Assembly: GCA_019636215.1 (NCBI GenBank)
Contig: JAHBXZ010000003.1
Location: 124,001 to 188,000, forward strand
Origin: Planctomycetota bacterium
Lineage (GTDB): Bacteria > Planctomycetota > UBA8742 > UBA2392
DNA length: 64,000 bases
Direction: 5' to 3'
Below, piece by piece: positions 1 through 64,000 of the stretch. The notes under the pieces are model-generated. The model saw nothing but the letters and a program-made list of their open reading frames with translations, was not told where the DNA came from and made no database searches. Made by a program: the position numbers and the translations under genes. The stretch's first letter is position 1, and each line of letters opens with the position of its first letter.

Positions 1-1
1 A

Positions 2-805
2 GACCAGAAGTTCAAGGCCACCATGCAGGGCATTGGCTTCTTTGACGGCCCGCTGATCGGCTTCACCGTGGAAGGCAACGTCATCAACACCAGCCACTGG
101 CACGGCGTGTCGCTGTACGACGCGCAGGATTGCACGATCAAAAACAATGTGGCCTACACCCAGTGGCAAACCGAAAAACTCCGCCCCTGGGTGCAACTGG
201 GAAGCAAAGACAAAGCCGAGGTCAAGGGCAACACCGTCACAGGCAACTACGCCTACACCTTTGACCTCAAAAACGACAAAGGCGTGACGGCCAAAGACAA
301 CAATGTCGTCACCGAGGAAATCCACACCAAGCGCCAGGCTGAGCTAATCGCGCTGATCGAGAAGAAGTACGGCAAGACGGTGCCCGCGGCCGGGTTCAAA
401 CGGCTCGGCCTCGAACGGGTAAAGTGGATCGAAGGCACACCCAGCGCCGACGGCAAGACGATTGAGTCCATTGACGCAAGCCTCAACCAGGGCCGCCCGG
501 TGGTGCTGTTTCTCTACAAGGCCGGTGACAAAGCCTGCGACAAATTTGAGCGCGAAACCCTCGAAGACGCCGCCGTGAACGAACAACTCGACCACGCCAC
601 CGGCATCCGCATCAACGTGGAAGACATCAGCCGCGACCTGAAGAAGAAGTACAACATCGGCACCAAAACGCCCACCATCATCGTGCTGAGCCCCGCGGGC
701 GACATCTTCTGGGACGCCACATCCCCCAACGCCAAGCAACTGGCCAAGCAGCTGCAAGCCGCCCGCGAAACCCGCAAGCCCGCACCACAACCACGCGCGG
801 GTTAG
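2..805 (+). CDS. Beta-helix protein with C-terminal thioredoxin-like domain (5' partial)
   Basis: The reading frame is open to the left edge, so this is only the C-terminal part of a larger protein. The first ~90 residues show the repeating GNVI/CTIKNNVA/GNTVTGNYA pattern of right-handed parallel beta-helix (NosD/CASH-like) repeats. After a charged linker, residues ~160-250 resemble a thioredoxin fold: a strand (PVVLFLYKAG), a helix, then a cis-Pro-like segment (TKTPTIIVLSPAGDIFW). There is no CxxC; the active-site position holds a lone Cys in KACDKF. The tail is basic and Pro-rich. The stop is TAG at 803-805. The fold echoes the selenoprotein family at 14-21.6 kb, but the sequences are clearly different. 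The substrate is unknown. Confidence is good for the fold classes and low for any function. Confidence 0.7.
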   Translation, partial: DQKFKATMQGIGFFDGPLIGFTVEGNVINTSHWHGVSLYDAQDCTIKNNVAYTQWQTEKLRPWVQLGSKDKAEVKGNTVTGNYAYTFDLKNDKGVTAKDNNVVTEEIHTKRQAELIALIEKKYGKTVPAAGFKRLGLERVKWIEGTPSADGKTIESIDASLNQGRPVVLFLYKAGDKACDKFERETLEDAAVNEQLDHATGIRINVEDISRDLKKKYNIGTKTPTIIVLSPAGDIFWDATSPNAKQLAKQLQAARETRKPAPQPRAG

Positions 806-951
806 GCCTCACACGACCACCCCCGCCCTAGCGAGCTTTAGTCGAGCAATGCGGAGAACGAGTCAAGGTCTGGACTTCATTGACTATCCTGCGCTTTCCC
901 ATAGACTGTGTGGACCTGCTTTCATGCCTCTGGTTCACCTTTGGGACTCGT

Positions 952-3900
952 GTGCCAACAAAAATCCTTCACTTGAGCGATATTCACTTCGTATCGCACG
1001 TCTCAGCTAATCACGTCCTAGGCAAAGTGCGACACATTGCCGCCGCGTGTGTCGCCCGGAATCCACAAGTTGATGCCGTAATCATCGTCATCTCGGGAGA
1101 CATTGCCTTCTCCGGACACCCAGACGAGTACGAGCATGCGCACACATTCGTGTCGACACTCCACTCCGAACTTCATACTAGATGTCCAGGGGTCCCTATC
1201 CACGTGGCGACGTGCCCAGGCAATCACGACCTTGACTTCACTAAGAGTGGCCAAGCTCGAGATATGCTTATCAATAGCCTTAGGGAAGCGCCGACAATTA
1301 CTCCGGATTCAGACACTTTCAGAGTGGTAACGGGGCCACAGCATGCCTATTTTAACTTTGTAGCGCGGCTGGACGTCTTCAACAACACCACGGCAGACGA
1401 TGTTACGCCCCTGCTGCGGCGGCACTCGTTTCGCGTTGCCGAGAAGACTTTGCACGTCTGGTCCTTCAATACTTCTTGGACATCGGCTAAAGACGAGCAG
1501 AATACACTGCTGTACCGCGAGCCAGAGCACAACTGTCATGCAAGTGAATCGACCCTATCTATCGCCATAGGGCACCATCCGATTGGGTGGTTTGAACCTG
1601 AAAATGGAAAGCTACTAACCAAGTGCCTTCAAAAGTGTGCGGACTTGGTGCTGATTGGCCACGAACATGAGGAGGGCATGTTTGCGCAGGGGCACCTTGA
1701 TCATCCATTGCCCTATGTGAAGGGTGGAGTACTTCAGGCGCAAAAGAGTTCGAAGTCGTCTTTTCATGTCATTGATGTAGATCTAGCAGCAGAGTCTTAT
1801 GAAGTCAGCACTTACGAATGGGATGCCAAGCAAGACTTGTATGCCCTTCAGGAGCAAGGAGAGCGGCGTACATTCGTCAGGAACGTCGAACGGCTTCGCC
1901 GAGACTTTGCGATTTCCACTCGCTTTGAACACATATTAGAGAACATCAATTTACCCCTGAGTCACCCCCGTAAGTCTGTTGTAACGCTAGGTGACGTCTA
2001 CCTGTTCCCTGATATCCGAGAACTGTCGGGGGCACCTAATGCCGGAATTGATCGAGCCAACGTCTCACACGACCTCGTTGCAACAATCAAGGCGGCCGAA
2101 CGCGTTGTTCTTGTGGGACCACACAACTGCGGAAAGACCGCTGTGTGCAAAAGACTGTTCGTAGAGCTCCGCGCAGGCGATCACGTACCGGTCCTCTTAA
2201 GCGGGTCTCGCATAGGCCCCCGAGACGTGGAAGAGCTTCAGCAAGTCGTCTCGTCAATGCTAGGACAGCAGTACCAAGATCCGAGCTTAGACAAGTTTTG
2301 GCAGCTTGATAAGACTAAGCGTGCACTTATCTTAGACGATTTTCAGTTGCTTCAACTTACCCGGGAGCAACGATCACGTTTCCTTTCAGCTTGCGAGGCG
2401 TTGTTCGGTCTAACTATTCTGGTTGGCGATGAGGTGACCCGCTTGGAGCGGCTAACGCCCTCACACATCATAGGCAAGCTCGCTGAATATGACTTCTACG
2501 AGATGTTGCCTTTTGGCCACGTACTCCAGGACAAGCTTGCGGCGAAATGGTTTGGGCTTCGCGACGCCGACAACGACATTCCACCTCCAGACGAGTCGAG
2601 CGTCGAACGCACCAAACGATTCATCCCACGTTTCTTGAGTAATGCTGGTATTCCCACGTACCCGGCATATATGCTTATGATGCTGCAGATGAACGAGGCA
2701 GGAACAGCCCACAAGCTGCACGACGGAACGTACGGCCACCTACTTCAGTCCCTATTGACCGTGACGCTCGCGCGGAAGACAGGTGGATCGCTAGATTTTG
2801 AAACCAGCCTCACTGTGCTTGCGGCGTTCGCACATTACCTCTTTACCGAGAGGACGACATCGGTTACCGAGAGCGCGTTCTTAACATTTTGCCTTGACTA
2901 TCAGACTCGCTTTGGCGTACCGGTGCGCGCTGCACAGTTGCTGAGCGCTTGTCGCGCCGCACACATATTTGGAACGTCAGATGATCGAGTCGGCTTTGGT
3001 CACCGGTTCGTTAGGCACTACTTTGTCGGCAAGTACTTAGCAGACAAGATCACTGATGACGGTGTTCAGAACACTATCCGACAGCTCTGCGACTCACTTC
3101 ACCTAGAATCAAGCGCGAGCGTAGTGCTATTCCTAAGCTATCAGAGCAAGCATCCATTCATAATGGCCGCACTAACGAACACACTAAGTCGGATGTATGT
3201 TGAATCGAAGGAAGCGGATCTCGAGCGTGCGGAGAAAAGTGTCGAGGACCTAGTAGTCGACATCCCTCAGCTGAATGTTGACGACGGCCCACCGGACATC
3301 CGACGGGCAGCTCAACTGGAGCGACGGGACGCAAAAGAGGAAGCGCAAATCGACTGCTGGTACTTCGATGAAGAAAGCAGGGAGAAGGAGGAGTTTGCGC
3401 GGCAGGTGAACCCCCACATAGCGCGGTTCAATGCTTACGGCAAGGCGGTTCAGATATTTGGGCAAGTCTTGCGCACCGTGGGTATTCAGATGGAGACCGC
3501 ACCCAAGGCGCTGCACATCCGCGAAGCGTTCGAATTGTGTTTACGCAGCGTTGGCTGGTACCTTGATTTTGTAGAGGTCAACAAAGAGCAGTTACTGAAA
3601 GAGCTGGCGTGGCTTGTTGAGGAGCACAACGAAGGAATTCTTCCTGCCGAAGTCAGACGCCTGATAGCATCGACAATGTATTTGGGCGCGTTTGGTTGGT
3701 CGCTGTTCGGGCTACACCAGTTCGCTCAGTCGTTTGGCGATGAAAAGCTAATGGTAGCCGTTGAAAGCGCTCTCGGAGTGGATGACGCCATAACCAACCG
3801 ACTGTATGCACTAGGAGCCAAGCTAAACATACCCGGCACATTCCCAGAAGACGAGGTCTACGAGTGCCTGAAGCTCGTTGAGGATCGTCGCTTTCTGTAC

Positions 3901-4038
3901 ATGTTGCTTCGCCAGATGGTATGGCACCACGCTTACCTGTTCCGATTGGAGGGCCCGGCGTTCAGAAGGCTGTGCGACAAGTTCCAGTTTACTCGTCGGG
4001 AACAACTGATCGACAACCGGCAACGTCGATCTAAGTGA
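952..4038 (+). CDS. Metallophosphoesterase-NTPase fusion, possible defence protein
   Basis: A protein of about 1028 residues. The N-terminus carries all calcineurin-like phosphoesterase motifs: LSDIH, SGDIAFSG, PGNHD, IGHHP and IGHEHE, so a two-metal phosphodiesterase or nuclease domain covers residues ~1-290. A P-loop (GPHNCGKTA, residue ~389) and a Walker B-like ALILDDF (~458) follow, then ~500 mostly helical residues, as in STAND/NACHT-type NTPases. I prefer the GTG at 952, which puts the first metal motif at residue 10 as is usual; the frame stays open to a TTG at 880. The G+C content (about half) and codon use differ clearly from the neighbours, suggesting horizontal transfer. An effector fused to a signalling NTPase is typical of anti-phage or cell-suicide systems; that role is inferred. 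No partner gene is adjacent. Confidence 0.75.
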   Translation: MPTKILHLSDIHFVSHVSANHVLGKVRHIAAACVARNPQVDAVIIVISGDIAFSGHPDEYEHAHTFVSTLHSELHTRCPGVPIHVATCPGNHDLDFTKSGQARDMLINSLREAPTITPDSDTFRVVTGPQHAYFNFVARLDVFNNTTADDVTPLLRRHSFRVAEKTLHVWSFNTSWTSAKDEQNTLLYREPEHNCHASESTLSIAIGHHPIGWFEPENGKLLTKCLQKCADLVLIGHEHEEGMFAQGHLDHPLPYVKGGVLQAQKSSKSSFHVIDVDLAAESYEVSTYEWDAKQDLYALQEQGERRTFVRNVERLRRDFAISTRFEHILENINLPLSHPRKSVVTLGDVYLFPDIRELSGAPNAGIDRANVSHDLVATIKAAERVVLVGPHNCGKTAVCKRLFVELRAGDHVPVLLSGSRIGPRDVEELQQVVSSMLGQQYQDPSLDKFWQLDKTKRALILDDFQLLQLTREQRSRFLSACEALFGLTILVGDEVTRLERLTPSHIIGKLAEYDFYEMLPFGHVLQDKLAAKWFGLRDADNDIPPPDESSVERTKRFIPRFLSNAGIPTYPAYMLMMLQMNEAGTAHKLHDGTYGHLLQSLLTVTLARKTGGSLDFETSLTVLAAFAHYLFTERTTSVTESAFLTFCLDYQTRFGVPVRAAQLLSACRAAHIFGTSDDRVGFGHRFVRHYFVGKYLADKITDDGVQNTIRQLCDSLHLESSASVVLFLSYQSKHPFIMAALTNTLSRMYVESKEADLERAEKSVEDLVVDIPQLNVDDGPPDIRRAAQLERRDAKEEAQIDCWYFDEESREKEEFARQVNPHIARFNAYGKAVQIFGQVLRTVGIQMETAPKALHIREAFELCLRSVGWYLDFVEVNKEQLLKELAWLVEEHNEGILPAEVRRLIASTMYLGAFGWSLFGLHQFAQSFGDEKLMVAVESALGVDDAITNRLYALGAKLNIPGTFPEDEVYECLKLVEDRRFLYMLLRQMVWHHAYLFRLEGPAFRRLCDKFQFTRREQLIDNRQRRSK

Positions 4039-4140
4039 ATCGATACCCATGAAGCCAAGTGCCGTAAGTGTTGAGCGTAAGCAAGTAGGCGGTCGGTTGC
4101 CCGCTGCCGCCCGATCATGGCTTGCGGTACTGCCGTTTGC

Positions 4141-6333
4141 TTACGGTTCGCGCTCCCCACGCCGGAACAGTAGTGGCGCGAACAGCAGCAGCGATGCAAG
4201 GCCGCCCACGCCAGCGGTGCAGCCTCCGCCTCCACCACCTCCTCCGCCTGAGCCGCCGGTTCCGGGTCCTGGGCCGGGGCCGGGGCCGCCTCCGCCTGTT
4301 GTGGTTACCGTGATGGCAAAGGCGCCGTTGTCTGTGGTTTGTGTCGGGCTTGTGCTGTCCGTGACGGTTACGTTGAAGTTGACCGTGCCCGCCACCACGT
4401 CACCAGCCGCGGCTGTCAGTGCGCCTGATGGGCTCATGGTCCAGCCTGTGGGCAGGCCTGTGGCGTTCCAGGTGTAGGGGGCCGCGCCGCCGCTGGCCGT
4501 GAACTGCACGTTCAGGGCCGTGTTCTCGGTGATGCCGGGCAGCGGCGAGCTGGTGGTGATGCTAACGCCGCTGCCGCTTCCTCCCCCCGGGGTTTGCTCC
4601 ATCAACCAGGCGAAGCTGTTGCTGGTGCGGTACTCCCAGCCGTACTTGCGCCAGGGGCTGATGCGGTAAGCCGTAAGGCCGCTGGCCGGGCCCGCGGGGC
4701 GAATCCAGTAAGTAACGGCCGCGTCGTAGGTGTTGTACAGGTTCTGGGCCATGGTCTTGTGCGCGGCGTCGGCGCTGCTGGTCAGTTCACTGAAGTACCA
4801 GGCCCAGGCCAGGGCGGCCGCAACATCCAGCGCGTGTTCGGCATCGCCGCCGGACCGCATATCCGTGGTCCCGTTGTACTGCACCAGGTAGCTCGCGTAG
4901 TAACGCGCGCCGCCGCCGTAGCTGTGGCTGGAATCGCTCAGGCAGGCATTGCGAATGAACACACCCATGCGCCGCACAAAAGCCGCAATGTTCGCGTCTT
5001 CAGTGAACGCGTAAGCCCGCACCATAGCGTCTACCACCAGCGCGCTCATCCAGGGCGAGGCCAGGTATGCGCCCGCCGTACCCTCACTGTGCTGAGCGCC
5101 CGTGTGGTACAGGCCGCCGTCAATGCGGCCAGCGCTGGGGATCGCGCCGCCGGCGCCGTTCTGGTGCGCGATGAAGTGGCCGGTCTGTGTGCCCACGCGG
5201 GTACGGGCGTTGGTGTCGCCGGTGACCTCATAATGCACCAAGTTGGCGATGATGCGGTACGAGCTATGGCGCTCGGTCCAGAAGCCGGTGCCGGCACTCC
5301 ATTGCGTGTTCATGCCGTTGGTTTCGTGGCACTGGGCGACCCAGCTGATCGGGTCCACCATGTCCGGGTCGCCGGTCACCCAATGCTGCAAGGCCAGGCA
5401 CTCGTTGTAGACGTACTTGGTGTCAATGCTGCTGGGGCTTGGGCTGACCAGGCTGAAGCCGCCAAGCCCGCTGGCGGGCGAGACACCGGGCGCGTACAGC
5501 TTGCCCTTGTAAAAGCCAGTGTTGCGCACGGCCTCGCGCAGGTGCTTGAAGTTGCCGCTGCGCAGGTAGAGGGCGAACATGGTCGAGCCGCGGTCGTACA
5601 GCCAAGGCTCGCTCTGGTTGCGGAAGTCGCACTGGTTGGCAGTGGTGACTGCGGCGTCGTCTTCGTTGATCCAACTGTAGAAGAAGTTGTGCTGCGCGTG
5701 GTCGAGTTCGTTGAAGCCGGTGTAGGTGCCGTTTTTGATTGTGGTCGGGTCTTCGCGCGTGTCGGCCACGCCACTGTAAAACGGCTTCACGCGCCGCGCG
5801 CCCAGCGCGCCGTGGGCAAGGTAGGCCTTGGGCAGCACGCAGTACACGTTGGGTTCAAAGACGCCATCGGCGGCCTGCCAGGGCGCGGTGGTGACCTGGT
5901 GCCAGCCATTGCGCACGGCGGTCAGCGTGGCCACGTTCTGGGTGCGCGCGGCGACGCCCCACTGGATCGTGACATCCTGGCTGTTGGGGTAGGTGACACT
6001 GAACGAGAACGAAAACTGCACACGCGCCACGCGCACACTCTGGCCGTCAATGCCTGCGTTGGTGGTATGCCGCCATGGGGTGAGTTGCTCGACAAAGGCC
6101 GGGATCTCGGTCGAGGCGTTCAGCACGCGCAGCGTCGAAAGCTGGGCCTGGGTGATCGAGCCGCGCGGAAACGGGAAACCCAGCGTGACCAGCTGCGGTG
6201 TGCCCGTCGCGATGCCTTCTGTTGGGTGCAGCTTGACCGTGACGCTGCCACTGGATTGGGCGGGTGCAAAGAAGGGCTCGATTGCCGAAAGCGTGCTCGC
6301 AAACAGCAATCCCAGCAGCAGGGCGTAGCGCAT
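4141..6333 (-). CDS. Secreted protein with Ig-like domain and C-terminal sorting-type tail
   Basis: 730 residues starting with a clear signal peptide (MRYALLLGLLFASTLSA). Residues ~20-580 are a large, mostly helical and aromatic-rich region that I do not recognise with certainty; repeated Trp/Tyr/His patches recall (alpha/alpha)-toroid glycan-active proteins. Residues ~590-680 form a putative Ig-like (He_PIG/cadherin-type) domain with ENTALNVQFTASGGAAPYTW followed by TVTDSTSPTQT. The end is a Gly/Pro linker, a run of about nine Gly, a single Cys (GCTAG), a ~16-residue hydrophobic segment and RRGEREP. That Gly-Cys-TM-Arg arrangement resembles the Synerg-CTERM/MYXO-CTERM class of C-terminal sorting signals, implying transfer to the cell surface by a dedicated protease. 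No such protease is in the window. Secretion is well supported; the enzymatic role is not known. Confidence 0.75.
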   Translation of the reverse strand: MRYALLLGLLFASTLSAIEPFFAPAQSSGSVTVKLHPTEGIATGTPQLVTLGFPFPRGSITQAQLSTLRVLNASTEIPAFVEQLTPWRHTTNAGIDGQSVRVARVQFSFSFSVTYPNSQDVTIQWGVAARTQNVATLTAVRNGWHQVTTAPWQAADGVFEPNVYCVLPKAYLAHGALGARRVKPFYSGVADTREDPTTIKNGTYTGFNELDHAQHNFFYSWINEDDAAVTTANQCDFRNQSEPWLYDRGSTMFALYLRSGNFKHLREAVRNTGFYKGKLYAPGVSPASGLGGFSLVSPSPSSIDTKYVYNECLALQHWVTGDPDMVDPISWVAQCHETNGMNTQWSAGTGFWTERHSSYRIIANLVHYEVTGDTNARTRVGTQTGHFIAHQNGAGGAIPSAGRIDGGLYHTGAQHSEGTAGAYLASPWMSALVVDAMVRAYAFTEDANIAAFVRRMGVFIRNACLSDSSHSYGGGARYYASYLVQYNGTTDMRSGGDAEHALDVAAALAWAWYFSELTSSADAAHKTMAQNLYNTYDAAVTYWIRPAGPASGLTAYRISPWRKYGWEYRTSNSFAWLMEQTPGGGSGSGVSITTSSPLPGITENTALNVQFTASGGAAPYTWNATGLPTGWTMSPSGALTAAAGDVVAGTVNFNVTVTDSTSPTQTTDNGAFAITVTTTGGGGPGPGPGPGTGGSGGGGGGGGGCTAGVGGLASLLLFAPLLFRRGEREP

Positions 6334-6414
6334 GAGTCCCCCATGGTTGGCGTTACACCTTGATGCACGGGAGCGCGAACTGGGGTCAAGAAAGGTGGAG
6401 GAGGTTGGAAGTGC

Positions 6415-6720
6415 CTATCCTTCGCCCAGCAGCTCAGCAACCCTTGGCGGGCGCTTTGCCGGGTGACGCACGGCCAGGACAACAACGCGTTCCGGCTCGG
6501 GAAGAAAGAAAACGCGGTACCAGAACACTGGTATGTGAGTTACGCGAACGCCGTGCCGCGCGGCGACGCCGGATTCAGGGTGATCTGAAAGGCGCATCAC
6601 CGTTCGATGCAGTTCTTCGGCAAAGCGCGAACCAAGACCTGAAAGCTTGGCTTCGTAATAGTCAAACGCAGCTTCCACGTCAGCCAATGCGAGGCCACGA
6701 AAGACAACAGGCAGGTTCAT
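6415..6720 (-). CDS. ParE/RelE-family toxin
   Basis: A 101-residue protein with the RelE/ParE plasmid-stabilisation fold. The N-terminal helical part (LALADVEAAFDYYEAKLSGLG) is followed by RFAEELHRTVMRLSDHPESG and strands ending in IPVFWYRVFFLPEPERVVVLAVRHPAKRP, where the final AVRH is the usual C-terminal strand signature. Its start overlaps the stop of the upstream gene on the minus strand by 4 nt (ATGA), a coupling typical of toxin-antitoxin operons. ParE-type (gyrase) and RelE-type (mRNA cleavage) toxins cannot be separated from sequence alone; the family as a whole is well supported. It lies between the secreted protein and acs. Confidence 0.82.
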   Translation of the reverse strand: MNLPVVFRGLALADVEAAFDYYEAKLSGLGSRFAEELHRTVMRLSDHPESGVAARHGVRVTHIPVFWYRVFFLPEPERVVVLAVRHPAKRPPRVAELLGEG

Positions 6721-6950
6721 GCGGGCCTGCGGTTCCTCAGGCGCTTGAACACTTCGTCGGCCGGGATCGTGTCCTGCGGGTTCGCGCGGTGGTCAGCCAG
6801 ACGCTGCTCGATCAGCGCCAGTTCTTCTGCGCTCAATTCCGCTTCTCCCTGCAGACCCAGGCTTTCCCACAGGGCAACCAGTAACTCGTATCGCTCCGCC
6901 GGTGGAAGCTTCATGGCCAGTTCTTGCAGCTGCAGCGCCTGCTTGGTCAT
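6717..6950 (-). CDS. Antitoxin, addiction-module component (TIGR02574-like)
   Basis: A 77-residue acidic protein. It has the pattern of the putative addiction-module component family: a helical N-terminus with LPPAERYELLVALWESLG, then LSAEELALIEQRLADHRANP and a C-terminal D(E)VFKRLRNR stretch. It comes first in the minus-strand pair and overlaps the toxin gene by 4 nt, the normal order antitoxin then toxin. The C-terminal part would wrap the toxin. Autoregulation is common in such pairs, but I saw no clear palindrome in the short upstream gap. Confidence is high because size, order and motif agree. Confidence 0.8.
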   Translation of the reverse strand: MTKQALQLQELAMKLPPAERYELLVALWESLGLQGEAELSAEELALIEQRLADHRANPQDTIPADEVFKRLRNRRPA

Positions 6951-7063
6951 GTCGGCATTCTAGCCAATTGCGGGGCACTTGCGACACCAGCAATCGTCGC
7001 CGGCCCACCCTTCGTGGGCAACTGCAGTTTGCCGTGACAGGCAGGCCGAACTAACTTGCCCCT

Positions 7064-9001
7064 ATGGAACCGCCGAAACCCGAAATCGCCACGCATGCAC
7101 TGGTTGGCTCGCTGGACCACTACCGCGAACTCTACGCCGAGTCCATCAACAACCCGCTGGGCTTCTGGGGCAAGGTGGCCCGACGGCTGGATTGGTTCTC
7201 GCCGCCGCTGCACACCGGGCGCTGGGACTTCAACACCGTGGACTTCGCCTGGTTTGAAGGCGGCAAGCTCAACGCAGCCTGGAACTGTATCGACCGGCAC
7301 CTGCCCCTGCGGGGCGACAAAGACGCGATCATCTGGGCCAAGGATGAACCCGGGCAGTACGAACGCATCACCTACCGGCAGTTGCATCACGAAGTCGGCC
7401 GCCTGGCCAACGTGTTGAAACACTACGGCGTGCGCAAGGGCGACCGGGTGTGCATCTATCTGCCGATGATCCCCGAGCTTGCCTACACCGTTTTGGCATG
7501 CGCGCGGATTGGCGCGGTGCACAGTGTGGTGTTTGCCGGCTTCAGTGCTGAGTCGCTGCGCGACCGCATCATGGACGCCCAGTGCAAGGTCGTGGTCACG
7601 GCCAACGAGGGTTTAAGAGGCGGGCGGAAGATTCCGCTCAAGGCCACAACAGACAAGGCCGTTGACGGGCTGGATCTCGTAACGACCGTGCTGGTGGCGC
7701 GCCGTACGCAACTGGATTCACCCATGCGCCAGGGCCGCGACCATTGGCTGGCGGAGGAAATGGACAAGCAACGCGGCACCTGCGCGGCAGAGGCCATGGA
7801 CGCCGAAGACCCATTATTCGTGCTGTACACCAGCGGCAGCACCGGCAAACCCAAGGGCGTGCTGCACACGACGGGCGGCTATCTCGTGTATGCAAGCTAC
7901 ACCCACGAACTGGTGTTCGACTGGCGCGAGAACGACATCTACTTCTGTGCGGCGGACGTGGGCTGGGTCACCGGCCACAGCTACATTCTGTATGGGCCGC
8001 TGTGCAACGGCGCGACAACGGTGATGTTCGAGTCCACGCCGCTGTACCCCGACGCCGGGCGCTACTGGCAGATCGTGGACGATCTCAAGGTCAACATCTT
8101 CTACACGGCCCCCACCGCGATTCGCGCGCTGATTGCCAGCGGCGAAGAACACCTGTCGCGTTCCAAACGCACCAGTCTGCGGGTGCTGGGCAGTGTCGGC
8201 GAGCCGATCAACCCCGAAGTCTGGCGCTGGTACCACGACAAGGTGGGCCGCAAGCGCTGCGCCGTCGTGGACACCTGGTGGCAGACCGAAACCGGTGGCA
8301 TCCTGATCACGCCGCTGCCCGGGGCCACGCCCGCCAAGCCGGGTTCGGCGACGTTGCCGTTCTTTGGCTGCGAACCTGTACTCGTCGACGAGCAAGGCCG
8401 CGAAATCACCGGCAATGGTGTGTCCGGCAACCTGTGTTTGCGGCGCAGTTGGCCGGGCCAGGCCCGCACGATTCTGGGCGACCACGCGCGGTTTAAGCAG
8501 ACCTACTTCAGCACGTACCCCGGCCTGTACTTCACCGGCGACGGCTGCCGCCGCGACGAAGATGGATACTACTGGATCACCGGCCGCGTGGACGATGTGC
8601 TGAACGTGTCAGGCCACCGCCTGGGCACTGCCGAAGTCGAAAGCGCACTGGTGGCCCACGAAAGCGTGGCCGAAGCCGCCGTGGTGGGCTGTCCGCACGA
8701 GATCAAGGGCCAGGGCATTTACGCCTACTGCATCCTCAACCCGGGCTACGCCAAGCACGACGAAAACGACCTGCGCGGGATGCTGCGCGAAAAGGTGCGC
8801 GAGGTGATCGGCCCGATTGCGACGCCGGATATCATCCAGTTCGTGCCCGGCCTGCCGAAAACCCGCAGCGGCAAGATCATGCGGCGCATACTGCGCAAGA
8901 TTGCCGAGCGCGAGTACACGTCGCTGGGCGACATCACCACACTGGCCGACCCGGCGGTCGTGGAACAAATCTTGGCAGGGCACAAGGCGCTGGTATCATG
9001 A
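7064..9001 (+). CDS. acs: Acetyl-CoA synthetase (AMP-forming)
   Basis: 645 residues, the usual length of acetyl-CoA synthetase. It activates acetate to acetyl-AMP and then acetyl-CoA in the cytoplasm. Visible signatures are the ACAS N-terminal segment ([20 protein letters not shown]), the phosphate-binding loop [21 protein letters not shown], the adenylate loop [12 protein letters not shown] and the C-terminal [11 protein letters not shown], whose Lys is the catalytic residue and the usual site of regulatory acetylation. The Trp in WWQTE is the acetate-pocket Trp that excludes longer acyl chains, favouring acetate over propionate. A Sir2-type deacylase, the class of enzyme that reactivates acetylated Acs, is encoded at 36.3-37.2 kb but is not linked. 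The gene is monocistronic, starting at ATG 7064 and ending with TGA. Confidence 0.95.
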
Positions 9002-9088
9002 ATCGCTTGCGTGTCGCGCAATTGACTTGATGCCCATTGCTTGAAGGCTTAGACTTTCGTCTCAGTGGGCAGTCAAAGGAGCCGGGCT

Positions 9089-10056
9089 ATGCCATTGCAA
9101 GGGGCGCCAGATACAGCCAACGTCATTGCTGCGCCGAACCCCGTTGAGAACGAACCACGTCTGGTTCAGATTCACGGCGTAATGCCGGAACTGGGTGTCA
9201 ACGGCGGCTTCCTTGTGTATCCGCGTGTTCCGGGCCTGAAGCCTGCCCAGGTAGTTGACCCGTGTCTTGCCGCAGACGACATCAGCACCACAGTCACGCC
9301 GCCCGCTTCGGCATGGTCGAGTATGTTGCGCGAGTGCCGTTGTGCATGGCCAGCCAAGACATTTTCAGGCACCGCAATGACCTGGTGGATTTCAGTGTGA
9401 CGCTGGGCGAGATTCAGACTTGGTACGGCTACTATGGGCGCATGGATGTGCTGACCGGGAACCCGGTGTTCGGCGGACTTCCTGACCTTGTGGCCCCCGC
9501 CCGTACCATAAACATGGGCGGTGCGCCGCTTTCGTTCCCGTGTCTGAGCAAGGCCTGGCACCTTGTCAAGGCCAACAATGGGAAGCCGACTGTTATCATG
9601 AGCAACGCCCGTTCCCTTGAAAGTTATGAAAATCTGTGCCGCTTGAGCGGTCAGAACGTTGAATATATGCCGTGGCGCTGGTATTGCCCCGCTAAACGTC
9701 ATTGGGTCGATGGCAAAGTGCCCAGCTTCAACGGCACACCTTGGGTCATCAACGACGAAATGAACCCCGGTGTGCTACCCGCCAACCGCCGAATCTGGTT
9801 CATGGTACTCGGAGATGACGGAGGCAAAGGCCCCACGCGGGGACTTTCGCGGATTGTCCCGGCTGGAATGGAGCGTCGCCCGTTTGTCGTAAGAATGACC
9901 AACGGAGTGCCCGACTTCGTCAACCAGACGGTGAATATGACCAAAGACATCTGGGTAAGCATGCCTGCCGGGCTGGCGCTGGGCAGCCAGGCGGCCCTGA
10001 GCCTCCTGACCAACTTTGAGCATGTAGGCGAGTGCGCAGGTCCTGTACCGGCGTAG
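9089..10056 (+). CDS. Possible phage capsid-like protein with an apparent -1 frameshift
   Basis: The ATG at 9089 follows a good ribosome site (AAAGGAG). The first ~65 codons run in one frame (through AQVVDPCLAADDISTTVT); the sequence then makes better sense in the -1 frame (RFGMVEYVARVPLCMASQDI) and continues to TAG at 10056. The switch falls near 9280-9300; the two frames are both open from about 9259 to 9397. No slippery heptamer is visible, so a single-base deletion or sequencing error is likelier than programmed shifting. The C-terminal half has a pattern seen in HK97-type capsid proteins: PTVIMSNARSLESYENLCR, then FNGTPWVINDEMN and RRIWFMVLG. I do not recognise a specific family. It could be a prophage relic or a domesticated capsid or encapsulin-like protein. 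Confidence 0.45.
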
Positions 10057-10118
10057 CTGAATCCTGGACCTTTGGCGCGGTTGTGGAGTGGTTGCGTTCG
10101 TCGTCTGGTAGGTATGCC

Positions 10119-11129
10119 ATGGATGAAATCAACGACAGTTGCCCTTCGTGCGCCGATAACGCCGGCCCGGCATTCGGGCCTTCGCCCGGCAACCCCAACC
10201 TGTTCATGCGCCCATACACGCCACCCACCGCCGATGACCTTGAGTCTTCCCGCCAGTTCTACGCCGCTCGTGAAGCCCGCGTAAACGAGCAACGCGAGTC
10301 TCCACGAGCCAATGAACTCACGGGTGGCGCGCAGTTCGGTAGAAACCTTTTTATTGAAAGCGCCCCCCAAGGCGCTGCCGCTGCGGTCCATCGAATCATT
10401 TCTGGTGGCGACACACCAGTGACGCCTAAGCTTACTTCGCCATGGTTCGAACCGGCCCAAGCTGGTGGTCTGGTCGACATGCAGGGCAACTACCAGATTG
10501 TCGAACTACTGGATGTGAACCCGCCAAGAATAGTGGTCGTACCAAAGAGCCAAGGCCCCCGTGATTCAGGGGCTTGGCCCGGTCGGTTCGGCGACGACAT
10601 CAAGAACTGTCAAGAGGAGTGGCCATTCCGGGTGCGGGTCGAGCACCGAGTGAACTTTGGTGAGTTCACAGTCACCTTTGAATCTCGGCTTTTCGAAAAG
10701 TTCGAAAGCGCCGACCGCGTGGCCAAGAACGCGGCCACTACCGCGCATGTAGAAACCGCAGCGCAAGCACAGGCCGACACTGTCGCGGCCAGAGTTCAAG
10801 CCGACCTAATCGCTGCAAACATCATCGCGACAGACCCTGCCAAGTGGCATGGCGACCTTCAGGCACTTGTTGACGCCAAACTTGCTGGCTTGGTCGATCC
10901 ATGCCCACGAGACTGCCCGATGCGGTATTCAATCGTCGGATGGAACGCGGAGATTGCGTCCGTCTCTGCGACGAGGCTGTCGACAAGCGCGACCACCAGA
11001 TACCAAATGGTCGATGGCATCTTGGATGGATACTACAAAGCCAATTGGACCGTATCGTTCAAAGTGGACGGACGGTACGCCGTCGATGTCTATTGCCGAT
11101 TCTACTGCTGGGGCGTCGACGAATTCTGA
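10119..11129 (+). CDS. Hypothetical protein beside the capsid-like gene
   Basis: 336 residues from ATG 10119; the frame extends further upstream but would then overlap the preceding gene. No family is recognised. The N-terminus has a CPSC pair (DSCPSCADN). The middle is a beta-rich stretch (NYQIVELLDVNPPRIVVVPKSQ), followed by an Ala-rich helical segment (residues ~200-260, AATTAHVETAAQAQADTVAA) and a second Cys pair (CPRDCPMRY). The C-terminus is beta-rich and ends in YCRFYCWGVDEF. It lies 62 nt after the capsid-like gene on the same strand with similar base composition, so the two may form one unit, perhaps phage-derived. The function is unknown. Confidence 0.5.
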   Translation: MDEINDSCPSCADNAGPAFGPSPGNPNLFMRPYTPPTADDLESSRQFYAAREARVNEQRESPRANELTGGAQFGRNLFIESAPQGAAAAVHRIISGGDTPVTPKLTSPWFEPAQAGGLVDMQGNYQIVELLDVNPPRIVVVPKSQGPRDSGAWPGRFGDDIKNCQEEWPFRVRVEHRVNFGEFTVTFESRLFEKFESADRVAKNAATTAHVETAAQAQADTVAARVQADLIAANIIATDPAKWHGDLQALVDAKLAGLVDPCPRDCPMRYSIVGWNAEIASVSATRLSTSATTRYQMVDGILDGYYKANWTVSFKVDGRYAVDVYCRFYCWGVDEF

Positions 11130-11235
11130 TCACGGACCAACACAGCTTCAATGGTGCGACATGCCACCGCAGCCGTTTCCCCCAGCTTCTCCGCACTGTC
11201 AGTGGCGCACTGAGAAATACCCCGAGGTTCAGTCC

Positions 11236-12969
11236 GTGAACAAGTGCGACTCTCGGCAAGTGATAGTGTGCGTACAACCCGTAGCTTGCAGCGGAGTCGC
11301 ACTGTTCATCGGTTTGGTGCTGTTGCTCTGCGCGTCGGCGCTGGGCGCGCAGGTACCCGGGCAGGCGTCCGACCAGGAAAGTCGTGACTCGAACCGCATT
11401 ATCAAGCTAGTTAGTCCTACCGACGCCGACATCGCTGCGCTCGAGGGGCAACACATCACTGACTTGGTAATTCATAGTCTCGGGTCGGAAAGCCTTACGG
11501 TCGCCAGTGTCAAGCGCCTGCTCTCACGAGACTCCCTGGTCAGTGTGTCGCTTATCGATGGCACATCGTTTAGGTATGATGACGTGATTGCCTCCAGCCT
11601 TCCTTCCGGGCTACTACGCCTTCAATGCGACTCCATTTTTCAGGACAGCCATCTTGTATTCATCGGCAAGTTGACTCGCCTTGCCTACCTGGACATTCGC
11701 TACTCCGGGTCGGGCAAAGGGCTGCTACATTTAAAGGAGCTGGCGTCGCTCGATAGCTTGATCATTGAGTTCAACGGCTTTTCGAATTTCGATGACATGG
11801 AACGCAGTCGCGTCGATGACAGCGCTTTGGCCCGCTTTCTAGAGAACCTGACACGCCTTCAATGCGTAGGCCTGTCGAATTCGACTTTACTAGGCAACCT
11901 GACCTGCAAAGTGCTTGCTTCCATGAAGTCGCTACAATCCCTTAGGCTACACGGCCTTTCGAGATTGAACAGCGCCGACATCGGACTCCTGTGTGCCACA
12001 AGATATCTGCAACGGCTCGAACTTAGCCATTGTGGACGTTTGACTGATGACGTGTGGGGGCATCTAGGTCGTATCCCGTCACTTATAGCTTTGTCTGTCA
12101 GGAATTGCGCCGGTCTCAGGCAAGTCTTTTTGGAGGAATTGGGAAAGGCCTCCGCCCTTCAAGAACTTGCCTTATACAACGAGCCGTCATTGCAACTCGC
12201 GCATCAACGGGAAGGTTCACCTTTGCACTTCATGATCCGCCAGGACACGACTAAAGAAAGGGACACATGCTTTCAGTTTCTTAGAACTCTCGTTCTGTCT
12301 GAGCAACCTAAGCTTGGCGATGAGGCGTTTGAGTTTCTGGCCCAAGGAAGCAGGCTTGAGAGCCTATTGTTGACACATTGCGCGATCCTTAGCGAGTCCG
12401 CACTCCATTCACTCGGCCGACATAAATCATTGAACCGACTTGAGGCTTACATGACGCCAGGCCTTTCTTCTTCGGTGTTGCAACTGCTCTTTGACAAATG
12501 CGCGCTTACTCATGTCGAACTGACCGCTGTTCAGGGGTTCGATGACGACGCGGCAGCCGCGCTTGCCGGGCGGGGAAAGTGCCATACACTAATGCTACGT
12601 AAGTGTCACCTTCTCGGTGCGAACGGTATCGCATCACTCACTTCAATTGACAAACTCCGAGTGCTTGACCGGTCGGGAAACTTGGCAGTGGATGCCACCG
12701 CATGCAAGTCGCTTGCAGCTATGAAGCAGCTCACCACGCTCAATTTAAGTGATACGCGAGTTGACGACAAGTGTGTCGAGTGGTTGGCCGCCAGCAAGTC
12801 ACTTCGCAGTCTTGGACTCGCGGGCTGTCGCGTCACAGAGTCATCGGTTCGGTTGTTTCTCTCAAAGGTTCGATTGGAGAAGTTGACGCTTTTCTCCTGT
12901 CCAGCGATTGACCGCAAGGCAGTCGACGCCCTGCGCCGAGACTTTCCGGCTTGCGACATAGGCTGGTAA
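11236..12969 (+). CDS. Secreted leucine-rich-repeat protein
   Basis: 577 residues from GTG 11236, chosen because GAGG lies ~8 nt upstream and the start gives a clean N-terminal export signal (VALFIGLVLLLCASALGAQ); an ATG at 11161 is the alternative. From residue ~90 to the end it contains about 15 LRR units of 23-28 residues (for example LQSLRLHGLSRLNSADIGLL, LQRLELSHCGRLTDDVWGHL, LTTLNLSDTRVDDKCVEWLA), of the cysteine-containing/RNI-like kind. Such proteins are usually binding scaffolds outside the cytoplasm. The DNA is less G+C-rich than the core genes, like the other accessory genes to its left. A second, shorter LRR protein is encoded at 16850-17779. The ligand is unknown. Confidence 0.72.
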   Translation: MNKCDSRQVIVCVQPVACSGVALFIGLVLLLCASALGAQVPGQASDQESRDSNRIIKLVSPTDADIAALEGQHITDLVIHSLGSESLTVASVKRLLSRDSLVSVSLIDGTSFRYDDVIASSLPSGLLRLQCDSIFQDSHLVFIGKLTRLAYLDIRYSGSGKGLLHLKELASLDSLIIEFNGFSNFDDMERSRVDDSALARFLENLTRLQCVGLSNSTLLGNLTCKVLASMKSLQSLRLHGLSRLNSADIGLLCATRYLQRLELSHCGRLTDDVWGHLGRIPSLIALSVRNCAGLRQVFLEELGKASALQELALYNEPSLQLAHQREGSPLHFMIRQDTTKERDTCFQFLRTLVLSEQPKLGDEAFEFLAQGSRLESLLLTHCAILSESALHSLGRHKSLNRLEAYMTPGLSSSVLQLLFDKCALTHVELTAVQGFDDDAAAALAGRGKCHTLMLRKCHLLGANGIASLTSIDKLRVLDRSGNLAVDATACKSLAAMKQLTTLNLSDTRVDDKCVEWLAASKSLRSLGLAGCRVTESSVRLFLSKVRLEKLTLFSCPAIDRKAVDALRRDFPACDIGW

Positions 12970-13069
12970 CACCTCAACATTACGTCGAAGAACTCCACCA
13001 GTCGAGTCGCTTGGCGGCGGCTTTGGCGATGCTGAAGGCCCGGTTCGCATCCTCGGTTGGCCAGATTGA

Positions 13070-13855
13070 TCACTTCTCCAGCATCCACCAGCGCGGCTTA
13101 CGGGCCTTGCCGAGTTTCAGGCCGTATTTGTCCACCACGGCGTTGCGGATGGTTTCTACGGCCTCTTGCGGCGAGTCGGTGACCAGAATGCGGTTCACGT
13201 CGGCCTGGTCAATCGTGCCCTCGCGCACCATGGTGTCCTGCAGCAGGGCCAGCAGCGGCTTCCAGTAATCGCTGCCCATCAGCACCAGCGGGAACTCCTG
13301 GATCTTGCGCGTCTGGATCAACGTCGCGGTCTCAAAGATTTCGTCCAGTGTGCCGAAACCGCCGGGCAGGGCGATAAACGCGTAGCTGTACTTCACCAGC
13401 ATCAGCTTGCGGACGAAGAAGTACCGAAACTCCACCCAGCGGTCGAGGTACGCGTTGGGCTTCTGTTCATGCGGCAGGGTGATGTTGCAGCCCACACTGC
13501 GGGCGGACACGTCGCGGGCGCCGCGGTTGGCGGCCTCCATAATGCCGGGGCCGCCGCCGGTCATAACCGTGAAGCCGGACTTGCCAAGTTCGGCGCCCAC
13601 GTCGCGGCCCTGCTTGTAGTAGCGGTGCGCCTCCGGAAACCGCGAGCTGCCGAACACTGTCACGCAAGGCCCCACAAAGTGCAGGGCGCGGAAGCCCTTG
13701 ATCAGTTCAAAGAAGATGCGCATGGCCCGCGCCAAGTCGCCGGCGCGGGTCTGCGGCCCTTGCAGCAACCGGCTTTCGCCGACCTCGGGCGTGGCCTTGC
13801 CCCAATCCGCGGCGTGTTCCGGGCTTGGCGCAGATTCTGGAAGTTCTTCGGGCAC
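13070..13855 (-). CDS. LOG-family (TIGR00730) Rossmann-fold protein
   Basis: About 261 residues from GTG 13855; the frame stays open upstream to 13999, but that extension looks non-coding. It carries the lysine-decarboxylase-like/LOG motif pair, GGGPGIMEAANRGA and PGGFGTLDEIFE, plus the FGSSRFPEAHRYY nucleotide-binding region. Proteins of this family are cytokinin-activating phosphoribohydrolases or more general nucleoside-5'-monophosphate hydrolases that release a base from a ribose phosphate. The bacterial role is often unknown, and the old 'lysine decarboxylase' label is wrong. It is transcribed away from the selenoprotein cluster and leaves a 275-nt gap before it. Family assignment is strong; the substrate is not. 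Confidence 0.85.
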   Translation of the reverse strand: MPEELPESAPSPEHAADWGKATPEVGESRLLQGPQTRAGDLARAMRIFFELIKGFRALHFVGPCVTVFGSSRFPEAHRYYKQGRDVGAELGKSGFTVMTGGGPGIMEAANRGARDVSARSVGCNITLPHEQKPNAYLDRWVEFRYFFVRKLMLVKYSYAFIALPGGFGTLDEIFETATLIQTRKIQEFPLVLMGSDYWKPLLALLQDTMVREGTIDQADVNRILVTDSPQEAVETIRNAVVDKYGLKLGKARKPRWWMLEK

Positions 13856-14083
13856 GCGCTGAGTTTGGATCGTGGTTGCCCTCGCGCAAGGGCGGAAAAC
13901 GGGCCGAGTTTCGGCTACTCTGGATATCAGTTGCCAGGCCAGACCAATCCAGTGGCAAGTTGCGTAAGTTTTATACGCCTTGTAACTCGTGGTCACCACA
14001 CACTTTACGGCGTTGGTTGAGAAGGTTTGGTCTTAGAGTCCGCGGGCAGTAACGATTTTCGATTGGCACACATCGCGCTTTAT

Positions 14084-14121
14084 CTGGTTTGTCGCGCCGA
14101 GCACGGTTCGACACAAACCAG
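14084..14121 (+). promoter_or_regulatory. 5' leader hairpin touching the ribosome site of the first Sec gene
   Basis: CTGGTTTGT at 14084-14092 is complementary to ACAAACCAG at 14113-14121. The last base of the stem is the first G of the GGAG ribosome site (14121-14124) for the ATG at 14131. Folding could limit ribosome access. Whether it regulates anything is an inference. Confidence 0.4.
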
Positions 14122-14130
14122 GAGATGATC

Positions 14131-15087
14131 ATGCGGACGATCTTCACTGTTCTCTCGAGCTTGGCCCTGCTGGCAGGTCTCGGGATTCTGTCTCAACCTT
14201 TGAAGGCCGGGTGATGCCCCGCACCGGCGCCGTCGGCGCCGAGCGCGGGACCCACTGCCAGCCCTGCAGCCCCAGCCAAGGGTGGCGGAGGCCCCAGCGG
14301 GGCCGGTATCCAGCCCCCGAAGAAAATGCAGCGCATTGACAACCCAGCGCCAGGTGCCGGCCCGGTGGCTTCCAGCCCCGCGCCACGCCCGGCGGCCAAG
14401 CCCGAGGATCTGCCCTCGTTTGAACTTCCTTCCACGGCCGCGCTGGAACGCGCTGCGGCGGACAAGAAGCCCATCGTGGTGTACTTCCCCGGTGAAAAGG
14501 ACGATGGTTCTGCACTGGCTCACCCGGACATCGCGTTTCTCAGCAAGAACAGCGCGCTGTTCATCAAGGTCCCCTTCAACGCCAACCGCGAAAAGGATCC
14601 TTGGGATGTTGGGTCTGTCGTGCCGACCAGCAAGCTTCTCAGTGACAACCCATCGCGTGAGTACGGCGTCAAGGTCGGCCGCGAGACCGTGATTGTGACC
14701 GACAGCTGGGGTAACGACTTCTTCCGCTTCGAAAAGGCGCCGTCCGCAGAGGAACTGCGCTCGTCCATCAAGAAGGTGTCCGACAAAGTCGACAGTGCCA
14801 ACAAGAAGCTGCAGAAGACCTACGACGCCGCCAAGGCGGCCTGGGACAAGAACGACCGCAGCAACGCACTGAAGTCGGTGCTGAAAAACTTCAAGGAAGG
14901 CCTGGTCGGGCTGGAGGCACAGCAGAACTCCATCAGCCTGTACCACGAGATCATGGATGCAGCCCGCGCCAGCATCAGCGATATGGCCGGCAAGGGCGAC
15001 AAAGAAGCACTGAAGGGCATTGCCAAGGAACTGAAAGGAACTGACGCGGCCAAGGATGCAGAGGCCGCCCTGGCAAAGCTGAAGTAA
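14131..15087 (+). CDS. Exported selenoprotein, thioredoxin-like fold, Sec-Cys motif
   Basis: 318 residues if the in-frame TGA at 14212-14214 is read as selenocysteine (U28), followed by Cys29. The start ATG 14131 lies 6 nt after GGAG. Residues 1-27 are a signal peptide (MRTIFTVLSSLALLAGLGIL...), so the U-C pair would be at or near the mature N-terminus outside the cytoplasm. A Pro/Ala/Gly linker follows, then a thioredoxin-like domain (~95-215): strand KKPIVVYFPG with no CxxC, FIKVPFNANRE, the family signature PTSKLLSDNPSR and ETVIVTDSWGNDFFRF. The C-terminal third is helical (LKSVLKNFKEGLVGLEAQQN). It is the first of five paralogs. Evidence for Sec: the same TGA position in four copies, Cys in the fifth, a SECIS-like hairpin, and nearby selA and tRNA-Sec. 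The redox role is inferred. Stop TAA. Confidence 0.85.
14218..14249 (+). promoter_or_regulatory. SECIS-like hairpin of Sec gene 1
   Basis: Inside the coding region, just after the TGA at 14212-14214. Lower stem CCCGC (14218-14222) with GCGGG (14245-14249), a small internal loop, then an upper stem of 7 bp (14225-14231 with 14235-14241) closed by a GTC triloop at 14232-14234. The loop begins 18 nt after the TGA, the spacing and G-U loop expected of bacterial SECIS elements bound by SelB. Confidence 0.7.
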
Positions 15088-15137
15088 CCACAAGTGTGCA
15101 AGGTTTGCCGGCATAGCCCAGCCCGGCAAACTTAAGA

Positions 15138-15167
15138 GGAGGGGCCCCTACCGCACCGGGCCCCTCC
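15138..15167 (+). terminator. Hairpin terminator after Sec gene 1
   Basis: GGAGGGGCCC (15138-15147) is perfectly complementary to GGGCCCCTCC (15158-15167) with a 10-nt loop. A TTCAAGTTT tract follows. It ends the first gene and lies 46 nt before the next start. Confidence 0.7.
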
Positions 15168-15213
15168 TTCAAGTTTCTGGTGTCCGCCCCCCCACGCAGT
15201 TCTGGAGACTGCC

Positions 15214-16098
15214 ATGCAACTCAAGCTGAAACTGATGACAGGCGCGCTGGCTTTCGCCCTTGCGGGCATTGCCGCGCAGCCGCTTGCCGCGCAGTGATGA
15301 GGCGGTGGAGGCGGGGGCGGTGCCTCCGCGAAACCAATCCAGCGCGCACCCGCGCAACCAGCACCTGTGCGTCCTGTGGCCCCGCGCCCGGTGATCGCCC
15401 CGGCGTGGGAGAAAGCCTCCAGCGCGGCGCTGGACCGCGCCGCATCCACCAAGATGCCGCTGGTGATCTTCTTTGCCGATGAACGCGACGACGCCGCACC
15501 GTTTGCGGACCAGGACTTTGTCGACATGGCCAGCAAGGACGCCGTGTTCGTGAAGATCCCCTACACGTCGATCCGCGATAAGGCGCCAAACGCCGATGAC
15601 AGCGTGATCCCGACCAGCAAGCTGCTGGGCGACAACCCTTCGCGCGACTACAAGATTCCAGTCGGCAAGATGACGCTGATCCTGGCCGATTGCCACGGCA
15701 ATGAGTACTTCCGCCTGACCAGTGTGCCCAAGGCCAAGGAGCTCAAGGCCTCGCTGGACAAGATTCCAGCCCAGATGGAAAAGGCCGAAGGCCGGCTGCG
15801 CAAGTCCTACGACGCCGCCAAGGCTGCCTGGGACAAAGACGACCAGGCAAATGCCCTGAAGCCGATTCTCAAGAACTTCAAGGAAGGCCTGGTCGGGTTG
15901 GACGCCCAGCAGGACACCATCACGCTGTACAACCAGATACTCGAGACTGGCCTTTCCAAAGTGCGCAAGGCTCACGAGCGCGGCGATATGGACGCCCTGA
16001 AGGGCCTGAGCAAGGACTTCAAGGGAACGTCAGTCGGCAAGGCCGCCGACGATGCCCTGAAGAACCCGGTTGCGAAGGTCACCCCCAGCAGCAAGTAA
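15214..16098 (+). CDS. Exported selenoprotein, thioredoxin-like fold, Sec-Sec motif
   Basis: 294 residues reading two consecutive in-frame TGA codons (15295-15300) as selenocysteines U28-U29. ATG 15214 follows GGAG by 7 nt. The signal peptide is MQLKLKLMTGALAFALAGIA..., ending QPLAAQ directly before the UU pair. A seven-Gly run and a Pro/Ala linker lead to the thioredoxin-like domain: MPLVIFFADERDD (no CxxC), FVKIPYTSIRD, IPTSKLLGDNPSRDY, MTLILADCHGNEYFRL. A helical tail follows (ALKPILKNFKEGLVGLDAQQD). Without recoding, translation would end at a signal peptide alone while a 260-codon conserved frame continues, so recoding is the simplest reading. It has its own ribosome site and lies between two terminators. 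An export or surface redox function is inferred. Stop TAA. Confidence 0.87.
15311..15329 (+). promoter_or_regulatory. SECIS-like hairpin of Sec gene 2
   Basis: Eight base pairs (GCGGGGGC 15311-15318 with GCCTCCGC 15322-15329, one G-U) closed by a GGT triloop at 15319-15321. The loop starts 19 nt after the second TGA, the same register as the GGUCU loop in E. coli fdhF. It is coding sequence at the same time (Gly-rich linker). Confidence 0.75.
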
Positions 16099-16121
16099 CC
16101 CGTTGCGGTTGCCTCAAACAG

Positions 16122-16149
16122 ACACGCCGCCGGATATCCGGCGGCGTGT
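16122..16149. terminator. Bidirectional terminator between Sec gene 2 and sodB
   Basis: A perfect inverted repeat of 14 bp per arm (ACACGCCGCCGGAT and its complement), followed by TGTTGTATTG on the plus strand. It lies between two convergent genes (plus-strand stop at 16098, minus-strand stop at 16168) and can serve both. Confidence 0.8.
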
Positions 16150-16167
16150 TGTATTGATGGGTCATGG

Positions 16168-16761
16168 CTACTTGCCGCCGGCGGCTTCATAGTTCTTGGC
16201 CGCGAAGTCCCAGTTGGCCAGGCTGGCCAGGAAAGTGTCCAGGAACTTGGCCCTAGCGTTGCGGTAGTCAATGTAATACGCGTGTTCCCACACATCGCAG
16301 GTCAGGATCGGCGTCGCGCCGCCCTTGAGCGGGCATTCGGCGTTGGCGCTCTTGGCTACTTCCAGCTTGCCGTTCTTCAGCACCAGCCAGGCCCAGCCGC
16401 TCCCGAACTGGGTCATGCCGGCCTCGTGAAACTTCTTCTTGAAGTCGTCAAAGCTGCCAAAGTCGCGCGTGATCGCCGCGGCCAATGCGCCCGTGGGCGC
16501 GCCGCCGCCGCCCGGCTTCATGCAGCTCCAGTAGAATGTGTGGTTCCACACCTGGGCGGCCTGGTTGAACAGCGGGCCTTCAGTGGTCTTGATCAGGTCT
16601 TCCAACGACTTGCTGCCTTCGGGCTTGCCGGCGGTCAGCTCGTTCAGCTTGTCCAGGTAGGCCTTGTGGTGCTTGCCGAAGTGAAAGTCAAAGTGTTCGG
16701 CCGAAAGGTGCGGTGCCAGGGCGTCCTTGGCGTAGGGCAGCGCGGGCTGTTCAAAAGGCAT
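16168..16761 (-). CDS. sodB: Superoxide dismutase (Fe type)
   Basis: 197 residues from ATG 16761, preceded by AAGGAG at the right distance. It dismutates superoxide to peroxide and oxygen. It follows E. coli SodB closely: FEQPALPYAKDALAPHLSAE at the start; the metal ligands in HFGKHH, VWNHTFYW and DVWEHAYYIDYRNAR; and the Gln in AAQVWNHTFYW, which is the FeSOD rather than MnSOD position. QFGSGWAWL is the usual core. No signal peptide, so it is cytoplasmic. It sits on the minus strand inside the selenoprotein family, convergent with Sec gene 2 and tail-to-head after the LRR gene. Its place beside putative redox selenoproteins hints at a shared oxidative-stress theme, which is an inference. Confidence 0.94.
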   Translation of the reverse strand: MPFEQPALPYAKDALAPHLSAEHFDFHFGKHHKAYLDKLNELTAGKPEGSKSLEDLIKTTEGPLFNQAAQVWNHTFYWSCMKPGGGGAPTGALAAAITRDFGSFDDFKKKFHEAGMTQFGSGWAWLVLKNGKLEVAKSANAECPLKGGATPILTCDVWEHAYYIDYRNARAKFLDTFLASLANWDFAAKNYEAAGGK

Positions 16762-16849
16762 CGTGATCTCCTTGGGTTGCTTGGTGTTTGCGTCAACGGG
16801 CGCCATTTATAAAGGAAATGCTTTCCAAAGCAACGGGCCGCCCGGGGCA

Positions 16850-17779
16850 TCAGCGTGCGACTTTCAACTTGGGCAATGCCTCGCGCAACGCCTTGATTCC
16901 GCCATCGGTAACCTTGGGGCACTTCTTCAGGGAGAGGCTTTCCAGCTTCGGAAGCTCCTTCAGGTGGGCCAGCCCGGCATCGGTGATGTCAGGACAGGAA
17001 TCCAAGGTCAACGATTTCAGCGCGAGCAGGGACTTCAAAGTTTCCAGTCCCTTGTCAGTCACCTTGGCGCAGTGCGCCAGGGTAATGTTGCGCAGGGCTG
17101 GCAGGCCCTTGAGGTGGGTCAGGCCTTTGTCGCTGATTTCGGTGCAGCCGGTCAACAGCAGTGATTCAAGCTTCTTCATGTCGCTGAGGTGGGCAAGAGC
17201 CGCGTCGGTCAGCTTGGGGCACACCCCCAGGTTCAGAAACTCCAGCAGCTTCATGCCGGCAAGGTGCTTGATGCCGGCGTCGGTCAGCCGGTCGCAGGCA
17301 CCCAGGTTGAGCCACTTCATCGCCGTCAGCTCTTTCAGGTGAACAAGCCCGGCATCAGTGATCTGGCGGCATTGAAACATCTCCAGCCTTTCCAGACCCT
17401 TCAACCCGGCCAGATGCTCCAGCCCGGCATCCGTGACAGAAAGTCCGTCCAGGCAAAGGTCGCGCAGATCCGTGTGGTCCTTCAAGTTTGCGATGCCGGC
17501 GTCGGTGATTGCCTTGGCAGGATTCAGCTCCATCTTTCGCACACGCCGCATGTCCTTGACTTGCTCGAGTCCTGCGTCTGTCAGGTCTTTGCCGGCCTTG
17601 AACGTGATGGTCTGGTCTCGGACCAACTTCACTTCGGTGCCGGGTTTCAGGACGTCGTTGTAAAGCTTGAACTCGCCCGGGATGTCCGGAATGGTCACCA
17701 GCACATCCTGCGCGGCCTGGCCGTGAAGACTGACAGAGAGCACCGCGATCACACCGGCAAGCAGCAGACGTATGGTCAT
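16850..17779 (-). CDS. Secreted leucine-rich-repeat protein
   Basis: 309 residues. The signal peptide MTIRLLLAGVIAVLSVSLHG is followed by a short beta region (VLVTIPDIPGEFKLYNDVL) and about ten LRR units of 24-25 residues with the repeating DAGLxHLxxLxxLExLxLxxC pattern (for example LTDAGIKHLAGMKLLEFLNL, ITDAGLAHLKELPKLESLSL). This is the cysteine-containing LRR type common in secreted planctomycete proteins. It is probably a binding scaffold outside the cytoplasm. It lies upstream of sodB on the same strand with an 88-nt gap, so co-transcription is possible. No enzymatic motif is seen. Confidence 0.8.
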   Translation of the reverse strand: MTIRLLLAGVIAVLSVSLHGQAAQDVLVTIPDIPGEFKLYNDVLKPGTEVKLVRDQTITFKAGKDLTDAGLEQVKDMRRVRKMELNPAKAITDAGIANLKDHTDLRDLCLDGLSVTDAGLEHLAGLKGLERLEMFQCRQITDAGLVHLKELTAMKWLNLGACDRLTDAGIKHLAGMKLLEFLNLGVCPKLTDAALAHLSDMKKLESLLLTGCTEISDKGLTHLKGLPALRNITLAHCAKVTDKGLETLKSLLALKSLTLDSCPDITDAGLAHLKELPKLESLSLKKCPKVTDGGIKALREALPKLKVAR

Positions 17780-18227
17780 GGATCCCCCGAACCAGGTTTC
17801 GCCAAAGGCCTGCCGGATTTTATCCCCTAGCCGCCGTCGGGCTAAATCGATTCGCGAGTGGCCGGCAGGTTTCTGCCGCCATCGCGGTGAGGGCTGCGTT
17901 CTGTTTCACGTATTCGAGAACGCGTAGGGTTGCCCTATCTCAGTTGCGATGTCCTGCAGTCGAGTGCAGAGGAATTGTCGAGGCTTCGGCCAGGTGCTTC
18001 AAACAGGTCGTTTCATGGCACTACGGCCTGTTTTTGCACACTTCGCACACAGGCTAGCTGACTTGGCGACAGGTTGGACGCCTGAAGGGTGGGGCGTCAC
18101 AAGCCGAAAAGTATATGGGTTTTCCGTGAAAGTTGCGCGTAAGAAGCATAGGCTTTACCCCACAGATTCGGTGCAGGTGCGACTGCATACAACAATTGGC
18201 CGTTCTTACATCTCTGGAGGATGTGAA
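17780..18227 (+). other. Long gap upstream of Sec gene 3 with a terminator-like hairpin
   Basis: No gene is seen in these 448 nt. A 9-bp stem (18002-18010 with 18024-18032) and a run of five T (18031-18035) on the plus strand form a possible terminator ~190 nt before the start of Sec gene 3. It could end a small RNA or act as an attenuator in a long leader. A small hairpin at 18171-18188 and a strong ribosome site (GGAGG, 18216-18220) follow. Confidence 0.45.
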
Positions 18228-19100
18228 ATGAACCGCAACGCCGTATTGGCGCTGGCCGCTACCGGAGCCTTCGCGCTCGCCGGTATCATGGCTCAGCCGC
18301 TCGCAGCACAGTGATGAACGGGTGCAAATAAGGTCGGCCGTGTTGCCGCCCCACCTCGTCCCGTTCAACCCGCCCGTCCGGATCCCACCAAGGTTCCGAA
18401 CTGGGGCCAGCCCACCAAGCAGGCGCTTGAAAACGCCGCGCTTGAAAAGCGCCCGATCGTCCTGTTCTTCCAGGGCGAAGGTGCTGAATACGGTGATTTC
18501 TACGTTTACGGCGACGACTACGCTGCGCTGGCCCGCGACAACGCGGTGTTCATGCGCATCGCCTACAACGAAAACCGCGACAAGGCACCCGCCAGCGAAA
18601 GCCCGGTTCCTGTCTCCAAGCTTCTTTCGGAGAACCCGGCACGCGACTACAACGTGCCCGCCGGCAAGCCTCTGTTTGTGGTTGCCGACTGGTTCGGCAA
18701 CAGCTACTTCCGCAGCGACCGCAAGCCGTCGGCCGCAGAACTTAAGCAGATGATCGACAAAGTCCCCGGAAAGGTTGAGGACAGCAACAAGAAGCTGGCC
18801 AAGACCTACGACGCAGCCAAGGCGTCCTGGGATAAGTCCGACCGCACTAACGCCTTGAAGTCGCTGCTCAAGAACTTCAAGGAAGACGTTGTCGGCCTGG
18901 ATGCCCAGGAAAGCAGCATCCGCCTGTACCACGAGATTCTTGATGCCACCCGCAACAAGATGAACGAGTTGCATGAAAAGGGTGACATTGAGGGCCTGAA
19001 GGGTCTTGCCAAGGAAATGAAGGGCACTGAAGTGGCCAAGGAAATCGACGCGGCCATCAAGAGCCCCACCGCCCGCAAGACACAGGAAGGCAAGAACTAG
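18228..19100 (+). CDS. Exported selenoprotein, thioredoxin-like fold, Sec-Sec motif
   Basis: 290 residues reading the adjacent TGA codons at 18312-18317 as U29-U30. ATG 18228 follows GGAGG. The signal peptide (MNRNAVLALAATGAFALAGI) ends QPLAAQ, as in paralog 2. The linker here is short and not Gly-rich (TGANKVGRVAAPP). The thioredoxin-like domain shows RPIVLFFQGEG (no CxxC), FMRIAYNENRDK, VPVSKLLSENPARDY and KPLFVVADWFGNSYFRS. The helical tail carries LKSLLKNFKEDVVGLDAQES and IRLYHEILDATR. It is the least canonical member at the recoding site because its downstream hairpin is weak. It is monocistronic, with a strong terminator after the TAG stop. The same reasoning for Sec applies as for the other paralogs. 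Confidence 0.83.
18320..18351 (+). promoter_or_regulatory. Weak SECIS candidate of Sec gene 3
   Basis: GGG-T-GCAA (18320-18327) can pair with TTGC-CG-CCC (18343-18351), leaving a 15-nt loop that contains GGTC at 18332-18335. The stem is shorter and less stable than in the other copies, so this assignment is tentative. Confidence 0.35.
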
Positions 19101-19117
19101 TTCCAAGCAAGATTGAG

Positions 19118-19158
19118 ACCGGCAAGGCCTGACGGCCTTGCCGGTTTTGTTTTTTTTT
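19118..19158 (+). terminator. Strong intrinsic terminator after Sec gene 3
   Basis: A perfect 12-bp stem (ACCGGCAAGGCC 19118-19129 with GGCCTTGCCGGT 19134-19145) with a TGAC loop, followed by TTTTGTTTTTTTTT. This is the clearest rho-independent terminator in the window. Confidence 0.93.
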
Positions 19159-19426
19159 CCGGAGTCGGTGGTATGGATTCAGGATTCGCTTCCACCTATG
19201 AGATAACCCAAGGCTCACACATGTTCACCCAAGGCTTTCGACTGCCTTTCCGTTGAGTGGCGACCGGCTGTATGGCGGTCCGCCAGACATGTGTGCTCTA
19301 GCCCATCCTGAGCGTCCTTCCATCCAGCATGCCCGTGTGGTCGCCTTTCCGCGGTATGCGGTCGTGTTTCAAAGCAGGTGCGGAAGTTGACGTTTGCTGG
19401 GTAAGCAAACAACGGAGGATGTATCC
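19159..19426 (+). other. Leader of the Cys paralog with a hairpin before the ribosome site
   Basis: No gene is seen. A 9-bp inverted repeat (CACACATGT 19216-19224, ACATGTGTG 19287-19295) flanks the middle of the gap. A hairpin (GTTTGCT 19392-19398 with AGCAAAC 19404-19410) stands directly before the ribosome site GGAGG and the ATG at 19427. Confidence 0.4.
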
Positions 19427-20383
19427 ATGCGTTACGTTTGGCATTTCCTTACCGCCCTCGTTCTGATGGCGGGCATGTCGCCGGCACTGCTTGCGCAGTG
19501 TTCTGGCGGAAGCTGCGGCACAGGTGGCGGGTGCAGCAGCGGCGGTTGCGGTACAGGCAGCTCGTCCGGTGGGTGCCCCACCGGCGGATGCCCGTCGGCC
19601 GGCGGTGGCGGAGGCGTGCCGGCCCCCAAGAAGATGGGCGGCATTGCTGCCAAGCCGCAGCCCGTTACCTCGGGCGGTGCAGCCCCGGCAAAGTTGGATC
19701 CGGCCAAGGTTCCGTCTTGGGCCCCGATTTCGGGCACCACGCTGGAAAACGCGGCCAAGGAACAGCTGCCTGTGGTTGTCTACTTTCCCGCTGAGAACGA
19801 ATCAGATGCCACGTTCTACGGGGAAGACCTTGCCAAGTTGAGCAAGGAAAAGGCTGTATTCGTGAAGGTTCCTTTCAACGCCGATCGTGAAAAGAGCGTG
19901 TTTGATGAGGCGGTTGTCCCGACCAGCAAACTGCTGAGCGACAACCCCAGCCGCGACTACGGCATCGCCGTGGGCAAGGCCACGCTGATCGTCTGCGACT
20001 GGTTCGGCAACGAACACAACCGCTTCACGGCCGGCATCAAGGCCCCTGAACTTGCTACCTTCATCGACAAGGTGAAGGCCAAGGCAGAGGACCGCAACAA
20101 GAAGCTGCAGAAGAACCTTGATGCAGCCAACACTGCCTGGACCAAGCAGGACCGCAAGGCCGCACTGGCGGCCATCCTGAAGAACTTCAAGGACGACGTG
20201 GTCGGCCTTGACGCCCAGGAAGGAAGCATCCGCCTGTACCACGAGATCATGGACGCAGCCAAGAGCCAGATCTCCGAGATGGTCAGCAAGGGCGACAAAG
20301 ACGGGCTCAAGAACCTGTCCAAGGAGCTCAAGGGTACTGACGCAGCCAAAGCTGCAACGGAAGCCCTCAAGAAGCTGAGCTAG
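19427..20383 (+). CDS. Exported thioredoxin-like-fold protein, cysteine paralog of the Sec family
   Basis: 318 residues from ATG 19427 (GGAGGA ~8 nt upstream). It is a full-length paralog of the four TGA-containing genes, with no in-frame stop: after the signal peptide (MRYVWHFLTALVLMAGMSPALLAQ) the Sec-Sec position reads Cys25-Ser26. Five further cysteines follow within ~30 residues in a Gly/Ser-rich segment (CSGGSCGTGGGCSSGGCGTG, then GGCPTGGC), which could be a metal- or disulfide-rich site. The thioredoxin-like domain matches the family: LPVVVYFPAENES, FVKVPFNADREK, VPTSKLLSDNPSRDY, ATLIVCDWFGNEHNRF. The tail has LAAILKNFKDDVVGLDAQEG. Cys replacing Sec at the homologous site is the classic sign that TGA encodes Sec in the paralogs. 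Stop TAG. Confidence 0.85.
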   Translation: MRYVWHFLTALVLMAGMSPALLAQCSGGSCGTGGGCSSGGCGTGSSSGGCPTGGCPSAGGGGGVPAPKKMGGIAAKPQPVTSGGAAPAKLDPAKVPSWAPISGTTLENAAKEQLPVVVYFPAENESDATFYGEDLAKLSKEKAVFVKVPFNADREKSVFDEAVVPTSKLLSDNPSRDYGIAVGKATLIVCDWFGNEHNRFTAGIKAPELATFIDKVKAKAEDRNKKLQKNLDAANTAWTKQDRKAALAAILKNFKDDVVGLDAQEGSIRLYHEIMDAAKSQISEMVSKGDKDGLKNLSKELKGTDAAKAATEALKKLS

Positions 20384-20402
20384 GCTTCATGACAAGAATG
20401 TG

Positions 20403-20428
20403 ACATGGGGTGCACAAGCACCCCATGT
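20403..20428 (+). terminator. Hairpin after the Cys paralog
   Basis: A perfect 11-bp stem, ACATGGGGTGC (20403-20413) with GCACCCCATGT (20418-20428), loop ACAA, 20 nt after the stop. There is no T-run, so it may act as a terminator or as an mRNA 3' end stabiliser. Confidence 0.55.
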
Positions 20429-20614
20429 TGCATTGAACTCATGACGTAAATGTGACAAACACTCCCTGGCAGCAATGAATGAACAAGCCGGTTAGCAATC
20501 CGTTGTTACTTGGACTTCATCTGTAAGCAACCGTACAATTCAGCGCACTCATAAACGGTGCGAGTTCATGAGGCAGAAGTCGACCAACGCTGTCGAACTT
20601 TTCTGGAGGAACCC

Positions 20615-21574
20615 GTGAAGGTAAACGGATCCAAGGCGCTTATCGCCCTTGGCGCAATTGCGCTGATGGGTGTAATGGCGCAACCCCTTGCGGCACAGTG
20701 ATGAGGCGGCGGCGGCGGGGGAGGTTCCCCTGCAGGTGGTGGCGCTGCTCCGGCAGCGGGTGGCGGTGGCGGCGGAGGTGGTGCCGGCATCAAGCCCCCG
20801 ACCAAGTTGGGTAAAGTAGAAGCTCCGCAGCCGGGCACAGGCGGCGCCCCAATGGGCCCCGCACGTCCGAGCATCAACCCGGCCGACATTCCCGGCTGGC
20901 AGACTCCGTCCAGCAAGGCCCTGGAAACAGCCGCGGCGCAGAACTTGCCGCTGGTGATTTACTTCCCCGGCGAGAGCGACGGCGACGCCAGTTGGATGGG
21001 CCGCGAGTTGGCCGAGATGGCCAAGAAAGACGCGATTTTCATCCGCATTCCGTACAACGCCGATCGCGAAAAATCGGTGTTTGACGAGTCATTGATCCCG
21101 ACATCCAAACTGCTGTCGGACAACCCCAGCCGCGACTACAAGGTTCCCGTCGGCAAAGCGACCGTACTGGTTGCCGACAGCTGGGGTAACGAGTACTTCC
21201 GGTTTGCCACCCCGCCGAAGCACCCGGATCTGAAGGGCGCGGTGGACAAGGTCTCCGACAAGGTCGACGGCACCAACAAGAAGCTGCAGAAGACCTATGA
21301 TTCGGCCAAGGCCGCCTGGGAGAAGAAGGACGCAACCGCAACGCTGGCTGCCATCCGCAAGAACTTCAAGGAAGGCGTTGTCGGCGTGGCACCGCAGGAA
21401 GAGACCATCCGCCTGTACCACGAGTTGATGGACTCTGTGCGTTCTGACGTAAAGGGGCTTGCCGAAAAGGGTGGAGCCGATGCCGACAAGCAGTTGAAGT
21501 CGATGAAGAACACCTACAAGGGCACCGCAGTGGCCAAGGACATTGACGAGGCCATTTCCGGGCTCAAGAAGTAG
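20615..21574 (+). CDS. Exported selenoprotein, thioredoxin-like fold, Sec-Sec motif
   Basis: 319 residues from GTG 20615, chosen because GGAGGA lies ~6 nt upstream and the frame then gives a complete signal peptide (MKVNGSKALIALGAIALMGVMAQPLAAQ). Two adjacent TGA codons (20699-20704) give U29-U30. The linker holds two poly-Gly tracts. The domain shows LPLVIYFPGESDG (no CxxC), FIRIPYNADREK, IPTSKLLSDNPSRDY and ATVLVADSWGNEYFRF; the tail has LAAIRKNFKEGVVGVAPQEE. The signal end QPLAAQ-UU is identical to paralogs 2 and 3. Its SECIS-like hairpin is the best in the set. The stop is TAG, followed by a hairpin and then selA 81 nt downstream, so this gene stands next to the machinery that would decode it. 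Confidence 0.88.
20715..20733 (+). promoter_or_regulatory. SECIS-like hairpin of Sec gene 5
   Basis: Eight base pairs (GCGGGGGA 20715-20722 with TCCCCTGC 20726-20733, one G-U) closed by GGT at 20723-20725. The loop begins exactly 19 nt after the second TGA, as in gene 2 and in E. coli fdhF. The nucleotide sequence differs from gene 2 while the fold and register are kept. Confidence 0.77.
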
Positions 21575-21588
21575 TATCAGCCGCATCC

Positions 21589-21617
21589 CGACGGCCGGCG
21601 CATTGCGCCGGCCGTCG
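21589..21617 (+). terminator. Hairpin between Sec gene 5 and selA
   Basis: A perfect 13-bp stem (CGACGGCCGGCGC 21589-21601 with GCGCCGGCCGTCG 21605-21617) and ATT loop, followed by TACTTTC. It probably ends the Sec gene transcript; selA begins 39 nt later and may depend on read-through or its own promoter. Confidence 0.75.
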
Positions 21618-21655
21618 TACTTTCAGGCCTGCCCCATCGCTGGTAGAGTGCCCCC

Positions 21656-23047
21656 ATGGCCCCCAAAACCGCGACATCATCGCTGCGCGACCTGCCCAAG
21701 GTAGACGCGCTGGTCGGCCACCCGGACGCGGCCGGGCTCGTGGCTGCCTACGGGCGGGCGCTGGTCACCACCGAGATCCGCGCCGAGATTGAACTCCTGC
21801 GCCATCGCATACGTGAAGGAAACGGCGGGGATGTCCGTGCTGAAGCCGTGATAGCCGCAACCCGCAGCCGCCTGGAGCGCCTGCATACACCCAACCAGTG
21901 CCGCGTAATCAATGCCACGGGCGTTATCCTGCACACCAGCCTGGGCCGCGCACCTCTGGCGCCTTCGGTGATGGCGGCAGCGGCCCGGCAATCAGCCCAG
22001 TACAGCCTGCTGGAACTTGACCGCGAGTCCGGCAAGCGCAGCGACCGCGACAAACTTGTGGCCGACCTGGTATGCCGCGTCACCGGCGCCGAAGCTGCCA
22101 CTGTGGTGAACAATAACGCCGCGGCCACGATGATCATCCTCAATACCATGGCCGAGGGGCGCGAAGTGGTGTGTTCGCGCGCGCACATGGTTGAGATCGG
22201 CGGCAGCTATCGCATGCCCGATGTCATGCGCAAAGCGGCCTGCCATCTGGTCGAAATCGGTACTACCAACAAGACCCGTGCGGCGGACTACGAACAGGCA
22301 ATCACAGACCGGACCGCCATGTTGTTGAAAGTCCACACCAGCAACTACGCGATTGTGGGCTTTACGGAAATGGCTTCGCTGGAAGAACTGGTAGAAGTCG
22401 GCCGCCGCCGCAAGGTGCCCGTGGTGTACGACCTTGGCGCTGGCAGCCTGGTGGACCTGAAGCCTTTCGGCATCACCCGCGAACCCAGTGTGCCGGAGTT
22501 GATCAGGCAGGGGGCTGACCTGGTCTGCTTCAGCGGCGACAAGCTGTTTGGCGGCCCGCAGGCAGGCATCATTGTCGGCCGCAAAGACCTTGTGGCCGCA
22601 GTGAAGAAGAACGCGCTGTTCCGCATGATGCGCTGCGACAAGGTGACACTCAGCCTGCTCGAGCACACCCTGAGGCTCTACCTTGACCCGGCCCGAGCAC
22701 TCGAAGAAGTGCCGACACTGAACCTGATCAGCCGCAGCGCCGCCGAATGCGCCCGTGCCGCCCGCGCCATCTGTGCGCGCCTGAAGAAGCGCGGAATCGC
22801 CGCCGAAACCCGCGAAAGCCGCAGCCAGATCGGCGGTGGCAGCACGCCCGGCGACGACCTGCCCACCACCGTTGTCGTGATCAAGAGCCTGGGGGGCACA
22901 CCGGACGCCGCTGCCAGACGCCTGCGCATGGGCACACCCAGTGTGTTCTGCCGCATTGAAGAAGACTCCCTGGTGTTTGACCCCCGCACCGTGCTGCAGG
23001 GCCAGATCATGGAATTGGTCTCTGCCATCACGGCCCAGCGCAAGTGA
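21656..23047 (+). CDS. selA: L-seryl-tRNA(Sec) selenium transferase (selenocysteine synthase)
   Basis: 463 residues, the normal SelA length. It converts seryl-tRNA(Sec) to selenocysteinyl-tRNA(Sec) with selenophosphate, in the cytoplasm. Visible: the N-terminal domain (SSLRDLPKVDALV), the core INATGVILHTSLGRAPL, VVNNNAAATMIIL, EIGGSYRMPDVM, VHTSNYAIVGF and the PLP-binding Lys in CFSGDKLFGGPQAGIIVG. It ends with TGA, showing that TGA still works as a stop without a SECIS signal. The stop overlaps the following glycosyltransferase start by 4 nt. tRNA-Sec lies 760 nt downstream and the TGA-containing paralogs lie directly upstream. selB and selD, also needed, are not present here. The assignment is secure. 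Confidence 0.97.
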   Translation: MAPKTATSSLRDLPKVDALVGHPDAAGLVAAYGRALVTTEIRAEIELLRHRIREGNGGDVRAEAVIAATRSRLERLHTPNQCRVINATGVILHTSLGRAPLAPSVMAAAARQSAQYSLLELDRESGKRSDRDKLVADLVCRVTGAEAATVVNNNAAATMIILNTMAEGREVVCSRAHMVEIGGSYRMPDVMRKAACHLVEIGTTNKTRAADYEQAITDRTAMLLKVHTSNYAIVGFTEMASLEELVEVGRRRKVPVVYDLGAGSLVDLKPFGITREPSVPELIRQGADLVCFSGDKLFGGPQAGIIVGRKDLVAAVKKNALFRMMRCDKVTLSLLEHTLRLYLDPARALEEVPTLNLISRSAAECARAARAICARLKKRGIAAETRESRSQIGGGSTPGDDLPTTVVVIKSLGGTPDAAARRLRMGTPSVFCRIEEDSLVFDPRTVLQGQIMELVSAITAQRK

Positions 23048-23745
23048 CCGAGCAACTCACCGTTGTGCTGCCCACGCTCAATGAAGCTGGCAACATTGGC
23101 CCGCTGATTACCGACCTGCGTGCGGCCTTCGACGGCGCCCTGGCCGAAGTGATTGTGATCGACGGCCACAGCAAGGACGAAACGCAGCAGCAGGCCGCAG
23201 CCGCCGGGGCGCGCGTGATCGCCGACGACAAGGGTTACGCCCGCGCACTGCAGATCGGCATGGCTGAGGCCAGAACCACGTTTGTGATGGTGCTGGACGC
23301 CGACGGCAGCCACCGGGCGCAGGACGCCCTGAAACTGTGGGCTGCGCGCGAGAGTGCCGACCTTGTGATCGGCTCGCGCCTGGTCGCCGGCGGAGGCAGC
23401 GACGGCGCGGCCTATCGAAGGGCCTTGAGTAACGTACTGGCGGGCCTGTTTTCGCTGTTCGCGCGGCTGCCAGCCCGGGACATCAGCAGTGGCTTTCGGC
23501 TGTACCGGCGCGAAATGTTCACGGACATGACACTGGCTGCGCGCTTCTTTGAGGTTCAGCCGACACTGCTGGCACACGGCGTGGGCAAGGGCGCGCGGGT
23601 CAAGGAGGTGGGCATCCATTACCATCAGCGCGGCACGGGGCGCAGCAAGAACCGCATCCTGAAGTACGGCTGGGCGTTCTTGCGGTGTTTGTGGCGGCTG
23701 CGCCGAGAGGCCAGACGGCGTGACAAACCCGTGAAACCCGCTTGA
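23044..23745 (+). CDS. Family 2 glycosyltransferase (polyprenyl-phosphate sugar synthase type)
   Basis: 233 residues starting at GTG 23044, overlapping the selA stop (GTGA). GT-A motifs: VVLPTLNEAGNIGPLI, EVIVIDGHSKDET, ARVIADDKGYARALQIG and MVLDADGSH (a DxD-like metal site). A later IGSRLVAGG and a SSGFRLYRREMF region match dolichol-phosphate mannose synthase-like enzymes, which move a sugar from a nucleotide donor to a polyprenyl phosphate at the membrane. It lacks the C-terminal membrane segments of some relatives. The overlap suggests translation coupled to selA, though a functional link to selenium is not apparent. The family is clear; donor and acceptor are unknown. Confidence 0.85.
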   Translation: MTEQLTVVLPTLNEAGNIGPLITDLRAAFDGALAEVIVIDGHSKDETQQQAAAAGARVIADDKGYARALQIGMAEARTTFVMVLDADGSHRAQDALKLWAARESADLVIGSRLVAGGGSDGAAYRRALSNVLAGLFSLFARLPARDISSGFRLYRREMFTDMTLAARFFEVQPTLLAHGVGKGARVKEVGIHYHQRGTGRSKNRILKYGWAFLRCLWRLRREARRRDKPVKPA

Positions 23746-23805
23746 ACACGGCGGTTCCAGCGTGTGGCCCCTGTTACGCGGAATCTGGTTTGATATAAAA
23801 GCCCC

Positions 23806-23898
23806 GGGAGCAGATAGGCGCCTGGTGGGCCTCCTGGTCTTCAAAACCGGTGTGACCTGAACGGGTCAGGTGGGTTCGATTCCCATGTGCTCCCGCCA
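23806..23898 (+). tRNA. selC: tRNA-Sec (anticodon TCA)
   Basis: 93 nt including the encoded CCA. The acceptor arm pairs GGGAGCA with TGCTCCC; position 8 is a G-G mismatch where bacterial tRNA-Sec normally has an eighth pair. The anticodon arm is CTGGT-CTTCAAA-ACCGG with TCA at 23841-23843. The long variable arm pairs TGACC with GGTCA. The T arm is GTGGG-TTCGATT-CCCAT. The extra-long variable arm and TCA anticodon separate it from all ordinary tRNAs. A TATAAA box (23794-23799) just upstream is a possible -10. Confidence 0.95.
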
Positions 23899-24106
23899 AC
23901 TTTCCCACGGCGGACTTCATCGATAACCGATCCAGCGCTCCGCTTACGGGCGCAGTCGCCCGCGTTGGCGCGGGCTTGGTGCGCCCTGCTGCGCGCCCGT
24001 GACAGTCCACTGGACTGTCACGGGGTTCGATTCCCATGTGCTCCCGCCAACTTTCCCACGGCGGACTTCATCGATAGCCGACCCGGCGCTCCGCTTACGG
24101 GCGCAG
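23872..24106 (+). repeat. Direct repeat that duplicates the 3' end of tRNA-Sec
   Basis: 84 nt at 23872-23955 recur at 24023-24106 with only three differences. Each copy starts in the T arm of tRNA-Sec and includes the 3' acceptor strand, CCA and ~55 nt of downstream DNA. Between them, directly before the second copy, is an 11-bp hairpin (23998-24008 with 24012-24022, loop ACT). The second copy is thus a hairpin joined to a tRNA-Sec 3' half with no acceptor 5' strand. Either a tandem duplication or a relic of an integration event at the tRNA 3' end would give this. Confidence 0.9.
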
Positions 24107-24357
24107 CCAGCAGGGTCGCCACACTCGACAGCCCTTAGGCGCCCGACCAGCCCGCCGAACGGATCGAGTATTAGATCTGGCCATGGGTTGCGCCTGTTCA
24201 CTGCAACCAGCCCGGGACAAGCGAGTCATCATTGCCCGAGAATCCTGCACGCGAGCCTGGTGCTGCGACCGCGCAATGAATCAGCGCATATGCTTTGTTC
24301 AGCGCCAAACTTACAGGCCCATTGCGCCACCGGTTTGATTTCCTGAAATGACTCACG
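24107..24357. other. Gap without recognised features
   Basis: I see no gene, clear promoter or strong hairpin between the tRNA-Sec duplication and the membrane protein gene at 24358. Confidence 0.5.
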
Positions 24358-25209
24358 ATGCAGAACATTGCGCCCGACCACCTGCGCCCCTACGGCGTCG
24401 CAACGCTGGCCGGGATGCCAGTAGCAACGTCGCCTGAGGCACTGTCCGCGGCAATAGACCGGGCGCGGCAGAAGCTGGTGACAGCCCGAACGAAACCTCC
24501 CCTGCCGGCGGGTGCGGACCTCAAGAGAACAGTGCTGGCCGCTGTGCTTGCCTTGTTCGCCGCGCTGGTACCGGGCTTGTTCCTTGTCGGGTTCATCTCC
24601 ATGGGCTCGAGCGCCTGGTCGGGCATTCTGATTACTGGAATGTTGGTTGCGGCAGTGCTTTTGTCCCCGGTTTTGGCGTACCTTGGCTCGGTGCCGCGCA
24701 AACCACGTACCACCTTCGAACAGTACTTTCGCTGTTTGAGCCGGGGTGCCTACGACCGCGCCCGGGCACTGCTGCTGAATGCGGATTGTGACAGCTTTCC
24801 GCGGTTTCAGCCCGTGGTTTCAGGCCTTGGCCGCCCCAGTGGGCGCCCACTTAGCTTTGACGGCCCGATTTACTTTCGCGCCTATTGGTCGGACCTGCTT
24901 CGCTGGCGCACGCCGTGCTACTGCCACATAAGCTTCAAGGGCCTGAAGGTAACGCAGATATCTCCTGACCTGGCCACCGTTGAGGGTGAACTGAAGTTCA
25001 CCATGAACACATCGCTCTGGGCCCTGCTGGTTCTGGTTATCTGCATGCTGGCATGGATTGTTGACCTTGCCACTCGTACCACGGTCGTCGTGCCCGTGCG
25101 CAAGCTGCTGGTGCGAGTGGGCAATGAGTGGCACATTTTCAACGGTGAACTCATGGGCGCTGACGAACACGACCTGAGCTGGATTTCGGTCCCGCCTGCA
25201 CCGGAATAG
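24358..25209 (+). CDS. Hypothetical membrane protein
   Basis: 283 residues of unrecognised family. Two hydrophobic segments lie near residues 60-85 and 87-110 (VLAALFAALVPGLFLVGF and ILITGMLVAAVLLSPVLAYL types), and a third near 220-240 (LWALLVLVICMLAWIV). The region between, ~115-215, would be a soluble domain with FEQYFRCLSRGAYDRARALL, a pattern like the small NTF2/DUF4878-type 'accumulation' domains, then HISFKGLKVTQISPDLATVEGELKF, which looks like a beta-sheet followed by a return to the membrane. It ends with TAG 45 nt before the ABC exporter on the same strand, so the two may be co-transcribed. Confidence 0.6.
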   Translation: MQNIAPDHLRPYGVATLAGMPVATSPEALSAAIDRARQKLVTARTKPPLPAGADLKRTVLAAVLALFAALVPGLFLVGFISMGSSAWSGILITGMLVAAVLLSPVLAYLGSVPRKPRTTFEQYFRCLSRGAYDRARALLLNADCDSFPRFQPVVSGLGRPSGRPLSFDGPIYFRAYWSDLLRWRTPCYCHISFKGLKVTQISPDLATVEGELKFTMNTSLWALLVLVICMLAWIVDLATRTTVVVPVRKLLVRVGNEWHIFNGELMGADEHDLSWISVPPAPE

Positions 25210-25254
25210 GCCCCCACGGATCGGCGTTAGCAAGTTAGGCTCCGGTCCTGCCGC

Positions 25255-27066
25255 ATGCGCACACTGCGATTCATCCTTTCGGAGTACCGTGCCAACCTGC
25301 GCTGGCTGGTGATTGGCTTGTCGGCGCTGTTTCTTGGCACACTTTGCCAGGCCGCAATTCCGATCTTCATCAAGCTGGCCGTGGATGCCGCCGCGCCTGG
25401 CGGCTTTGTGCGCGGCGAAGGGCTGTCAGGCTGGCTGACGGATGTGTTCATGCCCTTCAAACCCGACGACAAGGGCGACTTCGTGCTGGTGGCGCTGGGC
25501 ACGGCGGCGCTGGTTGCCGTGGTCATGGGCGTGTTCACGTTTCTCAAGCGCTACTACCTGGTGCGCATTTCTCGCCGCACGGAGTACTCGCTGAAGAAAA
25601 CATTGTACGGCAAGCTTCAGAACCTGCCCGCAAGCTACTACAACAACACGCGCAGCGGCGCGATCCAGAGCCTGCTGACCAGCGACATTGAAAACGTCCG
25701 CATGATGATCGGTCCGGCCGTGATGTACCTGGGCGGCACGGTGATCATGTTTCCGGCCGCTCTTTCGGTCATGCTTTCCTTGAACGTCACGTTGACTTTG
25801 CTGGCCATGGCCCCGCTGGCGGGTCTCACGGCCTCGACACTCTGGTTCAACCCCCGCGTGCGGCGCTACACGACCAAGGGCCAGGAAGACCTGGCCGAGC
25901 TTTCGGCACGGGCACAGGAGAACTTTGCCGGGGCGCGCGTGGTTAAAGCCTTTTCGCGCGAACAGTTTGAAGTGCAGCAGCTTGAGGCCGTCGGCCGTCG
26001 ATACCTGCACAACAAGCTGGGGGCATCGCGCAATCAGTCAATGTTCCAGGCCAGCATCTGGGGCTTTTCCGGGCTGGGCGTGCTGATCATCCTGTACGTG
26101 GGCGCGCTGGAGATCAGCCGTGGTGCCCTGACCACGGGCGACCTGGCCGCGTTCATGATGTACAACCTGAACCTGTACTGGCCGATGATCGCGCTGGGCT
26201 GGGTAATGATGTTGTTCACCCGCGCCGAGGCCAGCCTCAAGCGCCTGAATGAACTGGCCGACCAGCCAGCCGATGCTGGCCGGGCAGGCACCGGCATCAT
26301 GCCCGACAAACTGTCGGGCGAAGTCGAGTTCAGCAACGTAGGCCATCGCTATCTGGCTGATGGCCCGATGGTGCTGGCCGACATCAACTTCCGGGTGGCA
26401 CCCGGGCGCACACTGGCCGTTGTCGGCCCCGTGGGCTGCGGCAAATCCACGCTGGCAAATCTGCTGGTTCGGTTGTTTGACACCACGACCGGGCAGGTGC
26501 TGATCGACGGCCGCCCCATCCAGGACTACAACGCCAACGCCCTGCGCCGCCACATCGGATACGTGCCACAGGACAGCTTTCTTTTCAGTGACACGATCGC
26601 AAACAACATCGCGCTTGGACTGTCGCCGGAGGACCCCGGGCGAGACACCGTGGTTCGCCGCAGCGCGCAGGCCGCCGAGTTCGAGCCCGAAGTGCAGGCC
26701 TTCCCGGCCGGGTATGACACCATGCTTGGCGAGCGCGGCGTGAACCTGAGTGGCGGCCAGAAACAGCGTGCTGCGATCGCCCGCGCGCTGGCGTTGTCGC
26801 CGGCGATTCTTGTGCTGGATGACTGCCTGTCAGCGGTGGACACCGACACCGAGGAGCGCATTCTGCGCAACCTCAAGCAGCTTGGCTCAAGCCTTACCAC
26901 GGTCATCATCGCCCAGCGCATCTCGGCGGTGCAGCACGCGGACGAAATCCTGGTGCTGGACGCCGGCCGTATTGTCGAGCGCGGCACGGATGCCGAGCTG
27001 CGCCGCAAAGGCGGGCTTTACTGCGACCTGGCACGCAGGCAGGAACTTGCGGCCGAACTTGCCTGA
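25255..27066 (+). CDS. ABC exporter half-transporter (permease fused to ATPase)
   Basis: 603 residues: an N-terminal six-helix exporter domain (~1-320) and a C-terminal ATPase (~345-600), as in MsbA/MdlB-like exporters. ATPase motifs are VVGPVGCGKST (Walker A), the Q-loop in IGYVPQDSFLFSDTI, LSGGQKQR (signature) and ILVLDDCLSAVDTD (Walker B). The residue after the Walker B Asp is Asp rather than the catalytic Glu, the pattern of the degenerate half of heterodimeric exporters, which would predict a partner protein; none is adjacent. It acts in the inner membrane; the substrate (lipid, drug or peptide) cannot be told. Start ATG 25255; stop TGA. Confidence 0.9.
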   Translation: MRTLRFILSEYRANLRWLVIGLSALFLGTLCQAAIPIFIKLAVDAAAPGGFVRGEGLSGWLTDVFMPFKPDDKGDFVLVALGTAALVAVVMGVFTFLKRYYLVRISRRTEYSLKKTLYGKLQNLPASYYNNTRSGAIQSLLTSDIENVRMMIGPAVMYLGGTVIMFPAALSVMLSLNVTLTLLAMAPLAGLTASTLWFNPRVRRYTTKGQEDLAELSARAQENFAGARVVKAFSREQFEVQQLEAVGRRYLHNKLGASRNQSMFQASIWGFSGLGVLIILYVGALEISRGALTTGDLAAFMMYNLNLYWPMIALGWVMMLFTRAEASLKRLNELADQPADAGRAGTGIMPDKLSGEVEFSNVGHRYLADGPMVLADINFRVAPGRTLAVVGPVGCGKSTLANLLVRLFDTTTGQVLIDGRPIQDYNANALRRHIGYVPQDSFLFSDTIANNIALGLSPEDPGRDTVVRRSAQAAEFEPEVQAFPAGYDTMLGERGVNLSGGQKQRAAIARALALSPAILVLDDCLSAVDTDTEERILRNLKQLGSSLTTVIIAQRISAVQHADEILVLDAGRIVERGTDAELRRKGGLYCDLARRQELAAELA

Positions 27067-27127
27067 TCGTGCGGCTTGACGCGGAATCGCCCGGCGAGTC
27101 CAATCACCGTGCGCACTTGACTGGAAC

Positions 27128-27352
27128 ATGCCCTTGGCCACTTCTCGCATCAAGACACGCGGCACTGTCAAATGGTTCGACACCCGCAAGGGCTTCGGCT
27201 TTGCCGAGCGCGCGGGCGCACCCGCGGTGTTCATTCACATCGGGGCATTCAAGACCGACGGAGTGGTGGACCTCAAACAGGGCCAGGAACTCGAGTTTAT
27301 CGTTGAGATCACCCGTCGAGGGCCGGTCGGCCACGACATTCGCGTGGTCTAG
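27128..27352 (+). CDS. Cold-shock-domain protein
   Basis: 74 residues with an 8-10-residue N-terminal extension before the cold-shock domain. RNP1 is KGFGFAE and RNP2 is VFIHIGAF; the start of the domain reads GTVKWFDTRKGFGF as in CspA. It binds single-stranded RNA or DNA and acts as an RNA chaperone. Its last bases overlap the stop of the convergent DUF502 gene. The aromatic RNP surface is slightly altered (IHIGAF instead of VHFSAI), which may affect affinity. The family is secure. Confidence 0.9.
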   Translation: MPLATSRIKTRGTVKWFDTRKGFGFAERAGAPAVFIHIGAFKTDGVVDLKQGQELEFIVEITRRGPVGHDIRVV

Positions 27353-28539
27353 CCTTGGTCTGGCTTGTCTGGCGGCGTTTCGCCGGTCTTTTCTTCCGGC
27401 GGCCTGGCGATGTCAGACTTGTTCAGGATTGTTGTCTGGCGCGCGCGAATCTGTTCATTCAGCTTGTGCGTCAGCGCAAACTGGGCCCCCGACGCCGGCC
27501 GCACAGTTTCAGCCGCCGGAGTCAGCACACCGCCGGAAATCACGATTTTCATGGCTTCTTCAACCGAGAGGTCCAGCCGCACGACTTCGTCAGCGGGCAG
27601 GAACATGGTGTAGCCCGTCATCGGGGCCGGCGAGCTGGGCACATAGACCGTCACCATTCGCTTGCCGGTTTTGTCCTGCAGTGACTGCAGGCCTGCCCCA
27701 GTCACAAAGGCAATCGACCAGCAGCGCTCGCGCGGGTACTCAATCGCACACACGGCATCAAACTCCAGCGGCTTCTTCTCGCTGAAGAAGAATTCCACCA
27801 GTTGCTTGGCATGCGGATACACCGACCGCACCACCGGCGTACGCGTAACAAACCACTCCAGAAACGCCACCGTGCGCCGCCCCAGAAAGTTGCGGGTACC
27901 AAAGCCCAGCAGCACTACAAGTGTCAGGCCGACCACCGTGGCCAGCAGGTACTCAAACCAATGAAAGCGCAGCGCGCGGCCCGTGTCAGGGTCGTACTCG
28001 CGTTGCCAGCGATTGGCGTCCAGAATCAACTGCAACACGCCGCGCCGGCGCATGGGCGGTGAAAAACCCCAGGAGGTCTCGGGCAGGTCGCGGATCAGCA
28101 CATTCAACTGAACGTCATTGCCGTTGTCCGTCGGGGGCGTACGCCCTTCGCGAAGTGCCTCGGCCCTTGCTCTGGCCAGGGAATCGGCCTTGGCTGTGAT
28201 GCGGCCTTTCTGCTCGGCCTCGAAGGTCGTGCGCTCACTGACCGTCTCTTCGGCCGTCAGGTCGCGCCCCCAGTCCTCCAGGGCCGACTCCATATAAACG
28301 ACGTGCTTCGCGGGGCTGAACTCTTTCAGAAACGCGCGCTCGGTGCGTGACAAGCGGCGGGGCTCAAACAGGGCTGCGGAATCTATGCCCCGTATGAGCA
28401 GTTCCACCACGTTTACGCGCAGGATGTCCCAGATCCATGCGAACACGGCAATCGTGATGATCGCCGGCAATACGATCGACAGGCCTTTCAGAAAGGCCTT
28501 GGTCAATGGTCCTGTCTTGCGTTTGGGCTTGGTGGTCAT
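27349..28539 (-). CDS. DUF502 family membrane protein with a long insert
   Basis: 396 residues. A membrane helix near residues 18-40 (LSIVLPAIITIAVFAWIWD) and another near 195-215 (YLLATVVGLTLVVLLGFG) flank an unusually long charged insert (~50-190) holding a putative coiled coil. After the second helix comes the DUF502 core: TPVVRSVYPHAKQLVEFF, AIEYPRERCWSIAFVTG, TVYVPSSPAPMTGYTMFLPA and MKIVISGG. DUF502 proteins are inner-membrane proteins of unknown function, usually ~200-230 residues, so the insert is distinctive. The C-terminus is acidic and Pro-rich. It is convergent with and overlaps the cold-shock gene by 4 nt. Confidence 0.85.
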   Translation of the reverse strand: MTTKPKRKTGPLTKAFLKGLSIVLPAIITIAVFAWIWDILRVNVVELLIRGIDSAALFEPRRLSRTERAFLKEFSPAKHVVYMESALEDWGRDLTAEETVSERTTFEAEQKGRITAKADSLARARAEALREGRTPPTDNGNDVQLNVLIRDLPETSWGFSPPMRRRGVLQLILDANRWQREYDPDTGRALRFHWFEYLLATVVGLTLVVLLGFGTRNFLGRRTVAFLEWFVTRTPVVRSVYPHAKQLVEFFFSEKKPLEFDAVCAIEYPRERCWSIAFVTGAGLQSLQDKTGKRMVTVYVPSSPAPMTGYTMFLPADEVVRLDLSVEEAMKIVISGGVLTPAAETVRPASGAQFALTHKLNEQIRARQTTILNKSDIARPPEEKTGETPPDKPDQG

Positions 28540-28636
28540 CAGCGCGCAGCGGAACTCTAGGCCGCCGGCTGGCTTTGGTCAACGAGAGTCTGCTGGCAAG
28601 AGTTGCGCAAGCAACGGCCGCGGATAGATTGTCGCC

Positions 28637-29770
28637 ATGCGATTCTTTTACTACGACGTGCGCGACATGCCGCAGGCCATAGTGCTGGCCTGCAACCTTC
28701 GCCGCGTGGTGCATGCCTGTTATGCCATGTTGTGGACGTTCTGCGTGGTGCTGGGGCTGTTCAGCATCCTGAACTTCCGTGCCACGGGCTCACTGGCACT
28801 GTCGCCCTCGGGCATGTACGCCGCGATCGAGACCCTGGGCAGGGCGCCGGTCACACTGGGCCGCCTGGCCTTCTGGGGGTGCATTCTGTTGGGCTGGTGG
28901 CTTGGCTTTGGTTATCTGAATGCCCCGGTGCTGCGCGGCGCGGCGCTTGAAATCGCACGCGATGAACGCGGCAAGCTGGCCCCCGAGCCTTTTCTGTTCC
29001 GGATGGCGGCCGTCTCACCGGTGCTGGCAATGGGCATTCCCGCCCTGCTGGCCGGCGTGATTCTGCTTTGGTCGCTGCTGGCCCACATTCCCGGGGCTGC
29101 CGGCGGCGTCACCTTGGTGCTGACGTTGCCGCTGGCGCTGGTCTGTGCATTGGTTGCTGCGCTGGGCGGCCTGTTGTTTCTTTCCGCCGCGCCGATGATG
29201 CCCGCCGCCGCCGTTGTAGAAGGCCGCGACTACCTGGAAGCTTTCAGCAAGCCCGCCGGGTTCGTACTTCAGAAGCCCTTCCGTTATGCGGGTTACTTGC
29301 TTGCCAAGGTGCTGGTTGTGCTGTTGGCGACGGTGGCCGGAGCACTTGTGCTGGGGCTGGCCTGGGGACTCGTGGCTGGCTGCATGGCGGTTGTCGGCGC
29401 CTGGGAAGTAATTGAAGGTGCGTGGGTGATCACATCGCAGCCGCAGGCGGCCATTGAAACTGCCCAGTTGCCCCACTTTGCCGTGGCTTCGGTGTTCTGG
29501 GCCAGCGTGGCAACCTTGCTCTGTTGGCTGAGTGCGGTATCCCAGAGCGCTGACCTTCTGACATACCTGTTAATGCGCTATCGCATCGAGGGCGCGACTT
29601 TTGACCAGGTAGCCGTGGCTGAGGAACGCCTGAAGCAGCTTGCCACGGCCATACAGACCGCCGAGCAGGCAGAAGAGGCCCGCAAGCGCTTTGACGACCA
29701 GCAGGCTGCCAAGCCCGATGCCATGGCTCCCCAAGCCCCCAAAGAAGCCGAAAACGCCCGGTCAGAATAG
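28637..29770 (+). CDS. Polytopic membrane protein
   Basis: 377 residues with about six to eight hydrophobic segments (for example LWTFCVVLGLFSILNF, LAFWGCILLGWWLGFGYL, MGIPALLAGVILLWSLL, LVLTLPLALVCALVAALG, VLVVLLATVAGALVLGLAWG). A charged helical tail (VAEERLKQLATAIQTAEQAEEARKR) follows. No family is recognised. The layout suggests an inner-membrane protein with a cytoplasmic C-terminal coiled coil. It is 58 nt before the PilB/GspE-type ATPase on the same strand. It lacks the features of a GspF/PilC platform protein. Confidence 0.7.
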   Translation: MRFFYYDVRDMPQAIVLACNLRRVVHACYAMLWTFCVVLGLFSILNFRATGSLALSPSGMYAAIETLGRAPVTLGRLAFWGCILLGWWLGFGYLNAPVLRGAALEIARDERGKLAPEPFLFRMAAVSPVLAMGIPALLAGVILLWSLLAHIPGAAGGVTLVLTLPLALVCALVAALGGLLFLSAAPMMPAAAVVEGRDYLEAFSKPAGFVLQKPFRYAGYLLAKVLVVLLATVAGALVLGLAWGLVAGCMAVVGAWEVIEGAWVITSQPQAAIETAQLPHFAVASVFWASVATLLCWLSAVSQSADLLTYLLMRYRIEGATFDQVAVAEERLKQLATAIQTAEQAEEARKRFDDQQAAKPDAMAPQAPKEAENARSE

Positions 29771-29827
29771 CCCAACTATGGCAGGCGTCGGTCGTTACAA
29801 CCGTCAGCCGGTCCGGAGCCACCAGCG

Positions 29828-31531
29828 ATGTCAAATGCACTCGCCAAGTACCTCGTTGAAGAACGCGGCGTCCGTCAGGACAAAGTTGATTCCCTGTTGC
29901 AGAAGAGTCGCGAAACCGGCGAGAAGCTTGATGCCGCCTTGGTCGAAAGCGGCCTGCTGGGCGAGGCCGACATGCTGCAGTACTACGCCCAGCAGCTTGG
30001 CCTGCCCTACGAAGCCGAGCTCGGAAAATACAAGCCGTTGCCCAAGTTCGCCGAGAAAGTGCCCGTCGCATTTGCCCGCAACTACAACCTGATCGCGCTG
30101 GACGACTTGCGCGGCACCGTGCGCGTGGCCACCTGCCGCCCTCTGGACCTTTACCCGATGGACGAACTGGCCGGCATTCTGCGCCAGCCCGTAGAGGCGG
30201 TCCTGGCCCCTCGCGTGGAAATCAGTGAGCTGATCAACCGCACGTACGCCCAGAAAACGGAAGTCAGCGACGAAGTCGAGCGCGAGCTTGAAGCCGACGG
30301 CATGCTCGACAGCGAGTTTGCCTTCGACGAAAAAACTGACATCCTGAACATCGCCACCGCGGCGCCGATCATCAAGCTGGTGAACACCATTTTCAGCCAG
30401 AGCCTGCGCATGCGGGCCAGCGACATCCACATCCAGCCCAGTGAGCACAAGCTGCAGGTGCGTTACCGCGTGGACGGTGTGCTTTACGACGTCATGACGC
30501 CCAGCAAGAAACTGCAGGACGCGATTGTCGCACGCATCAAGGTGATGGGGAAAATGGACATCGCCGAGCGCCGCCTGCCCCAGGACGGCCGCGCCAGCAT
30601 CAAGATGGGCGACAACGAAGTTGACCTGCGTATCAGCACCGTACCGACCAACTACGGCGAACGTGTGGTCATTCGTTTGCTGGAGAAGACCAACAAACAG
30701 TTCAACCTGGCGGACATCGGTTTCGGCCCTGAGCACGAAGCCACCTTCCGCACATACCTTGAATACAGCAACGGCATCATCCTGCTTACGGGCCCCACAG
30801 GCAGCGGCAAGACGACCACGCTGTACGCCGCCATTGCCAGCATCAACCGGCCTGACGTCAACATCCTGACGATTGAAGACCCGATTGAATACCAGATGCC
30901 CGGCGCCAGCCAGGTTGAAGTCAACGAGAAAAAGGGCCTGACGTTCGCCAAGGCGCTGCGCAGCTTCGTGCGCCAGGACCCGGACGTAATCCTGGTCGGC
31001 GAAATCCGAGACCTTGAAACCGGCCAGATCGCTATCCAGTCGGCGCTTACCGGTCACCTTGTGTTCAGCACGCTGCACACCAACGACGCGCCCTCCACTG
31101 TCACGCGACTGGTCGACCTTGGCGTAGAGCCGTTCCTTGTCGCTTCGTCCGTGATCTGCGTGGTCGCACAACGCCTGACGCGCCGCATCTGCAAGGAATG
31201 CCGCGAGGCCTATATCCCTGACGCCCGTGAGCTCAAGGGCTTTGACCTGACCCTGGCCGACCTGCCCGATGGCCACCTGTACCACGGCCGCGGCTGCGAG
31301 GCCTGCTTCAAGACCGGCTACACGGGCCGCACGGCGATTCACGAAGTCATGCCAATCAACGAGGTCATCAAGCAGCAGATCGTGGAAAAGCAGCCCGCCG
31401 GCGAAATCAAGCGCGTTGCCGTGACGCAAGGCGGCCTGCTGACCCTGCGTATGGACGGCATCAAGAAGTCGCTGGCAGGCAAGACCACTCTGGCTGAAAT
31501 CGCCACGATCACCCAGCGCGACACGTTTTAG
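29828..31531 (+). CDS. Type IV pilus/type II secretion assembly ATPase (PilB/GspE family)
   Basis: 567 residues in the standard layout: an N-terminal MshEN-like domain (~1-130, YLVEERGVRQDKVDSLL, QYYAQQLGLPY), then the ATPase core with DIHIQPSEHKLQVRYRVDG, Walker A GPTGSGKTTTLYA (~321), ILTIEDPIEYQM (Asp box) and Walker B DPDVILVGEIRD, followed by the His box HLVFSTLHTND. The C-terminal tetra-Cys metal site is complete (CKECREAY and CEACFKTGY). It would power pilin or pseudopilin assembly in the cytoplasm. No pilin, platform or prepilin peptidase gene is adjacent; a secretin is encoded 20 kb away at 51.4-54.1 kb. Assembly ATPase rather than PilT is favoured by the MshEN domain and Cys motif. 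Confidence 0.93.
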   Translation: MSNALAKYLVEERGVRQDKVDSLLQKSRETGEKLDAALVESGLLGEADMLQYYAQQLGLPYEAELGKYKPLPKFAEKVPVAFARNYNLIALDDLRGTVRVATCRPLDLYPMDELAGILRQPVEAVLAPRVEISELINRTYAQKTEVSDEVERELEADGMLDSEFAFDEKTDILNIATAAPIIKLVNTIFSQSLRMRASDIHIQPSEHKLQVRYRVDGVLYDVMTPSKKLQDAIVARIKVMGKMDIAERRLPQDGRASIKMGDNEVDLRISTVPTNYGERVVIRLLEKTNKQFNLADIGFGPEHEATFRTYLEYSNGIILLTGPTGSGKTTTLYAAIASINRPDVNILTIEDPIEYQMPGASQVEVNEKKGLTFAKALRSFVRQDPDVILVGEIRDLETGQIAIQSALTGHLVFSTLHTNDAPSTVTRLVDLGVEPFLVASSVICVVAQRLTRRICKECREAYIPDARELKGFDLTLADLPDGHLYHGRGCEACFKTGYTGRTAIHEVMPINEVIKQQIVEKQPAGEIKRVAVTQGGLLTLRMDGIKKSLAGKTTLAEIATITQRDTF

Positions 31532-31548
31532 AGGCAGGTCAGCCTCCG

Positions 31549-31614
31549 CAGTCGGCAGCCACTGTGGTATGCTGGTGCTGCCGCTGCTGACTGCTGACTC
31601 CGGACTGCCGACTG
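31549..31614. repeat. Extragenic palindromic-type repeat, copy 1
   Basis: CAGTCGGCAG (31549-31558) is the exact complement of CTGCCGACTG (31605-31614), and the inner part has overlapping GCTGACTGCTGACTCC units. A related element with the shared core ACTGCTGACTCC lies at 55100-55198. Confidence 0.6.
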
Positions 31615-31622
31615 GGAATTCC

Positions 31623-31994
31623 ATGTCCTCCACCCAACTTGACCGGTTTGCCGCCGCAGCCCTTACCGGGCTGATTGTCCGCGGCCAGTTTGAAGATGCC
31701 GAGGAACTGGCTGCCGAGGCCTTCCGCATCGGGCGCGCCATGATGGCCCAGCGCCAGAGACAGGCCGAGCTTCCCGACAGCGACGTAATGCTTGCCGACG
31801 TGTTGAGCGCCCCGCTGGAAGTACTCGAGTTGCCCATGCGCATTACCAAGAAGCTGGGGCAGCTTGGCATCCGCACCGTGCGCGACCTGACCCTGACCAC
31901 CGAAAAGGCCGTGCGCCACACTGGGCTCAAGGACGAAAGCCTCGACGAAATCAACCAGGCCCTGCACCGTCTGGGCGTGAAACTGGCGGAGTAA
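31623..31994 (+). CDS. Small protein with RNA-polymerase alpha-CTD-like domain
   Basis: 123 residues from ATG 31623. The N-terminal half is helical (FEDAEELAAEAFRIGRAMM). Residues ~60-120 match the helix-hairpin-helix fold of the RNA polymerase alpha C-terminal domain: LELPMRITKKLGQLGIRTVRDLT, then VRHTGLKDESLDEINQALHRLG. The domain binds DNA or proteins in RpoA; in stand-alone proteins its role is unknown. It lies 91 nt after the PilB/GspE gene, separated by a palindromic repeat. It could modulate transcription, but no partner is visible. The domain call is fairly good; the function is open. Confidence 0.72.
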   Translation: MSSTQLDRFAAAALTGLIVRGQFEDAEELAAEAFRIGRAMMAQRQRQAELPDSDVMLADVLSAPLEVLELPMRITKKLGQLGIRTVRDLTLTTEKAVRHTGLKDESLDEINQALHRLGVKLAE

Positions 31995-32042
31995 CGGGCT
32001 GTCACATCGAGACTGGCAGGGCCTGGTTGAGTGGCCTGATGG

Positions 32043-33101
32043 CTACTTACTTGCCTCAAGAACCATGTTGAATGGTGTCTCGGCCGCACGGCGGAACTTC
32101 TTGAACCCGCCCTGTCGAACAACGTCCGATATGCGCGATTCGCCAGCCTGTGCCCCAAGTGCCGCACCCACCTCCTGTGACAGCGAGGCCGGGCAGCACA
32201 CACACATCGAGGCCGAGTAAAAGACGCGACCAACGGGGTTGAAATTCCGTTCAGTCTGGTCGTGGGCAAACGGCTCGACGATCATCCAGGTGCCGCCGGG
32301 CTTCAGGGACTTGTAGACATGCGACGCCGCACCGGCTGGATCGCCCATGTCGTGCAGGCAGTCAAAGAACGTCACGAGATCGTAGTCCTTGCCGGGGAAC
32401 CCTTTGGCGGGCGCTACTTCAAACGTGCATCGGTCCGCCACGCCTGCTGCCTTGGCGGCCGCCCGTGCGCGATCGACGGACGGGGCGTGATAGTCGAAAC
32501 CAGTGATCTTCGCATTGGGGTACGCCTGCGCCATCAGAACCGTTGTGACCCCGTGGCCGCAGCCCACATCGGCGACCTTACCGCCCAGTTTGAGTTTGTC
32601 GTCAACGCCGTTGAGCGCCGGAAGCCATGAGCTGACAAGATTTGCGACGTAGCCGGGCCGGAAGAATTTCTCCGTGCCCACGAACAGATCCGCGTGATGC
32701 TCGTGCCATCCCATTCCTTGCCCTGTGCGCACCGATTCGGCAACGCGCGGTTCGTCCTTCCACATGCTCGAAAGCACATAGTAGGCCCCGGGCACGTAGG
32801 CCGGGCTGCACTCATCCGCCAATGCAAATGCCTGTTCCGGGGACAGGAAGTACTTGCCGGTGTCCGGGTCGTACTCGGCAAAGCCTGAAGCGGCCTGCGC
32901 GGCGAGCCATTCGCGAATGTAGCGCTCCCCGCACTTCGTTCTCGATGCAAGCTCGGCGGCAGTCATCGGCCCGCCGGCCGCCAGGGCCTTATACAAGCCC
33001 AGCTTTTCACCAATCAGCACTGTCACACCATGGGCCGCCGCGCCGAGGTCGGCCACGAACTTCCCCATGAACGCATTGAGTTTTTCCTGGTTGATTTCCA
33101 T
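32043..33101 (-). CDS. SAM-dependent methyltransferase with winged-helix N-terminus
   Basis: 352 residues. The N-terminal ~100 residues form a dimerisation/winged-helix part (AAELASRTKCGERYIREWLAAQ) typical of O-methyltransferase-like and UbiE-like two-domain enzymes. The Rossmann core has motif I VADVGCGHGVTTVLMAQ, ITGFDYHAPSVDRAR, DLVTFFDCLHDMGDPAGA and KPGGTWMIVEP. A late ASMCVCCPASL region adds three cysteines. The substrate is unknown. It is divergent from a TetR-type regulator, with a perfect 18-bp palindrome in the intergenic region, so it is almost certainly the regulator's target. Confidence 0.85.
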   Translation of the reverse strand: MEINQEKLNAFMGKFVADLGAAAHGVTVLIGEKLGLYKALAAGGPMTAAELASRTKCGERYIREWLAAQAASGFAEYDPDTGKYFLSPEQAFALADECSPAYVPGAYYVLSSMWKDEPRVAESVRTGQGMGWHEHHADLFVGTEKFFRPGYVANLVSSWLPALNGVDDKLKLGGKVADVGCGHGVTTVLMAQAYPNAKITGFDYHAPSVDRARAAAKAAGVADRCTFEVAPAKGFPGKDYDLVTFFDCLHDMGDPAGAASHVYKSLKPGGTWMIVEPFAHDQTERNFNPVGRVFYSASMCVCCPASLSQEVGAALGAQAGESRISDVVRQGGFKKFRRAAETPFNMVLEASK

Positions 33102-33136
33102 TGCCGCCCCTTTGTAAGTGAGCGAAGTAAGATAAC

Positions 33137-33154
33137 CTACCTACTAGTAGGTAG
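33137..33154. promoter_or_regulatory. Palindromic operator between methyltransferase and TetR regulator
   Basis: CTACCTACTAGTAGGTAG is a perfect 18-bp palindrome at 33137-33154, 36 nt upstream of the methyltransferase start and ~49 nt before the regulator's ATG. This is the expected place and form of a TetR-family operator controlling both divergent genes. Confidence 0.85.
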
Positions 33155-33202
33155 TCAACGCGCTTCATGACTTTTCTCCTGTTGGCCGGCTACAATTCAC
33201 AT

Positions 33203-33781
33203 ATGGCAACTTCGGCCCACACCGCAGATCAGATCCTCGATGTCGCGCAGGCGCTGGTGCAGTCCCATGGTTACAACGGCTTCTCGTATGCCGATGTCGC
33301 CCGCATCCTTGGTATCCGCAAACCCAGCATCCATCACCACTTCGCCACCAAGGCTGACCTCGGCCGTGCGCTCATGTCCCGCTATCGCCAGCGCTTTGCC
33401 GACGCGTTGGCCGACATCAGCGGAAGCGCCGGGCCAGCGCCGCTGAAGCTGCGGCGTTATGCCGGGCTGTTTCGGTCGGTGCTGGAGCAGGGCAACCGGA
33501 TGTGCATGTGCGGCATGCTGGCGGCCGACTTTTCCACCCTGCCCCGCTTGCTGCGCGACAGCGTTCGCGCGTTCTTTGCCGACAATGAGTCATGGCTGGA
33601 GGCCATCCTGAAGCAAGGCCGCACTGAGGGCAGCCTGGCCTTTACTGGTTCAGTTCGCGGCACCGCGACACGGATTCTGGCCTCCCTTGAGGGTGCCATG
33701 CTTGTCGCCCGGTCCTTTGAGGACATCACGCGCTTTGACAATGTCGCGCGACCGGTTCTCGATGCCCTGAAGGCCGCCTGA
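33203..33781 (+). CDS. TetR/AcrR family transcriptional regulator
   Basis: 192 residues from ATG 33203 (an upstream ATG at 33167 is less likely). The N-terminal helix-turn-helix is clear: ADQILDVAQALVQSHGYNGF, then SYADVARILGIRKPSIHHHFATKADL, followed by ALMSRYRQRF. The ligand domain carries MCMCGMLAADFSTLP, a pattern seen in TetR_C_16/YcdC-like and 'TetR_C-CMCGML' regulators, where the Cys residues may sense electrophiles or oxidants. It probably represses itself and the divergent methyltransferase gene through the palindrome at 33137-33154. The inducer is unknown. Confidence 0.9.
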   Translation: MATSAHTADQILDVAQALVQSHGYNGFSYADVARILGIRKPSIHHHFATKADLGRALMSRYRQRFADALADISGSAGPAPLKLRRYAGLFRSVLEQGNRMCMCGMLAADFSTLPRLLRDSVRAFFADNESWLEAILKQGRTEGSLAFTGSVRGTATRILASLEGAMLVARSFEDITRFDNVARPVLDALKAA

Positions 33782-33816
33782 TTGGCCCGCGCCTGCACGC
33801 GTGCTAAACAACCCTG

Positions 33817-34710
33817 ATGCGTATCGTTGTCGCAGGTGCCACAGGCAGTGTTGGGCGGGCCGTGATCCGCCTGGCGCGCGCGCGTGGCATGGCCACCCTG
33901 GCCTTGGGTCGCGATGCCTCACGCCTGGCCAGCGTGAGTGCCGACGAGACACGCGCAGTCAACTTTGCCGATGCCGCAAGCCTGCAGGCCTGCATCAACC
34001 CCGGCGACGTGGTGTTCTCATCCCTGGGTGCCAGTGCCTCGCCCAGCCCGTTCATGGGCCGCAAGCGCTATCGCGATGTGGACGTGCCGCTGAATTCGGC
34101 CCTGCTGCAGGCCGCCGTGGCCCGCAATGCCGCGCGCTTTCAGTACGTGTCGCTGGCGTTTGGCCGCGACCTGCGCCAGTACGCCTTTGCCGACGCGCAC
34201 GAGAAGGTGGTGGATGCCGTGGTCGCCAGCGGCCTGCCCTACACGATTCTGCGGCCCACGGGCATTTTCTCGACGTTTCGCCGCCTGTGGGGCTTTGCGC
34301 GGCTGGGCGTCTTTCCGATCCCTGGCAAGCCGGACTGCCGCAGCAACCCGATTCACGAAGAAGACATCGCCCGCAACGCGCTGGAACACATCGAGGAAGA
34401 AAGCGCGCAACTCGAGATGGGCGGGCCAGAGGTATTCACGCGGCGCGAGATCGGCCTGCTGATGTGCCAGGCCGCGGGCTGGAAACACGGGGCGACGCTG
34501 CGCCTGCCGAACTGGTTTCACCTGATGAACGCGCACCTGCTGGGCATCATCAGCCCACGCGTACTGGACATGCTGCGGTTCTACCTGGCGATTTCGATCT
34601 TCGACAACATCGCCCCCGTGGCCGGCCAGCGCCGACTGGCAGACTATTACGCCGAGGCAGCCAACAACAAGCCCGGCATACTCGGCGGCCTGCACCGAGG
34701 CGGCTGGTAG
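33817..34710 (+). CDS. NAD(P)-binding Rossmann protein (atypical SDR/NmrA-like)
   Basis: 297 residues. It starts with a nucleotide-binding glycine motif, MRIVVAGATGSVGRAVIRLA. A second strand (LALGRDASRL) favours NADP. Later come VVFSSLGASASPSPF, FQYVSLAFGRDLRQYAF, YTILRPTGIFSTF and an NPIHEEDIARNALEHIEE segment typical of NAD-dependent epimerase-like or NmrA proteins. It probably lacks the classic YxxxK of active dehydrogenases, so it may be a sensor or an atypical reductase. It is the next gene after the TetR regulator on the same strand (36-nt gap), so it may belong to the same regulon. Confidence 0.82.
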   Translation: MRIVVAGATGSVGRAVIRLARARGMATLALGRDASRLASVSADETRAVNFADAASLQACINPGDVVFSSLGASASPSPFMGRKRYRDVDVPLNSALLQAAVARNAARFQYVSLAFGRDLRQYAFADAHEKVVDAVVASGLPYTILRPTGIFSTFRRLWGFARLGVFPIPGKPDCRSNPIHEEDIARNALEHIEEESAQLEMGGPEVFTRREIGLLMCQAAGWKHGATLRLPNWFHLMNAHLLGIISPRVLDMLRFYLAISIFDNIAPVAGQRRLADYYAEAANNKPGILGGLHRGGW

Positions 34711-34995
34711 GGTGGTACAGCCAAAAGCGCCTTCGACAAACGTACAAACAGCAACGGGCCTTGTAATCGCGCCGGTACGGGCCAGCGGGTAAGTTGCTTG
34801 TGTCGGGTAGCAAAAGACACCCGGCGCCGTCCGGGCAGCACGGGCACCCGCCCCCCACCGCGGCTTCTGCCGCGCTCGCGGAAACCCGCCTGACCCCAAG
34901 ACTGGCCCATCCCGGGCGCGAAGGCCAATGCCAACGCGCCCGCCCGCCTTGTGCGGGGTGCTAACTTGGCAAAGCAAGAATCTGCCGGACAACCC

Positions 34996-36330
34996 ATGCC
35001 CGACGAAAAGGCGATCGAGATCATCAACAAGACCACCCGGGAGCGCCCGGCGCGGCGCTGGCTGTTCTGGACGCTTATCATCACGGTTGTGATGCTTCTT
35101 CTTTCCATGATCCCGATCGGGGGCGAGTTCTGGCGCCGCGAGCAGGTGCTTGACGCCCGTCGCGAGTATGTGGCTGCTGTTCAGCCCGTTCGCGCGCGCT
35201 TTGCCGGCGTGCAGGACTGGCGCGCGTGGTATCGCGCGCGCATGATCGGCAGCGAGGGTTGCGCCGAGTTTCAAGCCTGGACAACCCGCTGGGGTGATCT
35301 TGACGGCCCCGGCGGTTCGCCATGGAACTCAGTTGAGTGGGCAGTGGACGAACGGCTGCAAACAGAACCGGTTCTCGAGCAAGCTGATCCCGACACCGAT
35401 ACCCTGCAACACTTCCTCTCCAGTACCCAGGCGGCCCACGATCAGGCGCAGTTCTTGCTGCGTTATGACAACCTTGTTGGCGTTCCAAACATGCAAGATG
35501 GCGTGGCCCTGTCGAGCATCCTAAGGCCTGTCCTTGCCTTGAATGTAATCTATCGACGGGCCTTGTTCCTTGAGTACTCGGGTGACCGCGACGGCGTCGT
35601 GGCTGAGCTTCTAGTGTTGTTGAACGTGTATCGGCGCATGGCTCGCCCGGAGCATCTGGGTAGTTACGCCTCCACATCAGCGGCGCTTAACTCCATCTGC
35701 CGCATCGTGGAGTGGCTGGTTCAGACAGGCCCTCTACCGCCGACGATCCACACCGAGCTTCGGCTCGCCGGAAAGCGAGACGCGGACTTCTGGCGTCGCA
35801 TGGCCGACGGGGAACTTGCGTATGTCGCGCAGATTTTCCGCGATTTCGACGAACCCGAGTTCATGCGCGATCCCGCTGGCCTGGGCTGGTTTGAGTGGAT
35901 TGACACCTCCGAGGACCCGGGCCGCAACTTTGAGGAGTTTCGGAACGCCGGGCAGGACACCAGTGCTTGGGCGGCGTACATGAGGGCCTTGCTGTCCTGG
36001 GCCGACGCACCTGTCGTGTCGCCTGCAACCGCACCACAAGCAATCGATTTTGGCGGCTGGCCAGGGATGTTTAATACAGAAGCGCGTGTTCAGTTGTGGT
36101 TGCAGCGCGTAGGCGCGGCATCCGAACTGCGCCAATTGGAAGCAAAGGGCATTCCATTGCATGCCGCCACATTGCCTGCCGGTGAGTTCCCCGATGTTCA
36201 GGCCGCATGGCGCGACGGGGTCATGCGCGTGCAGTACAAACCGGGGCCGCACCGCCTTCACGTTTCGTCGGCCCCCGATGCGGAGTTCGACGAGCACGTG
36301 CCACCGCTGATCCTGACGCCGGTGCGGTAG
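34996..36330 (+). CDS. Hypothetical protein with one N-terminal membrane helix
   Basis: 444 residues from ATG 34996 (the frame is open to a TTG at 34966). One membrane helix near residues 25-45 (RRWLFWTLIITVVMLLLSMIP) anchors a large, Trp-rich, helical soluble domain. Phrases such as LNVIYRRALFLEYSGDRDGVVAELLVLLNVYRRMARPEHLGSY resemble the TPR-like helical proteins common in planctomycetes, in which per-cell or per-compartment counters are a frequent annotation, but no family is identified. The domain would face the periplasm if the positive N-terminus is cytoplasmic. It is 285 nt after the NAD(P)-binding gene. The function is unknown. Confidence 0.6.
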   Translation: MPDEKAIEIINKTTRERPARRWLFWTLIITVVMLLLSMIPIGGEFWRREQVLDARREYVAAVQPVRARFAGVQDWRAWYRARMIGSEGCAEFQAWTTRWGDLDGPGGSPWNSVEWAVDERLQTEPVLEQADPDTDTLQHFLSSTQAAHDQAQFLLRYDNLVGVPNMQDGVALSSILRPVLALNVIYRRALFLEYSGDRDGVVAELLVLLNVYRRMARPEHLGSYASTSAALNSICRIVEWLVQTGPLPPTIHTELRLAGKRDADFWRRMADGELAYVAQIFRDFDEPEFMRDPAGLGWFEWIDTSEDPGRNFEEFRNAGQDTSAWAAYMRALLSWADAPVVSPATAPQAIDFGGWPGMFNTEARVQLWLQRVGAASELRQLEAKGIPLHAATLPAGEFPDVQAAWRDGVMRVQYKPGPHRLHVSSAPDAEFDEHVPPLILTPVR

Positions 36331-36334
36331 GCTG

Positions 36335-37156
36335 TCACCCTTTGCCCTCTTCTGTGCCTGCCATTGCTGCCGCAATCATCGGCAGTGCTTCCCCGGCGTT
36401 GGTCCTAAGGTGAAAGGCCACGAAGTCGCTGATCTCGGTTGCTTCCGGGTTGATCTCGATCGTCAGCTTGCCTGCGGCTGCGGCCACCAGCACTGGCTGC
36501 ACAATGTACGGGAACATCGCGCTTGTGCCGACGCTGATCACCAGGTCCGGCGGGTTGTCCAGCAGTTCTGCGTACAGGCGGGCCAGCTTGTCCTCGGGCA
36601 GCATCTCGCCAAACAGCACCACATCAGGCCGATACACGCCACCGCAGGGGCAGCGCGGGGCCACGTTGGCGGCCATGCACTCGTGCATGTTGAGGCAGAG
36701 CGAGGTGATACCCCCGGTGCGCGGGTCATTGAACTGGTTACGATTGCCGCAGGCCGTGCAGATCACGTGAAACGCATCGCCGTGGATGTCGATGATGTTC
36801 TGCGTTCCCGCCAGGCGGTGCAGGCCGTCCACGTTCTGGGTCAGCAGCACGAAACGCGCGGCCTTGCGTTCGATCGCCGTGATCGCGAGGTGGCCGGCGT
36901 TAGGCCGCGCGTTGGCTGCCGCGCCGGCGATCTGGAACAGCGCGCGCCAGGTGCGGTCAGGGTCGGACTCCAGCGTGTGGGCACTCAAGGCCTCCACCGT
37001 GCGGTCGCCTTCGTCGGGGTCGTCATAGATGCCGCCCCTGCCGCGATAGGTGGGAATGCCCGATTCGGCGCTGATGCCCGCGCCGGTGATAACCCCGACG
37101 CTGCGCACCTCGCGCAGGGCCTTTACCAGAGCTTCCGGAAGTTCGATCTCGCCCAT
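36335..37156 (-). CDS. Sir2-family NAD-dependent protein deacylase
   Basis: 273 residues from ATG 37156. It removes acyl groups from lysines using NAD. Motifs: VITGAGISAESGIPTYRG, LTQNVDGLHRLAGTQN, the catalytic His in IDIHGD, the zinc Cys residues in CTAC and PRCPCGG, VVLFGEMLPE and ISVGTSAMFPYIVQP. The Tyr in IPTYRG replaces the usual Phe. The insertion with CLNMHEC between the zinc pairs is longer than in CobB and adds two cysteines. The enzyme can reactivate acetylated acyl-CoA synthetases; acs is at 7-9 kb, but co-regulation is not shown. The family is certain; the acyl specificity is not. Confidence 0.92.
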   Translation of the reverse strand: MGEIELPEALVKALREVRSVGVITGAGISAESGIPTYRGRGGIYDDPDEGDRTVEALSAHTLESDPDRTWRALFQIAGAAANARPNAGHLAITAIERKAARFVLLTQNVDGLHRLAGTQNIIDIHGDAFHVICTACGNRNQFNDPRTGGITSLCLNMHECMAANVAPRCPCGGVYRPDVVLFGEMLPEDKLARLYAELLDNPPDLVISVGTSAMFPYIVQPVLVAAAAGKLTIEINPEATEISDFVAFHLRTNAGEALPMIAAAMAGTEEGKG

Positions 37157-37217
37157 ACAAGCCGCCCGCCGGATTGTAAGAGAACGCGCGCCCGTTGCAG
37201 GCCAGAATGCTCGGGCC

Positions 37218-37952
37218 ATGACGGACTACAACCTCAAAGACTGGCAGGCCCTTGAGCGCGCCGAGCGCAACGTGGCCTTGTGGCTCAAGGAACGCTTGGG
37301 CGGCGAGGTACGCGGCCATCTGATCGCAACTGCCGTCCTTGCTCCGCTGACCATTCTGACGACGCTGGGCACCGCCTTCGGCCTTGGAGTGCTTGCCTTG
37401 GCGGTGGTCGGCAGGCCGATGCGCCATGCCACCCGGGGCGTAGAAGGCATGGAAATGCTGTGGCTGGGTTGCATGGCCCTTGGGCTGCTTCTGGTGCTGG
37501 CAGGCTTCCCGTACCAGTACATGCGCTGGCGCAAGCGGCAAACTGTTGTTTCGCTGCACGGCGGTGGACTGCAAGTGGACGACGACCGCCACCGGCCGGT
37601 GTTTCTGGTGCCTACGGCCGATGCCCAAGAGTCAGATTGGGACTTCACGGACATTCTGCTGTTTCCCGCAACGCTTGGCGGCATGGCGACACAACACCTG
37701 ATGGCGGCGCGCCAACTGGCTGCCTGCAACCAGGCGCTGATGGCCAAGGTGCTGATCACGCTTGCCCACGCGGGACGCCGCATGACAGTGCACGATGTAG
37801 AGGTAGCCATCGGGGATGCCAGGCTGCCGGCAGCACTGGCGGCATTGCGGCACTGGCCCGGGGTGCTGTGGTGGACCCGCGACACCGTGTCCGTTTCCCT
37901 GAACGACGACCTGCGCGCCGAGATTGCCCGCCAGGGCGGGTGGAGAAGCTGA
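37218..37952 (+). CDS. Hypothetical membrane protein
   Basis: 244 residues from ATG 37218, divergent from the sirtuin gene with 61 nt between starts. Two hydrophobic segments lie near residues 35-60 (LIATAVLAPLTILTTLGTAFG) and 75-100 (MLWLGCMALGLLLVLAGFPY). After a short beta stretch (TVVSLHGGGLQVDDDRHRPVF), the C-terminal ~100 residues are soluble and helical, with a possible winged-helix-like segment (KVLITLAHAGRRMTVHDVEVAI). No family is recognised. It is 24 nt before the RCK channel gene on the same strand, so the two may be linked. Confidence 0.65.
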   Translation: MTDYNLKDWQALERAERNVALWLKERLGGEVRGHLIATAVLAPLTILTTLGTAFGLGVLALAVVGRPMRHATRGVEGMEMLWLGCMALGLLLVLAGFPYQYMRWRKRQTVVSLHGGGLQVDDDRHRPVFLVPTADAQESDWDFTDILLFPATLGGMATQHLMAARQLAACNQALMAKVLITLAHAGRRMTVHDVEVAIGDARLPAALAALRHWPGVLWWTRDTVSVSLNDDLRAEIARQGGWRS

Positions 37953-37976
37953 GCCCGCCGTCCTATCCTGCCACCC

Positions 37977-39002
37977 ATGCGCAGCAAGAAACGAATCCTC
38001 AACGCCTGGCTGTTTTATCTGCGCAAGCCGATCCGCGAGTTTTTGCCGCTGTTCACCGGGGCCGTTTTGATCGTGCTGGCCGGCGGCGTGGCGTTTTACC
38101 ACCTGTACGACCAGCCGCTGTCGTTTTCAGAGGCCGTCTGGATCACGTTTGCTCTGGTTACGGGCGAACCCGTGCGCGACTGGCCATCGCATTGGCTGCT
38201 GGAGGTACTGCATTACATTCTGCCGATCATCGGCCTGGTTGTGGTGCTGGACGGCCTGGTGCGTTTTTCTGTCTACGCCTTTCGTCGCGATGAAAAAAGT
38301 CCGGAATGGGTGAGGGCCATGGCAAGCACATTGAACAACCACGTCATCCTGTTCGGCCTGGGCAAGGTCGGCCTGCGCGTATTGCAGCAGCTTGTGGCGC
38401 TGAACCAGCAGGCGATCGTGATCGAGAAAGACCCCAGCTGTCCGAACTTCGCCTATGCGCGCAAGCACGGCGTACCCGTGCGCGTGGGCACGGCACGCGA
38501 GGACGGAATCCTCGACGAAGTGAACGTACAGGGTGCCTGCAGCGTCATCTGCTGCACCGACGACGACCTGGCCAATCTGGAACTGGCCATTGATGCCCGC
38601 AAGATCCGGCCCGACATGCGCGTGGTGCTGCGCATGTACGACCAGGAACTTGCCGAAAAGATCCGCGACACCATGAACATCGACCTGGCGTTCAGCACTG
38701 CCATGCTGGCGGCCCCGCTGTTCGCCACGGCCAGCATGGACCCAACGGTGATAAACTCGTTCTATATCGATGGCAGATTGCTTGTAGTATCGCGCATCGC
38801 TGCTTTGGGCGGCAGCAAGCTGTGTTCCATGAAGATTGCAGAGCTGGTGCGGGGTTTTCAGTTGGTGGTTGTCAGCCAGAAGCGCGGCGAGGGCGCAGTG
38901 TTTCATCCCCCGCTGGAGAACTCGATTGAACCTGGCGACATCCTCACGCTGGAGTGTGACCCGGTAACCCTGCGAGAGATCCATGCTTTGAATCGCGTTT
39001 AG
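37977..39002 (+). CDS. Ion channel-like protein with RCK (TrkA-N/TrkA-C) domains, non-canonical pore
   Basis: 341 residues. Two membrane helices (about 22-42 and 80-100) flank a short pore-like helix (FSEAVWITFALVTGEPVRDWP), then a TrkA-N domain with LFGLGKVGLRVLQQLVAL and a conserved IVIEKD nucleotide ribose site, and a C-terminal TrkA-C domain (LVVVSQKRGEGAVFHPPLE...IEPGDILTLE). The overall plan is that of a two-TM potassium channel gated by cytosolic RCK rings. However, where K+ channels read T-V-G-Y-G, this one has LVTGEP, so the selectivity is unclear: a cation of another type or none. A second unusual feature is the Cys-rich VICCTDDDLANLE. Family confident; ion uncertain. Confidence 0.83.
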   Translation: MRSKKRILNAWLFYLRKPIREFLPLFTGAVLIVLAGGVAFYHLYDQPLSFSEAVWITFALVTGEPVRDWPSHWLLEVLHYILPIIGLVVVLDGLVRFSVYAFRRDEKSPEWVRAMASTLNNHVILFGLGKVGLRVLQQLVALNQQAIVIEKDPSCPNFAYARKHGVPVRVGTAREDGILDEVNVQGACSVICCTDDDLANLELAIDARKIRPDMRVVLRMYDQELAEKIRDTMNIDLAFSTAMLAAPLFATASMDPTVINSFYIDGRLLVVSRIAALGGSKLCSMKIAELVRGFQLVVVSQKRGEGAVFHPPLENSIEPGDILTLECDPVTLREIHALNRV

Positions 39003-39095
39003 CCAGGCGGGCGCCTGCACAAAACGTGGGGAACACACCGTTCCTTTGGTGACAATTCCCTCTGCAAAGGTTGAAATCAGGCCTCGGAGGGGGGC

Positions 39096-42000
39096 ATGAC
39101 GGGTACTCCGTCGGGTGGCTCGGAGCTTGAGCGCGCCCGGCAAGTCCAGCTATCGATGTTGCCGGATGTGCCGCAGATCGGCGGCCTGGAGCTGGCCTGT
39201 GCCTATCGCGCCTGCGATATGCTGGGTGGCGACTTTTACGACTTCATTCTTGTCGACAAGTGGCGCCTGGGCATCGTGATTGCCGATGTTTCCGGCCACG
39301 GCATGTCAGCGGCGCTGGTGATGGCGGCCGGCAAAAAGGCATTTCAGTTCTGCGGCGTGGGCTGCCATTCGCCGCGACAGGCTCTGCTGGCGGTCAATGA
39401 CAGCATCCGGCCGGATGTGCCGCGCGGGATGTTCCTGAGTGCCCTGTACGCGATCCTTGATGTGCGCAACCATCGCCTGGCGTTTGCAAGTGCCGGTCAC
39501 AACCCGCCCTTGATGTGGCGCGGGGGCCGGGTGCGCCATGCCTGGCAGCACGCCAATGCGCCGGTGCTGGGCATGCTGCCATCGGAGAAGCTTGGCGAAT
39601 CTCTGCGCGAGGAACTGGTTCAATTGCAGGAGGGCGATGTCTTTCTGCTTCACACCGACGGCGTTTCCGAGGCCTTCAATGAAGCAGAGTCGATGTACAG
39701 CCTGGAGCGCCTGGTGGTACGCCTTCAGGCACCTGAGATTCCATCGGCCAAGGGCCTGGTAGATGCCATCCAGCGCGACGTGGACACCTGGCGCGGACGC
39801 GCTTCACAGGCTGACGACCAGACCCTGCTTGCCATTCGCGCGCTCAAGGTACCGTCTGACCTCGCGCCGTTGATTGCGGACGCCGGCGGCCCGGCCCGCA
39901 GCCTGCCAGAGTTCTCTACCGCGCTGATTGGCCGCACGGAAAGCGTGGCCAAACTGGCCGATCAACTGCGCGCGGCCAAGACACCCGTGATCTGCGTTTC
40001 GGGCCCGGCCGGCGTCGGCAAGACCCGTGTCGCCGTGGCAGCCGCAGAATCTGCATCCAACGCGTTTCCGGGCGGCATACTGTACGCCAACCTGGCTTCG
40101 GCCCAGTCGCTTTCTGACATCTGTCGTGCCGTCGGAGCCGCACTGGGCCTTGTTGACGAGGCGGCCAACCTCGGCGTACGGATCGGCATCGCGCTGGCTG
40201 GCCGCACGGACCGCCTGCTGCTGGTGCTGGACAACTGCGAAAGCTGCGGGGAAGCCGCCGCGAGGTGCATTCAGGAGTGGCGCGCCAAGGCACCGGCACT
40301 GTCCGTGCTGATCACTTCGCGCCTTCCGCTTGCGGTGCCCGGGATTGTGAACGTTGCCGTTGCACCCCTGCAGGTTCCGCGGCGCGAGGGCCGCACGATA
40401 GCCAGCCGCGAGTCGGCACTGTGCATACCCTCCATTGCCCTGTTCGACCAGCGCGCACGCGAGGCCGACCCGGCCTTCAAGCTGCGCGACCAAGACGCCC
40501 CCACCGTGGCTGAGATTTGCACGCGACTGGACGGTCTGCCGCTGGCGCTGGAGCTTGCGGCCTCGCGCGTCAACGTGCTGACCCCGCGCCAGATCCTGGA
40601 ACGCCTGGATCAACGCTTTGAATTGCTGGGCGGTGACAACAAGTTTGAGCGCGGCACGTTGTCAGAGGCCCTGGCCTGGAGCTGGGATCTTCTGGACAAG
40701 CCCGAGCAGAAGTCGCTGACCCTGCTGTCGCTGCTGCCTGACGGCTTCCAGCTGGAAGTCGCGGCACCCATGCTGGACGGCGTAGGTGGCAAGTCTGCCG
40801 AAGACCTGCTTTCAGGCCTGATGAAGTACAGCCTGGTGTGGTTCGACCGGCCCGAGGCACTGCAGGGCGAACGGCGCTTCCGGCTGTATGAGTCCGTGCG
40901 CGCATTTGCGCTGGCGCGTCTGTTGGAATCAGGCAACGAGGACAGCGCCCGCCAGCGCTTTGAAAAGGCGTTGCTGGACTACACGCTGCGCTGGTGGCGC
41001 AAGGACCAGCAGGAAGGGTCCCCGGAGGGCCGCCGTCGCCTGAAGCTGGAGATCCAGGCACTGACCCAGCTGGCTGAAAAGACCCGCAACCCCGAGTCGC
41101 GCGCCTGGGCAACCGTGATGGTCGCGCCGATGCTGTTTATCGGTGGCGACGAAACCCGCGCCATGAACCTGCTTCGCGCCAGCCTGGACGGCATCATGCC
41201 CGGCGCCGACGAATGGCACTGGATCCACGTGATTGACGGCCAGCTTCGGGTCGATGCAAACCCCGACGCCGTGGCTGAGACCATGCTGAACCTGAAGGCC
41301 GAAGGCATTACGCGGTTTGTGGCACTGATGACCCGGGTAAACGCCCTGCAGAACCTGGGCAAGCCCGCAGAGGCCATTAAGACCATCGAACTGGCATCGG
41401 CCATCCCGGGCCTGGCGCCGATCAAGCTCGCGCAGGTACGCGACCGCATGGGTGCCATGTTGAGCCTGTCAGGCCGCAATGACGACGCCCGCAGTCACAT
41501 TGAAGCTGCTTTGCGGATTGCGCGCGACCAGGGCGATACGCTGGCCGAGGGCCGCTTTGCCTACAACCTTGGATGGGTGCTGATGCGCATGGGCAAGGCC
41601 GCCGAGGGCCTGAAGTGCCACGAACTGTCCCTGAAACTTGCGCGGGCCGAAGACGATGTCGGCCTGGAGTTGATGTCCCTGGGCACCTCGGCACTGGAGC
41701 TCAACCTGATCGGCCGCGGGCAGGAGGCGATTGAGACCATGCAGAGCGCGCTGCTGCTGGCACGCAAGCATGGCCGAACCCAGACCGAAGCCAGCCACCT
41801 GACCACGCTTTGCCGTATCTTCCATGAACAAGGCCACACGCGCGATGCCCTGAAGGCCGCCACTGCGTCACGCGACCTTGCACGCGAAATCGGCGCCAAG
41901 CACACCGAGGCCGTCGCCGAAGGCAACGTTGCGGCCATGCGCATGGAACTGGGCGAGGAGTCCGGCGCGCTGGAAGCCATGGAACGCGCGTATGCGATGC

Positions 42001-42596
42001 TGACGGAACTGAATGACAGCCGAGCCGCGCTTGGAACCCTGGGCAACATCGGCGTGGCCTGCGCCCAGATCTGGAAGCGCACACGCAATCAGCGCGACTT
42101 CCAGCGCGCCTTTGAAACCCTGCAGAAGGCCACCAGCCAGCGCCGGGCCATGGGCTATGACCCGATGCTTGATTGTGAGCTCGAGTTCGGGCACTTGCTG
42201 ATTCACATCAACCGCAAGGAAGACGCGCGCAAGCTGCTTGCCGCAACATTTGATTCAGCCAAAGTTCGTGGCGACGAAACGGGCCGCCGCATCGCCCGCG
42301 AGGTTGAGGCGCTGCTTGCCAGCCTTGCGCCACAGCCCGCGCCCGCGCCGATGCAGCCGCCCGCGCAACCGTTGTCTGCGCCACTGGGAAACAAGGGGCT
42401 GCCGGGCAAGCGGCCGCGCCTGCAGATGAATCGGCCGGCTTCGTCACCGGCGCTGCCGGCCGGGCCCAAGCCCCAGAAGCCGGGATCAACGCCAGTGCTG
42501 CCATCGGGTCGGGCGCCGCTGCAACGCCCAGGTTCGGCGCCATCATTGCCGACCGGCAACCGCCAGCGCCGGCGGCGTCGGCCACCACCCCGATAA
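39096..42596 (+). CDS. PP2C-type phosphatase fused to NTPase and TPR repeats
   Basis: 1166 residues from ATG 39096 (GGAGGGGGG upstream). Residues ~1-245 form a SpoIIE/RsbU-like PP2C phosphatase (ACDMLGGDFYDF, IVIADVSGHGMSAALVM, FASAGHNPPLMW, LHTDGVSEA). Residues ~265-640 form an AfsR/NB-ARC-like P-loop NTPase with VSGPAGVGKTRVA (~302), LLLVLDNCES (~375), LITSR and LPLALELAASRVNVL. From ~640, helical TPR repeats (for example IEAALRIARDQGDTLAEGRF, ALLLARKHGRTQTEASHL) reach ~1080. The tail is Pro/Arg-rich and disordered. The fusion would couple signal sensing by TPR/NTPase to dephosphorylation of a partner, for example an anti-anti-sigma factor. No RsbV/RsbW genes are adjacent. Domain calls are strong; the pathway is unknown. 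Confidence 0.88.
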   Translation: MTGTPSGGSELERARQVQLSMLPDVPQIGGLELACAYRACDMLGGDFYDFILVDKWRLGIVIADVSGHGMSAALVMAAGKKAFQFCGVGCHSPRQALLAVNDSIRPDVPRGMFLSALYAILDVRNHRLAFASAGHNPPLMWRGGRVRHAWQHANAPVLGMLPSEKLGESLREELVQLQEGDVFLLHTDGVSEAFNEAESMYSLERLVVRLQAPEIPSAKGLVDAIQRDVDTWRGRASQADDQTLLAIRALKVPSDLAPLIADAGGPARSLPEFSTALIGRTESVAKLADQLRAAKTPVICVSGPAGVGKTRVAVAAAESASNAFPGGILYANLASAQSLSDICRAVGAALGLVDEAANLGVRIGIALAGRTDRLLLVLDNCESCGEAAARCIQEWRAKAPALSVLITSRLPLAVPGIVNVAVAPLQVPRREGRTIASRESALCIPSIALFDQRAREADPAFKLRDQDAPTVAEICTRLDGLPLALELAASRVNVLTPRQILERLDQRFELLGGDNKFERGTLSEALAWSWDLLDKPEQKSLTLLSLLPDGFQLEVAAPMLDGVGGKSAEDLLSGLMKYSLVWFDRPEALQGERRFRLYESVRAFALARLLESGNEDSARQRFEKALLDYTLRWWRKDQQEGSPEGRRRLKLEIQALTQLAEKTRNPESRAWATVMVAPMLFIGGDETRAMNLLRASLDGIMPGADEWHWIHVIDGQLRVDANPDAVAETMLNLKAEGITRFVALMTRVNALQNLGKPAEAIKTIELASAIPGLAPIKLAQVRDRMGAMLSLSGRNDDARSHIEAALRIARDQGDTLAEGRFAYNLGWVLMRMGKAAEGLKCHELSLKLARAEDDVGLELMSLGTSALELNLIGRGQEAIETMQSALLLARKHGRTQTEASHLTTLCRIFHEQGHTRDALKAATASRDLAREIGAKHTEAVAEGNVAAMRMELGEESGALEAMERAYAMLTELNDSRAALGTLGNIGVACAQIWKRTRNQRDFQRAFETLQKATSQRRAMGYDPMLDCELEFGHLLIHINRKEDARKLLAATFDSAKVRGDETGRRIAREVEALLASLAPQPAPAPMQPPAQPLSAPLGNKGLPGKRPRLQMNRPASSPALPAGPKPQKPGSTPVLPSGRAPLQRPGSAPSLPTGNRQRRRRRPPPR

Positions 42597-42600
42597 TCGT

Positions 42601-43563
42601 TCAATAGCCACGCTGCAGTTCCACGCGCTGGGGCATTTCGCGCCCGGCTGCGGCATGATTCAGCAGGCTTGCCAGGGCGCGCATGCGCAGGGCTTCCGTT
42701 TCGCGCACATGCCCGCCACGATGCGGGCTTAACACGACGTTGCAAAGTTCGTGAAACGGATACTCAGATGGCATCGTCGGCTGATCGTCCTGCGGATAGC
42801 GCCACCACACGTCCAGGCCGGCGGCCCGCAGGCGCCCGTCGCGAAGGGCCTCAAACAGCGCTCTTTCTTCAATCACGGCCCCGCGGGCTACGTTGACCAG
42901 GACGCAGCTTCCCGGCAGCAGGGCAAGTTGCGCCGCACCTAACAACCCTTCTGTCTGGGGCGTGCCCGGCAGACAGACCAGCAGCAGGTCTGCCCCGGGC
43001 AGAAGTTCCGCCAGCGAACTTACCGCGTGAAGCGAATCGCCGCTGTGCGCGCCAAGGCCGCTGCGGCTCACGGCCAACACATGCATGCCCAGCCCCTTGC
43101 AGGCCCTGCACACGCGCCTGCCGATCTCGCCGTTTCCCAGCACCAATGCCACGCGGCCCTCCAGTTGCACGGCAGCATCCATGCGGCCGCGGGCGGACCA
43201 GTCGCCTTGGCGCAACTGACCATCCACCAGCACGAGAGACTTGGCCGCAGCCAGCATAAGTGCAACAGCCATCTCGGCCGTGGCCGCGGCGTTGTGATGC
43301 AGGTTGTGAACGGCAACCTGCGGGAACTCCGCCATCAGGGCAGCCGTGGCTGGCGCAACCCCGGCCCACGGTATGACCAGTGCGCGAAGGTCGCCCCCGG
43401 CCGCCAGCAGCTCGCGGCTGGGGCGACCGCAAACGAGGATATCGAAGCCGTGCCCGGGCGCCTGGTCGCCCCATGTCACGGAGACCTCGGGCGCAAGCGC
43501 GGCGAAAAGGGCCGCTTGCGCGTCTTTGTCCGGGCGATGCGTGATGTGGACGCGCAGGCTCAT
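42601..43563 (-). CDS. D-2-hydroxyacid dehydrogenase family protein
   Basis: 320 residues. The NAD-binding domain shows VALVLGNGEIGRRVCRACKGL (Gly-rich loop with G-N-G-E-I-G). The typical late motifs of D-isomer hydroxyacid dehydrogenases follow: LLVCLPGTPQTEGLL, LNVARGAVIEERALFEAL and GLDVWWRYP...PFHELCNVVLSPHRGG, in which the catalytic His and Arg are present (Arg in NVARG, Asp in LDVWW, His in PHRGG). It oxidises or reduces a 2-hydroxyacid using NAD(P). The substrate is unknown. It converges on the PP2C gene (stops 4 nt apart) and follows the flotillin gene with a terminator between. Confidence 0.9.
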   Translation of the reverse strand: MSLRVHITHRPDKDAQAALFAALAPEVSVTWGDQAPGHGFDILVCGRPSRELLAAGGDLRALVIPWAGVAPATAALMAEFPQVAVHNLHHNAAATAEMAVALMLAAAKSLVLVDGQLRQGDWSARGRMDAAVQLEGRVALVLGNGEIGRRVCRACKGLGMHVLAVSRSGLGAHSGDSLHAVSSLAELLPGADLLLVCLPGTPQTEGLLGAAQLALLPGSCVLVNVARGAVIEERALFEALRDGRLRAAGLDVWWRYPQDDQPTMPSEYPFHELCNVVLSPHRGGHVRETEALRMRALASLLNHAAAGREMPQRVELQRGY

Positions 43564-43578
43564 GGCTCACCAAAGCAC

Positions 43579-43600
43579 AACCCCCGCTGGCGCGGGGGTT
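43579..43600 (-). terminator. Terminator-like hairpin after the flotillin gene
   Basis: AACCCCCGC (43579-43587) pairs with GCGGGGGTT (43592-43600) around TGGC, 17 nt after the flotillin-like stop on the minus strand. On this strand it is followed by GTGCTTTGG, so the T-tract is short. Confidence 0.6.
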
Positions 43601-43616
43601 GCAAAGACCAGCATCA

Positions 43617-45170
43617 CTAGGCCTTGGGCTTGTCGCCCAGGCCCCTCTTCTCGGTGTCGGTCATCCGGCCCAGGTAGCCCGGCAACTCAACGCCGGCCTG
43701 GCGCGCCAGTTCATGAACCGGAGGCAAAGCCCCGATCATGCTGGACAGGAAGCCAGCCGTGCCACCCTTGCCGTCGGCACTGTTGCCGCCGTCCCAAACC
43801 GTGATCTTGTCGATTTTGAGGTTCTGGATTGCCTTTACCTGCTCTGCCACCAGTTCCGGCATCTTTTCGATCAACAGCAGGGTCGGGGCGATATCCGGGC
43901 GTTCGGCGCAGGCCTTGACCAGCTTGTTATAGCCGTCGGCCTTGGCTTCCAGCACCTTGCGGATACCTTCGGCCTCGGCTTCGTACTTCGCCAGAATGGC
44001 GTCGGCCTCGCCTCGTGCGTGGCGGCGTGTCTGTTCGGCGTGTGCTTCGGCTTCGATTTCCACGCGGCGCTTGCTGATCTCTTCCTGGACGATGACTTCC
44101 TTTTCCAGGCGTGCGCTTTCCAGCATGCGCTCCTTCTCAAACACCAGGCGCTGGGCCTCAACGCGGGCAACCTGTGACCGGCGCATGGCTTCAGCTTCGG
44201 CTTCCGCCAGTGCCGCGTTGCGTGTGGCAATGTCAGCTTTGGCCGTGTTTTCGCCCTCGACTGCCTGGGCTTCCAGCCCAGCCAGCGCGACACGCTGGTT
44301 ACGCTGGGCTTCCTTCTTGCCGGCTTCGGCCTCGGCGCGTTCGCGGCTGACTGCGACTTCCTGCTGGCGTGTTGCGGCGGCTTCGGCCGCGACGCCTTCT
44401 GCTTCCAGCCTGGCAACGGCGATACGCTGGTCGCGCTCGGCCTTCTTCTTGCCCTCGGTTGCCGCAGCCTGTTCGACCGACACGGCAACCACGCGTTCGC
44501 GGTTCTGCAACGCTTCGCCGACGGCACCCTTCTTTTCTTCCTGTGCCACTTCGACCTTGGCGGCGTTGATGGCTTCTGCCGCGGCACGCTTGCCAATGGC
44601 CTCGATGTAGCCGCTCTCATCCGTGATGTCGCGGATGTTCACGTTGATCACTTCCAGGCCGATCTTGTTCAGTTCGCTGGCAACGTTTTCATTGATCAGG
44701 TTCAGGAACTTTTCACGGTCCTGGTTGATTTCTTCGATCGCCAGGGTCGCAATCACCAGTCGCAGCTGGCCCAGGATGATGTCTTCGGCCTGCTTGCGGA
44801 TTGTGCTTTCATCAAGCCCCAGCAGACGTTCGGCAGCCGAGCCCATCATCTGGGGGCTGGTGCCGATGCCGATGGTGAAGCTGGCGGGCACGTTGACACG
44901 GATGTTTTTCTTGGACAACGCGCCGCGCAGGTCGATTTCAACCGTGATGGGTTCGAGGCTGAGGTACGCGTAATCCTGGATCAGCGGAATGATCAACGTA
45001 CCGCCGCCGTGGATCGTTCGCGATGCCCCGCCGCCCACACCCTTACCGAACACGACAAGCACCTTGTTCGAAGGGCAGCGTTTGTATTGCTTGGCAGCGA
45101 ACAGGATTATGAACACCACCAAGGCAACTAACCCAATAATCGCCATTTCTGCGCCGAGTGCAAACATCAT
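43617..45170 (-). CDS. Flotillin/SPFH-domain membrane protein
   Basis: 517 residues. One N-terminal membrane helix (AIIGLVALVVFIILFAAKQY) leads into the SPFH/band 7 domain (VLVVFGKGVGGGASRTIHGGG, VEIDLRGALSKKNIRVNVPASFTIGIG, DRE.FLNLINENVASELNKIGLEVINVNIRDI). A long Ala/Glu-rich coiled coil (~240-440) holds several EAEAEA/KKE repeats and is followed by a Gly-rich C-terminus. These are scaffold proteins of lipid domains, normally located at the inner membrane as large oligomers. It is transcribed after an NfeD-like gene, the usual partner, with a gap of 57 nt. Confidence is high for the family. Confidence 0.93.
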   Translation of the reverse strand: MMFALGAEMAIIGLVALVVFIILFAAKQYKRCPSNKVLVVFGKGVGGGASRTIHGGGTLIIPLIQDYAYLSLEPITVEIDLRGALSKKNIRVNVPASFTIGIGTSPQMMGSAAERLLGLDESTIRKQAEDIILGQLRLVIATLAIEEINQDREKFLNLINENVASELNKIGLEVINVNIRDITDESGYIEAIGKRAAAEAINAAKVEVAQEEKKGAVGEALQNRERVVAVSVEQAAATEGKKKAERDQRIAVARLEAEGVAAEAAATRQQEVAVSRERAEAEAGKKEAQRNQRVALAGLEAQAVEGENTAKADIATRNAALAEAEAEAMRRSQVARVEAQRLVFEKERMLESARLEKEVIVQEEISKRRVEIEAEAHAEQTRRHARGEADAILAKYEAEAEGIRKVLEAKADGYNKLVKACAERPDIAPTLLLIEKMPELVAEQVKAIQNLKIDKITVWDGGNSADGKGGTAGFLSSMIGALPPVHELARQAGVELPGYLGRMTDTEKRGLGDKPKA

Positions 45171-45227
45171 TGGCCACGCTCCTTCCCGAATAAACCCGAA
45201 GTCAGAAGTCTGTCACGCCACGGCTGC

Positions 45228-45791
45228 CTATTCTGTCGGGCACACACGCAGCAGGTTGTTCTCTACCTTGGACATCACAGCGACTGTCTTGAAACTGGCA
45301 ATCTCGGGGCCGTCACTGACTGCGTCAAACGTGCGCAGCCGGCCCTTTACGGTCACCTGGATCTGGCCCTTACCCTGGCCGGCTTCAGGGATCTTGACAT
45401 ACACTGTTCCCTTGAGGCCCACTGCGTCTTCGGTCTTTACGGTGCCGTCGGACTCAAGCTTCTTCATGCTGAACAGTGCGTACGATGTAGCCACACCGCC
45501 GCCAAAGCCAACACCATAGCCACCAACCAGCGCAATCCAGGGAGCAAGGCCGGCTTCCAGCATGCCCACGGCGATCCAGGAGCCCATCATCAAAGTGACC
45601 AGCAGCGTCATCAGGCTGAACACCTTGAAGTCGGCCGCATCAGAGGCCATGTGGCCGGCGTCCAGCGTGTCGACTGCGCCCGTGGCACTCGCGGCATCGG
45701 CCGCACCATCAACGCCGATCAGCATCAGCACCAGGCGGATCATGAACAGCGCCGTGGTGATGCCGCCAATCCAGTAAAGTGTGTATTCCAT
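45228..45791 (-). CDS. NfeD-like membrane protein, partner of the flotillin
   Basis: 187 residues with an excellent ribosome site (AGGAGG) before ATG 45791. Hydrophobic segments lie near residues 5-25, 55-75 and 80-105 (FSLMTLLVTLMMGSWIAVGML, IALVGGYGVGFGGGVATSYAL). The C-terminal ~70 residues (DAVGLKGTVYVKIPEAGQGKGQIQV) have the OB-fold pattern of the NfeD soluble domain (VGLKG.V..P.G.G.). NfeD proteins are membrane partners of SPFH proteins. It lies immediately upstream of the flotillin gene on the same strand, forming a two-gene unit, which supports the call beyond the modest sequence evidence. Confidence 0.85.
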   Translation of the reverse strand: MEYTLYWIGGITTALFMIRLVLMLIGVDGAADAASATGAVDTLDAGHMASDAADFKVFSLMTLLVTLMMGSWIAVGMLEAGLAPWIALVGGYGVGFGGGVATSYALFSMKKLESDGTVKTEDAVGLKGTVYVKIPEAGQGKGQIQVTVKGRLRTFDAVSDGPEIASFKTVAVMSKVENNLLRVCPTE

Positions 45792-45895
45792 TTCCTTTGC
45801 CTCCTTGCCACAGGTCTTCCTGTGACGCGGAAAGGGTACCAGACAGATGCCGCCGGTGCCGACTCCAATCGGATGCCGGATTTGTAGGCGCTGCC

Positions 45896-47854
45896 CTACA
45901 CCTGCAGCGAATACACGGCAATGCCGCCTTCACGGCCACAGGTCACCATGCTGCGGCCATCGGGCGAGAAGCTGACACCCGAAACGCCCTTTGGGTGATC
46001 CATAAAACTCGCGATTTCTTCCCAGTCGGGCAGGCGGCGCAGCACCAGCATGCGGTCTTCACCAGCACTGGCCATCACACGAGCATCGGCGGAAAACGCG
46101 ATGTTCCACACAAGGCTGGAATGGTCGCGTACTTTCAAGGTGCGTTGGAAACCCGGCACTTCGTAGACGCGAATGGTGCAGTCGTCGCTGCCACTAAGCA
46201 GAAACCGGCCGTCGGGGCTGAAACTCAGGCTGGTGATCGTGCCGCGGTGCCCCTTGAGCTCGACCAGCACGTCGCCGGTCATCAGGTCCCAAACCACGAC
46301 GCTCTGGTTCAGGGTGCCGCTTGCCAGCAGCAGGCCGTCGGGCGAAAAACTGAGCGCCGCAATTCCGCCGCCATGCACCTCGGTCACTGGCTCAAAGCTC
46401 TGGGTCTCCCACAGCACGGCGGTCTGGTCTGCCCCGCTGCTGGCCAGGAAGTTGCCATCGGGCGAAAAGCGCACGGCAATCACCGGCTTTTCGTGGCCCG
46501 TTATGACCGCGGCCTCGCGCCAGGTGCGGGTGTCCCACACCCTTACCGTGGTATCGCCGCTGCCTGTGGCCAGCACACGGCCATTGGGAGAAAAGTGCAG
46601 CGACTTCACCCACGCGGAGTGGCCCTTGAGCTCGGCGATCTGTTTCAGGCGCTTGCTGTCCCAGATGCGCACGGTGCCGTCCTCACCCGCGCTGGCAAAA
46701 CAGGCGCCATCGGGCGAGTAACTGACCGCGTGCACAAGGCCCTGGCGGCTGTCCATCAGCTTGATGCGCAGCCAGCGGCCATCCTTGACCGGGTCTTTCT
46801 CTTTCTCGGAGTCCACCAGCGGGCTGGTGAACACCTGAGTCTGCCGGCCCGCGCCCTTTTGCGGGTCTGTCTGGCCGCCGCCAGTCAGCAGCACCTTCTT
46901 CATTTCCTCGGCGCTGTTGTAGCGGGCATCGGGGCGCGACTTCAGGCCTTTGTCAACAAACGTGTCCACCCAGGGCGGCAGCTCGTTGCGAAGCGCCGTA
47001 GGCGGCTCGTAGTTACCTACGGGCAGCAGGCCGGTCAGCAATTCGTAAAACATCACGGTAACCGCGTAAAGATCCGCGCGTTTGTCCACGTTGGCCGCAT
47101 CGCGGGCTTGCTCGGGTGCCATGTAACCGGTCGTGCCCATGGCCACTTCGGCCATGGTGGCGTTGTTGACCTCGAAGTTTTTGGCGATGCCGAAGTCCAG
47201 GATCTTCAGCTGGAACTCCGCGCTGCCGGGCGCGCCCTTGATCATGATGTTTTCGGGCTTCAGGTCGCGGTGCACGGTGACTTCGTGGGCAGCCGTCAGG
47301 CCGTCCAGCATGTGGGTCACGATGGAAACGGCATCGTTCAATGGCACCGCCGTGCCGCTGGCATCGGCGTCGTTGACGACCTTGCGCAGCACAATGCCTG
47401 GAAAGAACTCCATGCTGATGTGCCAGCGACCCTTCCACTCAAAGACGTCGTGGGTAGCAATGATCACGGGGTGCCGGATCTTGCGGGCAATGCGGCCTTC
47501 GCTCTTGAAGCGTTCAACCAGCTCTTCGTTGTCGATCAGTTGCGGGTTGATCACTTTCAGGCAGCAGAATTCGTCGTCCTGGTACTTGTCGCGGCACAAC
47601 AGCACCGTGCCCATGCCACCGCGACCAAGCTCGCGCTCTACCTGGTATCGATCTGACACAATCGTTCCGGGGTCGTAACTGACGGCCTCGGCCTTGAAGA
47701 TCAGGCCATCGTCGTCGTCCTTCAATCGGCCGATTTCATCGGGTTGTGAGGGCCGCTTGGCCGCGCCCGAAGCATCGCCCAGCCCTGCACCGCAATTGAT
47801 GCAAAACTTGGCTGCATCAGGGTTTTCGGTACCGCAGGCGGCGCATTTCTGCAT
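45896..47854 (-). CDS. Ser/Thr protein kinase with zinc ribbon and WD40 propeller
   Basis: 652 residues. The N-terminal zinc ribbon is CAACGTENPDAAKFCINC (four Cys). Kinase domain ~70-330: LGRGGMGTVLLCRD (glycine loop), CCLKVINPQLID (the Lys), HRDLKPENIMIKG (catalytic loop), LDFGIAKNF and MGTTGYMAPEQARD (activation loop). The C-terminal ~280 residues hold seven WD40-type repeats (for example HAVSYSPDGACFASAGEDGTVRIWDSKRL, HRGTITSLSFSPDGRFLLSGSDDCTIRVYEV in shortened form). No transmembrane segment is seen, so it is probably cytoplasmic. It is upstream of the NfeD/flotillin pair on the same strand with a 104-nt gap, so it may be in the same transcription unit. Kinase-WD40 fusions are typical of planctomycetes. 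Substrate unknown. Confidence 0.93.
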   Translation of the reverse strand: MQKCAACGTENPDAAKFCINCGAGLGDASGAAKRPSQPDEIGRLKDDDDGLIFKAEAVSYDPGTIVSDRYQVERELGRGGMGTVLLCRDKYQDDEFCCLKVINPQLIDNEELVERFKSEGRIARKIRHPVIIATHDVFEWKGRWHISMEFFPGIVLRKVVNDADASGTAVPLNDAVSIVTHMLDGLTAAHEVTVHRDLKPENIMIKGAPGSAEFQLKILDFGIAKNFEVNNATMAEVAMGTTGYMAPEQARDAANVDKRADLYAVTVMFYELLTGLLPVGNYEPPTALRNELPPWVDTFVDKGLKSRPDARYNSAEEMKKVLLTGGGQTDPQKGAGRQTQVFTSPLVDSEKEKDPVKDGRWLRIKLMDSRQGLVHAVSYSPDGACFASAGEDGTVRIWDSKRLKQIAELKGHSAWVKSLHFSPNGRVLATGSGDTTVRVWDTRTWREAAVITGHEKPVIAVRFSPDGNFLASSGADQTAVLWETQSFEPVTEVHGGGIAALSFSPDGLLLASGTLNQSVVVWDLMTGDVLVELKGHRGTITSLSFSPDGRFLLSGSDDCTIRVYEVPGFQRTLKVRDHSSLVWNIAFSADARVMASAGEDRMLVLRRLPDWEEIASFMDHPKGVSGVSFSPDGRSMVTCGREGGIAVYSLQV

Positions 47855-48029
47855 AGGTAGACGCGGTCAAGGGTTACGAGCGCGAGGATTATAGCGGCAC
47901 AGGATACTGACGTCACGGGCCGCACCAGACTTCGTGGCCCGAATTTGTGCCAGGCCACAGTGAAAGTCAGCCCTGGAGCATGCCCCCGCCTTGCCCTTCA
48001 CGCCGTGATGGTCTAGTTTCTGACACAGC

Positions 48030-49205
48030 ATGGCAACCGTACTGGCACGTTACTCCACTTTGCGCCTGCTGGATCACTTCCGGGTTCCGCGTGACCTGGA
48101 GTTGAAGGTGAACGACGTTGTCGTGCTGCGCACCAAGCGCGGCATGGAGTTCGGCCAGGTCAAGCTTGCTCCTGGCGAACACCGGCTGAAGGCTGACCAG
48201 ATCATCGCCGGCGAAGTGCTGCGCAAACCCAGCATGGAAGACAGCACCACCTTCCGCCAGCAGCGGCAGGAAGACTTCAAGCCCGTCAAGCGCAAGTTCA
48301 AGGAACTGGCAACCAAGCACAAGCTGCCGATGCGCTATCAGAACAGCGAGCGGCTGCTTTCCGGCGACAAGATCATTGTTTACTTCACGGCCGAAGACCG
48401 GCTGGACTTCCGCGACTTTGTCAAGGAATTCACTGACAGCGTGGGCCAGCGCGTGGAACTGCGCCAGGTGGGCGCGCGCGACGCCGCCCGCGTAACCGGC
48501 GACGTGGGCGTGTGCGGCCAGGAACTGTGCTGCATCAGCTACATCATCGATTTTGTTCCTGTTTCGATGAAAATGGCCAAAACCCAGCACATCAGCCTGG
48601 ACCCGCAGAAGATCAGTGGCCAGTGCGGACGCCTGAAGTGCTGCCTGAAGTATGAAGACGACCTTTACAACTCGCTGCGCAAGTCCGTGCCGCTGGATGG
48701 CCAGCCCATCAAGTGCGAAGGCAAAGACTGCCACGCCTGCAGCGTGGATATCCTGGGCCAGAAGGTAGTGGTGGACTTCGGCGACGGCCGCCGGGAATCG
48801 CGCACGGTAAGCGAGATTGAGTTCGAGCCCGACTGGTCCGACAAGGACATCCGGCGCTACAAGCGTGAACGCCGTGACAAGTTCCTGGCCGAGCGCGCCG
48901 CCCGCGACGCCGCCCGCAGCGAGCGTATGAAGTCGGTTCAGGAACGCACCGACCGCCGACATGGCCAGGACGCCGTTCATCCCGCGCGCCGGGAAGACGA
49001 TAAACCCGCCATCGAACCCGAGATTGAGGACGCGCCCCCCACCGGCACTTCGGGTGCATATGAGCCCGTGGAGGACACTGCCGCGATACCACGCGACAGT
49101 CTGCCCGCCGTTCCGCCGGACACCGCCGTGATTGAGCGGCCGGTGATCGAATCCGAGCCCGAGCCGCCGGCCGATGAGCCCCAGCCGCCTTCGGCTGAAA
49201 CCTGA
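48030..49205 (+). CDS. PSP1-domain protein, RicT/YaaT-like
   Basis: 391 residues. The PSP1 domain (~1-270) is well conserved: NDVVVLRTKRGMEFGQV, LPMRYQNSERLLSGDKIIVYFTAEDRLDFRDFVKEF, RVELRQVGARDAARVTGDVGVCGQELCC and ISGQCGRLKCCLKYE, with the Cys residues that bind an iron-sulfur cluster in the RicT (YaaT)/RicA/RicF complex. Such proteins act with RNase Y in mRNA processing or in competence and sporulation in Bacillus. The C-terminus from ~280 is basic, then acidic Pro-rich and likely disordered. Its downstream neighbour is metG, a pairing often seen in other bacteria. The divergent kinase gene shares the upstream region. Confidence 0.88.
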   Translation: MATVLARYSTLRLLDHFRVPRDLELKVNDVVVLRTKRGMEFGQVKLAPGEHRLKADQIIAGEVLRKPSMEDSTTFRQQRQEDFKPVKRKFKELATKHKLPMRYQNSERLLSGDKIIVYFTAEDRLDFRDFVKEFTDSVGQRVELRQVGARDAARVTGDVGVCGQELCCISYIIDFVPVSMKMAKTQHISLDPQKISGQCGRLKCCLKYEDDLYNSLRKSVPLDGQPIKCEGKDCHACSVDILGQKVVVDFGDGRRESRTVSEIEFEPDWSDKDIRRYKRERRDKFLAERAARDAARSERMKSVQERTDRRHGQDAVHPARREDDKPAIEPEIEDAPPTGTSGAYEPVEDTAAIPRDSLPAVPPDTAVIERPVIESEPEPPADEPQPPSAET

Positions 49206-49275
49206 GGCCCGCCCCGGCCGTTAATCCGCCACTTGGCGCTTGCACGGGCGCTGCCGGTCGGTCAAAACGCGAGCC

Positions 49276-50895
49276 ATGACAGCCCAAACGCCCATTTACA
49301 TCACGACCCCGCTGTACTACGTCAACGACGAGCTGCACCTCGGCCACGCGACTACCACAGTTTATGCCGACACCCTGGCACGCTTCTGGCGTGCCTGCGG
49401 GCGGCCCGTGCTGTTTTTGACCGGCAGCGACGAACACGGCCAGAAGATTCACAAGGCTGCATCGGCTGCTGGCACCACGCCCAAGGATTTTGCCGATCGC
49501 ATCGTGCAGAAGTTCTTTGAACTGTGGGATGCCCTGGACATCCAGTACGACGTGTTCATCCGCACGACCGATGACTTTCACAAGCGCGCCGTACAGGCCC
49601 TGTTCACGCGGCTTCGCGACGGGGGGCACATCCGCAAGGATCGCTACAACGCCCTTTATTGCGTGGAATGTGAAACCAACTACACCGAGAAAGACCTGCT
49701 CGACGGCAAGTGCCCGATTCACAAGACTGCACCGCAGCAGGTCAGTGAGGAGAACTACTTCTTCACCCTCAGCAGCTTCACGCAGCCGTTGCTGGACCAC
49801 ATCGCCGCAAACCCGGATTGCATTGTGCCCGAGCCCCGCCGCAATGAGATTGTCGGCAAGCTGAAAGAAGGCCTGAACGACATCAGCGTCACGCGCACAA
49901 CCTTTGACTGGGGTGTTCCCCTGCCCTGGGAACCCAGCCACGTCGTGTGGGTCTGGTGGGATGCGCTGGTCAACTACATCAGCGGCCTGGGCTGGCCTGA
50001 CAGCCCAGCCTTGCCGACGGACGCCATACAAGGCCGCTCGCGCCACGCCCATGAAGTCGCAGGTAACGCGTTTGCCCATTGGTGGCCCAGCGCGGTACAC
50101 CTGGTCGGCAAAGACATCCTGTGGCACCACACCGTCGTATGGTGGTCACAGTTGCTTGGCGCGGGCGAGAAACCGCCGCGCCAGGTGTTTGCCCACGGCT
50201 GGTGGCAGGTTGAGGGCGACAAGATGTCCAAGACCCTGGGCAATGTGATCAAGCCGCAGGAAGTCGCCGCCAAGTATGGCAGAGACGCGCTGCGCTATCA
50301 CATTCTGCGCGAGGGCCCAGCCAAGGGTGACGCCGACTGGCGCCAGGCCGCGTTCGTCACGCGCTTCAATGCGGACCTGGCCAACGGCCTGGGCAACCTG
50401 CTGAACCGCTCCCTGAACATGCTGGGCAAGTACTTTGACGGCAAAGTCCCGCCCGAAACCGCCTTTGACCAGCCTGCGCTGGAGAAGGCACGGCTTTCCC
50501 TGATTGACCGCGTGAACGGGCTGTACCCGCGCCTGGTTGCCGCCATTACGAACTTTGACCTTGATGCGGCCTGCGAAGCCGTGATCGAGCTTGTTCGCGA
50601 AACCAATGCCTTTGTCAACAACGCCGCGCCCTTCAAACTTGCCAAGGATCCGGCCCGGGCCAAAGACTTGCAGGCTTCCATGCACGCGCTGTGCCAGGTG
50701 GATTTTGTTCTTTGCCATGCGCTGCGGGCGTTTCTGCCTGATGCCGCCAACCGAATTGCCACACAGCTGGCTGTTCCGCTGGATGGAGTCCTGGCCGACC
50801 GGCTGCGCTGGAACGCGCTGGGCGCCGGGCACCAGACCGGCAAGGCCGAGCCGCTGTTCATGCGGCTGGAGGCCGAGGGCAACACCGATGCCTGA
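49276..50895 (+). CDS. metG: Methionyl-tRNA synthetase
   Basis: 539 residues from ATG 49276. Class I signatures: ITTPLYYVNDELHLGHATTT (HIGH-like HLGH), the Cys/His zinc knuckle CVECETNYTEKDLLDGKCPIHK, WVWWDALVNYISGLGWP, HLVGKDILWHH and DKMSKTLGN (KMSKS). The anticodon-binding helical domain (~380-530) follows, with NLLNRSLNMLGKYF. It lacks the C-terminal EMAP/tRNA-binding domain of the long form. It charges tRNA-Met. The gene is 70 nt after the PSP1 gene and overlaps the following gene by 8 nt. Highly secure. Confidence 0.97.
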   Translation: MTAQTPIYITTPLYYVNDELHLGHATTTVYADTLARFWRACGRPVLFLTGSDEHGQKIHKAASAAGTTPKDFADRIVQKFFELWDALDIQYDVFIRTTDDFHKRAVQALFTRLRDGGHIRKDRYNALYCVECETNYTEKDLLDGKCPIHKTAPQQVSEENYFFTLSSFTQPLLDHIAANPDCIVPEPRRNEIVGKLKEGLNDISVTRTTFDWGVPLPWEPSHVVWVWWDALVNYISGLGWPDSPALPTDAIQGRSRHAHEVAGNAFAHWWPSAVHLVGKDILWHHTVVWWSQLLGAGEKPPRQVFAHGWWQVEGDKMSKTLGNVIKPQEVAAKYGRDALRYHILREGPAKGDADWRQAAFVTRFNADLANGLGNLLNRSLNMLGKYFDGKVPPETAFDQPALEKARLSLIDRVNGLYPRLVAAITNFDLDAACEAVIELVRETNAFVNNAAPFKLAKDPARAKDLQASMHALCQVDFVLCHALRAFLPDAANRIATQLAVPLDGVLADRLRWNALGAGHQTGKAEPLFMRLEAEGNTDA

Positions 50896-51328
50896 TCCTG
50901 CCGAAAGCACGCCGGCTGCCGACGACGATGACGGGCCAATGGATGTCGAGGGCGGCATCATGGAGATCTGCCGCAAGGATCGACGCTACGCCCCCGCGGC
51001 CTACCGGTTTGTGATGTTCGAGGGGATTGAATACACGGCGCGCGAACACTTGAAACTGAAAGAGCGCCGCCACCTGACAGGCGCCGAGGTGTGCGAAGGA
51101 CTGCGCAAACTGGCCCTGTCTCAGTTCGGGTTCATGGCCTGCGACGTGTGGCGCAGTTGGGGCGTCACCTGCACGCGCGACTGGGGCAACATCATATTCA
51201 ACCTGTGCGACCATAAGCTGCTGCAGCGCACAGACACAGATCGCATCGAGGATTTTGAAGGGGTGTATGACCTTGAGACAGGCCTGCGCCAGGCCTTTCG
51301 ATTTGATGACGCGGTCGGCCAGGCCTGA
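50888..51328 (+). CDS. Minf_1886-like small protein
   Basis: 146 residues from ATG 50888, overlapping the metG stop by 8 nt. The core (~25-140) matches the Minf_1886 family: EICRKDRRYAPAAYRFVMFEGIEYT, HLTGAEVCEGLRKLALSQFG, CDVWRSWGVTCTRDWGNIIFNLC and FDDAVGQA-like end. This family is common in planctomycetes and verrucomicrobia and has no established function. The N-terminus is acidic and variable. Translation coupling with metG suggests steady co-expression. A 12-residue acidic run (DDDDG) lies near the start. Family assignment from memory of the motif, hence moderate. Confidence 0.75.
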   Translation: MPDPAESTPAADDDDGPMDVEGGIMEICRKDRRYAPAAYRFVMFEGIEYTAREHLKLKERRHLTGAEVCEGLRKLALSQFGFMACDVWRSWGVTCTRDWGNIIFNLCDHKLLQRTDTDRIEDFEGVYDLETGLRQAFRFDDAVGQA

Positions 51329-51347
51329 AGTTACCCACCCAAACAAA

Positions 51348-51372
51348 CCGGGGCGCCCATTGGGCGCCCCGG
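51348..51372. terminator. Bidirectional terminator-like hairpin
   Basis: CCGGGGCGCCC (51348-51358) pairs with GGGCGCCCCGG (51362-51372) around ATT. It separates the convergent Minf_1886-like gene (stop 51328) and the secretin gene (stop 51391). Confidence 0.75.
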
Positions 51373-51390
51373 CTGCGTCTTGCGGACTTG

Positions 51391-54129
51391 CTAGTTGCCA
51401 CCCCAACCCGGGCGGCGCTGCTCTTCGTCGTTCAGGTCGATCACCCTGGCGTGAACCACGATGACCAGGTTGAACTGTTCCTTGTCCATGCCCTGGCGCT
51501 TGAACAGCACGCCCAGCAGCGGAATATCGCCAAGGATCGGCACGCTGCTTTCGCGCCAGATGTCGCGTACGGTCTTCAGGCCGGCGATGACCACCGCGCC
51601 GCCGTCAGGCACACGCACGGTCGTCTGGACGGTCTGCAGGCGCACTTCCGGGATCTGGATGGTTACGGCGCTGGTCGGGCCGAGAGTCGTGGTGAACGTG
51701 GGAATCGGCAGCACCAGTTCTGCAACCGTTGGCTGCACTTCAATCGTGACAAAGCGGCGGTCGTTGCTGACCGTCGGCTTCACGTCCAGGACCATACCGT
51801 CCAGGATGGTGTCGACCACAGGGTTGGCAATCGCGGCACCGGCCGCAGTCTGCAGGTCAAAGTCACGGATGTACGGCACCTGGTTGACGATGGTGATGTT
51901 GCTGCGCTGGGTGTTGAACGCGCTCAGGCGGGGTGCGGTCAGAATGCGGGCCTTCTTGCGCTTCTGTACGGCGTGGATCACCGCGTTGATCTGGGTCAGG
52001 TCCACGAAGTACGCGAACTGCATGGCAAAGCCGCCGTTGTTCGTCAGCACGTTGCCCAGGGCGTTGTCGTAAATGTGTTCAAAACGCCCGCGGATGTCCT
52101 GGTTGAAGTTGACGGGCGGGTTGTTCGGATTCTGGTTGTTGAAAAAGATACCTGCCGTCGGGTTGGCGGGGGCAATGCCGCCGCTGCCGTTGTCAAACTG
52201 GCCGCCGGCGTTGTCTTCACCACCGGTGGAAACGTCTTCCAGGGTGATGTTGGCCTGGTTCGGCACAGCCGCCGGGCCGCCAAGGCCGCGGAAGTCGATG
52301 CCGAAGTCCTGCAGGTAGTCGTCCTCGACGCTGATGAAGCGAACTTCAATGTTCACCATCAACCCGGCGATCTGGCGAAGCTCATCCAGGAACTTGCGCA
52401 GCTCTGCCTGCACCTGAGGAGTGTGGGTGGCAACCAGCTGGCCTGCAAAGAAGCGCAGGGCAAACGGGTCGTCCCACTGGTCGGCCGCTACGCTGGCCGT
52501 CACCAGTTCTTCAATACGGTCGATGTCCAGTGTGCGCTCGGATTCATCCGGGTACACAATGCTGGGGCCGCTGGTGCTGTCGTCGGCACTCTTGAGGCGG
52601 ATGCGCGGGCCGGTGAACTCGGCAATGTTGAATGTCAGGTCGCGCACGTCGTGAACGCGGGTCACCAGGTTGCTGGCATCGGCCGGCGCGTCTTCAGCCA
52701 CCACAAACAGCACGTCGTGGCGGAAGGTGGTGCGCAGGTCAAGGTCACCCAGGATGATGTTCAAAGCCGCGCCGACGGGGATGTCTTCCAGCGTGATCGT
52801 GACCGTCTGTTCGCCGCTGTTGGCCTTCACGGCCTTGTCCAGCTGAATGTTGATGTTTGCCTTGGTGCGGATCTCGGCGATAACGTCGGTGAGCGTACGC
52901 TCCTCGAAGTTCAGCGGGATAATCTTGCTGGCCAGGATGTTCTCAATGCGCTGGATGTTCGGGTCGGTGCGGTCGCCTCCCTGCTGGCGGCGATTGCGGA
53001 TGCGCTCGGCCAGCAGGCCGGTCGGGTAACGGATCATCTCGGTCTGCGGCACCAGTGCTTCCTTCAACTGGCGCATGGCTTCCTGGTAACCGGCGATGCG
53101 GCCCTCGAACGTGTCGCGGTTCATCTGCACCAGGCGGCGGTCCTGGATGTCGCGCTTGAGGTCTTCGGCCTTGGAGAACTGCGGGTCCAGGTACAGGATA
53201 CGGTCAACGATTTCTTCCGCGGTCTTGAACCGGCGCAGTTCCAGGTTGTAGACGGCCTGGCGCCACAACTCGACCACTTCCTCGCGGCGTCGTTCTTCTT
53301 CACTGACCGCGTTCAGGTCGGCCATGCGGCGTTCACGCTTCAGCGCCTCGTCTTCCAGCACCTTGCGCTGGCGGGCGAGCTGCGTGTTGGCCTGTTCAAT
53401 GCCACCGTTCGCCACGGTCTCGTAGTCGCGCTTGAGCTCAGCTCCGTAGGGCGCAAAGCGGATCAGGCGCTTGAGCTTGCTCCACTCTTCAATCGCGCCC
53501 GACCAGTCGCCGTCAGCAGCCTTCTGCTTGGCCTTGGTGTAGGTGCGGTCGGCTTCAATCTCGAATTCTTCCTGCGCGGCGCGCGACATTTCTGACCAGC
53601 GCGGCGCAAGGCTGGCGGGCTTGGATAGCTGGACTTTCACCTCATCCAGCAGCTTGATCACGTCGTCGTTGGCCTTGTCCGGGCTGAGTTCCAGCGCGCG
53701 GGTAAAGTAACGCTCGGCGTCTTCCAGGCGGCCTTGGTTCTTGGACACTACACCGCGATCTTTCAGCCAGCGGTACTCGACATCGCGGCGGCGGTCGTGG
53801 TCGAACGCGTCGCGGGACTCTTTGTCCTCTTTACCGACTTCAGCACCCTTGGCCGCGCCTTCCACGGCCTTGGTCATGCCGCCGGTCGAAGAACGTTCGC
53901 CGCCCGGGTTGTCCTTGCTGTTGCCCGGCGCGCCGGCGCCCTTGCGCTCGTAGCCCGCCGGGGTGTCGGCAGGATCGCCGCCCTCTTCGGACACAAAGCT
54001 GCCGGTGTCATTGTTGCTGCCCGTGCGGGTGGCACTGTTCTGGAAGGGCATCACGCTGCAGGCCGTGGCCACGCAGCACAGGAACCCCAACGCCAGAAAT
54101 GCCTGCACTTTTGACAACTTGGATGTCAT
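51391..54129 (-). CDS. Secretin (type II/IV pilus outer-membrane channel family), lipoprotein
   Basis: 912 residues from ATG 54129. A lipoprotein signal (ALGFLCCVATACSV) is followed by a low-complexity part, a TPR-like unit (GVVSKNQGRLEDAERYFTRA) and a long helical region (~150-330). The secretin N-domains begin near ~400 (LTDVIAEIRTKANINIQLDK, IPVGAALNIILGDLDL) and the secretin channel domain ends the protein (VAELVLPIPTFTTTLGPTSA, then VPILGDIPLLGVLFKRQ, the family signature, and ending in VHARVIDLNDEEQRR). It forms an outer-membrane multimeric pore. The ATPase at 29.8 kb could serve the same machine. No N0 or pilot gene is nearby. The extended helical N-terminus is longer than usual. Confidence 0.9.
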   Translation of the reverse strand: MTSKLSKVQAFLALGFLCCVATACSVMPFQNSATRTGSNNDTGSFVSEEGGDPADTPAGYERKGAGAPGNSKDNPGGERSSTGGMTKAVEGAAKGAEVGKEDKESRDAFDHDRRRDVEYRWLKDRGVVSKNQGRLEDAERYFTRALELSPDKANDDVIKLLDEVKVQLSKPASLAPRWSEMSRAAQEEFEIEADRTYTKAKQKAADGDWSGAIEEWSKLKRLIRFAPYGAELKRDYETVANGGIEQANTQLARQRKVLEDEALKRERRMADLNAVSEEERRREEVVELWRQAVYNLELRRFKTAEEIVDRILYLDPQFSKAEDLKRDIQDRRLVQMNRDTFEGRIAGYQEAMRQLKEALVPQTEMIRYPTGLLAERIRNRRQQGGDRTDPNIQRIENILASKIIPLNFEERTLTDVIAEIRTKANINIQLDKAVKANSGEQTVTITLEDIPVGAALNIILGDLDLRTTFRHDVLFVVAEDAPADASNLVTRVHDVRDLTFNIAEFTGPRIRLKSADDSTSGPSIVYPDESERTLDIDRIEELVTASVAADQWDDPFALRFFAGQLVATHTPQVQAELRKFLDELRQIAGLMVNIEVRFISVEDDYLQDFGIDFRGLGGPAAVPNQANITLEDVSTGGEDNAGGQFDNGSGGIAPANPTAGIFFNNQNPNNPPVNFNQDIRGRFEHIYDNALGNVLTNNGGFAMQFAYFVDLTQINAVIHAVQKRKKARILTAPRLSAFNTQRSNITIVNQVPYIRDFDLQTAAGAAIANPVVDTILDGMVLDVKPTVSNDRRFVTIEVQPTVAELVLPIPTFTTTLGPTSAVTIQIPEVRLQTVQTTVRVPDGGAVVIAGLKTVRDIWRESSVPILGDIPLLGVLFKRQGMDKEQFNLVIVVHARVIDLNDEEQRRPGWGGN

Positions 54130-54350
54130 GGAACGCAGTCCTCGCCTTGGGGATTGCAGCGTAACGCCGTGTGCACACAAATGCACAGCAGCCGCTGCTA
54201 CTCCAGGGGAACCAGGGGTTGCAATCGGGGGGTAGCCAAGAGGTTAGCCATCCTGCCACAAGGGTCAAGCAGGAAAGGACCCAACTTACTCACGCGCCAA
54301 CCCATGACAAACTCGCGACATAGGCTAATTGTCATGCGCCGCAACAAGGC

Positions 54351-55091
54351 TCACTTCTTGCCGAAGACTTTGCCCAGGAACCAGGCCACGGGGTCGTAGA
54401 ACCGGTCTACAACCCGTTCTTTCAACGGGATGATTCCGTTGTCGGTAATGCCAATGTGTTCGGGGCAAACTTCGGTACAGCAACGGGTTATGTTGCACCA
54501 ACCGCTGCCGAACTCTTTGCGGATCTTCTCCACCCGGTCATCGGTGTCCAGCGGGTGCATTTCCAGGCTGGCCAACCGGATCATGAAGCGCGGGCCGACA
54601 AACTTATCGTGGGCCTTGTGATCGCGCAGCACGTGGCAGACGTCCTGGCACAGGAAGCATTCGATGCACTTGCGGAACTCCTGCACACGATCAACGTCTT
54701 CCTGCTTCATCCGGTGATGGCCGTCGGCATCGCGAGGACGCGGCTTGAACGGCGCGATGCGCTTGTTCTGTTCAAAGTTCCAGCTGACATCCGTGACCAG
54801 GTCTTTGATCACCGGAAACGTCTTCAACGGCTGGACTGTGATCGTGCCTTCAGGCAACGAGTTCATGCGCGTCATGCACCCCAGCCGCGGCTTACCGTTG
54901 ATTTCCATGCTGCACGAGCCGCACTTGCCGGCCTTGCAGTTCCAGCGGCAGGCCAGGTCAGTGGAGTGCTGCATCTGGATGCGGTGGATGCAGTCCAGCA
55001 CAACCCAGCCGGGGCCGACGTCGACCTTGTATTCGACGAACTCGCCACCGTCCTTGTTGCCGCGCCAGATTTTGAAAGTGCGTTCAGCCAT
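54351..55091 (-). CDS. sdhB: Succinate dehydrogenase iron-sulfur subunit
   Basis: 246 residues. The 2Fe-2S ferredoxin domain has CRWNCKAGKCGSC and RLGC. The C-terminal helical part holds the [4Fe-4S] ligands in CIECFLCQDVC and those of the 3Fe-4S cluster in CNITRCCTEVCPEHI. It passes electrons from the flavoprotein SdhA to the quinone site. Last of the minus-strand sdhC-sdhA-sdhB set, with 110 nt between it and sdhA; that gap contains a palindromic repeat. The ending ...VAWFLGKVFGKK is a short basic tail. Secure. Confidence 0.95.
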   Translation of the reverse strand: MAERTFKIWRGNKDGGEFVEYKVDVGPGWVVLDCIHRIQMQHSTDLACRWNCKAGKCGSCSMEINGKPRLGCMTRMNSLPEGTITVQPLKTFPVIKDLVTDVSWNFEQNKRIAPFKPRPRDADGHHRMKQEDVDRVQEFRKCIECFLCQDVCHVLRDHKAHDKFVGPRFMIRLASLEMHPLDTDDRVEKIRKEFGSGWCNITRCCTEVCPEHIGITDNGIIPLKERVVDRFYDPVAWFLGKVFGKK

Positions 55092-55099
55092 AACTGCTA

Positions 55100-55198
55100 G
55101 TCGGCGGTCTGCAGCCGGCAGTCAGCAGCAACTGCCCTACAGGCGCCAACTTCCCTTTTTGGTTTTACTGCCGACTGCTGACTCCAGACTGCTGACTT
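55100..55198. repeat. Extragenic palindromic-type repeat, copy 2
   Basis: Lies in the sdhA-sdhB gap. It contains CAGTCAGCAG near 55120-55129 and ACTGCCGACTGCTGACTCC near 55167-55185 as imperfect inverted arms separated by ~37 nt. The core ACTGCTGACTCC(A/G)GACTG is shared with the element at 31549-31614. Confidence 0.55.
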
Positions 55199-55201
55199 GC
55201 G

Positions 55202-57058
55202 TTACTTGTAGTCCGCCCCCACCTTGCCGCCTTCCAGGTCTTCAATCTTGCTGTTGGCAATCTCAACTAATGGGGTCGGGCCGGGTTTGCGTTCGCGCTT
55301 CTCGACAACCATGCTGCCATCGGCGCCGCGCTTGATGATTACGTTGTACTTGACCCATTCTTCGCGTTCGCCGGCAAAATCCTCCCGCGTGTGCGCACCG
55401 CGGCTTTCCTCGCGGGTAAGTGCCGCCTTGGCCACGGCCTCGCTGGCAATCAGCAGGTTGCGCAGATCCAGGGCGGTGTGCCAGCCGGCGTTGTACTGGC
55501 TGGTGGCGTGGGCTTTCACTTTGTCGGCTTCTGACTTGAACTTCTCCAGTTCGCCCACCGCGGTCTCGAGCTCAGACTTGGTGCGAATGATGCCGACATT
55601 CTTGCCCATCATGTCCTGCAGCTGATCCTGAATCACAAACGGGTTCGTGCCGCTGTCTCGATTGAGAATGTCCGTCGCGCGGCGCATGCTGGCCTGCACC
55701 TGGTCAGCCACCGGTGCCGGGCTGCCGGGCAGCGCCTTGATGTATTCGGCCGCGCCCAGCCCAGCGCGCCGGCCGAACACCAGCAGGTCACTCAAGGAGT
55801 TTCCGCCCAGGCGGTTGGCACCATGCAGGCCTGCGCCACATTCACCGGCCGCAAACAGGCCAGGCACCGTGGTCATCTGCGATTCGGCGTCCACCAGAAT
55901 GCCGCCCATGTGGTAATGCAGCGTCGGGCCGACTTCCATCGGCTGCTTGGTGATGTCGACTTCGGCCAGTTCCTTGAACTGGTGGTACATGCTGGGCAGC
56001 TTCTTGCGGATCACTTCCGCGGGCAGGCGCGAGGCAATGTCCAGGTATACGCCGCCGTGTTCGGAACCACGACCGGCCTTGACCTCGGCATTGATTGCGC
56101 GGGCCACTTCGTCGCGGGTCAGCAGTTCGGGCGGCCTGCGGGCCGACTTGTCGCCGGCCAGCCAGCGGTTGGCCTCTTCTTCGGTATCTGCGGTCTCGGG
56201 CGCAAAACGCGGCGAGATGTAACCGAACATGAATCGCTTGCCTTCGCTGTTCTTCAGGATGCCGCCATCGCCGCGAACACCCTCTGTCACAAGCACGCCG
56301 CGCACAGAGGGCGGCCAGACCATGCCCGTGGGGTGAAACTGTGTGAACTCAAGGTCCAGCAGCTCGGCCCCGGCCAGGTACGCCATGGCCAGGCCGTCGC
56401 CGGTGTACTCCCAGCTGTTGCTGGTAATGCGCCAGGCCTTGCCGATGCCCCCGGTTGCCAGGATTACGGCCTTTGACTTGAACAGCACAAAGCGCCCGGT
56501 GTCGCGCCAGTAGCCAAGCGCGCCACATACGCGGTCACCGTCTTTCATCAGGTCAAGCGCCGTGCACTCCATGTGCACATGGATGCCCGAATGCACGCCG
56601 TAGTCCTGCAAACTGCGGATGAGCTCCAGCCCCGTGCGGTCGCCGACGTGTGCAAGTCGCGGATAGCGATGGCCGCCAAAGTTGCGCTGGCTGATCAAAC
56701 CGTCTTTGGTGCGGTCAAACACCGCGCCCCATTCCTCAAGTTCGCGCACACGGTCCGGCGCTTCCTTGGCGTGCAGCTCGGCCATGCGCCAGTTGTTCAG
56801 GAACTTGCCGCCCCGCATGGTGTCGCGGAAGTGGATCTTCCAGCCGTCGCGGTTGTCCACGTTACCCATGGCCGCAGCCATGCCGCCTTCGGCCATCACG
56901 GTGTGGGCCTTGCCCAGCAGGCTTTTGCAAACCAGGCCGGTGTTGAGCCCCTGACGCGAACACTCAATGGCCGCGCGAAGGCCGGCGCCGCCGGCGCCGA
57001 TCACGATCACGTCGTGCTCGATGGTCTGGATGTCCTTGATGTCTGGCCCGTTGCCCAT
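55202..57058 (-). CDS. sdhA: Succinate dehydrogenase flavoprotein subunit
   Basis: 618 residues. FAD binding starts with HDVIVIGAGGAGLRAAIECS, and AHTVMAEGGMAAAMG contains the His that carries the FAD covalently. FTQFHPTGMVWPPSVRGVLVTEG and HYHMGGILVDAESQMT.VPGLFAAGECGAGLHGANRLGGNSL are the substrate-site and capping-domain motifs. It oxidises succinate to fumarate in the citric acid cycle. It follows sdhC by 3 nt. Fumarate reductase activity cannot be excluded, but the set and acetate metabolism favour dehydrogenase. Secure. Confidence 0.96.
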   Translation of the reverse strand: MGNGPDIKDIQTIEHDVIVIGAGGAGLRAAIECSRQGLNTGLVCKSLLGKAHTVMAEGGMAAAMGNVDNRDGWKIHFRDTMRGGKFLNNWRMAELHAKEAPDRVRELEEWGAVFDRTKDGLISQRNFGGHRYPRLAHVGDRTGLELIRSLQDYGVHSGIHVHMECTALDLMKDGDRVCGALGYWRDTGRFVLFKSKAVILATGGIGKAWRITSNSWEYTGDGLAMAYLAGAELLDLEFTQFHPTGMVWPPSVRGVLVTEGVRGDGGILKNSEGKRFMFGYISPRFAPETADTEEEANRWLAGDKSARRPPELLTRDEVARAINAEVKAGRGSEHGGVYLDIASRLPAEVIRKKLPSMYHQFKELAEVDITKQPMEVGPTLHYHMGGILVDAESQMTTVPGLFAAGECGAGLHGANRLGGNSLSDLLVFGRRAGLGAAEYIKALPGSPAPVADQVQASMRRATDILNRDSGTNPFVIQDQLQDMMGKNVGIIRTKSELETAVGELEKFKSEADKVKAHATSQYNAGWHTALDLRNLLIASEAVAKAALTREESRGAHTREDFAGEREEWVKYNVIIKRGADGSMVVEKRERKPGPTPLVEIANSKIEDLEGGKVGADYK

Positions 57059-57061
57059 GTT

Positions 57062-57886
57062 CTACCAGGTGTTCAAGTCCTTGATGTAACCCATCGAGAC
57101 CATGCTGATGTAAAAGTCAGTCAGCGCGACCCAGCCAAGGCTGAGCCACGCAAACTGCATGTGACGCACGTTGAACCAGGTGGACTTCTTCCACACGCCA
57201 AGCCGCGTGCGGCTTTGCGCATCGCACGAGAAGCAATCCAGTTTGCCGCCAATCAGGTGGCGCCAGGAATGGCAGCCGAAGGTGTAGCAAGACAGCAGAA
57301 ACGCATTCATCAGCAGCAGGATGGTTCCCACGCCGATTCCGAAGCGCCCGTTCTTGAAGAACGCGGCCAGCCCGTCCCACCACAGGAACACCAGCAGGAA
57401 CAGCGCCCCGTAGAGTGCGTAGCGGTGCAGGTTCTGGAAGATCAGCAATGCCGTTTCGCCGCGGTACTTCAATGGCACGCCGCGCACGCCACAGGCCGGC
57501 GGAGAAGCCGCAAACGCGCGGTAGTAGGCCTTGCGATAGTAGTAGCAGGTTGCACGGAACATGATTGCCAGCACCGGGAAAAAGAACCCCGGGGACTTGG
57601 GCAGAAAACTGGGCCACCAGGCAGGAAACGCGCCCAGCCAGGCGTGATTCACCGGCACCGCGCCCTTGTAGCCGGCCGCAGGGGTGAACAACGGCGGCGA
57701 AACCACCGGCGACATGTACGGGTCGGCCCACACATACTGGGCGTAGAAAACACGAATTGTCAGGTAACCGAAAAACGCGATCAAACCAGCCGCAGTCAGG
57801 GTGGGGCCAAGCCACCACCTGTCGCTGCGCAGTGTTGCCGCAAATGTGTCCTGGTGGCCGCCGATTGCTGTGCTGCTGGTGGACAT
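57062..57886 (-). CDS. sdhC: Succinate dehydrogenase cytochrome b/membrane anchor subunit
   Basis: 274 residues from ATG 57886 with AGGAG upstream. Five or so membrane segments (for example TLTAAGLIAFFGYLTIRVFY, FFFPVLAIMFRATCYYY, YALYGALFLLVFLWWDG, IGVGTILLLMNAFLLSCYTFGCHSWRHL). His residues in NLHRY, GCHSWRH and NVRHMQFAW are candidate haem ligands. The length (~270) and layout resemble the long single anchors of Sdh1-type complexes rather than the short SdhC/SdhD pair. The protein anchors SdhAB and binds quinone. It is the first gene of the sdhCAB operon on the minus strand. Sequence evidence is moderate; context makes the call strong. Confidence 0.88.
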   Translation of the reverse strand: MSTSSTAIGGHQDTFAATLRSDRWWLGPTLTAAGLIAFFGYLTIRVFYAQYVWADPYMSPVVSPPLFTPAAGYKGAVPVNHAWLGAFPAWWPSFLPKSPGFFFPVLAIMFRATCYYYRKAYYRAFAASPPACGVRGVPLKYRGETALLIFQNLHRYALYGALFLLVFLWWDGLAAFFKNGRFGIGVGTILLLMNAFLLSCYTFGCHSWRHLIGGKLDCFSCDAQSRTRLGVWKKSTWFNVRHMQFAWLSLGWVALTDFYISMVSMGYIKDLNTW

Positions 57887-58063
57887 GCCTGAATGCTCCT
57901 GTGTGTCGCGAGTTTGTTTAGCTTGCCGCAATTGACGACGCAACACACTCGTGCACAACGATGCTGGTTTGCTTCCGCTTGGTGAGGAAATACCCGTAAC
58001 GTTTGCACCGTTAGCATCTAAAGTGACCGGCGCACCCGGGCGGGTGCGCTTGTGATTGACGGC

Positions 58064-59362
58064 ATGACGGACACCGCAAAATCCCTTGGAATCAACGAGC
58101 GCGCGGTGGTGCTGCTGATCGCCGCGATTCAGTTCGTGAACATCCTTGATTTCATGATCGTGATGCCACTGGGGCCGGACTTTGCCCTCGAGCTTGCCAT
58201 TGCCAGCCACAACATGGGCATCATCACAGGCAGCTACACCGCCGCTGCCGCCATCACCGGCATTGCGTGCAGCTTCTTTCTGGACCGATTTGACCGCCGC
58301 AAGGCCCTGGCTGTGTCGATTGTCGGGCTGATGGTGGGCACGGCTGCGGCTGCACTTTCATGGGATTTTTACTCGCTGATTGGCGCGCGCGTGCTTGCAG
58401 GCGCATTTGGCGGGCCTGTGTCGTCGCTGAGCCTGGCGATCATCAGCGACGTTGTGCCCAAAGAACGCCGTGGCCGCGCCGTGGGTACCGTGATGGCGGG
58501 CTTTTCCGTGGCCAGCATTGTAGGCGTACCGCTGGCGCTGGAGATTGCGCACGTCGGCGGCTGGCGCGCGCCGTTTTATGCCGTGGCGGGCCTGGGGCTG
58601 GTGATTGCCGCGGGAGTGGTTCTTCTGTTGCCACCGCTGCGCATCCACCTGATGCGAGGCACACGGCCACCGGGCTTCGGGATGCTGAAGCAACTGGCCA
58701 AACCCCTGCCCCTGCTGGCCTATGCGGGAACCGCGGCGATGATGTTCAGCGCGTTCACCCTGATTCCGCACATTCCTTCCTACCTTGTGTTCAACCTCGG
58801 CTACACCGGCGAGGCCTGGCTGACTGACGCCGCCCGTGCCATCGGGCTGGAGTACAAACCCAGTGTGCTGGGGCCGTTGTACTTGTTTGGAGGCATGCTC
58901 AGCCTTGCCGTGATGCAGATGGTGGGGCGGGCTACCGACCGTTGGGGCAGTTCGCGCGTAAGCTGGATGGGCGCGGCGCTGCTGGGTATCGTGATCTACA
59001 TGTGGTTCGTGGACTACAACCCGGCCATTCCGGTGATTGTGCTGTTCGTGGCATTCATGGGAACCAGCAGCCTTCGCGGAGTGCCCGCGCGCACGTTGGA
59101 CACCAAGATCCCGGGTCACGCCGACCGCGCCAGTTTCATGAGCATGCAGAGCGCGGTGCAGCACATTGCGCTGGCCCTGGCCGCGGGGTTGTCTTCGCTG
59201 GTGCTGAGTGAAGCCCCAGACATGAGCCTGGTCGGCATGCCCACGTTGGCGTGGATCTCGCTTGTGTTTGTGGTGCTGCTGGCAACGTTTGTGACCCTGG
59301 CCGAGGCTCAACTCAAGCGCCGCGATGCGCTGATGGCCACGGCGGAAGCGATCAAGCCATGA
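58064..59362 (+). CDS. MFS transporter
   Basis: 432 residues from ATG 58064 (GTG 58052 is possible). Twelve hydrophobic segments in the major facilitator pattern. The motif A loop between helices 2 and 3 reads SFFLDRFDRRKALAVS (GxLaDRfGRR-like) and helix 4/5 has GFSVASIVGVPLALEIA. FVNILDFMIVMPLGPDF near the start is common in drug and sugar-acid exporters of the AraJ/YfcJ type. A ~25-residue extracytoplasmic stretch after helix 7 (AWLTDAARAIGLEYKPSV) is unusual. Substrate unknown. Its stop overlaps the start of the acetyltransferase gene by 4 nt. Confidence 0.88.
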   Translation: MTDTAKSLGINERAVVLLIAAIQFVNILDFMIVMPLGPDFALELAIASHNMGIITGSYTAAAAITGIACSFFLDRFDRRKALAVSIVGLMVGTAAAALSWDFYSLIGARVLAGAFGGPVSSLSLAIISDVVPKERRGRAVGTVMAGFSVASIVGVPLALEIAHVGGWRAPFYAVAGLGLVIAAGVVLLLPPLRIHLMRGTRPPGFGMLKQLAKPLPLLAYAGTAAMMFSAFTLIPHIPSYLVFNLGYTGEAWLTDAARAIGLEYKPSVLGPLYLFGGMLSLAVMQMVGRATDRWGSSRVSWMGAALLGIVIYMWFVDYNPAIPVIVLFVAFMGTSSLRGVPARTLDTKIPGHADRASFMSMQSAVQHIALALAAGLSSLVLSEAPDMSLVGMPTLAWISLVFVVLLATFVTLAEAQLKRRDALMATAEAIKP

Positions 59363-59808
59363 GCGCCCTACAATGCCGTGTTGCAGCGCCGGCGGACCTC
59401 GAGACCATTCTGCCGCCCATGCGCGACTTCAATGCCCATGAACAGATCAAGTTCCACGAGCCGACGATCCGCGCGGCGCTGACGCGGCTGCTGGCCGACC
59501 GAGCGCTGGGGCTGGTCGCGCTGTTTGAGCTGAAAGGCAGCCTTGCCGGCTACGGGGTGCTCACCTGGGGCTATGACCTGGAGTATGGCGGCAGCGACAG
59601 CTTCATCACCGAACTCTACCTGCTGCCCGGCATGCGCGGGCGCGGACTGGGCAAGGCTGCGCTGGGGCACCTGCAAGCCCTGGCTGCCGCCCATGGCGCC
59701 AAGGCGATTCACTTGGGCGTGCGGCCCGAAAACACCGCGGCCATGAAGCTGTACCTGGCCGAGGGCTTTGGCGACGTGCCGCGCCGATACATGACAAAAG
59801 AGATTTGA
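59359..59808 (+). CDS. GNAT family N-acetyltransferase
   Basis: 149 residues. The acetyl-CoA site is clear: ITELYLLPGMRGRGLGKAALGHLQAL (RGRGLG motif), followed by IHLGVRPENTAAMKLYLAEGF, where NxxAxxLY is the usual GNAT motif B. The N-terminus (VAAPADLETILPPMRDF) is typical. Substrate unknown, probably a small amine or a protein N-terminus or side chain. It overlaps the MFS gene by 4 nt (ATGA), so the transporter and enzyme are translated together, suggesting that they deal with related compounds. Confidence 0.9.
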   Translation: MSALQCRVAAPADLETILPPMRDFNAHEQIKFHEPTIRAALTRLLADRALGLVALFELKGSLAGYGVLTWGYDLEYGGSDSFITELYLLPGMRGRGLGKAALGHLQALAAAHGAKAIHLGVRPENTAAMKLYLAEGFGDVPRRYMTKEI

Positions 59809-59837
59809 CGCGGCCAATGGGCAACTATCCTGCGGCC

Positions 59838-60209
59838 ATGGAAACGATCATCAAGGGTGCGATCCCCGTGCTGCCGGCGGGCGACTGCACGGCTTCGTTG
59901 AAGTGGTGGATCGAGTGTTGCGGGTTTGAAGAGACCTTCCGCGACGCCACGCCGCCCAACTACGCGGGCATCAAGCGTGGCGACGCCTACCTGCATATTG
60001 CCGCCATGACTGACAAGAAGCTCGCCCGCACTGTGGGCGACCAGACGATGGTGCGCATTGCCGTCAAAGGCATAGACGCCCTCTACGCCGAGTTCCAGAA
60101 GCGCGGCGGCAAAGTGCACCCGAACGGGCCGCTGCAAACCAAGCCCTGGGGCACGCGCGAGTTCGGCGCGATCGACCCCAACGGGGTCTGTGTTACGTTT
60201 CAGGAGTAG
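59838..60209 (+). CDS. VOC (glyoxalase/bleomycin-resistance-like) protein
   Basis: 123 residues from ATG 59838. The fold is a pair of beta-alpha-beta-beta-beta units: the N-terminal IPVLPAGDCTASLKWWIECCGFEE, the mid strand AYLHIAAMTDKKLA and the C-terminal TKPWGTREFGAIDPNGVCVTFQE typical of bleomycin-resistance-like proteins in which the final FGxxDPxGxxxxF motif is conserved. Such proteins can be metal-dependent enzymes or binding proteins that sequester a drug. It follows the GNAT gene after 29 nt on the same strand. Together, MFS, GNAT and VOC genes resemble a small resistance or detoxification unit, which is an inference. Confidence 0.85.
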   Translation: METIIKGAIPVLPAGDCTASLKWWIECCGFEETFRDATPPNYAGIKRGDAYLHIAAMTDKKLARTVGDQTMVRIAVKGIDALYAEFQKRGGKVHPNGPLQTKPWGTREFGAIDPNGVCVTFQE

Positions 60210-60272
60210 CGGCCTGTCCCGAGTCCGTCGTCGGTTTCTGACACGGAACCCGGGACTCGGCACTGGCAGTTC

Positions 60273-60348
60273 TGGCAGGGGCGCAGGGATTCGAACCCCG
60301 ACTTTCCGGGTAACAACCGGATGTGCTACCAGTTAACACCACACCCCT
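60273..60348 (-). tRNA. tRNA-Asn (anticodon GTT)
   Basis: 76 nt including encoded CCA. Acceptor AGGGGTG with CGCCCCT (one T-G), D arm GTGTTAACTGGTAGCAC, anticodon arm TCCGG-TTGTTAC-CCGGA with GTT, T arm CGGGG-TTCGAAT-CCCTG. Its 5' side is preceded, on the minus strand, by a cluster of perfect hairpins. Confidence 0.93.
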
Positions 60349-60366
60349 GTGGTCCTTGCCCGTGGT

Positions 60367-60454
60367 ATCGCCGTCCCGGCGATGCGTCTGCAGGCGCGTC
60401 CCGCGCCTGTGCAAGGCCGAGACGGCCATGCAGACTCATCGGCCAGAGGCCGAT
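60367..60454 (-). other. Cluster of triloop hairpins upstream of tRNA-Asn
   Basis: Four perfect short hairpins lie in 88 nt: 60367-60383 (7 bp), 60391-60409 (8 bp), 60415-60427 (5 bp) and 60438-60454 (7 bp). On the minus strand their triloops read GGA, GGA, TCT and TCT. GTCTG/CAGAC (60386-60390 with 60431-60435) encloses the middle two. This is more structure than chance gives. It could be a processed leader of tRNA-Asn or a small structured RNA; GGA loops also resemble CsrA-binding sites. Confidence 0.55.
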
Positions 60455-60460
60455 GCCAAG

Positions 60461-60495
60461 CAAAAACAACAGCGCCCTGCGGAGTCGCAGGGCGC
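60461..60495 (-). terminator. Intrinsic terminator of a small minus-strand transcript
   Basis: Minus-strand stem GCGCCCTGCG with CGCAGGGCGC (60486-60495 and 60472-60481), loop ACTC, followed by TGTTGTTTTTG. It lies ~90 nt downstream of a good promoter at 60590-60617. Confidence 0.8.
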
Positions 60496-60519
60496 CGAAA
60501 GGTTCGTTCAACAACCGAC

Positions 60520-60570
60520 CTACGCCGCTGTGCGACTCCGAAGAGCACGATTATTCAAATTGCGCGGCAT
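60520..60570 (-). CDS. Possible 16-residue basic peptide
   Basis: On the minus strand an ATG at 60570 is preceded by GAGGA at a suitable distance and opens a 16-codon frame (MPRNLNNRALRSRTAA) ending in TAG. It lies between a promoter-like sequence (60590-60617) and an intrinsic terminator (60461-60495), so a ~120-nt transcript carrying only this frame is predicted. The peptide is Arg-rich. It could be a leader peptide, a tiny protein or chance within a small RNA. I know no matching family. Confidence 0.35.
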   Translation of the reverse strand: MPRNLNNRALRSRTAA

Positions 60571-60589
60571 GTCGTAATCCTCGCGCATC

Positions 60590-60617
60590 AGTCTATCAGC
60601 CCTACTTGACCTGTCAA
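60590..60617 (-). promoter_or_regulatory. Sigma-70-like promoter for a small transcript
   Basis: On the minus strand a perfect -35 box TTGACA (60612-60617) is followed after 16 bp by TAGACT (60590-60595, four of six -10 bases). The predicted start is near 60583, just after the end of the lipoprotein gene (stop 60647). It overlaps an internal CTTGAC-CT-GTCAAG palindrome. Confidence 0.6.
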
Positions 60618-60646
60618 GGGAGGCCTTTAACTATGCTGAAAGGGCG

Positions 60647-61690
60647 CTACTTGATGCCCTCAATCGCGATCACTTCGCCCTGGTTTCCGTCGAACATCTC
60701 GCCCAGGCATGCAACGTACAGGCGGCCGTCGGGCCCGAATGCGCAATGCACCGGGCCTCGCAGTTTGTCGGCCAGCACCTTGATTTCCGCGGCCTTGCCC
60801 GGCGCAAGTTTCACGCGGGCCAGCTTGCCCTTCTTGACCGACGTCAGGTCCCAGTTGTTGTCCACCACCGCGTACTCGTCGGGCCGGCCGGGGATCGGCG
60901 CAATGCCCATGGCATCGACCAGCCCGGGCAGCGCCCATTGATCTACCGGCCTCTTTGACTTCATGTCGTACTCGACCACTCGCGAGTCATCCTTGCCGCC
61001 AGCGCCGCTGTACAGCACCAGCAGGCGGCCACGAACGATCAGGCATTGCATCGGCGCATTGACTTCAACTCCGGCCTCATCGCTGCTGAGGAAGTGTTCG
61101 AGCTTGCGCGTCTGGACGTCAATGCTGACGATCCAGGACTTCGCGTCGTTGCCATGGCTGGCGGCATAGATGGTCTTGCCGTCCTTGCTGAGCACCGGGC
61201 CGACAAAGTTACCCTCGCCAAGGTCCAGCTTGTTGTCAGGTTGTGTCGGCGCAAGGCTGTTGGTCCAAAACGCGTTCTTACCCGAGTTAAAGATCACGAC
61301 TTCGCTGCCATCGGCACCACCGCCGTCGCCGACGGCATAGTTCGACTCACCAAGCCACAGGCAGAACAGCGGCCCGATCTTGTAGTAGTTTTCAGTCGGC
61401 GAGATCTTCTTCCAGTACTCCGTCTGCATGCCGTCGCGCAGGATGCTGGTCTTGCCGTCGATCACCAGCACGCGGCCGTTGGCGCTGTCGCAAACGGTCA
61501 GCGCGCCGTCGCCCGGCCGGAAGCTGACATGCGTGGGATTGCTGAGGTTGCGAGCAATCAGTGTGGTCTTCAGCTGTTCAACCGCACCGACATCCACCGG
61601 GCCAAGATCGGGCGCGATGGTTTTCTGGGGTGCGTTGGCAACACAACCGGCCAGCGCCAGCGCCGCCAGCGGGATCAGCTTGGTTCGCAT
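60647..61690 (-). CDS. Lipoprotein with beta-propeller (NHL/SMP-30-like) repeats
   Basis: 347 residues from ATG 61690 (GGAGAGAG upstream). A lipobox signal (LIPLAALALAGC) makes it a lipoprotein. The mature part is beta-rich with propeller-like units (PTHVSFRPGDGALTVCDSANGRVLVID, FVGPVLSKDGKTIYAASHGND, RGPVHCAFGPDGRLYVACLGEM in shortened form), as in NHL/SMP-30 lactonase-like or sugar-dehydrogenase-like proteins. No catalytic set is visible. The protein would sit in the cell envelope and may bind a ligand or partner. It follows the pnt genes downstream on the same strand with a 100-nt gap containing a hairpin. Confidence 0.75.
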   Translation of the reverse strand: MRTKLIPLAALALAGCVANAPQKTIAPDLGPVDVGAVEQLKTTLIARNLSNPTHVSFRPGDGALTVCDSANGRVLVIDGKTSILRDGMQTEYWKKISPTENYYKIGPLFCLWLGESNYAVGDGGGADGSEVVIFNSGKNAFWTNSLAPTQPDNKLDLGEGNFVGPVLSKDGKTIYAASHGNDAKSWIVSIDVQTRKLEHFLSSDEAGVEVNAPMQCLIVRGRLLVLYSGAGGKDDSRVVEYDMKSKRPVDQWALPGLVDAMGIAPIPGRPDEYAVVDNNWDLTSVKKGKLARVKLAPGKAAEIKVLADKLRGPVHCAFGPDGRLYVACLGEMFDGNQGEVIAIEGIK

Positions 61691-61761
61691 CTCTCTCTCC
61701 AGTTGTGGCAAGGGCCGTCCGTGGAACACGGCGCGGCCCCTGGTTCTTTCAGGATTCCAGC

Positions 61762-61785
61762 ATCACAGGCAAGAACGCCTGTGAT
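61762..61785 (-). terminator. Hairpin after pntB
   Basis: ATCACAGGC (61762-61770) pairs with GCCTGTGAT (61777-61785), loop AAGAAC, 7 nt after the pntB stop on the minus strand. It has no T-run, so its strength is unclear. Confidence 0.5.
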
Positions 61786-61791
61786 ACCACA

Positions 61792-63240
61792 TCAACCTTC
61801 CTTCAACGCCTTGATGATTTCCTCGACAACCTTGCGCGCGTCACCGTACACCATGTAGTTGTTCGGGCACTCGAACAGTTCGTTCTTCACGCCCGCAAAG
61901 CCGCTGCCCAGCGAACGCTTGATCGTGAACACCGCTTTGGCATCTTCGACGTTCAGCACCGGCATGCCGTACAGCGGGCTGGTCTTGTCCGTCTTGGCGG
62001 CCGGGTTGACGGTGTCGTTGGCGCCGATCACCAGCACAACATCGGTGTTCTTGAAGTCGTCGTTAATCTGGTCCATTTCAAACAGCTGCTCGTAGGGCAC
62101 GTTGGCTTCGGCCAGCAGCACGTTCATGTGGCCGGGCATGCGGCCCGCCACGGGGTGAATCGCGTAACGTACGGCACAGCCGCGGGCTTCCAGGATCTTG
62201 GCCAGTTCACGAATGGCGTGCTGGGCCTGCGCAACTGCCATGCCGTAGCCGGGCACCACCACCATGGTCTGGGCATCGGCCATCAGCATGGCTGCGGTTT
62301 CGGCGTCGGCGGATTTGACATTCTTGTATTCACTCTTGCCGCCGCCCGCACCCGAATCGGTGGCGCCGAACCCGCCGAACATCACGTTTGCAAGGCTGCG
62401 GTTCATGGCCTTGCACATGATCATGGTCAGGATCAGGCCTGCAGCACCAACCAGCGAACCGGACACAATCAGCACCTGGCTGTTCAGGGCAAAACCGGCC
62501 ATAGCCGCGGCAATGCCCGAGTAACTGTTCAGCAGCGAGATCACCACCGGCATGTCGCCACCGCCAATCGGGATCACCAGCGTAATGCCCAGCACCAGTG
62601 CGATCAGCGAAACCAGGACCAGCATGGTCGTGCCGCCGATGCCGCCGATGAACCATACGCCCATGACCGTGCAACCAATGGCAACCAGCCCCAGCACAAT
62701 GTTGATCACATGCCGCGCCGGCAGCAGGATGGGCTTGCCGGACATCTTTTCACTCAGCTTGAGAAACGCGATCACGCTGCCAGTGAAGGTAACGCAGCCG
62801 ATCAGAATCGAAAGCATCACCGCCAGGCCGTTGACGTCGCCGCTGGCGCCGCCGATCAGCGCCCGGTTCAGTGGCTGCGACGGGATACCGCCATACGCAT
62901 AAGCTGCGATTGCCACCAGCGCTGATGCCAGGCCGCCCGACCCGTTGAACAGGGCCACCATTTCAGGCATTTGGGTCATCTGCACCTTGATGGATGCCAC
63001 GGCACCGATCAGGCCGCCGATCACCAGGCCGATCACGATCCACAACGGGTTGATCGTGCCCATCTGCACAAGCTGCGCGACCACTGCCAGCAGCATCGCC
63101 AGCGCGGCCAGCCGGTTGCCGTTCTTGGCCGTTTTGACGCGGCCCATCATCATGATGCCGAACATGAACATCAGGATGGAAAGGATGTAGCCGAAGTGGG
63201 CCAGCAGCTCATTCAGCTTGAGTGTCGCGATTGCAAGCAC
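61792..63240 (-). CDS. pntB: NAD(P) transhydrogenase subunit beta
   Basis: 482 residues. About nine membrane segments (for example [64 protein letters not shown]) precede the cytosolic NADP-binding domain III ([28 protein letters not shown] with [30 protein letters not shown]-like, [15 protein letters not shown] and [20 protein letters not shown]). It forms, with PntAA/PntAB, a proton-driven enzyme that moves hydride between NADH and NADP. Last of the three pnt genes on the minus strand. Secure. Confidence 0.96.
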   Translation of the reverse strand: [482 protein letters not shown]

Positions 63241-63255
63241 GTGGTTTTCTCCGGG

Positions 63256-63540
63256 CTACTTCTTCGATCCGAACATCTTCAGCATGCGTTCCGTTACCAA
63301 GAAGCCGCCGACACAGTTCACCGTGGCAAACAGCACCGCCAGCATTCCGATTACGTGCGCCGTAAGGCCGCCGGCGCCGCCGGCCACCACCAGCGCGCCC
63401 AGAATCGTGATGCCAGAGATTGCGTTGGCACCCGACATCAACGGGGTGTGCAACGTGGGCGGCACCTTGTTGATCAGCTGAAAGCCGGCCACGCAGGCCA
63501 GCACGAATGTGTAGAAACCCATCAGGACTTCGCCGGTCAT
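63256..63540 (-). CDS. pntAB: NAD(P) transhydrogenase subunit alpha, membrane part
   Basis: 94 residues. Three hydrophobic segments (GFYTFVLACVAGFQLINKVP, ITILGALVVAGGAGGLTAHVIG, MLAVLFATVNCVGGFLVTE) match the separate alpha-2 (PntAB) membrane subunit. It overlaps the preceding pntAA stop by 4 nt (63537-63540) and is 15 nt before pntB. The alpha subunit is split into two proteins here, as in many non-enteric bacteria. Secure. Confidence 0.94.
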   Translation of the reverse strand: MTGEVLMGFYTFVLACVAGFQLINKVPPTLHTPLMSGANAISGITILGALVVAGGAGGLTAHVIGMLAVLFATVNCVGGFLVTERMLKMFGSKK

Positions 63541-64000
63541 GACTTGTTCTCCTGGGTTGCGGCGGGCGCAGGTGACGCAGCCGGTGCCTCCACGGGCGCG
63601 GCCGGTGTCGCGGCCGCCGGTGCGGGCTCGGCCGGCTTGGCGGGCTCAGGCTTGGCCAATGGCGGCAGGCCCATCAGTTCGCGCACCTTGGGGTGATGCA
63701 CTTCGCCTTCGTGGCAGATCATCGCGCCGTTGACGATGTCGTCTTCATAGGTCCACTTGAAGACCTTCTCCTTGGACTCTTTGCTGACCTTGATCATCGA
63801 GTCCTGCACGATGTTCATTACGTTCTTGGCGTACATATCGCTGGCGTTGACACTGACTGTGCGCGGCCAGTTGGTTTCGCCGATGATCGTCACTCCGTGC
63901 TTCTCGACAATCTTGCCGGGTTCGGTCAGCGCGCAGTTGCCGCCGCGTTCGGCGGCCAGGTCCACAATCACGCTTCCGGCCCGCATGGACTTGACGTGGT
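63537..64000 (-). CDS. pntAA: NAD(P) transhydrogenase subunit alpha, NAD-binding part (5' end off the window)
   Basis: Only the C-terminal ~154 residues are in the window; the frame is open to the right edge. SMRAGSVIVDLAAERGGNCAL and GVTIIGETNWPRTVSVNASDMYAKNV are typical of the NAD(H)-binding domain I of PntAA (the mobile-loop side). The tail from ~110 is a Pro/Ala-rich linker (EPAKPAEPAPAAATPAAPVE) not found in short PntAA proteins and probably a flexible connection. First of the pnt operon on the minus strand; the start must lie beyond 64000. Confidence 0.93.
   Translation of the reverse strand, partial: HVKSMRAGSVIVDLAAERGGNCALTEPGKIVEKHGVTIIGETNWPRTVSVNASDMYAKNVMNIVQDSMIKVSKESKEKVFKWTYEDDIVNGAMICHEGEVHHPKVRELMGLPPLAKPEPAKPAEPAPAAATPAAPVEAPAASPAPAATQENKS

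Follow-up and report, generated by a model that had tools for sequence, protein, structure and literature searches.

A cluster of five paralogous genes, together with a gene for selenocysteine (Sec) synthase (selA) and a tRNA-Sec gene, is found in the genome of a Planctomycetota bacterium, within the 64,000-nucleotide stretch of DNA analysed here (the window; Table 1). A preliminary description of this DNA had claimed that four of the paralogs carry in-frame TGA codons straight behind the signal peptide, that a conserved frame of about 260–290 codons follows each TGA, that the fifth paralog has Cys-Ser at the corresponding site and that selA and tRNA-Sec lie no more than 10 kb away. All TGA coordinates proved exact, the frames stay open for 261–290 further codons past the first TGA before ending in TAA or TAG, and the Cys-Ser pair and both Sec genes were found in place. 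Paralog 5 starts with a GTG codon (20615), and a terminator-like hairpin (16 bp, with a T run, 19114-19149) lies 3' of the full-length frame of paralog 3. The same genome encodes two further Sec members beyond the window, a gene with two adjacent UGAs (UU; G000:C7:44094-45086) and a gene with three UGAs (around G000:C1:458308-458943).

Table 1. Genes and RNA features of the array, in window coordinates
Feature	Position	Strand	Remarks
Paralog 1	14131..15087	+	Signal peptide, TGA-TGC at 14212-14217, Gly/Pro-rich linker, thioredoxin-like domain
SECIS-like hairpin, paralog 1	14225..14241	+	7-bp stem, GTC loop
Paralog 2	15214..16098	+	TGA-TGA at 15295-15300
SECIS-like hairpin, paralog 2	15311..15329	+	8-bp stem; GGT loop starts 24 nt from first TGA and 21 nt from second
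Fe/Mn superoxide dismutase gene	16168..16806	-	Adjoins array in 14/16 genomes of the family
Paralog 3	18228..19100	+	TGA-TGA at 18312-18317
Interrupted hairpin, paralog 3 (weak)	18332..18350	+	Behind TGA pair; no unbroken 5-bp stem found
Paralog 4	19427..20383	+	Cys-Ser at 19499-19504, Cys-rich tail, no TGA
Paralog 5	20615..21574	+	TGA-TGA at 20699-20704; protein used for structure prediction
SECIS-like hairpin, paralog 5	20715..20733	+	8-bp stem; GGT loop starts 21 nt from second TGA
selA (Sec synthase)	21656..23047	+	PF03841, E 5e-140
Glycosyltransferase family 2 gene	23044..23745	+	Between selA and tRNA-Sec
tRNA-Sec, anticodon TCA	23806..23898	+	ARAGORN; Rfam 73 bits vs gathering score 47

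Homologs are present in all 16 genomes analysed from one Planctomycetota family. The search matched 82 ORFs, of which 75 were kept for the counts; L060, one ORF of L084, L088 and L089 scored below 60 bits, L063 is a 90-residue fragment at a contig edge, and L084 and L091 have no signal-peptide-like segment. Each genome contributes 3 to 7 compared members, many of them tandem paralogs. Sixty members carry one to three N-terminal UGAs (101 in total), which are adjacent in 25 of these genes, seven are Cys-rich and eight have neither residue. The expectation that homologs hold UGA or Cys at the tip was thus borne out in 67 of the 75, and the remaining eight make clear that the tip is not universal. 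In a sister group, 11 of 12 loci have retained three UGAs (UxSU...UGQ). Besides the seven Cys members, UC, CU and UU forms occur, and exchange between UU and UC took at least 10 steps on a tree of the 68 members scoring at least 150 bits. Among 78 homologous ORFs every in-frame stop within the 60 codons that precede the thioredoxin core is a TGA (69/69), with neither TAA nor TAG. Behind the UGA, the linker shows a dN/dS of 0.16 and the domain one of 0.13 across five ortholog pairs; judged from codon substitutions, the sequence behind the UGAs is under protein-level selection.

Bulk RNA folding energy was rejected as a test for SECIS elements, as it performs poorly in GC-rich glycine codons (mean z-score -0.9, with 26 of 60 genes below -1), and for this reason stems at a fixed place were compared with synonymous-codon shuffles instead. 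Stems of at least 7 bp at the fixed place occur in 27 of the 60 genes, against no more than 7 in 1000 shuffles, and with a wider stem rule the number rises to 35, against no more than 12 in 300 shuffles, while one of the seven Cys paralogs also qualifies; pair counts refer to 30 stems (22 distinct) that were selected for at least 6 pairs. Seventeen of the 60 genes have no simple 6-bp stem within the searched range; these genes, the modest folding z-scores and the broken stem of paralog 3 count against our main reading. In genes with a UGA pair a single hairpin is predicted to serve both codons, at a distance of 24 nt from the first UGA and 21 nt from the second; each of these spacings also occurs in single-UGA genes of the family. 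The hairpins often carry a GGU loop at the spacing of the Escherichia coli fdhF SECIS, where the apical-loop GGU starts 21 nt from the UGA's first base; the family differs from fdhF in that it often has an unbroken 8-bp stem with a triloop and that its UU genes place one hairpin behind two UGAs.

The genes selB and selD had been proposed as a search elsewhere in the genome and both were found, so that SelA, SelB, SelD and tRNA-Sec are all encoded, and SelD itself contains a Sec codon (within HGAGUGCK). Of 60 genomes, 42 have a SelB above the cut-off: 15 are among the 16 genomes of the Planctomycetota family, the exception being G013 (86% complete), and 27 lie outside that family. Because of these 27 genomes, a neighbouring selA is unnecessary for Sec use as such, and the Sec-tipped family does not account for Sec use across the phylum. 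Within the family, 15 of 16 genomes have selA next to the array, the same 15 that keep the glycosyltransferase gene, tRNA-Sec lies near the array in 13, and DsbD_TM occurs in all 16. The superoxide dismutase has no obvious signal peptide and is therefore likely to be active on the opposite side of the membrane from the paralogs.

An in-frame UGA flanked on both sides by conserved coding sequence, Cys homologs at the Sec place, a hairpin directly after the UGA and a complete set of Sec genes are the marks of a bacterial selenoprotein, and each was found here. On this computed evidence, decoding of the N-terminal UGAs as Sec is nearly certain.

The proposed order of signal peptide, flexible linker and thioredoxin-like fold was upheld by the homolog comparison and by a predicted model of paralog 5, in which the thioredoxin fold is accompanied by long disordered tails. 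A signal-peptidase I-like site one residue ahead of the first Sec or Cys fits in 53 of 60 members, in agreement with the suggestion that the predicted mature protein starts at or near Sec-Sec or Sec-Cys. Anchoring of the Sec members as lipoproteins was considered and discarded: a strict lipobox pattern with the first Cys or Sec as its last residue matched none of the 60. The Cys paralog L081 has LSAC. CxxC is absent from the thioredoxin active-site place in all 39 rows inspected, and [CU]xx[CU] from the last 215 residues of all 75 members. The chaperedoxins YbbN/CnoX, which combine a thioredoxin domain with a helical repeat domain, reached Foldseek rank 2, but with a whole-length TM-score of 0.24-0.27 and an rmsd of 17, and none of the structure matches listed covers the C-terminal helices.

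Pfam yielded nothing over cut-off for the five paralogs (Thioredoxin_7 reached E 0.25 for paralog 5), and a scan of 39 members against NCBIfam 20.0 gave no credible match to a curated model, only weak ones to an autotransporter model (2/39, best E 7.7e-5) and to TsoB (3/39, best E 0.023). A protein database search, in which scoring covered the 7992 candidates with the most shared words, returned at least 85 relatives; among the matches listed the named ones are hypothetical proteins, many are nameless and one has a Pfam domain (PF13098). In public entries many family proteins start only behind the TGA and are called hypothetical, with lengths of 200-260 residues. The selenium tip has been overlooked because the entries among the matches listed begin after the UGA or are named hypothetical. 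No description of this family appeared among the open-licence papers listed by literature searches, and the impression that no described family has this layout held against both model collections.

Thioredoxin and the thioredoxin-like domains of DsbD gamma and DsbH share 10-15% identity with the family domain, which differs from them in having no active-site CxxC and in carrying its reactive residues on a tail at the N-terminus. Mammalian thioredoxin reductase, a cytosolic or mitochondrial flavoprotein, ends in a C-terminal Gly-Cys-Sec-Gly tail and thus also presents a Sec-containing vicinal chalcogen pair on a flexible terminal arm, whereas the arm of the family is N-terminal, predicted to be exported, often Sec-Sec and not joined to a flavin domain. 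A recent review counts 119 prokaryotic selenoprotein families, of which the great majority have just one Sec; in its table SaoC appears with the motif CU, and there is no UU motif (PMC13188914, 2026). SaoC (with a Cys-Sec end), MbdU and KCU-star resemble the present family in having Sec beside Cys, either close to a chain terminus or within a protein linked to metals; their motif is CU rather than UU, and Table 1 of that review gives none of them tandem Sec at the mature N-terminus (PMC13188914).

Taken together, the locus probably represents an exported selenoprotein array of one Planctomycetota family, in which one SECIS hairpin decodes UGA-UGA and Sec-Sec, able to form a diselenide, would occupy mature residues 2-3 (or Sec residue 1 in the three-UGA sister group) on a glycine tether ahead of a CxxC-less thioredoxin fold, beside selA and tRNA-Sec and with its chemical centre outside the cytoplasm. 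One or two UGAs right behind the signal peptide would be decoded as Sec, signal peptidase I would cleave one residue ahead of the first Sec, and the mature protein would expose Sec-Sec or Sec-Cys at its N-terminal tip with the flexible linker behind. The pair may then alternate, outside the cytoplasm, between selenols and a diselenide or selenylsulfide, be re-reduced via a DsbD-type membrane carrier, and reduce peroxides or disulfides in defence against oxidative stress. The tip may act as a redox arm or as a soft-metal trap; we rather favour the former, a mobile arm serving the CxxC-less thioredoxin-like domain. The eight tips with neither Sec nor Cys count against a redox arm, as do the likely position of the superoxide dismutase across the membrane and the Cys-rich paralogs, which metal binding would suit equally well.

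That the tips trap soft metals or metalloids (Hg, Ag, Cu, Cd) outside the cytoplasm, with vicinal selenolates on a flexible tether and the domain as a scaffold, is the less likely of these two functions, albeit one to be taken seriously. Vicinal chalcogens on a Gly-rich tether would suit it, as would Cys-rich paralogs with at least 4 Cys in the same tail, and there are known mercury enzymes that end in vicinal Cys or Cys-Sec. However, MerA exceeds its curated cut-off in none of the 16 genomes (all have matches of at most 357 bits against a cut-off of 454, which resemble other flavoprotein disulfide reductases), the conserved neighbour is a superoxide dismutase gene, and no metal transporter occurs among the conserved neighbours annotated, an annotation covering chosen genes only.

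It is improbable that diselenide or selenylsulfide bonds between tips covalently cross-link the copies into a structural envelope layer: the many tandem paralogs per genome, the export signal and the long disordered tails agree with such a layer, but a linker protein has no need for a conserved thioredoxin fold, and eight members have no tip Sec or Cys at all. Even less probable is selenium storage or transport in the manner of mammalian selenoprotein P; up to three Sec per protein and, in the window's genome, 12 UGAs over 6 genes with selA adjacent speak for it, whereas most members have one or two Sec per approximately 300 residues, and these sit in a constant, mostly vicinal position that storage does not require. 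Finally, we give scarcely any credence to TGA being an ordinary stop that leaves a short signal-peptide fragment and a domain that is decayed or translated from an internal start. Public entries do begin many of these proteins there, but the exclusive use of TGA among the upstream stops, the low dN/dS just behind it, the Cys homologs that read through the site and the hairpins at the SECIS place all argue against termination.

The UU genes, beside single-UGA and Cys paralogs, form a natural series in which to ask how a single SECIS could serve two adjacent UGAs, and the same series suits the question of what a second Sec offers over Cys. If our reading is true, exported proteins whose mature N-terminus bears Sec would have a clear example in this family.

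Four of the five paralogs in the array possess an in-frame TGA directly behind the signal peptide (TGA-TGC in one, TGA-TGA in three), while the fifth has Cys-Ser at this site; here, and in placing selA and tRNA-Sec nearby, the preliminary description holds. The Cys-Ser of the fifth lies in a tail rich in Cys, and downstream of the paralogs come selA, then a glycosyltransferase gene, then tRNA-Sec. After a signal peptide ending in QPLAAQ, QPLKAG or ALLAQ, each protein runs through a linker rich in Gly or Pro into a common domain of ~230 residues, and paralogs 2-5 share 44-49% identity with paralog 1. A strong terminator-like hairpin lies behind the full-length frame of paralog 3; overall such sites barely exceed shuffles (14 vs 11.1). 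Leucine-rich-repeat proteins are encoded inside and ahead of the array, and for the inner gene no counterpart was matched close to the array at the remaining fetched loci. A duplication covers the 3' end of tRNA-Sec together with the sequence following it (two 84-nt copies, 96% alike, 151 nt apart) and may have been left behind by an insertion at the tRNA; between the copies, ARAGORN predicts an odd tRNA.

Features of the array and of related loci (window positions unless a contig or locus is named; G000, the source genome)
Feature	Location	Strand	Description
Leucine-rich-repeat gene	10849-12969		ahead of array
Paralog 1	14131-15087	+	signal peptide, linker, common domain
Paralog 2	15214-16098	+	signal peptide, linker, common domain
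Leucine-rich-repeat gene	16850-17779		inside array
Paralog 3	18228-19100	+	signal peptide, linker, common domain
Terminator-like hairpin	19114-19149		behind paralog 3
Paralog 4	19427-20383	+	signal peptide, linker, common domain; Cys-Ser in Cys-rich tail
Paralog 5	20615-21574	+	signal peptide, linker, common domain
tRNA-Sec duplication	23872-24106		84-nt repeats
Odd tRNA	23948-24045		between repeats
selB	G000, C33:53631-54701		
ABC transporter genes	L097:14611-18372		after tRNA-Sec
Members without Sec or Cys at tip	L066:2828, L073:2720, L082:388, L087:1943, L063:364, L068:5838, L059:2433, L059:6453		offsets
Sister-group loci	L053 (G000:C1), L062, L080, L090, L118-L124		three UGAs

A five-paralog profile finds seven places in the source genome, which is incomplete (3.99 Mb, 34 contigs, 91% complete), and matches 19 of 60 genomes including this one: all 16 of one Planctomycetota family, f1, and weakly G016, G024 and G031. 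A wider scan of the phylum gave matches in 21/392 genomes: the f1 set of 16, plus five genomes beyond it that matched weakly. Each of the 13 relatives found in named records is a MAG labelled 'Planctomycetota bacterium'. Among 75 members with a signal peptide, taken from the fetched stretches, 60 carry one to three tip UGAs (101 in total). The preliminary description had held that homologs in other genomes with non-Cys residues at both tip positions would speak against selenocysteine; the tip is UGA-bearing or Cys-rich (the latter in seven) in 67/75, in line with decoding, and the remaining eight, with neither Sec nor Cys, go the other way. Because these eight exist, the domain has some use without such a tip. 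With U denoting UGA read as Sec, the 60 tips comprise UU (25), UC (21), UC with a later U (2), and CU, UxxU, UxxxxU and others (12 together).

Several observations bear on how the codon is read. When the frame is followed upstream of the thioredoxin core for 60 codons, past any stop met on the way, 78 ORFs yield 69 in-frame stops, all of them TGA. Nei-Gojobori dN/dS (own script) for five ortholog pairs, one of them a Cys pair, between the source genome and its sister genome G001 comes to 0.28 for the signal peptide, 0.16 for the linker that follows the UGA and 0.13 for the domain. UU and UC interchange in at least 10 steps on a tree of 68 domains. A UU-site DNA pattern has seven matches, in 3/16 genomes and every one inside family genes; the reversed pattern, used as a control, matches nowhere in the 16. 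We regard it as nearly certain that UGA in this family is read as Sec.

Candidate SECIS elements were also found: a short GC-rich hairpin lies behind the UGAs, frequently with 8 bp in the stem and GGU in the loop. Taking a UGA's first base as the origin, the loop starts 24 nt from the earlier codon and hence 21 nt from the later one in 12/25 UU genes; among 23 genes with UC it starts at 21 in ten, at 24 in seven and elsewhere in six, and in E. coli fdhF the GGU likewise starts at 21. Both spacings are thus in use where only one UGA is present; a lone hairpin following a UGA pair gives each codon a spacing in use elsewhere. Stems of at least 7 bp with a triloop, 20, 21 or 24 nt past the last UGA, occur in 27/60 genes, against a mean of 2.5 and a maximum of 7 in 1000 synonymous-codon shuffles; under a wider rule the count is 35/60, 300 shuffles never exceeding 12, and one of seven Cys paralogs has such a stem. 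Each of the six loop-proximal pairs occurs as two to four types among 22 distinct hairpins, of which only this variety is informative because the hairpins were selected for pairing there. Counting against SECIS elements, bulk folding gives modest z-scores (mean -0.9; 26/60 below -1), a simple 6-bp stem is absent from the searched range in 17/60 genes, and paralog 3 has only a broken hairpin.

SelB and SelD, for which the preliminary description had looked to the rest of the genome, are both encoded there, SelB above cut-off at 323 bits and SelD at 391 bits with a TGA of its own (HGAGUGCK). SelB exceeds the cut-off in 42/60 genomes, 27 of these outside f1. Within f1, selA and the glycosyltransferase gene adjoin the array in the same 15/16 genomes (exception G011), and tRNA-Sec is near it in 13/16, the fetched stretches of G003 and G006 stopping just past the glycosyltransferase. 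At one locus, L097, the genes downstream of tRNA-Sec encode BPD_transp_1 and a PhnD-like protein of the phosphonate-binding kind, with relatives in seven and six loci, respectively; this ABC transporter could bring in a selenium oxyanion. Four loci (L052, L058, L071, L087) represent another UU/UC locus, distinct from the first, with isochorismatase-like and PPC-domain protein genes on its flanks.

By pattern counts of predicted cleavage, a signal peptidase I-like site lies exactly one residue ahead of the first Sec or Cys in 53/60 Sec members, and a strict lipobox in 0/60; cleavage there would make Sec the second residue of the mature protein (Q-U-U or G-U-C). A sister group of shorter relatives (~230 aa) carries three UGAs, as U-x-S-U, 10-12 residues and U-G-Q, directly behind AFA, AFG, AYG, ASA or VHG in 11/12 loci, one genome each, with Sec possibly as mature residue 1. 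Replacement of Sec by Cys was seen in none of the 11, and in the twelfth, L091, an in-frame signal peptide was not found. Four of these loci are already in the 75-member set; adding the other seven gives 67 Sec genes and 122 UGAs. L089, a distant, weak homolog from G016 (another family of the same order), has a TGA at its tip (AGUGAGGCRGG), and because this AGUGAGGC tip lies outside f1 the layout may predate f1.

A redox role of the Sec-tipped arm is the reading we favour, with moderate confidence: the Sec-Sec or Sec-Cys pair at the tip of a glycine tether would be kept reduced by a DsbD-type carrier and would reduce peroxides or disulfides outside the cytoplasm. Membrane domains of the DsbD type are encoded in 16/16 genomes. 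A Fe/Mn superoxide dismutase gene adjoins the array in 14/16 (exceptions G001 and G005, the contig of G005 starting inside the array), which fits oxidative stress; the enzyme itself is likely cytoplasmic. The main rival is that the tips trap soft metals; MerA scores above cut-off in 0/16 genomes, and weaker flavoprotein matches occur in 16/16.

In the portions consulted, a 2026 review (PMC13188914) counts 119 selenoprotein families, its table holds no UU motif and its text lacks the stem "Planctomycet", as do the consulted portions of PMC12013277 and PMC9312934; the open-licence literature, as far as covered, yielded no description of a tandem-UGA exported family. On this evidence the proteins constitute a new selenoprotein family, which by its tandem UGAs and their N-terminal place adds a new form to the known kind.
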